IMG/VR virus record: IMGVR_UViG_3300035670_000996
Span: 1-29,177 of that record
Reading direction: 5' to 3' (one strand)
Length of the DNA: 29,177 bases
Source of the DNA: a virus
Position numbers and translations under genes: made by a program. A model generated the notes under the pieces. It was not told the DNA's origin. It saw only the letters and a program-made list of their open reading frames with translations, and searched no databases. Positions 1 through 29,177 of the stretch are shown here, piece by piece (position 1 is the stretch's first letter; each line of letters starts with the position of its first letter).

Positions 1-127
1 TCCTCTCCCTCAACCTGGAGGGCAACTTCCATAACGAGGAGTTCAAGGTAAGGCACCGCGACTTCCTCGTGGCCGCCGGCAAACTCGCCCGCTCCCTCGA
101 CGTCGACATCTTCGCGAAGAACCTCGC
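1..127. repeat. Terminal direct repeat, left copy
   Basis: These 127 bases are identical to 29051-29177. The repeat lies inside the dNMP kinase gene, and the reading frame is continuous when the two ends are merged. A 127-base overlap within a gene is what a de Bruijn assembler leaves when it closes a circle, so it most likely marks circularity (unit about 29,050 bp) rather than a biological terminal redundancy. The latter cannot be excluded from sequence alone. Confidence 0.95.
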
Positions 128-428
128 GCAGTTCTGCCCCATCCGCATGTCCCCCGACGAGCTAGCCCCAGAGACCGTCGTCTGCTCCGACCTTAGGTAT
201 GCGAACGAGGTCGCCGTCTGCGAGGATACGCTGCACGACCTCGGCTGGCGCGTGCGCACGATCTACGTCGCCACCGCCGGCGTCGGCCCGGCCAACCAGG
301 AGGAGCTCGACAGCATCTGCGAGATACGCGAGAAGCACGCCTTCGACCTCGAACTGACCTTCGCGCCTAACTCCCGCAACACGATCATGCAGGAGGGCCG
401 CTACATCGCGAAGGCATGGAAGCTCTAG
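1..428 (+). CDS. Deoxynucleoside monophosphate kinase, C-terminal part (gene crosses the contig ends)
   Basis: This is the 3' part of the gene that begins at 28897. Joined across the 127-base overlap it encodes about 193 residues, the usual size of phage dNMP kinases. The part here holds the LID and substrate half; a run near VVCSDLRYANEV resembles the conserved 'DxR..NE' segment that follows the nucleotide-binding core in T4 gp1-like kinases. The P-loop is in the other fragment. The enzyme would phosphorylate dNMPs to dNDPs for phage DNA synthesis in the cytoplasm. It ends with TAG at 426-428, overlapping the next gene by 13 bases. The break is an assembly cut, not a disrupted gene. Confidence 0.8.
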   Translation, partial: LSLNLEGNFHNEEFKVRHRDFLVAAGKLARSLDVDIFAKNLAQFCPIRMSPDELAPETVVCSDLRYANEVAVCEDTLHDLGWRVRTIYVATAGVGPANQEELDSICEIREKHAFDLELTFAPNSRNTIMQEGRYIAKAWKL

Positions 429-730
429 ACCCTGACACCGTCGCCTGGGGCAAGCGCATCGGCATCTCGCCCGAGCGCCTCGCCTTCCTCGCGGCCTGCC
501 CGAAGTACACCCGTACCGGGCGGAACGACAAGCCCGCCTACATCAAGACCGAGAACCCGAACCACCACCTCCAGAAGCTCGGCGACTGCTGGTGGCTGCG
601 CATCCGTCGGCGCAAGACGAATATCGTCCACAACCTGGGCAAGGATCTCGAGACGGCCCGCAAGCACCGCGACGAGATGCTCGCGGCCTACGACTCCGGC
701 AAGCCCATCCCTCACCTAGAAACCAAATGA
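416..730 (+). CDS. Small basic protein with an AP2/integrase-arm-like segment
   Basis: The product has 104 residues. Residues about 50-95 (HHLQKLGDCWWLRIRRRK followed by a 'LGKDLETARKHRDEM' helix) look like the three-strand-plus-helix DNA-binding fold of AP2 and integrase-arm domains: an aromatic-basic strand, a 'lG.d.ETA' turn, then an amphipathic helix. No catalytic integrase domain is attached, so this would be a stand-alone DNA binder. The start overlaps the end of the kinase gene by 13 bases, and its TGA overlaps the next ATG, so it sits in a translationally coupled early operon. The fold assignment is inference from pattern only. Confidence 0.6.
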   Translation: MEALDPDTVAWGKRIGISPERLAFLAACPKYTRTGRNDKPAYIKTENPNHHLQKLGDCWWLRIRRRKTNIVHNLGKDLETARKHRDEMLAAYDSGKPIPHLETK

Positions 731-1491
731 GCACACCTATCCGCTTCGTCGCTTTCGGCGACAACCACGGCGACATGATGGACGAGAACGCCGTCGAGGC
801 CCTGTGCGAGTTTATCAAGGACTACAAGCCGACCGTGCGCGTCCACCTCGGCGACTGCTTCGACTTCCGTTCCTTGCGCCGTGGAGTGGGTAACGACGCT
901 GAAGGCGCCGAGTCCCTGATGGCCGACATCCAGGCCGGCGAAGACTTCCTCGAGCGCACGAAGCCCACCGTCTACCTGATGGGCAATCACGAACACCGGG
1001 CGACCGCCCTTCAGCATACCTCGGGCTCTGCCCTCGTCCGAGATTACTGCGCCGACCTCGAGGCCCGCATAAAGACCGCCGCGAAGAGCTGCGGAGCGAA
1101 GACAATCCTCCCCTATCACGCCGAGAAGGGCGTTTACCGCCTCGGCCCCGTCGCCTTCATCCACGGCTACGCCCACGGCCTGAACGCCACGGCCGAGCAG
1201 GGGAAGCACTACGCCGACCGCGGCGGCGCTCTGATCCATGGGCACACCCATACACTAAGCCAGGTCAACCTGACGAAGGCCCAGGGCGGAGCGGCCTTCT
1301 CAGCCGGCTGTCTCTGCCAGAAGGACGCGATGGCCTACGCATCCCACCGCCTAGCGACCTCCCGCTGGGGCTCGGGCTTCGCGGCCGGCTGGGTCGATGG
1401 CCAGGACTGGAAGGTTTGGCTCGTCCACCGCGTCGGCAGCCGATGGGTCTGGACGACCGACCTCAAGGTATTCACCCCTAAGAGCAAATGA
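727..1491 (+). CDS. Calcineurin-like metallophosphoesterase
   Basis: The product has 254 residues and carries the full metallophosphoesterase signature: D12-x-H14 in GDNHGD, GDCFD at 42-46, GNHEH at 86-90, HGYAHG at about 146-151, and HGHTH at 171-175. These residues build the two-metal centre that hydrolyses phosphomono- or diesters. The family includes phage enzymes acting on nucleotides, DNA ends or RNA; the substrate here is not evident. ATG 727 overlaps the previous stop as ATGA, which favours it over longer in-frame starts reaching into the upstream gene. The 3' end overlaps the next gene in the same way. Confidence 0.88.
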   Translation: MSTPIRFVAFGDNHGDMMDENAVEALCEFIKDYKPTVRVHLGDCFDFRSLRRGVGNDAEGAESLMADIQAGEDFLERTKPTVYLMGNHEHRATALQHTSGSALVRDYCADLEARIKTAAKSCGAKTILPYHAEKGVYRLGPVAFIHGYAHGLNATAEQGKHYADRGGALIHGHTHTLSQVNLTKAQGGAAFSAGCLCQKDAMAYASHRLATSRWGSGFAAGWVDGQDWKVWLVHRVGSRWVWTTDLKVFTPKSK

Positions 1492-1970
1492 GGCGCTTCG
1501 ACCCTTACGCGCTGATGAAGGCGCTCCGCTCTGAGCGGGACATCCCGCCCCCGAAGGGCTGGTTCACCGTCGACCAGATCCGCGACGAGCTGAAGATGGC
1601 CCACACGCGCAACGCGTCCACCCGTGCCCACGACCTCCACCGCCGCGGCCTGCTGGAACGTCAGCCCCATCAGTTCAAAGCGAAGACCGGGCAGTGCCAC
1701 ATGGCATACATCTACCGCCCCGTCGCCCCCTATCGCACGATCGCCGAGGCCGCCCATCGCCTCTTCGAGCATCAGGAGGACAAAGTCCCCAAGGGCTGGG
1801 CACGCATCGTCGACATCGCCGTCGAAGTCCGCCTATCCGACGTATGTGTCCGCACGCGCATCGCCCGGGCAGGCCTCAAGCCCAAGTACTTCAAGACCCG
1901 CCGCGGCATCATCGGCATCCACCGCAACGCTTACTACCTCAAGAGCGCCGTCATGGCCCTCTTCCGTTAA
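1488..1970 (+). CDS. Tandem winged-helix/HTH DNA-binding protein
   Basis: The product has 160 residues with two related segments. Residues 21-59 begin PPKGWFTVDQIRDEL and residues 100-135 begin VPKGWARIVDIAVEV. Each has the PKGW lead, a helix, a turn and a recognition-like helix, the second ending near ARAGLKPKYF. This suggests an internal duplication of a helix-turn-helix unit. It probably binds DNA as a regulator or replication accessory protein; no enzymatic motif is visible. It starts by ATGA overlap with the phosphoesterase gene and is followed by a 51-base gap before the helicase gene. Confidence 0.65.
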   Translation: MRRFDPYALMKALRSERDIPPPKGWFTVDQIRDELKMAHTRNASTRAHDLHRRGLLERQPHQFKAKTGQCHMAYIYRPVAPYRTIAEAAHRLFEHQEDKVPKGWARIVDIAVEVRLSDVCVRTRIARAGLKPKYFKTRRGIIGIHRNAYYLKSAVMALFR

Positions 1971-1980
1971 AAGATTTGAC
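1969..1980 (+). promoter_or_regulatory. AAAAGA-TTTGAC element (candidate -35 region) upstream of the helicase gene
   Basis: The string AAAAGATTTGAC stands out from the GC-rich surroundings, 46 bases from TTGAC to the helicase ATG. Similar strings occur at 22350-22361 (also 46 bases before an ATG) and 4553-4568. TTGAC fits a sigma70-like -35 box, but no convincing -10 box follows at 16-18 bases. Confidence 0.3.
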
Positions 1981-2021
1981 GCAGGGCATCCACGCCCCCA
2001 TCCCTCCCCTCCTCTCTTCTC

Positions 2022-3329
2022 ATGATCCCGCCGAACAACGTCGCCGCGGAACGCCACCTCATCGGCGTCCTCCTCCGCGATGCCCTCCCTCTTCCCCCTG
2101 AACTCAAGCCGTCAGACTTCTTCGAGCCCGCCCACGCCGACATCTACTCGGCCGCCCTGTCCCTCGCCGTCGACGGCATCCCCGCCGACGAACTGACCGT
2201 AACCCAGAAGCTGCGCGAGATGGGCTCGCAGGTCGACGCGGCCGCCGTCTCGCTCCTGGTCAGCGATGCCGGAGCATCGACATATCGCCAGGAACATGTC
2301 GACCTCATCTCCAAGGCCGCCCTGCTCCGTCAGGCCTCCGCCATCGTCGCCAACGCGACCGACCCCGACGTCCTGCTAGACCACTATGCCCGCCTCGCCG
2401 AGACGCGCAAGGCCGCCAAGCGAGAGAAGGACACCGGCGAATGGTTCGACCTCGACGCCCTCGACAACTTCGACCCCCTCGAAGACAAGACCGTCCTCGT
2501 CGGCAAGGCCCGCCGCTGGCTCTGCGAAGGCTACGCCGTCTCCATCGTCGGCTTCTCCGGCACGGGCAAGTCGTCCCTGATGATGCAGATCGCGACGTCG
2601 TGGGCCCTAGGCCAGAACGTCTTCGGCCTCGCTCCCGTGCGTCCCCTGCGGACGCTCATCCTTCAGGCCGAGAACGACGGCGGGGACATCGCCGAGGCCT
2701 GGCAGGGCGCGACGTGCAAGATGACGCCGACCGAGAAGGCACGGCTCAAGGAGAACATCGCCATCGTCCGCGACACTAAGCACATGGGCACGGCCTTCCC
2801 GGCCTTTCTCGAGAGCCTGATCCTTAAGCACGGCGCCGAGGTCGTCTGGGTCGACCCTCTCCTCGCATACGCCGGCTTCGACATCGCCGACCAATCCCTG
2901 ACGACCGATTGGCTGCGCACGCAGGTCGACCCCGTCCTCAAGCGAACCAAGGCCGCCATGATCTACATGCACCATACGACGAAGCCCAAGTCCGCCGACG
3001 ACCTGGACAGCATGACCCCGTCCCAACTCGCCTACCTTGGAGCCGGCTCAGCTGAGTGGACGAACTTCGCCCGAGACGCGGGCTTCCTCTACCGAACCAA
3101 GGGCGAGCCCGCCCGTTACAAGTTCGGCTTCTCCAAGCGCGCCTCCCGTTGCGGCCTGACCGATCTGGACGGCAACCGCGCCAAGTCCGGCTTCATCTAC
3201 CTCCAGCATTCCCAGGAGGAGGGCGTCCTCCGCTGGGAACACGCCCCAGTGACCTCCACCGAGGCCTCCCCCGCGAAGGGTCATTCCAGCCCCGCCAAGG
3301 CACCTGTGGGGCGTCTTCAGTCCATGTGA
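2022..3329 (+). CDS. Replicative DNA helicase, DnaB-N plus RecA-like ATPase
   Basis: The product has 435 residues. The N-terminus (NNVAAERHLIGVLLRD, residues about 5-110) matches the helical N-terminal domain of DnaB-type helicases. A RecA-like ATPase of the AAA_25/RepA class follows, with Walker A GFSGTGKSS at 177-185, Walker B VVWVDPL at 274-280 and a sensor-like MHHTT at 316-320. It would unwind phage DNA at the fork. No primase, loader or polymerase was recognised nearby, so host enzymes are presumably used. The C-terminal 30 residues are low-complexity and probably disordered. The leader before ATG is a C/T-rich stretch with no Shine-Dalgarno sequence. Confidence 0.85.
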   Translation: MIPPNNVAAERHLIGVLLRDALPLPPELKPSDFFEPAHADIYSAALSLAVDGIPADELTVTQKLREMGSQVDAAAVSLLVSDAGASTYRQEHVDLISKAALLRQASAIVANATDPDVLLDHYARLAETRKAAKREKDTGEWFDLDALDNFDPLEDKTVLVGKARRWLCEGYAVSIVGFSGTGKSSLMMQIATSWALGQNVFGLAPVRPLRTLILQAENDGGDIAEAWQGATCKMTPTEKARLKENIAIVRDTKHMGTAFPAFLESLILKHGAEVVWVDPLLAYAGFDIADQSLTTDWLRTQVDPVLKRTKAAMIYMHHTTKPKSADDLDSMTPSQLAYLGAGSAEWTNFARDAGFLYRTKGEPARYKFGFSKRASRCGLTDLDGNRAKSGFIYLQHSQEEGVLRWEHAPVTSTEASPAKGHSSPAKAPVGRLQSM

Positions 3330-3353
3330 GGGGTAGGACACCCCCCTACCCCT
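3329..3353 (+). terminator. Hairpin directly after the helicase stop
   Basis: GGGGTAGG (3330-3337) pairs with CCTACCCC (3345-3352) around a 7-base loop, and A3329-T3353 extends the stem. The last base of the TGA stop is inside the stem. No T-tract follows, so it may be a stability or attenuation hairpin rather than an intrinsic terminator. Confidence 0.45.
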
Positions 3354-3417
3354 AAAGCCCCCCTTCCAGACCCTAATCATGACCTCGTCACTAGGGTATG
3401 CAAGTCCGTCTCCCACA

Positions 3418-3473
3418 GGGGGAGTATTTAATACGTCTCCCCCTCTGCTGGCGCGACGGGGACGCATTAAATA
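3418..3473. repeat. AT-rich nested inverted repeat (origin- or operator-like)
   Basis: An 18-base arm at 3425-3442 (TATTTAATACGTCTCCCC) is nearly the reverse complement of 3458-3473 (GGGGACGCATTAAATA). The left arm also holds the perfect palindrome GTATTTAATAC (3424-3434), flanked by GGGGGAG/CTCCCCC (3418-3424 and 3437-3443). AT-rich dyads like this are rare in this GC-rich genome. The position between the helicase gene and the next ORF fits a replication origin or regulator site; this is inference. Confidence 0.5.
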
Positions 3474-3495
3474 ATTCAAGCCGCACCAACCCGAG

Positions 3496-3918
3496 ATGTC
3501 CCCGCGTCGTCCCCTGTCCCCTGCCCAACTGAACCTCCTACGCGTCCGGCGAGAACTGACCGCCCGTCGGCGCTGGCTCTGGAAGCACAAGCGAGACCTG
3601 ATGCTCAAGACCCAGCAGGCCGCCACCGCCAAGGCAACCGAAGTACGGCAGGACGTGAACGCCGCGATCCTCGAGACCGTCCGCACCTGGCCGCCCACCC
3701 TGACACCGGCGCAGCTCGACGAGCACCTCCTCGTCTTCCCCTATCACCGCAAGGGCAAGAAGCGGCGCATGAGACGAGACTCGCTGATCCGCCGGCTTCG
3801 CCTGTTAGGGCTCATCGAATACATCCCGAGGACTAACACCTGGTTCAACCTTTGCACGTTGCCCCCGTCAAAACCTTCTGCACCGTCCCAGATGAATGAC
3901 CAAGGCCCGACTGAATGA
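3496..3918 (+). CDS. Basic protein of unknown function, possible winged helix
   Basis: I do not recognise this 140-residue protein. The first 60 residues are rich in Arg and Lys and likely helical. The second half (TPAQLDEHLLVFPYHRKGKKRRMRRDS followed by a helix, then GLIEYIPRTNTW) reads like a winged-helix fold: helix, basic turn, helix, then a beta wing. It may bind nucleic acid. It lies between the AT-rich inverted repeat and another HTH protein whose start overlaps it by 23 bases. Position between replication and packaging genes is compatible with a regulatory role, but no sequence match supports this. Confidence 0.55.
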   Translation: MSPRRPLSPAQLNLLRVRRELTARRRWLWKHKRDLMLKTQQAATAKATEVRQDVNAAILETVRTWPPTLTPAQLDEHLLVFPYHRKGKKRRMRRDSLIRRLRLLGLIEYIPRTNTWFNLCTLPPSKPSAPSQMNDQGPTE

Positions 3919-4414
3919 CCTGACCGCTCCGGCGGACGAGGCACGTTCGTTCGACGCGTGGTTCTTCTCCCAGCCTAAGAAGGTGCAGGAGAAGATGCGC
4001 AACGCCGGCGTGCTGCCTTATCGCGAGATGGTTCAGTCCCGACACGTCTTCAAGGTCAAGGACGAGCACGTCGCCTGGATGAACACGAACCGCGAGGAGC
4101 ACGTCGAGGTCGACGCCTTCATCTCCCGCGATCTCGTGGCCGTGATGCTCAAGGCCTTCATCGACGCCCTGGCCATGTCCGACAACTTCTACTTCCGCCG
4201 GCACGTCGAGCTCATCCGCTGGGCGCTCAGTCTTCCCGGCTGTCTGTCCTCGCGTATGATCGCACGGATGTACGGCAAGAGCCATGAGGCCATGCGCAAG
4301 CGTGCCCGGGCAATCCAGCTCTCCGTCAACTCCGACGCCCACGGCCTGTTCCCTCACTGCAACTCCAAGCGAGATAAGATGCGCGTGAGTTTCGACCATC
4401 GTAACCGCTCATAA
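3896..4414 (+). CDS. HTH protein preceding the packaging module (possible late regulator)
   Basis: The product has 172 residues. A helix-turn-helix is visible at about 117-142 (LSSRMIARMYGKSHEAMRKR), where an 'iA..yGkS.eAm.kR' pattern marks turn and recognition helix. The N-terminal 100 residues are alpha-helical with charged patches and are not recognised. It is the last gene before the non-coding block and terminase genes, the position that late regulators such as lambda Q occupy in lambdoid phages. That functional idea rests on position only. It might equally be a terminase-associated DNA-binding protein. Confidence 0.6.
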   Translation: MTKARLNDLTAPADEARSFDAWFFSQPKKVQEKMRNAGVLPYREMVQSRHVFKVKDEHVAWMNTNREEHVEVDAFISRDLVAVMLKAFIDALAMSDNFYFRRHVELIRWALSLPGCLSSRMIARMYGKSHEAMRKRARAIQLSVNSDAHGLFPHCNSKRDKMRVSFDHRNRS

Positions 4415-4532
4415 CATATGATTGTTCGTCGTTTAGATATGAGCGATGCCTGCCGTATCAGCCCGACCACTACGGACTACCCCCGTAAGGCATCTCTTTT
4501 GAGGGGTTTTTCGCGGCGTTGGACGGCACCTG

Positions 4533-4560
4533 CCCCTCTTTTTTACGAGGGGAAAAGAGG
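4533..4560 (+). promoter_or_regulatory. Two mutually exclusive hairpins upstream of terS
   Basis: CCCCTC (4533-4538) can pair with GAGGGG (4547-4552) around TTTTTTAC. Alternatively CCTCTTTT (4535-4542) can pair with AAAAGAGG (4553-4560). The two stems share bases, so only one can form. GAGGGG at 4501-4506 is a further competitor for CCCCTC. The layout resembles an attenuator, but could be a fortuitous product of short repeats. Confidence 0.4.
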
Positions 4561-4573
4561 ATTTTGACCAAAA
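4553..4573 (+). promoter_or_regulatory. TTTTGAC element with a TTTTG/CAAAA dyad before terS
   Basis: AAAAGAGGATTTTGAC (4553-4568) resembles the AAAAGA-TTTGAC strings ahead of the helicase gene and of the small gene at 22403. Here TTTTG (4562-4566), AC and CAAAA (4569-4573) form a perfect dyad. It lies 40 bases ahead of the terS ATG and may be a promoter -35 region or operator. No -10 box is clear. Confidence 0.3.
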
Positions 4574-4603
4574 CAGCAAACGGGGGAACTCCAGCACTCG
4601 GCC

Positions 4604-5167
4604 ATGACGAAAAAACCAAGCAACCTTGAGATCGGCGCAGCGCTCGGCATCACCGCGCAGCGTGTCAGCGTGCTCAAACGCGAAGGCCTTCCCACGGACA
4701 GCATCGAAGCCGCCCTGGCTTGGCGAGCCGCTCGCGACGAAGCCCGCCGTGCCCAGGCGCCGAAGGCCGCGCCGGCGCAGCTCGACGACGGAACGTTGGC
4801 CGACACCATCGCCGAACACCGGGCGCTGGTCGGTCGGGCCCGGAGCGTGTGGCAGGCCGCGATGGATGGAGGCGACCCCAACGGCCCGAAGTATCAGACG
4901 AGTTACAACCAGTCCCTGAAGACCCTGATCGCGCTGGAGGAGGAGCAGGAGCGTCGGCTCATCCTGGCAAAGGAGTACATCGCCGCGAAGGAAGCGACGG
5001 AGGCCATGCGTCAGCTGATGGGCGAGGTCGTCAACCGTCTCGACAAGCTCGCCCTGGACGTGGCCGAAGGGTGCAACCCCGAGAACCCTGCGAAAGCAGT
5101 GAAGGCGCTCGAGGCCTGGGTACGCAAGACGAAGGCCGACCTCTCCGCGAACGATGAAGAAGCGTAA
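4604..5167 (+). CDS. Terminase small subunit
   Basis: The product has 187 residues. The N-terminus (SNLEIGAALGITAQRVSVLK, residues about 6-25) is a helix-turn-helix like that of Nu1-type small terminases, followed by an Ala-rich linker and a long helical oligomerisation region at about 60-170. It would bind the packaging site and recruit the large subunit. The assignment leans on the HTH, the size and the gene order: it is followed directly by the large terminase gene and preceded by a dyad-rich non-coding block. The start ATG has only a weak, distant GGGGGA as Shine-Dalgarno. Its last 14 bases overlap the next small ORF. Confidence 0.78.
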   Translation: MTKKPSNLEIGAALGITAQRVSVLKREGLPTDSIEAALAWRAARDEARRAQAPKAAPAQLDDGTLADTIAEHRALVGRARSVWQAAMDGGDPNGPKYQTSYNQSLKTLIALEEEQERRLILAKEYIAAKEATEAMRQLMGEVVNRLDKLALDVAEGCNPENPAKAVKALEAWVRKTKADLSANDEEA

Positions 5168-5291
5168 GCCCAAGCCCAGGCGCAAGCCGATGCCTAAGCC
5201 GTCGCGTCCGTTCAAGCGCAAGCCGAGGAAGTGGTCGGAGCTTTCCGACGAGCTCTATCGTCTGCTGCGGGAGGCAGGTCTTTATGAATAA
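5154..5291 (+). CDS. 45-residue Lys/Arg/Pro-rich protein between terS and terL
   Basis: The product is 45 residues long and has two parts. Residues 1-27 are a KPKPRRKP-type run made almost only of Lys, Arg and Pro, and residues 28-45 form a short amphipathic helix (WSELSDELYRLLREAGLY). It overlaps terS by 14 bases and terL by 8, so it is translationally coupled to both. I do not recognise a family. The basic run would bind DNA or an acidic surface, so an accessory packaging or capsid-DNA role is plausible but unproven. That a real gene exists is supported by its exact fit between the two overlaps. Confidence 0.6.
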   Translation: MKKRKPKPRRKPMPKPSRPFKRKPRKWSELSDELYRLLREAGLYE

Positions 5292-7077
5292 GCCCGACCT
5301 TCTCCGCGTAGGGCGAGACGTTCTGAAGCCGTCGGACTCTGGCGACGTCGTCGAGTGGCTGGAGGAGAACGTGCTCGCCATCCCTGACTCGCCGATGCCA
5401 GGGCCGTTCCGTTCCGAGCGCACGCCGTGGATCGCGGAGGCCTTGCGTATCGCGGCCGACCCTGAGACGAAACTCCTGACCATCCTTGCAAGCATCCAGT
5501 CGGGGAAGTCCCTGTTCGCCCGCCTGCTGACGTGCCATATCGTGGCGAACGCTCCCGGCCCCACGATGGTCTGCCAAAGTACGGACAGCGAGGCGAAGGA
5601 CTTCGCCCTGCGCTACATGCGGCCGGTCTGGAACAACTGCCCGCCGGTGAAGGCCCGCATCTCGGCCGACGACATGGATCGCTCGACGACGACGGACTTC
5701 GACCGCATGACGCTCTACTGTCGCGGCCTGTGGAACGAGGCGAACCTCCAGCGCCTGTCCCTGCGTTACACCATCGCCGACGAATGCTGGATGGCACCGC
5801 CCGGTCATCTCGCCGAACTGAGCGCGCGCGTGACGGCGTTCGGCTGGATGGGCAAGCGCATCTTCATGTCCCAGGGCGGACGGGCTGGGCAGGAGTTCCA
5901 TCAGCTGCACGAGACGACCGACCAGCGCGACTGGAACTTCCGTTGCCCCGTCGAGTCTTGCTCGGCGCTCCAGCCTTGGGTCTGGGAGCAAGTCCGCTTC
6001 CCTGACGAGGCCAAGACGACCGGCTCGTGGGACTTGCAGAAGGTCAGCACGGGCACGACCTACGAATGCTCGGCCTGTCAGACGAGACTCCCCGACAATA
6101 ACGCCACGCGTCTCGAGGCCAACCGACGCGGCGCTTTCGTTGCCACGACTTCGGCTGCCAACTCCGGGCACGTCGGCCTTCACTGGAACAGCCTCGCGTC
6201 GATGAGCTGGGGCGAGCTCGCCGTTATGATGATCAAGGCAAAGGAGGCCGCGGACGTTTACGGCGACGAGGAGCCGCGGCGCATCTTCAAACAGAAGCGG
6301 CTCGCGCTGCCCTGGGCGGAAGAGGGCGGCGAGATCGTCAACATCGCACAGGCCGCCAACTACAACATGGCTGACGACTGGGAAGGCGAGTCGGTCATCA
6401 CGCCGAAGGGCAGGGTCGTCGACCGCGAGGGAGCGCCTGAAGGCTCGTTCCCATTCCGCACGGCCGGCATCGACGTGCAACGTGGGTTCTTTTATTGCGT
6501 GATCCGCCGCTGGTCTCGAACGGGGCATAGCCGCCTGAAAGCCTTCGCGAAGATTGACACATGGAACGACCTCGAGGCCTTCGTTAAGAAACACCAAGTA
6601 CATCAGGCGCTGGTAATGGTCGACTCGGGCGACCAGGCTACGGACGTCTATCGGCAGACCGCGGCCCGTGGCTGGAAGTGTGCGAAGGGGTCGGGCAACG
6701 AAGACTTCTCCGTCTCGACGAAGGACGGCAAGACTACCCGGCGCTTCTATTCGGATAAGCAGACCATCATGGTGCCAGGCCTTCAGGCTCGGGCCATCCT
6801 GATCGTCTGGTCGAACCTCGCCGGCAAAGACCTCCTTCACGGGCTACGCTCGCGGAAAGTATTCACCTATGCCCTGGACGCCGGGCAGGACTACGTCGAC
6901 CAGATGAACGCCGAAGTCCGCGTGAAGGACAGGCGCACGGGCAAGCCCCAGTGGATCCTGCCTCAGGGGAAGCACGACAACCATGCTTTCGACTGCGAGC
7001 TTCTCGGGCTCCTGGCTGCCGTGCGCTGGGGCATCGTCGGGAAGGAAAGCACGGAAACCGACTTGCAACCCTCGTGA
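5284..7077 (+). CDS. Terminase large subunit, lambda GpA type
   Basis: The product has 597 residues, close to the usual GpA length. The ATPase half has a Walker A variant ASIQSGKS at 69-76 and Walker B with catalytic Glu in TIADECW (D166, E167). A four-cysteine zinc knuckle (C221, C226, C262, C265) follows. The nuclease half shows an RNase H-like acidic set: D397 in AGIDVQ, D447/D450 in DSGD, and HDNHAFD at 564-570. The enzyme drives ATP-dependent DNA translocation into the prohead and cuts the concatemer. GpA terminases are usual in cos-type phages, which bears on the non-coding block upstream of terS. Confidence 0.93.
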   Translation: MNKPDLLRVGRDVLKPSDSGDVVEWLEENVLAIPDSPMPGPFRSERTPWIAEALRIAADPETKLLTILASIQSGKSLFARLLTCHIVANAPGPTMVCQSTDSEAKDFALRYMRPVWNNCPPVKARISADDMDRSTTTDFDRMTLYCRGLWNEANLQRLSLRYTIADECWMAPPGHLAELSARVTAFGWMGKRIFMSQGGRAGQEFHQLHETTDQRDWNFRCPVESCSALQPWVWEQVRFPDEAKTTGSWDLQKVSTGTTYECSACQTRLPDNNATRLEANRRGAFVATTSAANSGHVGLHWNSLASMSWGELAVMMIKAKEAADVYGDEEPRRIFKQKRLALPWAEEGGEIVNIAQAANYNMADDWEGESVITPKGRVVDREGAPEGSFPFRTAGIDVQRGFFYCVIRRWSRTGHSRLKAFAKIDTWNDLEAFVKKHQVHQALVMVDSGDQATDVYRQTAARGWKCAKGSGNEDFSVSTKDGKTTRRFYSDKQTIMVPGLQARAILIVWSNLAGKDLLHGLRSRKVFTYALDAGQDYVDQMNAEVRVKDRRTGKPQWILPQGKHDNHAFDCELLGLLAAVRWGIVGKESTETDLQPS

Positions 7078-7100
7078 ACCTTGCGACATTAAAGGCAAGC

Positions 7101-7158
7101 GGCGGCGTCTATGGTTGCGGGAAGAAGAGCTCGTGGCGTGGATATAGGCGTCGCCGCC
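7101..7158 (+). promoter_or_regulatory. Long-range hairpin between terL and the gpW-like gene
   Basis: GGCGGCG (7101-7107) is the exact reverse complement of CGCCGCC (7152-7158), with partly pairing CTAT/ATAG just inside. No T-tract follows; instead a TTGCCAAT element begins seven bases later. It may fold in the 110-base leader of the gpW-like gene. Confidence 0.4.
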
Positions 7159-7164
7159 CCCTCC

Positions 7165-7187
7165 GTTGCCAATTACCGCAAGATTAA
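7165..7187 (+). promoter_or_regulatory. TTGCCAAT start element, copy 1
   Basis: TTGCCAAT (7166-7173), TACC, GCAAGATTAA, then ATG at 7188. The GCAAGA part takes the Shine-Dalgarno position. This is the only copy with GCAAG in place of GCAGG. Confidence 0.75.
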
Positions 7188-7442
7188 ATGGCACAAGGTA
7201 TCTTCATCGGCCTGACGGAATGCGAGCTCCTCGACCTCAAGGCGAAGGCTCTTTCGCTCATCATGGACGGAAAGACCCTCATGTCTTACTCCGACTCCGG
7301 CTCGTCGGCGACGAAGCAGTTCGCCCTGCCTCCGAAGGAGATGCTCAATGAAGCGATGTACGCCCTCAGCCGACTCGACCCGAAGAAGTACGGTCGCCGC
7401 ACGACGATGATCTACTCCCGCTGGGACAATCGTTACGAATAA
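7188..7442 (+). CDS. gpW-like head-tail joining protein
   Basis: The product has 84 residues. Residues 11-70 (ECELLDLKAKALSLIMDGK, a short strand pair around Ser-Tyr-Ser, then ALPPKEMLNEAMYALSRLD) match the gpW layout of helix, beta hairpin and helix. A basic C-terminus (KKYGRR) follows. In lambda, gpW sits under the portal after packaging and prepares the head for tail joining. Position between terL and portal is the same as in lambda. The start is set by the preceding TTGCCAAT element. Only four bases separate it from the portal gene. Confidence 0.75.
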   Translation: MAQGIFIGLTECELLDLKAKALSLIMDGKTLMSYSDSGSSATKQFALPPKEMLNEAMYALSRLDPKKYGRRTTMIYSRWDNRYE

Positions 7443-7445
7443 CTT

Positions 7446-8942
7446 ATGGCCCCCCGCAAGAAAGACCAGAAGCCCGCCAAGTCTTCCGCGAGGAAGAAGC
7501 CGACGACCGCGCCTCAGGCCGCGTCCGGGCCGACGTTCAACAACCAGTACAGCGGCAACCAGTGGGGCTCGACCATCCAGACCTACGCCCGCCGCGTCAT
7601 CTACGCTCCGCAGCCGGACGACCTACGCCGCGACCTCTCGCCCTGGGATCGCAACGAGATGGTCAAGAAGTGCCGCTGGGCCGAGCGCGAGTCCGCCCTG
7701 TTCCGCCAGATCCTGAACGACCTCTGCATCTACGTCGTCGGCGACGGCATCAAGCCTCAGTCCCACGCGGACAACCCCGAGACCTCCCGCCTTTACGAGG
7801 AGTATTTCGCCCGTCAGGCCAAGCGCATCGACGTCTCCGGCAAGTCTTTCTATCAGTGTCAGGCCATCCTCATCCGCGCGCTCATCCGTGACGGCGACGC
7901 CTTCGCCCTGAAGGTCGTCAACGGCGACCGCGCCCAGGTGCAGGTCGTCGAGGCGCATCGAGTGGGAGACCCTACGGACGCCGACACCCCTTCGGACTGC
8001 TGGGACGGCATCGGCTTCGGCAAGTATAACGAGCCGATTTACTACAACGTCTACAAGGCCGACGGCTCCTCGAAGAAGATTGAGGCCCAGTCCGTTATGC
8101 ACGTCATCGACACCGAGACGGCCTCGGGCTCCCGCGGCGTGCCGGTGCTTCAGTCCTCGCTCAACAGCATCCAGGACGTGAAGGAGCTGCTCGAAATCGA
8201 ACGCAGGGCGTGTAAGGACAATGGCGACGTAAATCGCGTAATCTACAAGGGCTCAGGCTTCCTCGACGACGACGCGGCTTCCGAGATCGCGTCGAACCAC
8301 AACTCCGCCGAGAACATCGCCAGCCAGATGGGCGGAAAGACCATCGTGCTCGAGAGCACAGACCGCTTCGAGAGTTTCGAGAGCAAACGCCCGAACAGCA
8401 CCTTCGTCGGCTTCCTTGCGGCGCTGGAGAAAGACATCTGCTCCGTCCTGCCTTACGAGTTCGTCAAGGACGTCACCGCCGCCGGCGGGGCAGGGGTGCG
8501 TCTGGTCACCGCGAAGAGCGCACGGGTCTTCGGGAAATATCAGAACGTGATCGTGGAGGCCTTCTGCCAGCCTACCTGGGAGTACATCATCGCCGACGGC
8601 ATCGCCAAGGGCGAGATCCCCGACGACCCCCGCTGGTGGTCTGCCTCCTGGACGACCCCGAAGTCCGTCACCGTCGACGCCGGCCGTGAAGCCGCGAACG
8701 ACCGTGCCGACATCGAGATGGGCCTGATGTCCATGTCTGAGCTCTACGGCCAGCGCGGCCTCGACTTCCGCTCCGAGATGGAGAAGCGGGCCGCCGACAT
8801 GGCGCACATCCAGAACCTGGCGAAGCAGTACGGCATCCCGTTCGAGCTGCTCTTCCGCCCGACGAACACCCCTCTCGGCACGGTCGCCGCGGTCGACACC
8901 GCCGAACCGCTCCCCGGCACCAACCTTAACGAAAAGAAATAA
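7446..8942 (+). CDS. Portal protein, lambda gpB family
   Basis: The product has 498 residues, typical for lambda-type portals. A basic disordered N-terminus of about 25 residues precedes the body. Typical features include the RWAERESALFRQILNDLCIYVVGDGI helix and strand near 75-100, a VEAHRVGDPTD strand near 175, and SRGVPVLQSSL near 230, the conserved segment preceding the clip/stem helices. Twelve copies would form the DNA entry channel at one capsid vertex, to which terminase docks. It lies between gpW-like and protease genes as in lambda, and its stop overlaps the protease start by one base. Confidence 0.9.
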   Translation: MAPRKKDQKPAKSSARKKPTTAPQAASGPTFNNQYSGNQWGSTIQTYARRVIYAPQPDDLRRDLSPWDRNEMVKKCRWAERESALFRQILNDLCIYVVGDGIKPQSHADNPETSRLYEEYFARQAKRIDVSGKSFYQCQAILIRALIRDGDAFALKVVNGDRAQVQVVEAHRVGDPTDADTPSDCWDGIGFGKYNEPIYYNVYKADGSSKKIEAQSVMHVIDTETASGSRGVPVLQSSLNSIQDVKELLEIERRACKDNGDVNRVIYKGSGFLDDDAASEIASNHNSAENIASQMGGKTIVLESTDRFESFESKRPNSTFVGFLAALEKDICSVLPYEFVKDVTAAGGAGVRLVTAKSARVFGKYQNVIVEAFCQPTWEYIIADGIAKGEIPDDPRWWSASWTTPKSVTVDAGREAANDRADIEMGLMSMSELYGQRGLDFRSEMEKRAADMAHIQNLAKQYGIPFELLFRPTNTPLGTVAAVDTAEPLPGTNLNEKK

Positions 8943-9733
8943 TGCGCTTCCTATCCCATGCTCTCAAGGGCCGTGAGCCGATGCTCATCGACCCGTCCAA
9001 GGCCCAAGACCACGCGGCGCTCGCCGAGAAGTTCGGCTTCTCCGACATGCTAGCGCAGCTCTTCGGCGTGGCCCCTGCCCCCTATATCCAGGACGGCGTC
9101 GGCGTCATCCCTGTCGCCGGCGTGATCGGCAAAGGCCTATCGCCCCTCGAGAAGATGATGGGCGCGGTCGACGTGAACGACCTGTCGGCCACGGTCGACG
9201 CGATGGCGGCCGACCCTGCGGTCGAGAAGATTGCCTTCAACATCTCCTCCCCTGGCGGCACGGTGACGGGCGTCGAGGAACTGGCCAACAAGATCCGCGA
9301 CCTCGGCAAGCCGACGATGGCTTACACGGACAGCGAGATGGCTTCGGCAGCTTACTGGCTCGGCTCTCAGGCAGACCGAGTCGTGGCCAGCCCGTCGGCT
9401 ACCGTGGGCTCCGTAGGGGTCTACATGGCCATCCCTGACATGTCCAAGCTCTACGAGTCGCAGGGCGTCCGCATGGTCGTCATCAAGTCCACGGGCTCCC
9501 CGCTGAAGGGCGCCGGCATCGAGGGCACGTCCCTCTCCGACGAGCAGATGGCCGACCTCCAAGCCTCGGTTGACGGCATCCACGAAGACTTCAAGGCCGC
9601 CATCCGTGCCAAGCGCAAGATGGTCGCCGACTCCGCCCTGCGTGGTCAGGTCTTCTCCGGCAAGCAGGCCGCCGCCCAGGGGCTCGTCACCGGGCTGGCC
9701 GACTCTTTCTCCGCCGCCCTCCGTTCGTTCTGA
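8942..9733 (+). CDS. S49-family prohead protease (lambda gpC-like)
   Basis: The product has 263 residues. The SppA/ClpP fold is evident from GVIPVAGVIG (about 54-63), FNISSPGGTVTG (99-110), MASAAYWLGSQAD (133-145, nucleophile probably S135), and SATVGSVGVYMAIPDM (152-167). The general base is probably K189 in SPLKG, by spacing to the bacterial SppA Ser-Lys dyad. It would cleave scaffold, portal or capsid termini during head maturation. Its stop and the next ATG overlap as TGATG. Unlike lambda C, the scaffold is not at its own C-terminus but in the next ORF. Confidence 0.88.
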   Translation: MRFLSHALKGREPMLIDPSKAQDHAALAEKFGFSDMLAQLFGVAPAPYIQDGVGVIPVAGVIGKGLSPLEKMMGAVDVNDLSATVDAMAADPAVEKIAFNISSPGGTVTGVEELANKIRDLGKPTMAYTDSEMASAAYWLGSQADRVVASPSATVGSVGVYMAIPDMSKLYESQGVRMVVIKSTGSPLKGAGIEGTSLSDEQMADLQASVDGIHEDFKAAIRAKRKMVADSALRGQVFSGKQAAAQGLVTGLADSFSAALRSF

Positions 9734-10992
9734 TGGCGATCGCCGTCCCAGACTACGTCGCCGAGGCGGCCAAGCGCGGGCTTGCGTGGCACGCCGAAGG
9801 CAAGTCGGGCGACGGCGTGACGGACAAGACCATCCGCGAAGCCCGCGAGATGGCGGCCGGCGAAGTCTCCGAAGACAAGCTGCGCCGCATGGGCCCATGG
9901 TTCGAGCGTCACCGCCCGGACATGGACGCCCCGAAGAACAAGCCGTCGAACGAAGACTTCCCAGGAGCAGGCGCCGTTGCGTGGGCTCTCTGGGGTGGCC
10001 CGACCTCTGGCGACATCATGCGCACCGCGGACTGGTGCAAGGCCAAGGTCGAGAAGCTCGACCGCGAGGCCGGAGCCTCCGCCCTTTCCTCCCCTAAGAC
10101 TTTAACCCAAATCGACACAACTATGCCTCGCATCTTCACCGACATCGACGACACGATCATCAAGGACGGCCAGCCCGTCGAGCGCGTCGTCAAGTTCATC
10201 GACGAGACCGCCGAAGAGGTGGTTGTCCTGACCAACCGCCCCGAGTCCGACCGCGAGAAGACCGTGGCCGACCTCGCCGCCATCGGCTTTGAGTTCGACG
10301 AGCTCATCATGAACGACGGCACGGAGGAGGCTCCGGCCTTCAAGTCCCGCGTCATCAAGGAACGCCTGGACAATGGCGAGCGCGTCGACCTGTTCATCGA
10401 CAACCGTGCCGACACCCGCGACGCCGTCGCCGCCCTGGGCGTCGAGGTCATGGCCCCCGAGGACGTTCCTGAGGTCGTCGACGAGGAAGAAGAGGTCGAA
10501 GACGAGGTCGATGAGGAGGTCGCTCCCGAGGCCAAGGTTGCCAATTCCCGCAGGACTAAGATGACCATCGAAGAACAGCTCGTCCAGGCCGCGGCCTCGC
10601 TCGCCGGCCTCACCGCTGAACGCGACGACCTCCGCGCCACCGTGGAGAAGCTGACCGTCGGCGCCACGACCGAAGCCGAAGCGCTCAAGGTCGAAGCCGC
10701 CGCCAAGGATGCGAAGCTCGCCGAACTGACCGCCGCCCTCGAAGCCTCCGCCAAGGAAGCCTCCGAGCTGAAGGCCAAGGTCGCCGAGCTCGAAGCCGGT
10801 CAGGCCAGCGCCTCGAAGGAAGCCGCCAAGATCGTCGCCTCCTTCGGCACCGAGCCCGTCGAACTGCCCAAGGGCGACTCGCCCGCGAAGATGAGCGCCG
10901 CCGACATCAAGGCCGCTTACCTCGCGATGGCCGCCGGCCCTGCCCGCATCGCCTTCTTCAACGCCCATAAGGCCTCCCTCCTTTCCCTCTAA
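9733..10992 (+). CDS. Three-part protein: conserved phage N-domain, HAD phosphatase-like domain, scaffold-like coiled coil
   Basis: The ORF encodes 419 residues in three blocks. Residues 1-127 include MGPWFERHRPDMDAPKNK and a VAWALWGG segment, a pattern I associate with phage head-module proteins of unknown role. Residues 131-240 show all HAD motifs: D137-x-D139 in TDIDDT, T167 in VLTNRP, K204, and D223-N224 with D227. An acidic linker (245-265) leads to residues 277-419, a long Ala/Glu/Lys coiled coil with a compact C-terminus, as in scaffolds. In-frame ATGs occur at 10123 and 10561, each preceded by sequence that looks like an intergenic leader, so shorter nested products are likely. Whether the full-length chain accumulates is unknown. 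Confidence 0.8.
   Translation: MAIAVPDYVAEAAKRGLAWHAEGKSGDGVTDKTIREAREMAAGEVSEDKLRRMGPWFERHRPDMDAPKNKPSNEDFPGAGAVAWALWGGPTSGDIMRTADWCKAKVEKLDREAGASALSSPKTLTQIDTTMPRIFTDIDDTIIKDGQPVERVVKFIDETAEEVVVLTNRPESDREKTVADLAAIGFEFDELIMNDGTEEAPAFKSRVIKERLDNGERVDLFIDNRADTRDAVAALGVEVMAPEDVPEVVDEEEEVEDEVDEEVAPEAKVANSRRTKMTIEEQLVQAAASLAGLTAERDDLRATVEKLTVGATTEAEALKVEAAAKDAKLAELTAALEASAKEASELKAKVAELEAGQASASKEAAKIVASFGTEPVELPKGDSPAKMSAADIKAAYLAMAAGPARIAFFNAHKASLLSL
10537..10560 (+). promoter_or_regulatory. TTGCCAAT start element, copy 2, in frame inside an ORF
   Basis: TTGCCAAT (10538-10545), TCCC, GCAGGACTAAG, then ATG at 10561. In the long ORF these bases are read as VANSRRTK. The element marks an internal start, with GCAGG six bases from the ATG. 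Confidence 0.75.
10561..10992 (+). CDS. Nested scaffolding protein from an internal in-frame start (Nu3-like arrangement)
   Basis: ATG 10561 is codon 277 of the longer ORF and would give a 143-residue protein, MTIEEQLVQAAASLAGLTAE and onward. It is almost wholly heptad-like coiled coil rich in Ala, Glu and Lys, with a short folded C-terminus (AYLAMAAGPARIAFFNAHK). That composition, and its place directly before the major capsid gene, fit an internal scaffold that guides capsid assembly and is later removed by the S49 protease. Lambda makes Nu3 in the same nested way, but from within the protease gene. The TTGCCAAT-GCAGG element directly upstream is the main evidence that this start is used. 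Confidence 0.7.
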   Translation: MTIEEQLVQAAASLAGLTAERDDLRATVEKLTVGATTEAEALKVEAAAKDAKLAELTAALEASAKEASELKAKVAELEAGQASASKEAAKIVASFGTEPVELPKGDSPAKMSAADIKAAYLAMAAGPARIAFFNAHKASLLSL

Positions 10993-11015
10993 CCCTCACT
11001 CCCTAACACACTACC

Positions 11016-11894
11016 ATGGCTACCGTCCTCCCTACCGCCCCGGCTATCCTGTCTGACTACATCGTCCAGACCGTCGCCGGCAAGCTGCCCATCCTCAACA
11101 ACGTCTCCGTCAACCTCTCGGCCTCCGTCGGCCGCGCTGGCAAGACCGTCTTCGTCCCGATCATGGGCGCCGGCACTGCCTCCGAGTTCAACAAGGCCAC
11201 CAACACCCTGGCCGACGTCGACGGCGCGACGATGACCGACTCCTCGGTCACCCTCAAGCACTTCAAGTACGTCGATGAGTTCAGCCCCCTGGACATCCAG
11301 GAGTACGGCATGCAGTACCTCATCAACGCCTACGCCAAGACCGCCGCTCAGGCCATCGTCGACAAGACCTGGGCCGAAATCGGCTCCGTCTTCACCGCGG
11401 CCAACTACGCCACGGAAGAGACCGTCGCCCTCGTCGACTTCGGTTATGACGACGTGACCCAGGCCCAGTTCCTCCTCGACGGCGCCAAGGCCGGCGAGCC
11501 CCGCTCCTTCCTCGTGGGCAACGGCTACCTCAAGAGCCTCCGCAACGACTCGAAGATCTACGGCTCCCTCAACCCGGCTGCCAACGCCGTCGTGACCTCC
11601 GGCTCCGTCGGTCAGGTCGCCGGCATGGACATCTACCAGTGGAACCAGATCCCGGCCAACGGTGAAAACCTGGCGGGCGTGGCCATGGGCCCGGACTCGC
11701 TCCTCGTGGCGACCGGCATCCCGATGGCTGAGATCGCGGGCTTCAACGCCAGCGTCTCGACCGCCGAGTCCGGCCTCTCCGTGCAGGTGCTCGTCGGCCA
11801 GGCCGAAACGGGCAACATCCGCTGCATCTCGCAGATCCTCGTCGGCGCCGCCAAGGGCCGTTCGACGAGCCTCGTCCGCTACGTCACCGCCTAA
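11016..11894 (+). CDS. Major capsid protein, HK97 fold
   Basis: The product has 292 residues. The N-arm (APAILSDYIVQTVAGKLPIL) leads to VNLSASVGRAGKTVFVPIMG, the E-loop/beta strand region, then TLKHFKYVDEFSPLDIQEYG and the spine helix with AKTAAQAIVDKTWAEIG. The FLVGNGYLKSLRND and DIYQWNQIPANGEN segments resemble A-domain elements of P22-coat-like and related HK97-fold capsid proteins. Its position after the scaffold and before a strong terminator supports the role. The leader (CCCTAACACACTACC before ATG) has no Shine-Dalgarno sequence, odd for the most abundant virion protein. Confidence 0.88.
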   Translation: MATVLPTAPAILSDYIVQTVAGKLPILNNVSVNLSASVGRAGKTVFVPIMGAGTASEFNKATNTLADVDGATMTDSSVTLKHFKYVDEFSPLDIQEYGMQYLINAYAKTAAQAIVDKTWAEIGSVFTAANYATEETVALVDFGYDDVTQAQFLLDGAKAGEPRSFLVGNGYLKSLRNDSKIYGSLNPAANAVVTSGSVGQVAGMDIYQWNQIPANGENLAGVAMGPDSLLVATGIPMAEIAGFNASVSTAESGLSVQVLVGQAETGNIRCISQILVGAAKGRSTSLVRYVTA

Positions 11895-11915
11895 GCGGCC
11901 TGACGAGCTCAGAAC

Positions 11916-11943
11916 AGACCCCCAGCGATGGGGGTCTTTTTTT
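11916..11943 (+). terminator. Strong intrinsic terminator after the major capsid gene
   Basis: AGACCCCC (11916-11923) pairs with GGGGGTCT (11930-11937) around the loop AGCGAT, and T's run from 11937 to 11943. It lies 21 bases past the capsid stop. It would end or reduce transcription before the tail genes, raising capsid mRNA relative to tail mRNA. Confidence 0.9.
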
Positions 11944-11949
11944 GTGCCC

Positions 11950-11970
11950 TTTGCCAATCTCCGCAGGGTT
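11950..11970 (+). promoter_or_regulatory. TTGCCAAT start element, copy 3
   Basis: TTGCCAAT (11951-11958), CTCC, GCAGGGTT, then ATG at 11971. It begins seven bases after the T-tract of the capsid terminator and fixes the start of the FII-like gene. Confidence 0.75.
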
Positions 11971-12348
11971 ATGAGTTTGTACGCTGAGTTCCTGCCCGAC
12001 GCGAAGGAGATGGTCGCCGACTTCGGCGTGGCCGGTTCGGCCAACTCGGGAGCGATTACATTCGCCTGCCTCATCTCAGACCCCGCCGTCTCGACCGTGC
12101 TCGAAGCAGGGGGCTACATGGAGCGTACCCAGTACAACGTCCGCCTCCCCGCCGCAACGGCCTCCTGGAGCCTCCCAGATGGGTCTATTGGGGCATCCAC
12201 GGCCATCATCAGCGGCGGCTCGGTCATCCCCTCCCTCGCCCAGGGCAAGAAGATCGTGGCCGGCGGGAAGAACGTCCGCATCACGACCCAGTCCTATAAG
12301 CCCGGGTCGGCGTGGGTAACCCTCGTCGTCATCGACGATAACCAGTAA
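11971..12348 (+). CDS. Head-tail connector, FII-like
   Basis: The product has 125 residues. It opens with a helix (LYAEFLPDAKEMVADFG), and the C-terminal half is beta-rich, with the spaced pattern GKKIVAGGKNVRITTQSYK then AWVTLVVID typical of FII-type head-completion proteins, in which a small barrel ends the chain. Such proteins form the ring between the portal and connector and the tail. An in-frame ORF extends upstream to 11662 through the capsid gene region and terminator, but ATG 11971 directly follows the TTGCCAAT element and is the credible start. The stop overlaps the next ATG by one base. Confidence 0.72.
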   Translation: MSLYAEFLPDAKEMVADFGVAGSANSGAITFACLISDPAVSTVLEAGGYMERTQYNVRLPAATASWSLPDGSIGASTAIISGGSVIPSLAQGKKIVAGGKNVRITTQSYKPGSAWVTLVVIDDNQ

Positions 12349-13310
12349 TGCCGGCTAAGGTCTCCATCGAGCCGAAGTCCCTTGCGGAGTTCGTGGAGGC
12401 CTGCCGTCAGTTCGCGGCCGGGGCAGGCATCGCCATGCGAGACGCCGTCCTCGAGCAGGCGGCCTTTGCTTGTCAGGACGCTGCCACCTTTACCCCTCCC
12501 CTGGTCAAGGGAGGCGGCGGAGGCCTAAAGCCTGGGGCGAAGAGGGCAGGCCGTGAGGCCGTCGCCGGCGATGTCTCTAAAATCTTCGTGGCCGCTAATG
12601 ACTCCTCGGCAAAGGGCGTAGCTGGAAACCTCGTCAATCAGATTGCCTTCGCCGTGAAGACGGGCGACTTCGGCACCTTCTCCCGGCTGACCGACGGAGG
12701 CAAACTGTCCGGCATGCTAGGCCAGCGCAGCATCCTCTCGAAGATCGCGGCGGACTCGGACAAGCAGCGGGCCTTTGCCAAGGCCAAGAACTTCCTCAAC
12801 CGTGCCAACCCCGTAAAGAGTGAATACGGCACGCAAGGCTTCGTCCGAGACATCCGCACCATCCACGACCAAGTGAAGGGCAAGTACGGCGGCCGCATCA
12901 AGAAGGGTATCCGCCCGGTCACAGCGAAGTTACTCGTGCAGGACAAGTCAGAGTTGCAGGAATACATCGAGCGCCGCCAGCAGATGGTCGGCCTCATCAA
13001 GTCAGGATGGGCCAAGGCCCTCGCCGGCCTGCCTAAGCCCAAGGACAACAACGGCCAGCAGGGCGAGCCTGGCGCTCAGCTGCGCAAGGCCTCATGGGTC
13101 ACCTTGCATTCGGGAGTTCCTGGGACTAACGTCTCGACGTTCACCGACAAGGTGGCGGAAGTTTCCGTGACCAATACCCTTGGCAACATCAACAGCATCG
13201 CAGACGAGGCAGGAGTCCTCGGTCTGGTCTACGGCAACCGCGTGAAGCAGATGCCCGCGATGATCCGTTACCGCATGCGCAAACCAATTAACAAGTTTAA
13301 CCGTAAATAA
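12348..13310 (+). CDS. Minor tail protein, gpZ-like (tail completion)
   Basis: The product has 320 residues, longer than the 190-residue lambda gpZ. The N-terminal helix (SLAEFVEACRQFAAGAG...VLEQAAFACQDAATFTPP) followed by a Gly-rich turn is characteristic of gpZ/HK97 gp10-type tail completion proteins, which bear an early amphipathic helix and a 'TPPLVKGGG' turn. The C-terminus (NTLGNINSIADEAGVLGLVYGNR...MRYRMRK) resembles the family's basic end. The middle includes a Lys-rich stretch. Its order, after FII and before gpU-like, equals lambda FII-Z-U. The assignment rests on pattern and position. Confidence 0.62.
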   Translation: MPAKVSIEPKSLAEFVEACRQFAAGAGIAMRDAVLEQAAFACQDAATFTPPLVKGGGGGLKPGAKRAGREAVAGDVSKIFVAANDSSAKGVAGNLVNQIAFAVKTGDFGTFSRLTDGGKLSGMLGQRSILSKIAADSDKQRAFAKAKNFLNRANPVKSEYGTQGFVRDIRTIHDQVKGKYGGRIKKGIRPVTAKLLVQDKSELQEYIERRQQMVGLIKSGWAKALAGLPKPKDNNGQQGEPGAQLRKASWVTLHSGVPGTNVSTFTDKVAEVSVTNTLGNINSIADEAGVLGLVYGNRVKQMPAMIRYRMRKPINKFNRK

Positions 13311-13312
13311 CC

Positions 13313-13747
13313 ATGTCCACCCGCTCCATCCGCCACGTCGTCGAGGCGACCCTCGCCACCTACCTCTCCGCCCAGTCCGGCCTAGCCGGCGTGCAGATCC
13401 TGACGGGCGACAGCGCCGTCACTCAGACCCTGCCCAAGGCCGTCGTCCTCTGCGACTCAGCCCGGGCTCCTGCCGACCTCCCCGAAGGCCTCGGTAACTA
13501 CGACTGCTCCGTCCGCATCACCCTTTTCTCGAACGCCGACGACACGACCTTGGCTGTCCACCGTGAGCGCTGCGCGGCCATCGCCGGCAACATGCGAGAC
13601 CTCGACTCAATCCAAGCGGCCTTCGTGGCATCAGGGGACGCGACCTGCTACGACGTGACCTACCGATCCGAGGACGAAGGGGTAGACGAGCGCTCCTGGG
13701 CGACGTCCTTCGCCTTCGACATCCTGACCGTCCTGCCTCCCGCCTGA
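13313..13747 (+). CDS. Tail terminator, gpU-like
   Basis: The product has 144 residues, close to lambda gpU (131). An N-terminal helix (IRHVVEATLATYLSAQSG) is followed by alternating strands (KAVVLCDSA, CSVRITLFSNAD) and a helix with HRERCAAIAGNMRD, then a final strand WATSFAFDILTVLPP. This order of helix, mixed sheet and a C-terminal 'fdi.v.P' strand is common to tail terminators, which cap the tail tube and join it to the head. Between gpZ-like and tube genes it holds the expected place. Confidence 0.65.
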   Translation: MSTRSIRHVVEATLATYLSAQSGLAGVQILTGDSAVTQTLPKAVVLCDSARAPADLPEGLGNYDCSVRITLFSNADDTTLAVHRERCAAIAGNMRDLDSIQAAFVASGDATCYDVTYRSEDEGVDERSWATSFAFDILTVLPPA

Positions 13748-13750
13748 GCG

Positions 13751-13774
13751 GTTGCCAATTAAAGCAGGAGTAAG
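13751..13774 (+). promoter_or_regulatory. TTGCCAAT start element, copy 4
   Basis: TTGCCAAT (13752-13759), TAAA, GCAGGAGTAAG, then ATG at 13775. This copy has the best Shine-Dalgarno match (GCAGGAG, four bases from the ATG). Confidence 0.75.
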
Positions 13775-14155
13775 ATGAGCGAAGTAAACAACGGCGTTGT
13801 CTGCCTCTACGGAATTGGCGCTGGCCAAGTAGCCTCCCTTTACGTCCAGAGCTACTCCGTTAGCTCCGGCTTCAACAACACAGGCACGGTGGTGGACGAA
13901 GAAGGCAACACGGTGACCGCCCGTTATGACGACCGCCGCTCCGAGATCACGGTCGAGGGCGTGGCCAAGGCCACCTCCGTTCCGCAGCTCGGCGCGACCC
14001 TCACCTTCACCGCGAAGACCGCTTCGGCCTATCCTGGCGGCGCCGCTTCGGTCAGCTTCTCGGGAACTGTGACCAAGGTCGACGACCGTGGCACGAGCAA
14101 GGGTTTCGTCAGCGTCTCGGTGACTGCTGAGTCCTACGAGCTCATCACCTACTAA
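13775..14155 (+). CDS. Tail tube protein candidate (gpV position)
   Basis: The product has 126 residues and is predicted almost all beta: VCLYGIGAGQVASLYVQSYSV, then a FNNTGTVVDEEGNTVTARYDD hairpin, SEITVEGVAKATS, and VSFSGTVTKVDDRG. Small beta-sandwich proteins with a 'DeeGNtv...y....eitv.g' core are common among tail tube and tube-initiator folds. The gene is in the lambda V position, after the terminator-like gene and before chaperone and tape measure, and it carries a well-formed start element, fitting a high-copy tube subunit. It could also be a related tail-tip barrel. Confidence 0.6.
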   Translation: MSEVNNGVVCLYGIGAGQVASLYVQSYSVSSGFNNTGTVVDEEGNTVTARYDDRRSEITVEGVAKATSVPQLGATLTFTAKTASAYPGGAASVSFSGTVTKVDDRGTSKGFVSVSVTAESYELITY

Positions 14156-14180
14156 TTGACACGCCCGCAAGGGGAGTAGT
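14156..14180 (+). promoter_or_regulatory. TTGACA box in the gap between tube and chaperone genes
   Basis: TTGACA (14156-14161) starts one base after the tail tube stop. The only candidate -10 sequence at the right spacing (GTCTCA) is poor, so promoter activity is uncertain. AAGGGGAG at 14169-14176 could be a distant Shine-Dalgarno sequence for GTG 14190. Confidence 0.25.
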
Positions 14181-14189
14181 CTCAAGGGA

Positions 14190-14762
14190 GTGGATCGTCG
14201 CTTCCTGAACGCACACATCGACCCGGCGCCTTTTCGGCTGCTGGGTCGAACTCTTTACCCGTGGTGCCTCAAGTACCGCGTGCGCCTGCATGGGTTCGAC
14301 TCTCCTCTAGTTACTGGTTCAAGAAGTGTTACTCCAGCCGACTTGCTGTTCGCCTGCCAAGTCTGCGCGGAGGAGCCGCTTGGGAATGTCAGTATATTTG
14401 ACAGGGCGAGAATAGTGTATCTTTCAAACAATCCGTATAAGTTTGAGGAGACAGTAAAAGCCTTTGCCGGATACATTCTCGTGGACAACTGGCCGAAGTT
14501 CTGGGAGCAAGACGGAAAGAAGAATGGGGGAAGTAAGGGGCTGCCATGGCCGATGAGTATCGTCGCTAATTTAGTGGCGAACGGCGTGCCCTATAAGCAA
14601 GCCTGGGAGATGCCTGAGTGTCAGGCCATCTGGCTGAACTCGGCTTTTGCAATTCGCAAGGGGATAGACGTGGCGATCATGTCGCCCGAGGAGGAGGCCT
14701 TCATCGAGTCTCAGCTGAAGGTCGGCGAAGGGGAAGCCCCCGTTGCCAATCCCGCAGGATAA
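14190..14762 (+). CDS. Tail assembly chaperone candidate
   Basis: The product has 190 residues from a GTG start. It is mainly helical, with a C-terminal segment YKQAWEMPECQAIWLNSAFAI followed by MSPEEEAFIESQL, a pattern seen in chaperones encoded just before tape measures, where a short helix pair ends at an acidic tail. In lambda these are gpG/gpGT. I see no second ORF in position for a classic -1 frameshift product, so it would act as a single form. Codon use from about 14340 on is visibly more AT-rich than upstream genes. The final codons (PVANPAG, stop) coincide with the next TTGCCAAT element. Confidence 0.58.
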   Translation: MDRRFLNAHIDPAPFRLLGRTLYPWCLKYRVRLHGFDSPLVTGSRSVTPADLLFACQVCAEEPLGNVSIFDRARIVYLSNNPYKFEETVKAFAGYILVDNWPKFWEQDGKKNGGSKGLPWPMSIVANLVANGVPYKQAWEMPECQAIWLNSAFAIRKGIDVAIMSPEEEAFIESQLKVGEGEAPVANPAG

Positions 14763-14765
14763 AGA
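14742..14765 (+). promoter_or_regulatory. TTGCCAAT start element, copy 5
   Basis: TTGCCAAT (14743-14750), CCC, GCAGGATAAAG, then ATG at 14770. This copy has a three-base spacer, and its bases also encode the last residues and stop of the chaperone candidate. It selects ATG 14770 over the in-frame TTG at 14743. Confidence 0.72.
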
Positions 14766-14769
14766 GCCC

Positions 14770-15555
14770 ATGGCCCAAGACCTGACCGTAAACATCAAGA
14801 CGACCTCCGACGTCCCCAAGGCGATGGAGAAGTCTAAGTCCGCCGTCGTATCCTTTTCAAAGCAAGTCGAGGACATCCAGAAGAAGTTCAGCACAACGTT
14901 CAAGGACGTCTTTCTATCATTCCTTGGCCCTATGGCACTTATCACTGGAGCCATTGCTATCATCTCAAAAATGATTGCTGATAGCCAGCGCAAACAGGAA
15001 GAAGCCACAAGGGCTGCCATTGAAGGAACAAATGAATTGATGTCGGCAGAGGATAGGTATTGGGCAAGGAAACAAGACAGAGAAAAGAAGGCTAAGCAGA
15101 CGATTGAGGAAGCAGAGACTGCCCGTATTACCATCACACGCGAGTTCCTTGATAAGGATCCAAGGGGTCGTCAGATGCTTTTTGATTTCGCCGAACAGCA
15201 GCGCAAGACCGGGGGAACATATGGCCCTGACGCCGCATCGAAAGATAAGGCAATGCAGGATAAGATACAGGCGCTAATCGCCGAAGAAGCGAAAAAGAAC
15301 CCTTTGCCAGAAGATACATCAAAGGCTGCATCTGAAAAGGCCGGCTCCTTCAAGGGCCCTGAGGGCTTCGGCACGGTCGTCGGCGTCGGCGCCAATCCCG
15401 TCATGGAGGCCATGACCCGCCAGAACGAAATCCTCGAGGAGATTAAACTCATCCTCCAGGAGCAGAGCATCCTCGACCGCACGGGCGTCGGCGTGCCTCC
15501 TCCCTTCACCGACCGCGCCGTCCCGCTGACCGCAGCCAAGGAGGGCGTGGCATAA
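14770..15555 (+). CDS. Short tape measure protein candidate
   Basis: The product has 261 residues and is helical throughout: a heptad-rich N-terminus (AMEKSKSAVVSFSKQVEDIQ), one hydrophobic helix at 47-66 (VFLSFLGPMALITGAIAIIS), a long charged helix to about 130, and a C-terminus NPVMEAMTRQNEILEEIKLIL, a helix like those closing tape measures. Gene order (chaperone, then this, then tail-tip genes) supports the call. With about 0.15 nm of tail per residue, as in lambda, it predicts a tail near 40 nm, very short for a siphovirus. The first two thirds have lower GC and different codon use from neighbours. Confidence 0.6.
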   Translation: MAQDLTVNIKTTSDVPKAMEKSKSAVVSFSKQVEDIQKKFSTTFKDVFLSFLGPMALITGAIAIISKMIADSQRKQEEATRAAIEGTNELMSAEDRYWARKQDREKKAKQTIEEAETARITITREFLDKDPRGRQMLFDFAEQQRKTGGTYGPDAASKDKAMQDKIQALIAEEAKKNPLPEDTSKAASEKAGSFKGPEGFGTVVGVGANPVMEAMTRQNEILEEIKLILQEQSILDRTGVGVPPPFTDRAVPLTAAKEGVA

Positions 15556-15559
15556 CTTT

Positions 15560-16435
15560 ATGGCACAAGTAGCAAACGGAAAGACCCTTCTGACCGCCGA
15601 GATCCAGCCAGGCTGGACGGTGCAGTCTGACGGCTTCGGCCTCATCACGTCGACGACGACCTATAAGGCCGACATCGCGGCTCCCATCAGCTCGTTCGAG
15701 CGCGGCCAGCCCCACCCCGACCCTTTCTACTCTTACCTCAAGGCGCACAAGTACCAGATCTCCTGGGACAACCTCCGTTACAAGACCATCAAGGTGGACT
15801 ACGTCGGCATCGACCCGGATGTAAACAGCGGCATCCGCACGCTCGCCAACACCTCCGTCGCGAACGGCCTGACCGCCGAGAACATCACGACCCACCCTAA
15901 CTTCTTCGAGGCCGCTGGTGGCTATACCGTCGGCCCGATCGCCGGCAAGCCATCGGACTTCGGTGGCGCTTACGACGACTCGACCCTAGGGCCTCTGGTT
16001 CAAGTCCTGGCGGTCGACGGCCCCAAGAAAGGCCTACCCGTCGTCGTCCCTTCCTGCGAAGGATACAACGGCGCCTGCTTCGAGACCGGGCAGGGCGGCC
16101 GCTTCATCGGCTTCGTCGACCCCGCTATCAAATACCTCTACGGCAAGACCCAGTACCTCGCCCCGACGACGACCTACTCGGGCGTCATGTACACGACTTC
16201 GGTCACCGATGTTCAAGCTCTTTACGGCCTGCTAAACTCGGCGACGGCTACCAACTCTTGGGGCTCTGCCTTTCCTCTTATCCCAGCGTGGGGCCCGACT
16301 GGTGCCGGCGCCTGGGGCAACAAGAACCTCCTCTCCCAGGTCAACGTCGAGGAGTACGGCTCGCTGTACAAGGTCATCTACGAGATCCGTTACTCGAAGG
16401 AAGGCTGGCCGCCCGACGTCTACGCGAACATCTGA
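15560..16435 (+). CDS. Tail-tip structural protein of unknown family
   Basis: I do not recognise this 291-residue protein. It is rich in Tyr, Gly, Thr and Trp, with beta-strand character and few Lys- or Arg-rich stretches, typical of virion proteins. Features include ISSFERGQPHPDPF (about 44-57), a VVVPSCEGYNGACFETG loop with two Cys near 165-175, and a C-terminal strand YKVIYEIRYSKEGWPPD. The place, directly after the tape measure, suggests a distal-tail or baseplate component, as lambda M/L or siphovirus Dit would be. It is separated by three bases from a second protein of similar size and composition. Confidence 0.6.
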   Translation: MAQVANGKTLLTAEIQPGWTVQSDGFGLITSTTTYKADIAAPISSFERGQPHPDPFYSYLKAHKYQISWDNLRYKTIKVDYVGIDPDVNSGIRTLANTSVANGLTAENITTHPNFFEAAGGYTVGPIAGKPSDFGGAYDDSTLGPLVQVLAVDGPKKGLPVVVPSCEGYNGACFETGQGGRFIGFVDPAIKYLYGKTQYLAPTTTYSGVMYTTSVTDVQALYGLLNSATATNSWGSAFPLIPAWGPTGAGAWGNKNLLSQVNVEEYGSLYKVIYEIRYSKEGWPPDVYANI

Positions 16436-16438
16436 GCC

Positions 16439-17347
16439 ATGGCCATCCAACCGGGAACAGGCTATACCTTCACGGCCTCCAGCCAGGGGACGAACCTCAG
16501 CATCCAGACCCCTTGGGGTCAATGGGGCGGAGTGAACGACCAGCAGTATCAGCAGTTCCAATGCCTGGTCTACACGCAGCAGGTAGGCGAGACGACGAAG
16601 CACTTCCTCGCCACGCACAAGGGCGTCGTCAACTACACCTGGAGCCAGTTCCCTTTCAACCCCGACCCGGTCAACGGGAACGCCTTCCGCACGTTCGAGA
16701 AGCAGGCCCGCATCACGGACTGGGCGGTCTACGAGAACGGCAAGCGCACGGCCGGCACGGCCACCGATGGCCCGGACTTCGAGTGGTTCGCGGGCGGCGG
16801 GAAGATTGAACTGCCCACCGGCGCCTCGGGCAAGTCCGTGGTCGTCACGATCAGCAAGATCGACTGGTGGGACAAGGACGGCTGGCTTGCCGCCTATCGA
16901 ACCATCGACGCCGAGAAGCCGTTCGTCTCGGTCTTCGACGCGGCCGACACTAACATCAACGCCATCCTGAGCCAGCAGGGGAACACGGCGTGGGCTTCGC
17001 CTATATTCTACCAGAACAACCTGTACGCAATGACCTACGGGCCTCCCTATCCGACTTGGATTGGCTACACGGTCAAGAAGATCGCGCAGCTCGACTGGAA
17101 CGACACGACGAACTCCTGGGACGTGACGCAGTATCTCGTCGGCCCCATCGACCTGCCCATTCAGCACATGATTGGGGAGGCAATTTTAGACCCAGCAGGA
17201 GAGGCACCTACTCCGTCCCTTTACGAGACCTACCTAGGCGACGAGTTCAACACCTGCCTCAACTATGCATGGTTCGAGAGCATGTGGGCATACCCTGGCT
17301 ACACGATGAACCCGTCGGCTTGGTGGTACGACATCGTGAACACCTGA
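16439..17347 (+). CDS. Second tail-tip structural protein of unknown family
   Basis: The product has 302 residues and is not recognised. It is Trp- and Tyr-rich (PWGQWGG near 25-31, WSQFPFNPD near 69-77, WWDKDGWLAAY near 142-152, AWWYDIVNT at the C-terminus), with beta-rich segments and no enzyme motif. Its size and style resemble the previous gene product, so the two may form one tail-tip complex. No large lambda J-like hub protein is encoded downstream, so these two proteins probably do the work of hub and adaptor between tail tube and fibre. Start ATG 16439 follows the previous stop by three bases without a strong Shine-Dalgarno sequence. Confidence 0.6.
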   Translation: MAIQPGTGYTFTASSQGTNLSIQTPWGQWGGVNDQQYQQFQCLVYTQQVGETTKHFLATHKGVVNYTWSQFPFNPDPVNGNAFRTFEKQARITDWAVYENGKRTAGTATDGPDFEWFAGGGKIELPTGASGKSVVVTISKIDWWDKDGWLAAYRTIDAEKPFVSVFDAADTNINAILSQQGNTAWASPIFYQNNLYAMTYGPPYPTWIGYTVKKIAQLDWNDTTNSWDVTQYLVGPIDLPIQHMIGEAILDPAGEAPTPSLYETYLGDEFNTCLNYAWFESMWAYPGYTMNPSAWWYDIVNT

Positions 17348-17350
17348 CCC

Positions 17351-17374
17351 CTTGCCAATCGGGGCAGGGGTAAG
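17351..17374 (+). promoter_or_regulatory. TTGCCAAT start element, copy 6
   Basis: TTGCCAAT (17352-17359), CGGG, GCAGGGGTAAG, then ATG at 17380. This is the last copy; none occurs in the fibre, lysis or early genes. Confidence 0.75.
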
Positions 17375-17379
17375 ACCCG

Positions 17380-17700
17380 ATGAGCTGCTCTAACACCGTA
17401 ACCATCTCGCAGGGCAACACGTTCGCCTGCACCTTTACCTGGACTCCCGGAGCGAGCGGCCCTGCTGACCTGCTGACCACGACCCTGACCTCGACCGTCG
17501 AAGACCGGGCCGGCAAGACCTACGAGCTCACGATCACCAAGGCGGTCGACGGCCTGTCCTTCACCGCGGTCTACCCTGGCTCGACCGAAGAGTGGGTCAT
17601 CGGCCTAGGTCGCTGGGACATCAAGTTCGTCTTCCCCGGCGACACCATCTCTCGCACGGAAATCTTCCGCGTCAACGTCATCGACAGCGTCACCGTCTAA
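17380..17700 (+). CDS. Small beta-sandwich tail/baseplate protein preceding the fibre
   Basis: The product has 106 residues with an immunoglobulin-like strand pattern: NTVTISQGNTFACTFTW, LLTTTLTSTVEDRAG, YELTITKAVDGLSFTAVY, WVIGLGRWDIKFVFPG and a final TEIFRVNVIDSVTV. The 'i.qGdtf...f.w' beginning and 'GrwDik..ypg' near the end are typical of small phage proteins encoded just before fibres, sometimes likened to baseplate BppU N-domains. It may link fibre to tail tip. It has the full start element and lies nine bases ahead of the fibre gene. Function is inferred from fold style and position. Confidence 0.58.
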   Translation: MSCSNTVTISQGNTFACTFTWTPGASGPADLLTTTLTSTVEDRAGKTYELTITKAVDGLSFTAVYPGSTEEWVIGLGRWDIKFVFPGDTISRTEIFRVNVIDSVTV

Positions 17701-17709
17701 GCGCCGACC

Positions 17710-19935
17710 ATGCCTGACGCGACGATCACTTCGACGGCCTCGACCTTCGGGACTATCTCCGGCACGTTTGCGGCCGACCAGTCCACGGTCACGGGCACCA
17801 TCTCGGGCATCATCACGGGCACCTTGACGGGCTCCGTGGGCGTCCCAGGCCCTGCCGGCCCTGGCGTTCCTGCGGGAGGCTCTTCTGGGCAGTTCCTCCA
17901 GAAGACCTCGGGCGCCGATTATGCGACCGACTGGGTGACTGTGAACCTGACGGGGTTGGCTACGGAGGCTTGGGTGACTGCGGGCTTCTACCCCCTCACC
18001 GGGAACCCCTCGGGCTTCCTGACTAGCTCCAGCCTGACGGGCTACGCGACAGAGTCTTGGGTCACTTCCCAAGGCTACATCACGACCTCGGCGCTGACGC
18101 CCTACCTGACGAAGGCCGACAATCTCGGCTCGCTGACGAACTTCGCCACGGCCAGGGATAACCTTTCGCTAGGCACGCTCAACACCCCCGTCTTCGCCGG
18201 CCTCACGGCGCAAGGCTCCGGCTCCAACGTCGCGAACCTCACGCCGACCTCGCTGACCCTTACCCATTCGACCTTCGGCTCCTTCGTGATCCAGCCGTCT
18301 TCGGGCATAACCTTTCCCGACTCGAGCGTCCAGACGACCGCCTTCACGACCGCGCAGCTGACGAACTACCTGGCCAAGGCCTCGAACCTCTCCGACCTCC
18401 CATCCGCGGCGACCGCTCGCATTAACCTCGGGCTCGGCTCCCTGGCCGTCGTCAATGACGCCCCGTCGGACGGCTCGCAGTACGCCCGTAAGAACGGCGC
18501 TTGGGACGTGGTCGCATCGACGCCCGACTTCATCTCGAGCGTCTCGTCCCCGCTGTCGGTCACCACCGGCAACCTGACGATTGACCTATCCGCGTACGCC
18601 CCGCTCGCCTCGCCTGCCTTCACGGGTACGCCGACCGCCCCGACCCCTTCCCCTGGCACGGACTCGACCCAGATCGCGACGACCGAATGGGTGAAGGACT
18701 TCGACTACGCCCCGACCAACTCGCCTCACTTCACGGGCAACCCTCAGTCGGTCACGCCTAACCTGTCGGACGACGATACGTCCATCGCGACGACGGCCTT
18801 CGTCAAGGGGCAGGGCTACATCACCTCGTCGGCGCTTACGGGCTACGCGACTGAGTCCTGGGTGACCTCGCAAGGCTACCTGACCTCGGCCAGCCTGACC
18901 GGCTATGCTACGGAGTCTTGGGTGACGGCGGGCTTCTATCCGCTGACGGGCAACCCCTCGGGCTTCCTGACGAGCTCGAGCCTTACGGGCTATGCTACCG
19001 AGTCGTGGGTCACGTCGCAGCTCGGCTCTTACCTGACGACCGCCGACGCGGCGAGCACCTACCTGAGCCTAGCCGCCGCGGCGAACGACTACTACCCGTC
19101 CTCGAACCCTCTCGGCTTTATCACTGCTTATGAGTCTGACCTAAACTACCTGAAGCAGTCCTACAACCTGAGCGACCTGACGGACGCAAGCGCGGCCCGC
19201 ACGAACCTCGGGCTTGGCACGATGGCCACGGCTTCGGCCTCCGACTACTCGACGACCACGGTGGCCAATGGTCTCTACTACCCTCTCAGCTCGAACCCTG
19301 CTGGCTACCTGACCTCGGCCCCGGTGACCTCGGTCGCCGGCAAGACAGGAGCAGTCACCTTGGCCGTCGCTGACGTATCAGGTGCGGCTCCTCTGGCTTC
19401 GCCTACCTTCACAGGAACACCCTCTCTGCCTACAGGCACTATCGGCGTTACCCAGACGGCAGGAAACTCGACCACGGCATTGGCGACCACGGCCTTCGTC
19501 ACGACCGCCGACAACCTCAAGGCCAACCTCGCCAGCCCGACATTCACCGGTACTCCTGCGGCTCCGACCGCCGCCGCTGGAACCAACACGACCCAGATCG
19601 CGACGACCGCCTTCGTCCGCACCGACAACAACGTCAAGGCTTGGGTCAATTTCAACGGCACAGGAACGGTCGCCATCCGTTCGTCTTTCAACGTCACCAG
19701 CATCACTGACGTCGGAACGGGCGCTTACATCGCCAACTATACCAACGCCATCAGCGCCAATGCCGCAGGCCATTGCCTCATCAGCGATGACGCCACGACC
19801 TATCGCTTCGTGTGCCTTCAGGGGACGGCTACCAACAACACGACTACTTCTTTCAAGGTCAGTTCGTTCCAGGTAATCGGCAGCACCTTCAACCAAGTAG
19901 ACCCAAACACCGTCATGATCACCATCATCCGATGA
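17710..19935 (+). CDS. Tail fibre with repeat shaft
   Basis: The product has 741 residues. An N-terminal anchoring region includes a short collagen-like run (GVPGPAGPGVP near 46-56). The shaft repeats two modules: TGYATESWVTSQGYLT/TAGFYPLTGNPSGFL units and SPxFTGTPxAPTxxxGTxxTQIATTxWV units, the latter a widespread phage fibre repeat. A C-terminal domain at 642-741 starts VKAWVNFNGTGTVAIRSSFN, a receptor-end domain I recall in other phage fibres. It would bind the host surface. DNA copies of the repeat remain very similar, so the shaft length could change by recombination. The gene's last bases overlap the next start as ATGA. Confidence 0.88.
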   Translation: MPDATITSTASTFGTISGTFAADQSTVTGTISGIITGTLTGSVGVPGPAGPGVPAGGSSGQFLQKTSGADYATDWVTVNLTGLATEAWVTAGFYPLTGNPSGFLTSSSLTGYATESWVTSQGYITTSALTPYLTKADNLGSLTNFATARDNLSLGTLNTPVFAGLTAQGSGSNVANLTPTSLTLTHSTFGSFVIQPSSGITFPDSSVQTTAFTTAQLTNYLAKASNLSDLPSAATARINLGLGSLAVVNDAPSDGSQYARKNGAWDVVASTPDFISSVSSPLSVTTGNLTIDLSAYAPLASPAFTGTPTAPTPSPGTDSTQIATTEWVKDFDYAPTNSPHFTGNPQSVTPNLSDDDTSIATTAFVKGQGYITSSALTGYATESWVTSQGYLTSASLTGYATESWVTAGFYPLTGNPSGFLTSSSLTGYATESWVTSQLGSYLTTADAASTYLSLAAAANDYYPSSNPLGFITAYESDLNYLKQSYNLSDLTDASAARTNLGLGTMATASASDYSTTTVANGLYYPLSSNPAGYLTSAPVTSVAGKTGAVTLAVADVSGAAPLASPTFTGTPSLPTGTIGVTQTAGNSTTALATTAFVTTADNLKANLASPTFTGTPAAPTAAAGTNTTQIATTAFVRTDNNVKAWVNFNGTGTVAIRSSFNVTSITDVGTGAYIANYTNAISANAAGHCLISDDATTYRFVCLQGTATNNTTTSFKVSSFQVIGSTFNQVDPNTVMITIIR
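17959..18075 (+). repeat. Fibre-gene repeat, copy A
   Basis: This segment aligns without gaps to 18907-19023, at an offset of 948 bases (316 codons), and encodes the YATESWV / FYPLTGNPSGFL module. Differences are mostly at third codon positions, so the amino-acid repeat is under selection. Confidence 0.75.
18907..19023 (+). repeat. Fibre-gene repeat, copy B
   Basis: This is the partner of 17959-18075. A shorter, related stretch with only the GYATESWVTSQGYLT part lies just before it, at about 18832-18906. Confidence 0.75.
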
Positions 19936-20129
19936 AAGACCTACGCATCATCTACCCGACGCCCGAAGGCGGCGTCGCCATCATCGTCCCTGCTCCTGAG
20001 TGCGGACTGACCATCGAACAGATTGCCGCGAAGGACGTCCCCGCCGGAGTCCCCTTCCGCATCGTCGACGTCTCGGAAATCCCCAACGACCGAACCTTCC
20101 GCAACGCCTGGGAGTACTCCGCCGAATGA
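19932..20129 (+). CDS. Fibre-associated small phage protein (DRTFRNAWE type)
   Basis: The product has 65 residues. The C-terminal half (VPFRIVDVSEIPNDRTFRNA then WE) is a recurring signature of small proteins encoded downstream of phage fibre genes; their role is unproven but likely fibre assembly or trimerisation. The start is ATG 19932, overlapping the fibre stop as ATGA; longer in-frame starts lie inside the fibre gene and are not credible. It overlaps the next gene in the same way, so fibre and both small proteins are coupled. Confidence 0.75.
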   Translation: MKDLRIIYPTPEGGVAIIVPAPECGLTIEQIAAKDVPAGVPFRIVDVSEIPNDRTFRNAWEYSAE

Positions 20130-20365
20130 GCATCCGCATCAACATCGACAAAGCCAAGGCCATGACCCTCGAGCGACTGCGTCTCGAGCGTGCGCCGAAA
20201 CTCGCCGCCCTCGACGTGGCGTTCATGCGTGCCGTCGAACAAGGAGACACCGACGCCCAGAAGGCTATCGCCGCCCAGAAGCAGGCTCTCCGCGACGTGA
20301 CCAAGGTCGCCCTCCCCGACGACCTCAACGCTCTTAAAGACTTCAAACCCGACATCCTCAAATGA
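20126..20365 (+). CDS. Fibre/tail assembly chaperone-like protein
   Basis: The product has 79 residues. The pattern MTLERLRLERAPKLAALDVA, then AFMRAVEQGD and IAAQKQALRDVT, matches the short helical proteins in which 'R...R...L..lD...mra.e.gd....ia..kq.LRDv' recurs, encoded after DRTFRNAWE-type genes and annotated as tail fibre assembly chaperones. It is wholly helical. The ATGA overlaps with the genes on both sides place it in the fibre operon. Confidence 0.7.
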   Translation: MSIRINIDKAKAMTLERLRLERAPKLAALDVAFMRAVEQGDTDAQKAIAAQKQALRDVTKVALPDDLNALKDFKPDILK

Positions 20366-20493
20366 TCACCCACCTCCTCGCCCTCCTCGTCGGCTTCATC
20401 GCCGGTGCCCTCGTCTTCCGCAAGCACGCCGCCAAGGCCGCTGACATCGAGCAGAAGGGCAAGTCCATCCTCGACGCCCTCAAGGGCAAGTAA
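20362..20493 (+). CDS. 43-residue single-helix membrane protein
   Basis: The product has 43 residues, with a hydrophobic N-terminus ITHLLALLVGFIAGALVF (2-19) and a basic, helical C-terminus (RKHAAKAADIEQKGKSILDA then LKGK). This N-in or N-out anchor with a short cytoplasmic-type tail is common in small phage membrane proteins near lysis genes. It starts by ATGA overlap and lies three bases ahead of the lipoprotein gene. It may modulate the holin, but nothing in the sequence proves it. The 26-residue product at 27411 has a similar LxxLVVGF start. Confidence 0.6.
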   Translation: MITHLLALLVGFIAGALVFRKHAAKAADIEQKGKSILDALKGK

Positions 20494-20496
20494 GCC

Positions 20497-21252
20497 GTGC
20501 GCCTGCTCCTGGTCATCGCCTTGCTGGCCCTGACCGGGTGCAGTCTGTTCCGCAAGGACAAGACGGACGAGCCCCTGCCTAAGCAGCCGGACGCCCCGAC
20601 GAAGCCCGACGTCGTCCAGTCCCTCGGCAAAGACCTGGACAAGACCGACCACCGCGTCGCCTCGGCCCTCGTCGCCATCGAGCGCAACGCCGACAAGCCC
20701 AAGGTCGTCGTCGCCGAGTCCCGCCTCGCCCAGTCCTACCTTCCCCAGCCTCCCGAGGCCGACGTCGCCTTCGCCGTGGCCCGTGCCCAGAAGGCCGACC
20801 CCATCGACTACGCCAAGCAGATGGAGTTCGGACGCAAACTCGCCACCGCCGTCAACAAAGCCTGGGAGAAGCTGGAAGCCCAGCAGGCCGAAGCCCTCCG
20901 CGTCTCGCAGCTGAAGGACGCCCGGATCGCGGAACTCCAGAAGGAGGTCGAACGCGTCAAGAAGGACGCCTCCGCCCAGACTTGGACGCTCGTCGGCGCA
21001 GGCCTCGCGGTCATCGGCGCGCTCTCGACGGCTTTCCTCGGCCCGCGTATCGGCGTTCCCTTGCTCCTCTGCGGAGCCTTCTGCGGTTCCGTCCCGTTCA
21101 TCATCGACTCGCCGTACTTCATGCCCATCGCCGCCGGCACGATCGCCATCGCGGCAGGCCTCGGCCTATGGTGGCTCTGGGACAAGGTTCGCGACGCGGT
21201 CAACAAACCCTCCGCCCCTTCCGACGATGAGCAAGCCCCCCCGCAAGTCTGA
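20497..21252 (+). CDS. Lipoprotein with coiled coil and three membrane helices (candidate spanin-like)
   Basis: The product has 251 residues from GTG 20497. MRLLLVIALLALTGC is a lipobox signal peptide with Cys15 as the lipidated residue. A Pro-rich segment, a helical periplasmic stretch and a coiled coil at about 118-157 follow, then three hydrophobic helices at about 162-181, 184-203 and 208-228. Outer-membrane lipid anchor plus coiled coil plus inner-membrane segment is what a unimolecular spanin needs, and the gene is in the lysis cassette. The three helices are more than unimolecular spanins usually have, so another envelope function is possible. Its 3' end overlaps the metalloprotein gene by 26 bases. 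Confidence 0.6.
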   Translation: MRLLLVIALLALTGCSLFRKDKTDEPLPKQPDAPTKPDVVQSLGKDLDKTDHRVASALVAIERNADKPKVVVAESRLAQSYLPQPPEADVAFAVARAQKADPIDYAKQMEFGRKLATAVNKAWEKLEAQQAEALRVSQLKDARIAELQKEVERVKKDASAQTWTLVGAGLAVIGALSTAFLGPRIGVPLLLCGAFCGSVPFIIDSPYFMPIAAGTIAIAAGLGLWWLWDKVRDAVNKPSAPSDDEQAPPQV

Positions 21253-21544
21253 CCCGCCCGCGGTCAAGTACGCGGAGCCTCACTTCACCTTCCGCATCCT
21301 GGGGAAGTGCAAGCCGTCGCACGCGCCCGGATGCAGGACGCCTTTCGGCTACTGCTGGAAGGGTTACGGCGACATCCACATCGACCCCCGCCAGCCCGAG
21401 CATGAGCTCATCGACACGGTCGTCCACGAGCTCGTCCACGACACCTATCCTTTCCTCGACGAAGACGCGGTCGAGGCTGGGGCGACCCGCATCGCCGAAG
21501 CCCTCTGGCGGATGGGCTACCGACGCACCGTCATCAACCCATGA
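21227..21544 (+). CDS. HELVH zincin-like phage protein
   Basis: The product has 105 residues. HELVH at 67-71 supplies two His ligands and the catalytic Glu, and E83 in DEDAVEAGA could be the third ligand. The tail ATRIAEALWRMGYRRT is a helix often seen in small phage zincin-like proteins, in which 'HE..H...p.l.Ee.ve..a..ia..LwrlGyr' recurs. Three Cys (28, 36, 43) precede it. It could be a short SprT- or Zn-peptidase-like protein. There is no signal peptide, so a cytoplasmic or virion role is likelier than a lysin. It lies between the lipoprotein and holin genes and overlaps both. Confidence 0.7.
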   Translation: MSKPPRKSDPPAVKYAEPHFTFRILGKCKPSHAPGCRTPFGYCWKGYGDIHIDPRQPEHELIDTVVHELVHDTYPFLDEDAVEAGATRIAEALWRMGYRRTVINP

Positions 21545-21927
21545 GCCCTCCCTCTTCCCCCATCGACCCGGAGGCCATCCCGAAGGAACTGAAGGACGGC
21601 GTCGTCGCCTCAGTCCTGGGAGGCCTTGCGATGACCGCCCGCCTGCTGCTCTCGACGGAGCCCGTCTCGTTCGGCTGGGTCGTGCGCCGTGTCATGGCCG
21701 CCGCGATCACCGCCGCCCTAGTCGGCTACGGCATCCAGGAGCACATCTCCAGCCCGGGCCTGCGGATGGCCGTCGTCGGCGCGGCCGGCTACGCGGCCCC
21801 CGAATGCCTCGACTACCTGATGCGCTACATCAAGGCCCGCGGGGAGAAGGAGGTCGCCGCGGTCGCCGCCAAACCCAAACCCAATGGCAAAGGCAAGACC
21901 AGCAAGGCAGCCAAGCGGAAGCGATAA
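21541..21927 (+). CDS. Holin (LydA-like)
   Basis: The product has 128 residues with three hydrophobic helices at about 20-37, 47-66 and 74-92, a short N-terminus and a very basic C-terminus (residues 109-128, rich in Lys). The core 'lGGLAMTARLLLS...GWVVRRVMAAAITAALVGYGIQEH...LRMAVVGAAGYAAPECLDYL' matches LydA-type phage holins. It would permeabilise the inner membrane at lysis. The start overlaps the previous stop as ATGA, and its 3' end overlaps the next membrane gene by 44 bases, common for a holin/antiholin pair. Confidence 0.8.
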   Translation: MSPPSSPIDPEAIPKELKDGVVASVLGGLAMTARLLLSTEPVSFGWVVRRVMAAAITAALVGYGIQEHISSPGLRMAVVGAAGYAAPECLDYLMRYIKARGEKEVAAVAAKPKPNGKGKTSKAAKRKR

Positions 21928-22210
21928 TCTCCTGCTGGCCGTGGCCCTCATCACGGCCTTCGCGGGAGTCTCGGCTTTCTCGTCGGCCTATATCGCCGGC
22001 TACGTCCTCGACCAGTTGCAGTCCACCGACGCCCTGGTCATGATCGTGACCGACGGGGGGCTGAAGTCCGACTCGGCCGACCTCGAGCGCAACATGAGCA
22101 CGGCGACCCTCGCCCTGAAGTCCGTCCGCGACCTAGGGTGGGCCTTGGCCGTGGGGTGCTTAGGGGTGGGGATGGCGGTCTTCCTCCGTTCCCGCCGTCA
22201 AACGGCCTAG
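21884..22210 (+). CDS. Two-helix membrane protein overlapping the holin gene
   Basis: The product has 108 residues. A hydrophobic stretch at about 15-43 (NLLLAVALITAFAGVSAFSS and on) and a second at 84-102 (LGWALAVGCLGVGMAVFL) flank a polar loop of about 40 residues; both termini are basic, so both are probably cytoplasmic. It may be an antiholin or second holin. The ATG is 44 bases inside the holin gene in another frame. No family is recognised. It is the last gene of the lysis block, before a terminator. Confidence 0.6.
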   Translation: MAKARPARQPSGSDNLLLAVALITAFAGVSAFSSAYIAGYVLDQLQSTDALVMIVTDGGLKSDSADLERNMSTATLALKSVRDLGWALAVGCLGVGMAVFLRSRRQTA

Positions 22211-22279
22211 GAAGGGCAGGGAGAGGCCTTTAAGACCCCCTTGACGGGACGACCTAGGGTGGCAAACTACCTTTAGTAA

Positions 22280-22327
22280 ACCCCCCGGCCCTCTGCCCCT
22301 GGCATGGTTTCTCTCGGGGGGTCTTTT
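22280..22327 (+). terminator. Hairpin terminator closing the lysis block
   Basis: ACCCCCCG (22280-22287) pairs with CGGGGGGT (22315-22322) around a 27-base loop, followed by CTTTT (22323-22327). The loop is long and the T-tract short, but the 8-bp GC stem and its place after the last lysis gene fit an intrinsic terminator. Confidence 0.65.
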
Positions 22328-22333
22328 ATGCCT

Positions 22334-22361
22334 GTCAAAAGTTTCGGCAAAAGAGTTTGAC
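22334..22361. promoter_or_regulatory. GTCAAA/TTTGAC inverted repeat at the head of the accessory operon
   Basis: GTCAAA (22334-22339) is the reverse complement of TTTGAC (22356-22361), with a 16-base spacer that includes AAAAGAG. TTGAC lies 46 bases ahead of ATG 22403, the same distance as at the helicase gene. This may be a -35 box inside an operator, giving a promoter for the rightward early genes. Confidence 0.38.
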
Positions 22362-22402
22362 GAAATGCATTTGGTCTGAGAGTCTGTCCGGGCACCACCA
22401 AA

Positions 22403-22543
22403 ATGAAAGCCCTCGCCTCCCTCACTATCATCGCGGTCATCTCCTGGCTCGCCGTCGTCACCTTCTGCGGCCCGGAACTGTACCGCCTCATCAACGGCCC
22501 CGAGCCGGTCAAGGCCGCCAAGGCCGTCCGCCGCGCCCGCTAA
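22403..22543 (+). CDS. 46-residue single-helix membrane protein
   Basis: The product has 46 residues: a hydrophobic helix (LASLTIIAVISWLAVVTFCG, about 4-23) and a short basic tail ending AKAVRRAR. It is the first gene after the lysis terminator and follows the TTTGAC element. I do not recognise it; similar small membrane proteins occur in many phages. The leader before ATG (GGGCACCACCAAA) has no clear Shine-Dalgarno sequence. Confidence 0.55.
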   Translation: MKALASLTIIAVISWLAVVTFCGPELYRLINGPEPVKAAKAVRRAR

Positions 22544-22562
22544 TTTCCACCCACACCACACC
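22544..22562 (+). promoter_or_regulatory. SD-less CCAC-rich leader (variant of the TTCCCAC class)
   Basis: The gap between stop and ATG 22563 reads TTTCCACCCAC and then CACCACACC. It lacks any purine-rich Shine-Dalgarno sequence and resembles the TTCCCAC leaders that precede other accessory genes. Confidence 0.5.
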
Positions 22563-22823
22563 ATGACCTGGCGCTGCATCAAGACCTTTAACTCAAGCAA
22601 GTTTAAGCACGAGGATGCCTGCTTGTTTTTCCATAAAAAATACAAGTATCCGATGCTTCTCAGTCTCTTCAGGTTTGATGAAGAATACATCAAGGCCTGC
22701 GAAAAGAGAGACGGTTACAGTTACGGAGAACCGCGAGATGATTGGGATGACATTAACGGCGACACCGAAAGTCTCGATCAGTTCTCCCATTGGATGCCTA
22801 TCAACAAACCCAAAAAGAAATAA
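22563..22823 (+). CDS. Small protein with a DUF551-like end, AT-rich gene
   Basis: The product has 86 residues. The C-terminal FSHWMPINKP recalls the 'thWmplPepP' end of DUF551 proteins, small phage and prophage proteins of unknown role. The rest (many Phe, Tyr, Lys) is unrecognised. The gene is clearly lower in GC, using codons such as AAA, TTT and CTT that neighbours avoid, so it may be a recent arrival. It has an SD-less leader and is followed by another. Confidence 0.6.
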   Translation: MTWRCIKTFNSSKFKHEDACLFFHKKYKYPMLLSLFRFDEEYIKACEKRDGYSYGEPRDDWDDINGDTESLDQFSHWMPINKPKKK

Positions 22824-22824
22824 C

Positions 22825-22839
22825 TTCCCACCCACCCAC
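22825..22839 (+). promoter_or_regulatory. TTCCCAC leader before the HTH gene
   Basis: TTCCCAC (22825-22831) followed by CCACCCAC fills the gap from stop to ATG 22840. There is no Shine-Dalgarno sequence. Confidence 0.5.
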
Positions 22840-23100
22840 ATGAACCAAGACCCCATCGACCTCATCACCGTCGGCGACAGGCCTCTCCGCCTGACCCGCC
22901 CGGTGCTCCCCCACGCCGCCCGCCGTCTGGCCAGCATCCTCCCGCAGCTGAACGCCCTCAACATGGCCGGCAAGTCTCAGGCCGACGCGGCCAAGGCCCT
23001 CGAGGTCTCCGTCGGCGCCGTCCGCACCTGGATCGCGCTCGCCGGCATCTCCTGGACGAACCTCAACCGCCGCGGCCCGTACTCCAAGCGCAACAAATAA
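22840..23100 (+). CDS. Helix-turn-helix protein
   Basis: The product has 86 residues. A clear HTH covers about 44-70: GKSQADAAKALEVSVGAVRT followed by WIALAGI. It has no dimerisation or ligand domain beyond a short N-terminal helix, so it is a minimal DNA binder, perhaps an early regulator. It lies four bases ahead of another HTH gene; the two may be related by duplication, since the second unit there has a similar 'a..lg...s.V..Wla..G' recognition helix. ATG 22840 is chosen because it directly follows the TTCCCAC leader. Confidence 0.72.
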   Translation: MNQDPIDLITVGDRPLRLTRPVLPHAARRLASILPQLNALNMAGKSQADAAKALEVSVGAVRTWIALAGISWTNLNRRGPYSKRNK

Positions 23101-23104
23101 GACC

Positions 23105-23542
23105 ATGCCCAAAGGACAAGCCCCCCGCGCCCCCAAGGCGACCCATACCCTCAACGGCGTGCAGATGAGCAAACTCAAGTTTGACCGCATCCTCGCCTTC
23201 CGCGCCCAACTCCCGCAGCTCGACGAGAAGGAACGTCTCGGCGCCGACGACATGGCCGCGCGCCTCGGCATCACCGGCTCCTGCGTCCGCCAGTGGCTGC
23301 GCATCCTCGGCCACCGCCCGCACAACCACAACGGCCGCACCGTCTACAAGCACGACCACACGGGCTGGGAGGAGAAGATCCTCCCCGTCTACAAGTCCAC
23401 GGGCTACATGGCCGGCAAGACGGCCGAACTCCTGGGCATGGACAAGTCGGTGGTCTACCGCTGGCTCGCGAACACCGGGCACCTGAAGCCGAAGTACGCC
23501 CCGCGCGACATCTCGACCTACAAGTTCCAGAACTACCGCTGA
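23105..23542 (+). CDS. Two-HTH DNA-binding protein
   Basis: The product has 145 residues. The first HTH is at about 46-70 (GADDMAARLGITGSCVRQWL), the second at about 100-126 (GYMAGKTAELLGMDKSVVYR then WLANTGH). A basic, His-rich link (GHRPHNHNGRTVYKHDHTG) joins them. No catalytic residues of resolvases or transposases are present, so it is probably a regulator. It ends in TGATG overlap with an ATG at 23542, though the true next start is likely 33 bases on. Confidence 0.68.
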   Translation: MPKGQAPRAPKATHTLNGVQMSKLKFDRILAFRAQLPQLDEKERLGADDMAARLGITGSCVRQWLRILGHRPHNHNGRTVYKHDHTGWEEKILPVYKSTGYMAGKTAELLGMDKSVVYRWLANTGHLKPKYAPRDISTYKFQNYR

Positions 23543-23552
23543 TGCCCTGCCC

Positions 23553-23574
23553 TTCCCACCGCCCCTACAAACCC
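23553..23574 (+). promoter_or_regulatory. TTCCCAC leader selecting ATG 23575
   Basis: TTCCCAC (23553-23559) then CGCCCCTACAAACCC leads to ATG 23575. The same class of leader before other accessory genes suggests that this ATG, not ATG 23542, is the start. Confidence 0.42.
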
Positions 23575-23880
23575 ATGACCATCATCCGACCCGACTCCCT
23601 GCCACGCCTCTGGTGGCTCAATCCCTGGAGCATGGCCCGGACGCTCCACACGTCCGCGAACGCCCTGCGCGCCCTCTCCGACCGCCTGGACAACGCCGTC
23701 ACGCTCCAGTCGCATATCATCGCCGACCAGTCCGAGGAGATCGCGAACCTCCGGGCCGAGATCGGCCGGCTGAATGACACCGTGAACTACTGGCGCATCG
23801 AGTCCGACGTCGACCGCTCCCGCTGGCTGCGCGTCCTCGAGGAGAACGAAGCCCTCCGCAAGAAAGAAGGCCAGTCGTGA
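23575..23880 (+). CDS. Coiled-coil protein of unknown function
   Basis: The product has 101 residues from ATG 23575 (112 if ATG 23542 is used). A Trp-rich start (LPRLWWLNPWSM) could be a membrane-surface or signal-like anchor, followed by a long heptad helix (ALRALSDRLDNAVTLQSHII, then SEEIANLRAEIGRLNDTVNY and on) to the end. I do not recognise it. Several neighbours (24155, 26352, 26584) are also short coiled-coil proteins, suggesting partners. It ends overlapping the next GTG start as GTGA. Confidence 0.6.
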   Translation: MTIIRPDSLPRLWWLNPWSMARTLHTSANALRALSDRLDNAVTLQSHIIADQSEEIANLRAEIGRLNDTVNYWRIESDVDRSRWLRVLEENEALRKKEGQS

Positions 23881-24158
23881 GCTCCTTCCAGCACCTCGAC
23901 GGGATGACCGCCCTCCTCTCCGAGCTCTACGAGATCAATGAGCGCATCATGTGCGGGGACATCGTGTCGGCCAAGGCCGCCATCAAGTCCGACCGCATGA
24001 AGAAGCTGCTCAACCACTACCACGAAGCCCTGTCCGAAGACGGCGCCACGAAGATTAGCCTGCAAGCCTACGCCGCCGCCGGCGGATGGGTCGGCATCAC
24101 CTACTCCTACGAGGCGCGCTTCGAGATCGCCGGCTCCCAAGTCCCGAGACGCGTATGA
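23877..24158 (+). CDS. Hypothetical protein
   Basis: The product has 93 residues from a GTG start overlapping the previous stop. The first half is helical (GMTALLSELYEINERIMCGD then SAKAAIKSDRMKKLL), and the second half is mixed with an Ala/Gly-rich turn and VGITYSYEARFEIAG strand. I do not recognise a family. It is likely a soluble cytoplasmic accessory protein. It is coupled to genes on both sides by 4-base overlaps. Confidence 0.5.
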   Translation: MSSFQHLDGMTALLSELYEINERIMCGDIVSAKAAIKSDRMKKLLNHYHEALSEDGATKISLQAYAAAGGWVGITYSYEARFEIAGSQVPRRV

Positions 24159-24418
24159 CCATGTATCCCTATAATGCCCATAATATGACCATGGTCATTC
24201 CTGTCTCAAAGTTTGCTGATCTTCACGTTAAAATTAAAAGCATGGAGCAAGAGAACGCCCGGCTCAAGGCCGAGAACGCCAGGCTCATAAAGGCCACCGA
24301 TGCGATGGCTGATGCCATTGACATCTATCGACGATGGAGACGACTGCCCGGAGACGAACCTTTCCGTGATGCTCTCAATCTGGTCATCGACGCCATGAAG
24401 GAGGGGAAGCAGCCATGA
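24155..24418 (+). CDS. Coiled-coil protein, AT-rich 5' part
   Basis: The product has 87 residues from ATG 24155 (ATGA overlap); ATG 24161 is an alternative. The middle (VKIKSMEQENARLKAENARL then IKATDAMADAI) is a typical leucine-zipper-like coiled coil. The end, RLPGDEPFRDALNLVIDAMK, is another helix. The gene's 5' half is low in GC against its neighbours. Function unknown; possibly a partner of the similar proteins at 26352 and 26584. Confidence 0.55.
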   Translation: MTMYPYNAHNMTMVIPVSKFADLHVKIKSMEQENARLKAENARLIKATDAMADAIDIYRRWRRLPGDEPFRDALNLVIDAMKEGKQP

Positions 24419-24516
24419 GCGACTTTACCATCGCAGTCTTTCACTTCCAACTGTTTGTAATTCAGTTTATTCTTTTGCGTATCCTGTTCGCATTGGAGGG
24501 CAAGCCCCGTGCATAA
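24415..24516 (+). CDS. 33-residue hydrophobic peptide
   Basis: The 33 codons encode a largely hydrophobic helix (FTIAVFHFQLFVIQFILLRI, about 4-23) with a short basic end. The ATG overlaps the previous stop, and its end runs into the transglycosylase gene, so it is coupled to both. Composition is AT-rich. It could be a membrane micropeptide such as a holin-like or regulatory peptide, or a leader for translation of the transglycosylase. Small size keeps confidence low. Confidence 0.42.
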   Translation: MSDFTIAVFHFQLFVIQFILLRILFALEGKPRA

Positions 24517-24520
24517 GCCC

Positions 24521-24964
24521 ATGCGCCCCTTCTCCATCGTCGCCCTGCTGCTCCTCGGCTTCAACGCCGCGGCCGCAGCTGAGGCCACCCTGCTCGAATG
24601 CATCGCCGTCGTCGAGTCCGGCCAGAACCGCAAGGCCGTCGGCAAGGCCGGCGAACGCGGGATGTATCAGGTCGGCAAGGCCGCTTGGGACGACGCAAAC
24701 GAGCGCCTTAAGAGGGAAGGCCATTACCACTTCCAGTGGTCGAAGTGGCGCAACCCGACCGCCCAGGACATGATCGCGGCCGCCCACCTCCGAACGATCC
24801 GCGACAACTTCAAGCGCATCGGCAAGCCCGACCCGACCCCAGAACAACTCGCCCTGGTCTGGAACGTCGGCTGGTCAGGAGCCGTCTCCCGGCGCTTCGC
24901 CCCGAACGACTACGCCCTCCGCGTCGGCAATTTATTCCGCTCGCAAAAGGTTTTGAGCCGTTGA
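24521..24964 (+). CDS. Secreted lysozyme-like lytic transglycosylase
   Basis: The product has 147 residues from ATG 24521 (GTG 24509 would add four). Residues 1-20 (MRPFSIVALLLLGFNAAAAA) form a signal peptide. The mature part begins with CIAVVESGQNRKAVGKAGERGMYQ, the SLT-type core in which E32 is the likely catalytic acid, ESGQN the helix end and GERGMYQ the 'G..GlmQ' equivalent. The end includes NVGWSGAV, like the 'YN.G' substrate loop. It would cleave peptidoglycan glycan strands in the periplasm as the endolysin. Oddly it is encoded among early genes, far from the holin. Confidence 0.78.
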   Translation: MRPFSIVALLLLGFNAAAAAEATLLECIAVVESGQNRKAVGKAGERGMYQVGKAAWDDANERLKREGHYHFQWSKWRNPTAQDMIAAAHLRTIRDNFKRIGKPDPTPEQLALVWNVGWSGAVSRRFAPNDYALRVGNLFRSQKVLSR

Positions 24965-24975
24965 AAGTTTCGACC

Positions 24976-25440
24976 ATGGCTCACATGGTTATCGCTGTCG
25001 ACCCCGGTGCAAATGGCGCCTTCGTCTGGTCGGTCGACGGCTTCGGCGTCGAGACGCGCAAGATGCCCGGCTCCGATGTCGAGATCTGCGAGCTCATGGC
25101 CGAGCTCTCGTGCAAGGCGAAGTCCGTCGCCCTGTTCCTAGAGACGCCGTCCGTCGCCGGCTACGGCCCGAAGATACCCGGCGCATCAATCGCCAAGCTT
25201 CAATTCAACGTCGGCGTGATCTACGGCGCTTCCGTCGCGATGGGCTGGCAAGTCCGCCGCATCGACCCGAAGGCCTGGCAGCGCACTCACCCCGTCGGCA
25301 AGAAGGCCGACCACGGCTCCAATTGGAAGCGGCATTTGAAGGGGCGGGCGAAAGAGCTCTTCCCGCAGACCGATGTCTACGACTGGAACGCCGACGCCCT
25401 CCTCATCTACGACTCCGCCATCCGCGGCGTCATCAACTGA
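24976..25440 (+). CDS. RuvC-like Holliday junction resolvase
   Basis: The product has 154 residues, the usual size for phage RuvC-like nucleases. Acidic active-site residues are visible: D9 in AVDPGANGAF, E56 in LFLETP, and D140 (with D136) in DWNADALLIYDSA, the 'H/N.aDAl..a' motif of the family. Residues 92-130 contain the basic stretch (WQVRRIDPKAWQRTHPVGKK) that binds DNA. It would resolve branched recombination or replication DNA before packaging. It lies in the module with an ERF annealase and a RecE-like nuclease. ATG 24976 is 12 bases after the previous stop. Confidence 0.83.
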   Translation: MAHMVIAVDPGANGAFVWSVDGFGVETRKMPGSDVEICELMAELSCKAKSVALFLETPSVAGYGPKIPGASIAKLQFNVGVIYGASVAMGWQVRRIDPKAWQRTHPVGKKADHGSNWKRHLKGRAKELFPQTDVYDWNADALLIYDSAIRGVIN

Positions 25441-25445
25441 CCCCT

Positions 25446-25454
25446 TTCCCACCT
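25446..25454 (+). promoter_or_regulatory. TTCCCAC leader
   Basis: TTCCCAC (25446-25452), CT, then ATG 25455. No Shine-Dalgarno sequence is present. Confidence 0.5.
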
Positions 25455-25679
25455 ATGAAGAAAAACACCCTCTCCCCGAACGCCGAGATCAGGCTCATCC
25501 CTGGCACGCAGTACATCCTGCTGCCGGACATGAAGGTCGCCCGACTCCTCACGCCCACCGTCCGCCCCTCCGGCGACAACTACAACCTCCGCATCGACGG
25601 CCGCACCCGTCAGTTCACGCTCGAGGCCATCAAGGCCATCATCGCCGGCGCCGACCCCTCCACCGTCGGCAACAAGTAA
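25455..25679 (+). CDS. Small protein, possible NUMOD/HNH-leader-like fold
   Basis: The product has 74 residues. The segment YILLPDMKVARLLTPTVRPS then NYNLRIDGRTRQFTLEAIK is reminiscent of the beta-hairpin DNA-binding piece at the start of phage HNH endonucleases (strand, 'RLLkP', strand, 'dGkrr.f'), but no HNH motif follows. It may be a stand-alone DNA-binding domain. The stop overlaps the next ATG as TAATG. The relation is weak and unproven. Confidence 0.5.
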   Translation: MKKNTLSPNAEIRLIPGTQYILLPDMKVARLLTPTVRPSGDNYNLRIDGRTRQFTLEAIKAIIAGADPSTVGNK

Positions 25680-25891
25680 TGACCTACAAACGTTACAGCA
25701 TCTTCCTTTCAAAGGATAACAAGACCGGACAAGTTAGTTATGCTTTCGAGGATGCACAGGCTGAGGCCGAAATGCACGGCACTCGTCTTTATTGCTTCCC
25801 GAACGGCTGCTTTCTGACCATCGAGAACGCCGCCGACGCGATCACTGTCTGCTCTCTTCTTAACCAAATCGAAAAGACCTCATCCAAATAA
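25679..25891 (+). CDS. Hypothetical protein, AT-rich gene
   Basis: The product has 70 residues and is not recognised. It looks like a small alpha/beta protein (YKRYSIFLSKDNKTGQVSYA, helix AEAEMHG, then TRLYCFPNGCFLTIENAADA). The gene is AT-richer than its neighbours with codons such as AAA, GAT and CTT. Start ATG overlaps the previous stop (TAATG). Confidence 0.55.
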   Translation: MTYKRYSIFLSKDNKTGQVSYAFEDAQAEAEMHGTRLYCFPNGCFLTIENAADAITVCSLLNQIEKTSSK

Positions 25892-25892
25892 C

Positions 25893-25899
25893 TTCCCAC
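25893..25899 (+). promoter_or_regulatory. TTCCCAC leader directly before ATG 25900
   Basis: TTCCCAC abuts the ATG of the ERF gene; only one extra base separates it from the previous stop codon. There is no room for a Shine-Dalgarno sequence in this gap. Confidence 0.5.
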
Positions 25900-26355
25900 A
25901 TGAGCACCACGCCCAAAACCCAGTCCGCCACCGCTGACCTCGTCGCCGCCCTCGCGCAGCTCGACAACGTCAAAGCCAACAAGGTCGTTAAGGCCAACTT
26001 CACCGCCAAGTACGTCTCCCTTGACGCGCTGCTGGACGCCGTGAAGCCCGTCCTCCTCGACCATAACCTCGCCCTCATCCAGACCCTCGTCTCCCAGGAG
26101 GGCAAGATCGGCGTATCGACCGCCTTCCTGCACACCTCCGGCGAGCGCTTCGACTTCGGCACGCTCCTGATGAAGGCCGAAGGCCTGACCGCCCAGCAGG
26201 TCGGCGGCCTGATCACCTACGCCCGACGGATGTCGGTCAGCACGGCCTGCGGCATCAGTGTCGACCTGGACGACGATGGTTCCTTGGCCTCTGGCTTCCG
26301 TTCTGCGGCCGTTTCTTCCCTCCCCCCTGCCACCTCCCGCCCCCTGACCAAATGA
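25900..26355 (+). CDS. ERF-family single-strand annealing protein
   Basis: The product has 151 residues. The ERF core is clear: ANFTAKYVSLDALLDAVKPV (32-51), then NLALIQTLVSQ (56-66), TAFLHTSGERFDFGTLLMKA (74-93), and TAQQVGGLITYARRMSVSTA (97-116), the family's 'taQ.vGg.iTYarRy' block. It would anneal complementary single strands made by the exonuclease encoded downstream at 27501. It is shorter than the usual 190-210 residues, lacking most of the variable C-terminal tail, but the core is intact. It starts directly after TTCCCAC. Confidence 0.84.
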   Translation: MSTTPKTQSATADLVAALAQLDNVKANKVVKANFTAKYVSLDALLDAVKPVLLDHNLALIQTLVSQEGKIGVSTAFLHTSGERFDFGTLLMKAEGLTAQQVGGLITYARRMSVSTACGISVDLDDDGSLASGFRSAAVSSLPPATSRPLTK

Positions 26356-26591
26356 GCGACCCTAAGCCCTTCGACCCCTTCGACCCCATCTCCGCCGCCA
26401 TGGGGGCCTTGCACGGCCAGAACCTCCTCGCGGCCAAGGACGCCCGCATCAAGCAGCTCGAAGAGCGCCTCGAGGGCATGCGCGAGGCCGGCGACCAACT
26501 CTGGTACTGCGTGCGCCATGCGCAGCGCATCGACGCCGACGAGCTCATCGAGGCCATCGAGGACTGGCAGGAGGCCCGCAACCATGGATAA
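26352..26591 (+). CDS. Small helical protein
   Basis: The product has 79 residues. After a DPFDP-type start (KPFDPFDPISAAMGA) it is a continuous helix (AAKDARIKQLEERLEGMREA, then IDADELIEAIEDWQEARN). It resembles other short coiled-coil products in this module. The ATGA overlap with the ERF gene suggests co-expression, but no function is recognised. Confidence 0.52.
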   Translation: MSDPKPFDPFDPISAAMGALHGQNLLAAKDARIKQLEERLEGMREAGDQLWYCVRHAQRIDADELIEAIEDWQEARNHG

Positions 26592-26826
26592 CTCTGCCTG
26601 GCTCAACCGTGACCCTAACGAACTTGGAAGCCTTGTTCGCAAGGAAATCGCCCTCTATTGGTTCAATGAGGCAACCCGTTTGCAGGCTGAACTTACACGG
26701 CTACGCAAAGCAGGAGACGATATGTCCGAAGGCATTATGAAATCTCGTCATGACCTTAGGGAATTACGCAGTAACTGGGAAAACAGCCGGATTGATTGGC
26801 ACGGAGAAGACCCCTCCCATGGCTGA
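26584..26826 (+). CDS. Coiled-coil protein, AT-rich gene
   Basis: The product has 80 residues, helical, with a zipper-like part (YWFNEATRLQAELTRLRKAG, then MKSRHDLRELRSNWEN). Composition is AT-richer than the neighbours. Its start overlaps the preceding gene by eight bases and its end overlaps the next by eight. Not recognised; similar in style to the product at 24155. Confidence 0.52.
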   Translation: MDNSAWLNRDPNELGSLVRKEIALYWFNEATRLQAELTRLRKAGDDMSEGIMKSRHDLRELRSNWENSRIDWHGEDPSHG

Positions 26827-27058
26827 CCTCCCCAAGGGCATCGAGAAGATCGCCACGACCATCCGCGGCCAGTACGCCCTGCTCCTGCTGCTGGACGGCT
26901 ACCCCTACGTCGAGATGACCGCCCGCAAACACGCCGACTTCCTCTCCGACCTGAACGCCTGGAAGCGCAAGACCTACCCGTCCCTCTCCCGCTCCGTCGT
27001 CCGCTTCTTTACCCTAGCACCGACGGGGGAAGTAAAAGAGATTACCTTCACCAAATGA
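26819..27058 (+). CDS. Hypothetical protein
   Basis: The product has 79 residues. A predicted order of helix, strand, helix and strand (IEKIATTIRGQYALLLLLDG, VEMTARKHADFLSDLNAWKR, SVVRFFTLAPTGEVKEITF) suggests a small folded domain. No known motif is seen. It is coupled on both sides by overlaps. Confidence 0.5.
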   Translation: MADLPKGIEKIATTIRGQYALLLLLDGYPYVEMTARKHADFLSDLNAWKRKTYPSLSRSVVRFFTLAPTGEVKEITFTK

Positions 27059-27411
27059 CCAACCGCGAATACCTGAGGAACATCCTCGGCCAGTTAGCCG
27101 GCGAAGTCGCCGCCCTCCGCCCGACCCCTGAAGACTCCGTGACCCTTGCCGGCTCCGATCTGATGCAACTCCAGATCGCCATCAATGAGGCCGCCACCGA
27201 GCTCGAGCGCCTGGACGCCGAGAACATCGAGGAGGCCTACCACATCAAGCCCGTCTACGACCGCATCAAGGCCGTCATCGCCCACGAGCGCGTCCTCCGC
27301 AATCAGCTCGACCGCGTGGCCCTAGCCGCCGACAACGCCATCGACCTCTGCAACCTCCTCTCGGCGCACGTCGAAGAGCACGGCCCGACCGACGACGACG
27401 CGAACCTCTGA
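27055..27411 (+). CDS. Helical hypothetical protein
   Basis: The product has 118 residues, nearly all helical: EYLRNILGQLAGEVAALRPT, then LMQLQIAINEAATELERLDA and a long C-terminal helix with LRNQLDRVALAADNAIDLCN. It may be a partner or scaffold for recombination proteins encoded nearby; no family is recognised. Its stop overlaps the next ATG by one base. Confidence 0.52.
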   Translation: MTNREYLRNILGQLAGEVAALRPTPEDSVTLAGSDLMQLQIAINEAATELERLDAENIEEAYHIKPVYDRIKAVIAHERVLRNQLDRVALAADNAIDLCNLLSAHVEEHGPTDDDANL

Positions 27412-27491
27412 TGCTCACCTTCCTCATCGGACTGGTCGTCGGTTTCTGCATAAGAACCGCGATTGATTTCGATGAAGATAATAACCAATAA
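27411..27491 (+). CDS. 26-residue membrane micropeptide
   Basis: The 26 codons give a hydrophobic start, MLTFLIGLVVGFCIRTA, then an acidic tail (DFDEDNNQ). TGATG overlap with the previous gene and the TTCCCAC leader of the next gene right after its stop make this the only feature filling the gap. Small size limits confidence. It resembles the start of the 43-residue product at 20362. Confidence 0.4.
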   Translation: MLTFLIGLVVGFCIRTAIDFDEDNNQ

Positions 27492-27492
27492 T

Positions 27493-27500
27493 TTCCCACC
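27493..27500 (+). promoter_or_regulatory. TTCCCAC leader
   Basis: TTCCCAC (27493-27499), C, then ATG 27501 of the RecE-like nuclease gene. No Shine-Dalgarno sequence is present. Confidence 0.5.
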
Positions 27501-28295
27501 ATGCCACAAATCCACGACCGCAAAGAATACCGCGCCTTCCCGGCGCTGAACCAGTCCGCCGCCAAGCATCTCCTGACCTCGCCGGCGCACTATCAGGCCT
27601 ACATCAACACGCCCCAGGAAGAGACGAAGGCCCTTCGCTTTGGAACCTTCGTTCACGCCGCGATCCTCGAGCCTCACACGCTGAACGACCTCTACGCGAC
27701 CGCCCCGGAGGTCGACCGCCGAACGAAGGAAGGCAAGGAGACCTGGGCCGCCTTCTCCACGGCCAACGTCGGCAAGACCATCCTCGACGCGGAAGAGTCC
27801 GCCATGGGCCACCTCGTCGCCTCGTCCGCCCGTTTCACCCTCAAGCGCCTCGGCGTGGAGTTCGACGCGACCGAGGTCATGTATCACGTCGACTACAACG
27901 GCGTCCCGCTGAAGGCCGCCATCGACGGCGTGGCCGGCGACTACCTCTGGGACATCAAGACCACCGACGACGCTTCGGCTGCGGGCATGCTCAAGGCCAT
28001 CCGCAACTACCGCTACAACCTCCAGGCATACTGGTACCGCCTCGTCTATGAGCTCGCGACGGGCAAACGCCCCCTCGGCTTCCGCTTCCTCTTCGTCGAG
28101 AAGGAGCCTCCCTTCGCCTGTGCGATCTGTGAGGTCGGCCCTGAGCTGATGTCCTGGGCCATCGCCGACTTCGAGAAGGCGCTGACGACCTACAAGGCCT
28201 GCACCGAGTCCGGCGTCTGGCCCGCCTACCCGGACGACATCCAGGTCATCGACGTGAAGACCACGACCACCGCCGCTCCCATCACCTTCGCCTAA
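27501..28295 (+). CDS. RecE-like PD-(D/E)XK exonuclease
   Basis: The product has 264 residues. The nuclease core follows RecE/exonuclease VIII C-terminal domains: H52 in FGTFVHAAILEP, D142 in AAIDGV, D151-x-K153 in WDIKTTDDAS, then Q175 in YRYNLQAYWYRLV. These residues bind metal and cut one strand 5'-3' from double-strand ends. Together with the ERF protein it would form a two-component exonuclease/annealase system like RecE/RecT or lambda Exo/Bet. The gene starts one base after a TTCCCAC leader and is followed by a candidate ssDNA-binding gene. Confidence 0.85.
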   Translation: MPQIHDRKEYRAFPALNQSAAKHLLTSPAHYQAYINTPQEETKALRFGTFVHAAILEPHTLNDLYATAPEVDRRTKEGKETWAAFSTANVGKTILDAEESAMGHLVASSARFTLKRLGVEFDATEVMYHVDYNGVPLKAAIDGVAGDYLWDIKTTDDASAAGMLKAIRNYRYNLQAYWYRLVYELATGKRPLGFRFLFVEKEPPFACAICEVGPELMSWAIADFEKALTTYKACTESGVWPAYPDDIQVIDVKTTTTAAPITFA

Positions 28296-28298
28296 CAC

Positions 28299-28739
28299 AT
28301 GAGCACCCCGAACCAAGACCGCCAGCCCCTTAAGTCCATCGAGACCGCGGGGACGTATAAACTCAAACTCATCAAGCCCGCCTTCGACAAGATCCGCGCG
28401 TGGGAAGACGGCACCGTCTCCTGTCGCCTCTTCTTCCTCGACGATCAGGGCAACTGCCTGTCGAAGTCCTTCTCCTCGAAGTGGGGCAAGCCCCTTGCGA
28501 TGCTCGTCGGCAAGTTCTCCGGCAAGTTCACCGAAGAGATCCGCCTGGACGCGACTCCCGCTGAGTTCCTCGAATACATCACCCCGGCCTGCGGCAAGAC
28601 GTGCCTTATCGGCGTCGAGGCCACGCCCTCCGGCGAGTATAACGGCAAGCCCCAGTTCAAGTACAAGCTGACGTATCCCAAGGGCAGCCAGAAGCCCGTC
28701 GTCAACGACCTCCCCGGCCCTGACGAGGTTCCCTACTGA
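28299..28739 (+). CDS. Candidate ssDNA-binding protein
   Basis: The product has 146 residues, beta-rich with alternating strands: AGTYKLKLIKPAFDKIRAWE, VSCRLFFLDDQGNCLSKSF, then FTEEIRLD and CLIGVEATPSGEYNGKPQFK, ending in an acidic, proline-rich tail (NDLPGPDEVPY), much like the C-terminal tails of phage and bacterial SSBs. An OB-fold is plausible, and context (exonuclease, annealase, resolvase, kinase) fits an SSB. No direct family match is claimed. The stop overlaps the next ATG (TGATG). Confidence 0.6.
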   Translation: MSTPNQDRQPLKSIETAGTYKLKLIKPAFDKIRAWEDGTVSCRLFFLDDQGNCLSKSFSSKWGKPLAMLVGKFSGKFTEEIRLDATPAEFLEYITPACGKTCLIGVEATPSGEYNGKPQFKYKLTYPKGSQKPVVNDLPGPDEVPY

Positions 28740-28900
28740 TGCACAACCTCGCCAAGATCCGCGAGGCCCTGGTCGAGGCGCTGCTCAAGGCGCCCGACCT
28801 CAGCCTCCGCCGCGTGCGCCGTAAACTCGGCATCTCCGGGCGACAGACCCGCATCGCGTCACGCATCGCCAAGGCACGGCGCAACGCCCAAGCCGAATGA
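28739..28900 (+). CDS. 53-residue HTH-like protein
   Basis: The product has 53 residues, basic (13 Arg or Lys), with a HTH pattern at about 22-44 (SLRRVRRKLGISGRQTRIAS). Overlaps with both neighbours (TGATG at the start, ATGA at the end) support that it is a real gene. It would bind DNA, perhaps as a minimal regulator of the early operon. Confidence 0.58.
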   Translation: MHNLAKIREALVEALLKAPDLSLRRVRRKLGISGRQTRIASRIAKARRNAQAE

Positions 28901-29177
28901 GCAACATGTCCGCCCCGACCCTTGTCCTGATCTCCGGCTTCGCAAGGGCGGGGAAGGACACCCTCGCCACGGGCATCCTCGAATGGGCACGGCGCCCGTC
29001 CCGTAAGACGAACTTCGCCGACTACCTCAAGGACGCCGCGAACGACTACCTCCTCTCCCTCAACCTGGAGGGCAACTTCCATAACGAGGAGTTCAAGGTA
29101 AGGCACCGCGACTTCCTCGTGGCCGCCGGCAAACTCGCCCGCTCCCTCGACGTCGACATCTTCGCGAAGAACCTCGC
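28897..29177 (+). CDS. Deoxynucleoside monophosphate kinase, N-terminal part (continues at position 1)
   Basis: The first 93 residues end at the contig edge. The P-loop GFARAGKDT (14-22) has the GKD form typical of phage dNMP kinases related to T4 gp1. The frame continues through the repeat into 1-428, giving about 193 residues in total. ATG 28897 overlaps the previous stop as ATGA. It supplies dNDPs for phage DNA synthesis. The early gene run (SSB-like, HTH, kinase, phosphoesterase, helicase) is continuous across the contig join. Confidence 0.84.
   Translation, partial: MSNMSAPTLVLISGFARAGKDTLATGILEWARRPSRKTNFADYLKDAANDYLLSLNLEGNFHNEEFKVRHRDFLVAAGKLARSLDVDIFAKNL
29051..29177. repeat. Terminal direct repeat, right copy
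   Basis: Identical to 1-127. Removing one copy gives a circle of 29,050 bp with an intact kinase gene. Confidence 0.95.

Follow-up and report, generated by a model that had tools for sequence, protein, structure and literature searches.

A two-box element at late-gene start codons of uncultured lake phages looks like a start-codon promoter switch

The window, i.e., the whole 29,177-nt stretch of DNA analysed here, is a complete circular phage genome in which six copies of a short two-box element directly precede start codons. The versions of this signal change between related phages along with a putative DNA-binding protein of the phage, gp3896; consequently, the element looks like a start-codon promoter switch rather than a ribosome-binding site. 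The first 127 bp of the window recur as a direct repeat at its end, and six is therefore the count for the complete genome. The carriers form a whole family of uncultured lake phages, the hosts of which are probably Verrucomicrobiota.

The 8-mer TTGCCAAT occurs six times in the window, on the + strand only (7166, 10538, 11951, 13752, 14743, and 17352), compared with a mean of 0.31 and a maximum of 2 in dinucleotide shuffles. All copies listed in the earlier note, which had estimated an expectation of about 0.4, are thereby recovered. The second box, GCAGG, follows after 4 bases, the exceptions being a 3-base spacer at 14743 and GCAAG at 7166, and the first T of TTGCCAAT stands 22, 23, 20, 23, 27, and 28 nt from the ATG in copies 1–6, so that the recount bears out the proposed architecture with an ATG 20–28 nt from the box. 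TAAG, described previously as the usual continuation, is exact in only half of the copies (10538, 13752, and 17352), the remaining three reading TTAAA, TTATG, and ATAAAG. An A is found 8 nt past the G of GCA in all six copies; at 11951, this +8 A is the first base of the start codon. No seventh copy with the full architecture was found anywhere in the window. The reverse complement of the 8-mer is absent from the whole genome, which led to rejection of a phage antisense RNA.

All six copies lie on the + strand, oriented with the genes, and each directly precedes a start, as had been claimed. Copy 1 (7166–7187; TTGCCAAT-TACC-GCAAGATTAA) precedes ORF 7188–7442, between terL and portal, and is present at 220/220 homologous starts. 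Copy 2 (10538–10560; 227/240) lies within ORF 9733–10992, ahead of the in-frame internal start (10561) of a putative scaffold; its box contains GTT and AAT, which are rare codons in these genes (6% of Val and 10% of Asn, respectively). Copy 3 (11951–11970; 247/256, the misses being regex variants or one mis-set start) adjoins an intrinsic terminator (11916–11945, + strand) located 3′ of the capsid gene, which occupies the same place in clades A–E, H, and I. Copy 4 (13752–13774) precedes the putative tail tube gene 13775–14155 in 229 of 237 cases, and the other eight loci carry an intact element 31 nt farther upstream. Copy 5 (14743–14765; 199/202) overlaps the 3′ end of ORF 14190–14762 and precedes the putative tape measure gene 14770–15555; its spacer of 3 nt, not 4, is retained in the sister clade. 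Copy 6 (17352–17374; 129/130) precedes ORF 17380–17700. The names given earlier to the marked genes (gpW-like, FII-like, tape measure, Ig-like) are mostly positional, PHROGs yielding no named match.

The same six genes are marked in many diverged clades, at 95–100% of homologous starts and in hundreds of contigs. The start-associated motif is thus kept in close relatives, whose start regions the earlier note had named as the place where its absence would be telling. Across clades, no element was found at the homologous starts of the MCP, g12348, g16439, and fibre genes. Its version differs by clade (TTGCC-N7-GCA, TTCC-N7-GCAA, or TTGAC-N7-CCAAG), and within one genome all sites switch version in concert, as is evident for contig L179, where all six are changed. 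A pattern scan for a second contig with the L179 version gave 27 stretches, none of which, among those read, was shown to be one. Over hundreds of genomes, the boxes are constant while flanks and spacer are free to vary; apart from the boxes and the +8 A, the sites are little conserved. A search of 257 Gb of genomes returned the pattern 28 times, including only two phage contigs (L136 and L144), the others being lone chance matches; a host origin of the element was rejected on this basis.

With positions counted from the G of GCA, none of 373 distinct sites has a start codon that begins before +8, and in 29 the start codon begins at +8 itself; where the ATG is at least 11 nt away, +8 is still A in 226 of 235 sites (96%), and the preceding base is often a pyrimidine. 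This boundary is consistent with a Y−1/R+1 transcription start and a leaderless limit. The element-to-ATG distance ranges from 8 to 26 nt, and is 41 nt in those tube genes of clade B that contain an insertion of 31 nt. GCAGG is only partly present in clade A, and its counterpart in sister clade B is GCAA or GCAT, where Shine–Dalgarno matches of at least 4 nt drop to 0–8% at four of the six genes. The element thus shows neither conserved anti-Shine–Dalgarno complementarity nor a fixed short distance to the ATG, and the ribosome-binding-site reading appears weak because the sister clade has GCAA in place of GCAGG and because the distance spans 8–41 nt. The composite ribosome-binding site proposed earlier is, on these grounds and on that of the +8 A boundary, not upheld. 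Pairing with rRNA is unlikely, given that versions differ between near clades. An RNA hairpin operator (TGC/GCA stem) was also discarded, its pairing being broken in B, C, and L179 with no compensatory changes, as was base-pairing between the box and the GGCAA that lies upstream of copy 1, a pairing that exists in the window and in a small number of close relatives and is missing from most. Rfam gave no match. No −35/−10 hexamers 16–18 bp apart are found at the six sites; the earlier remark that the element is too close to the ATG for an ordinary promoter holds for σ70 spacing, while it overlooked leaderless transcription.

The proposed reader of the element is gp3896 (172 aa; 3896–4414, + strand), a helix-turn-helix (HTH) protein encoded just upstream of terS. 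Of the 21 loci with terS and an upstream stretch of more than 700 nt, 19 were found to carry its gene, and the other two have the shortest of these stretches; the L179 contig stops just short of the gene. AF2 predicts an HTH fold (pLDDT 85–92). Neither Foldseek nor Pfam gave a significant fold or family match for the window protein: the top Foldseek matches are mostly σA region 4, with E values of 0.2 or more, and Pfam returned weak generic HTH matches only (MarR_2 at 5.9e-5 in homologs). In 52 genomes, the recognition helix covaries with element type: F or I at helix residue 3 accompanies loss of G3 in the element, S at residue 6 the TTGAC element, and K at residue 8 (four helices) CCA, with R or M accompanying GCA. 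Taking into account that helix type and element type are both clade markers, this covariation amounts to few independent changes. A trans-acting factor reading the element, as suspected in the earlier note, is probable; the translational role assigned to it is not supported, as the Shine–Dalgarno part varies, the ATG distance is free, and the +8 A is kept. Relatives show no conserved element upstream of terS, where the first site of a late activator would be expected, and TTGAC-N7-GCAA at 4564, considered for this position, is not kept in relatives. No RNA polymerase gene, integrase, or repressor was recognised in the genome.

Judged from sequence, the chances are about even that the element is a near-leaderless late promoter read by gp3896. 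It would then be a phage-specific promoter sitting on the start codon, with gp3896 reading in DNA both the TTGCC and GCA boxes, the centres of which are 11 bp, or roughly one helix turn, apart. Transcription would begin at the conserved A 8 nt past the G of GCA, thereby placing the start codon at, or a few nt from, the mRNA 5′ end. One block of genes would stand behind each copy, the downstream genes being served mostly by translational coupling. We infer the recognition of DNA rather than RNA, the recruitment of RNA polymerase, and the start position. With somewhat less confidence, the sites may represent a new class of late promoter that dispenses with −10/−35 hexamers, in which a new HTH family reads two boxes one helix turn apart, transcription starts at the start codon or immediately beside it, late genes out of reach of translational coupling each obtain their own leaderless or near-leaderless mRNA, and protein and sites co-diverge throughout a large family of uncultured phages.

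The +8 A boundary and the co-occurrence and covariation of gp3896 speak for the promoter reading, as do two further observations: the variable ATG distance is as for a leader, and copy 3 stands directly behind the terminator in the examined clades. On the other side, a −10-like sequence is missing; GCA would occupy −8 to −6 and TTGCC −20 to −16, an arrangement not known for any σ or single-subunit polymerase promoter. The lack of a recognised RNA polymerase gene and of a conserved element upstream of terS also counts against this reading. Moreover, the element occupies the position where translation too would need a signal.

It is doubtful, though conceivable, that the element acts instead in translation initiation, with the mRNA at about −23 to −1 bound by a phage protein or the ribosome so that uncoupled cistrons start without an upstream ribosome. 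The marked genes are nearly all the first of a coupled block, whereas unmarked genes mostly start 1–6 nt past the upstream stop, and both orientation and place before the start codon are strict. Furthermore, g13313, normally coupled, gained an element in 25/25 loci in which the gap to the upstream stop exceeds 10 nt or is interrupted by additional sequence; with gaps of 10 nt or less, there are only seven pattern matches, all chance occurrences in the upstream coding end when read by eye. However, uncoupled genes would equally need a near-leaderless promoter of their own, and the uncoupled major capsid gene (11016–11894, + strand; PHROG major head protein) manages without the element at 0/249 starts, having a G-poor leader in its place. 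The distance of 8–41 nt, the unconserved Shine–Dalgarno part, and the loss of the TGC/GCA hairpin in B, C, and L179 without compensation also speak against it, and the sequence differences between related clades make plain rRNA pairing hardly likely.

Oriented, asymmetric, start-proximal, and mostly intergenic repeats, together with an HTH protein having a variable helix, also recall the stoperators of cluster A mycobacteriophages (PMC9283540). That gp3896 on such sites halts or slows transcription entering the late blocks, like an L5-type repressor, is nevertheless improbable: no integrase is seen, no immunity system is known for these phages, the sites are limited to late genes, and neither the +8 A boundary nor the gain of sites upon loss of coupling would be explained. 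Far less probable still are remnants of one duplicated leader, or linkers of module exchange, with no effect on expression. The six near-identical copies in a single genome and the mosaic L063, with an A-type copy inside a B-type genome, would fit such an origin, but the boxes remain fixed while their surroundings vary, rare codons are held in coding sequence, and versions change in concert, including all six L179 sites. This conservation pattern largely rules out the duplicated-leader explanation that the earlier note had reserved.

Mycobacteriophages have been known to carry start-associated repeats since 2011, without a mechanism. The present phages supply a much larger natural data set: there are hundreds of contigs and several specificity versions, sites are gained and displaced, and the helix of one candidate reader changes to match. 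This makes the question of mechanism testable. If the promoter reading is true, the promoter architecture would be new, and a phage without strong ribosome-binding sites would have a simple rule for starting its late genes. Gp3896 and the element versions would also offer a ready protein–DNA specificity set, and the element could serve as a motif by which related uncultured phages are found and grouped.

The earlier statement that no element of this form had been described does not hold, since the start-associated sequences of cluster K mycobacteriophages (SAS/ESAS; Pope et al. 2011, PMC3203893), with their mechanism unresolved, are likewise short, oriented, asymmetric, phage-specific repeats a few nt from the start codons of many genes. 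They too lie mostly at genes loosely linked to the upstream gene, are missing from the host genome, and are kept across subclusters, between which the ESAS consensus varies. In contrast to the SAS, a single 13-bp GGGATAGGAGCCC that includes AGGAG (PMC3203893), the present element, unrelated in sequence, consists of two boxes separated by a spacer that varies, lacks a conserved Shine–Dalgarno core, marks head and tail genes only rather than non-structural ones, and has a covarying candidate reader. Stoperators (L5 and TipsytheTRex repressors; PMC9283540) share oriented asymmetric sites, often in short intergenic regions and read by a small phage HTH protein; they silence transcription and are scattered over the genome, whereas here six late-gene sites hold a fixed relation to the start codon. 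In the related Verrucomicrobia phage P8625 (NC_029047) and its relatives, from which gp3896 is absent, TTG[AC]CA-N16/17-TAnnnn-N6/7-ATG is found at comparable late starts (before portal; behind a terminator 3′ of the capsid gene). These predicted leaderless σ70-type promoters share the TTG[AC]C box and an ATG at the predicted transcription start, a layout that speaks for the promoter reading; they have normal −35/−10 spacing, unlike the present element with no −10 and a much shorter reach. A GTATCC..GGATAC operator in P8625 and L307 is a further difference. Late regulators of the RinA/ArpU/LTR superfamily are encoded upstream of terS and are considered to work from a single late promoter. Gp3896, a small HTH protein whose gene directly precedes terS, resembles them in general terms, but it would serve six internal start sites and has no named family match. 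By analogy, the mycobacteriophage start-associated sequences and stoperators appear to be the closest known kinds.

All six TTGCCAAT copies lie on the + strand, at 7166, 10538, 11951, 13752, 14743 and 17352, as the earlier note had reported, against a mean of 0.31 and a maximum of 2 in dinucleotide shuffles of the window. The layout it described is likewise confirmed: TTGCCAAT-N3/4-GCA(G/A)G, followed by an ATG at 20-28 nt from the first T. The last 127 bases of this IMG/VR contig copy the first 127 (direct terminal repeat, 1-127 and 29051-29177), which indicates a complete, circularly assembled genome of ~29.05 kb, so that six is the full copy count. Copies 1 to 6 precede ORF 7188, the putative scaffold, ORF 11971, the putative tail tube, the putative tape measure and ORF 17380, respectively. 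Copy 2 lies inside ORF 9733-10992 and marks an in-frame internal start, copy 5 lies inside the 3' end of ORF 14190-14762, and copy 3 stands a few bases 3' of an intrinsic terminator. In ORF 9733-10992, matches to polynucleotide kinase-like families fall in the N-terminal part, and the putative scaffold (10561-10992) forms the C-terminal part in the same frame; in many genomes of the sister clade B, unlike the window, the scaffold directly follows the protease.

Upstream of copy 1, a 60-nt hairpin (7099-7157) fills the intergenic region between terL and ORF 7188; its 3' bulge (GGCGUGG) and a 5' CAAG are both conserved. Each of 39 relatives below 85% identity folds it at -34 to -44 kcal/mol, and RNAalifold reports two-sided changes in 9/19 pairs. 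Rfam gave no match. The hairpin looks like an undescribed structured RNA.

The motif also recurs before the starts of related phages, at the same genes and in many clades. The TTGCCAATNNNNGCAGGNNTAAG scan of viral contigs returned at least 117 stretches, and among the matches listed, nearly all of 433 TTGCCAAT copies stand before an ATG of one recurring small set of genes, while their 4-nt spacers and 5' flanks vary. Over all loci, in counts that are descriptive rather than independent trials, since the patterns were written after sequence inspection and many loci are near-identical, the element precedes homologs of ORF 7188 (220/220), scaffold (227/240), ORF 11971 (247/256), tube (229/237), tape measure (199/202) and ORF 17380 (129/130); it is lacking at capsid (0/249), g12348 (0/247), g16439 (0/117) and fibre (0/46) starts and nearly absent at portal (2/209) and protease (1/224) starts. 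The misses at marked genes are mostly variants outside the reach of the regular expression; the tape-measure genes of contigs L473, L474 and L476 appear to lack the element. A search of 84,980 genomes found the pattern in 28 stretches, the only multi-copy phage contigs being L136, from a Verrucomicrobiota MAG, and L144. The latter is a short contig of the phage group within an uncultured actinobacterium MAG (LaPlata_bin-3933), where it is probably mis-binned. Among named phages, Verrucomicrobia phage P8625 is closest (25% terminase identity). The host therefore probably belongs to the Verrucomicrobiota, an assignment based on this distant kinship and on a single MAG contig, L136.

Clade B retains the gene order of the window, with capsids 44-48% and most other proteins 40-85% identical. 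The TTGCCAAT element is absent there, and the same six genes carry TTCCA(A/T)(T/A)-N3/4-GCA(A/T)...TAAG in its place, and even the tape-measure copy keeps its 3-nt spacer. Further clades, found by terminase- and gp3896-based scans, use TT(G/T)AC-N7-CCAAG (clade C), TTGCC-N7-GCA (H and I), TTGCC-N7-CCAAG (L406 group) and TTGACT-N3-GCGTAG (clade X, L329). Each genome has one version, with mixtures only in L063 and L333, and in L179 the G of GCA is altered at 6/6 sites. Such concerted change is expected if a single trans-acting reader imposes the sequence, and clade-specific versions argue against rRNA pairing, under which relatives should have a single sequence in common.

The proposed reader, gp3896 (ORF 3896-4414), is a helix-turn-helix (HTH) protein encoded directly upstream of terS and found in 19/21 of the loci that include terS together with over 700 nt on its upstream side; the two loci with no match, L276 and L279, have the shortest upstream stretches. 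A profile search found no gp3896 in the complete P8625 genome, contigs of P8625 relatives or L329, and tblastn against 50,697 phage records gave no match. AlphaFold predicts an HTH (pLDDT 85-92) whose nearest folds are mostly sigma region 4, none significant, and matches in Pfam were weak, of generic HTH type and limited to some homologs. Across 52 genomes the recognition helix tracks the element version (helix positions counted from 0): loss of G3 goes with F or I at residue 3, a TTGAC box with S at residue 6, and CCA with K at residue 8 in 4/4 helices, where GCA goes with R or M. Fixed differences between clade A, the window's own type, and clade B affect 4/14 helix residues versus 14/143 elsewhere in gp3896, a modest excess, and independent changes are few because element versions are clade markers. 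This covariation marks gp3896 as a candidate reader, a lead rather than proof.

Counting the G of GCA as 0, the start codon precedes +8 in none of 373 distinct sites and falls exactly there in 29. An A occupies +8 in 226/235 sites whose start codon is at least 11 nt away; this A is consequently part of the element, and a start codon can fall on it or downstream of it, never ahead of it. A transcription start at the +8 A, with leaderless mRNA as the limit, would directly explain this boundary. P8625 and its marine relatives carry TTG(A/C)CA-N16/17-TAnnnn-N6/7-ATG before portal, after a terminator that follows the capsid gene, and at other starts, a layout predicted from sequence to be that of leaderless sigma70 promoters. 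The permissive pattern gives about as many matches on the other strand (92 against 89), so the support comes from its repeated presence at homologous starts rather than from the raw count; the P8625 genome paper makes no mention of promoters. For P8625 gp13 (NC_029047), the TTG annotated as start at 9620 resembles a -35 box (TTGCCA-N17-TATTGG-N7-ATG), and ATG 9656 is probably the true start codon. Similar putative promoters, here including a GTATCC..GGATAC operator, stand before 5448 and 10772, with a weaker one before 15594. In several clades, TTGAC-N15/17-TA/CAnnnT-N6/7-(A/G)TG with a spacer dyad precedes ORF 14190 (14156-14190), possibly another leaderless sigma70-type promoter.

We give about even credence to a promoter placed on the start codon and read by gp3896, for which the +8 boundary, the free spacing, the covarying HTH, the terminator context and the parallel in P8625 all speak. 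The geometry of such a promoter would be odd, its boxes spanning -20 to -16 and -8 to -6 without a -10, which leaves room for a translation element, possible but rather doubtful, or a stoperator-like block, which we consider improbable. The composite ribosome-binding site of the earlier note is not supported. Clade A often has Shine-Dalgarno matches of at least 4 nt at its scaffold, tube and ORF 17380 starts. In clade B they fall to 0-8% at ORF 7188, scaffold, ORF 11971 and tube, and stay common at tape measure and ORF 17380. The distance from the G of GCA to the start codon ranges from 8 to 26 nt and reaches 41 nt in some clade B tube genes, where a 31-nt G-poor stretch is inserted between the intact element and the ATG. 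A hairpin between the boxes is not kept either, its TGC/GCA pairing being broken in B, C and L179.

Gene coupling bears on the same choice. Usually g13313 starts 1-6 nt past the upstream stop and has no element, the few pattern matches at small gaps being chance matches within upstream coding sequence; 25 loci with a more distant stop have acquired a B-type element at this gene, as read by eye from the sequences, the regular expression having been too strict. The gain agrees with a translation element, and no less with a rule by which genes lacking coupling require near-leaderless promoters of their own. Against the former, the uncoupled capsid gene has a G-poor leader and no element, which suggests that translation alone does not demand one. 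That leader (10993-11015) is nearly G-free in all clades, X and P8625 included. Membership can be claimed in neither of the closest described kinds, the start-associated sequences of cluster K mycobacteriophages (PMC3203893), still described as ill-defined in role (PMC3203893, PMC11373665), and stoperators (PMC9283540).
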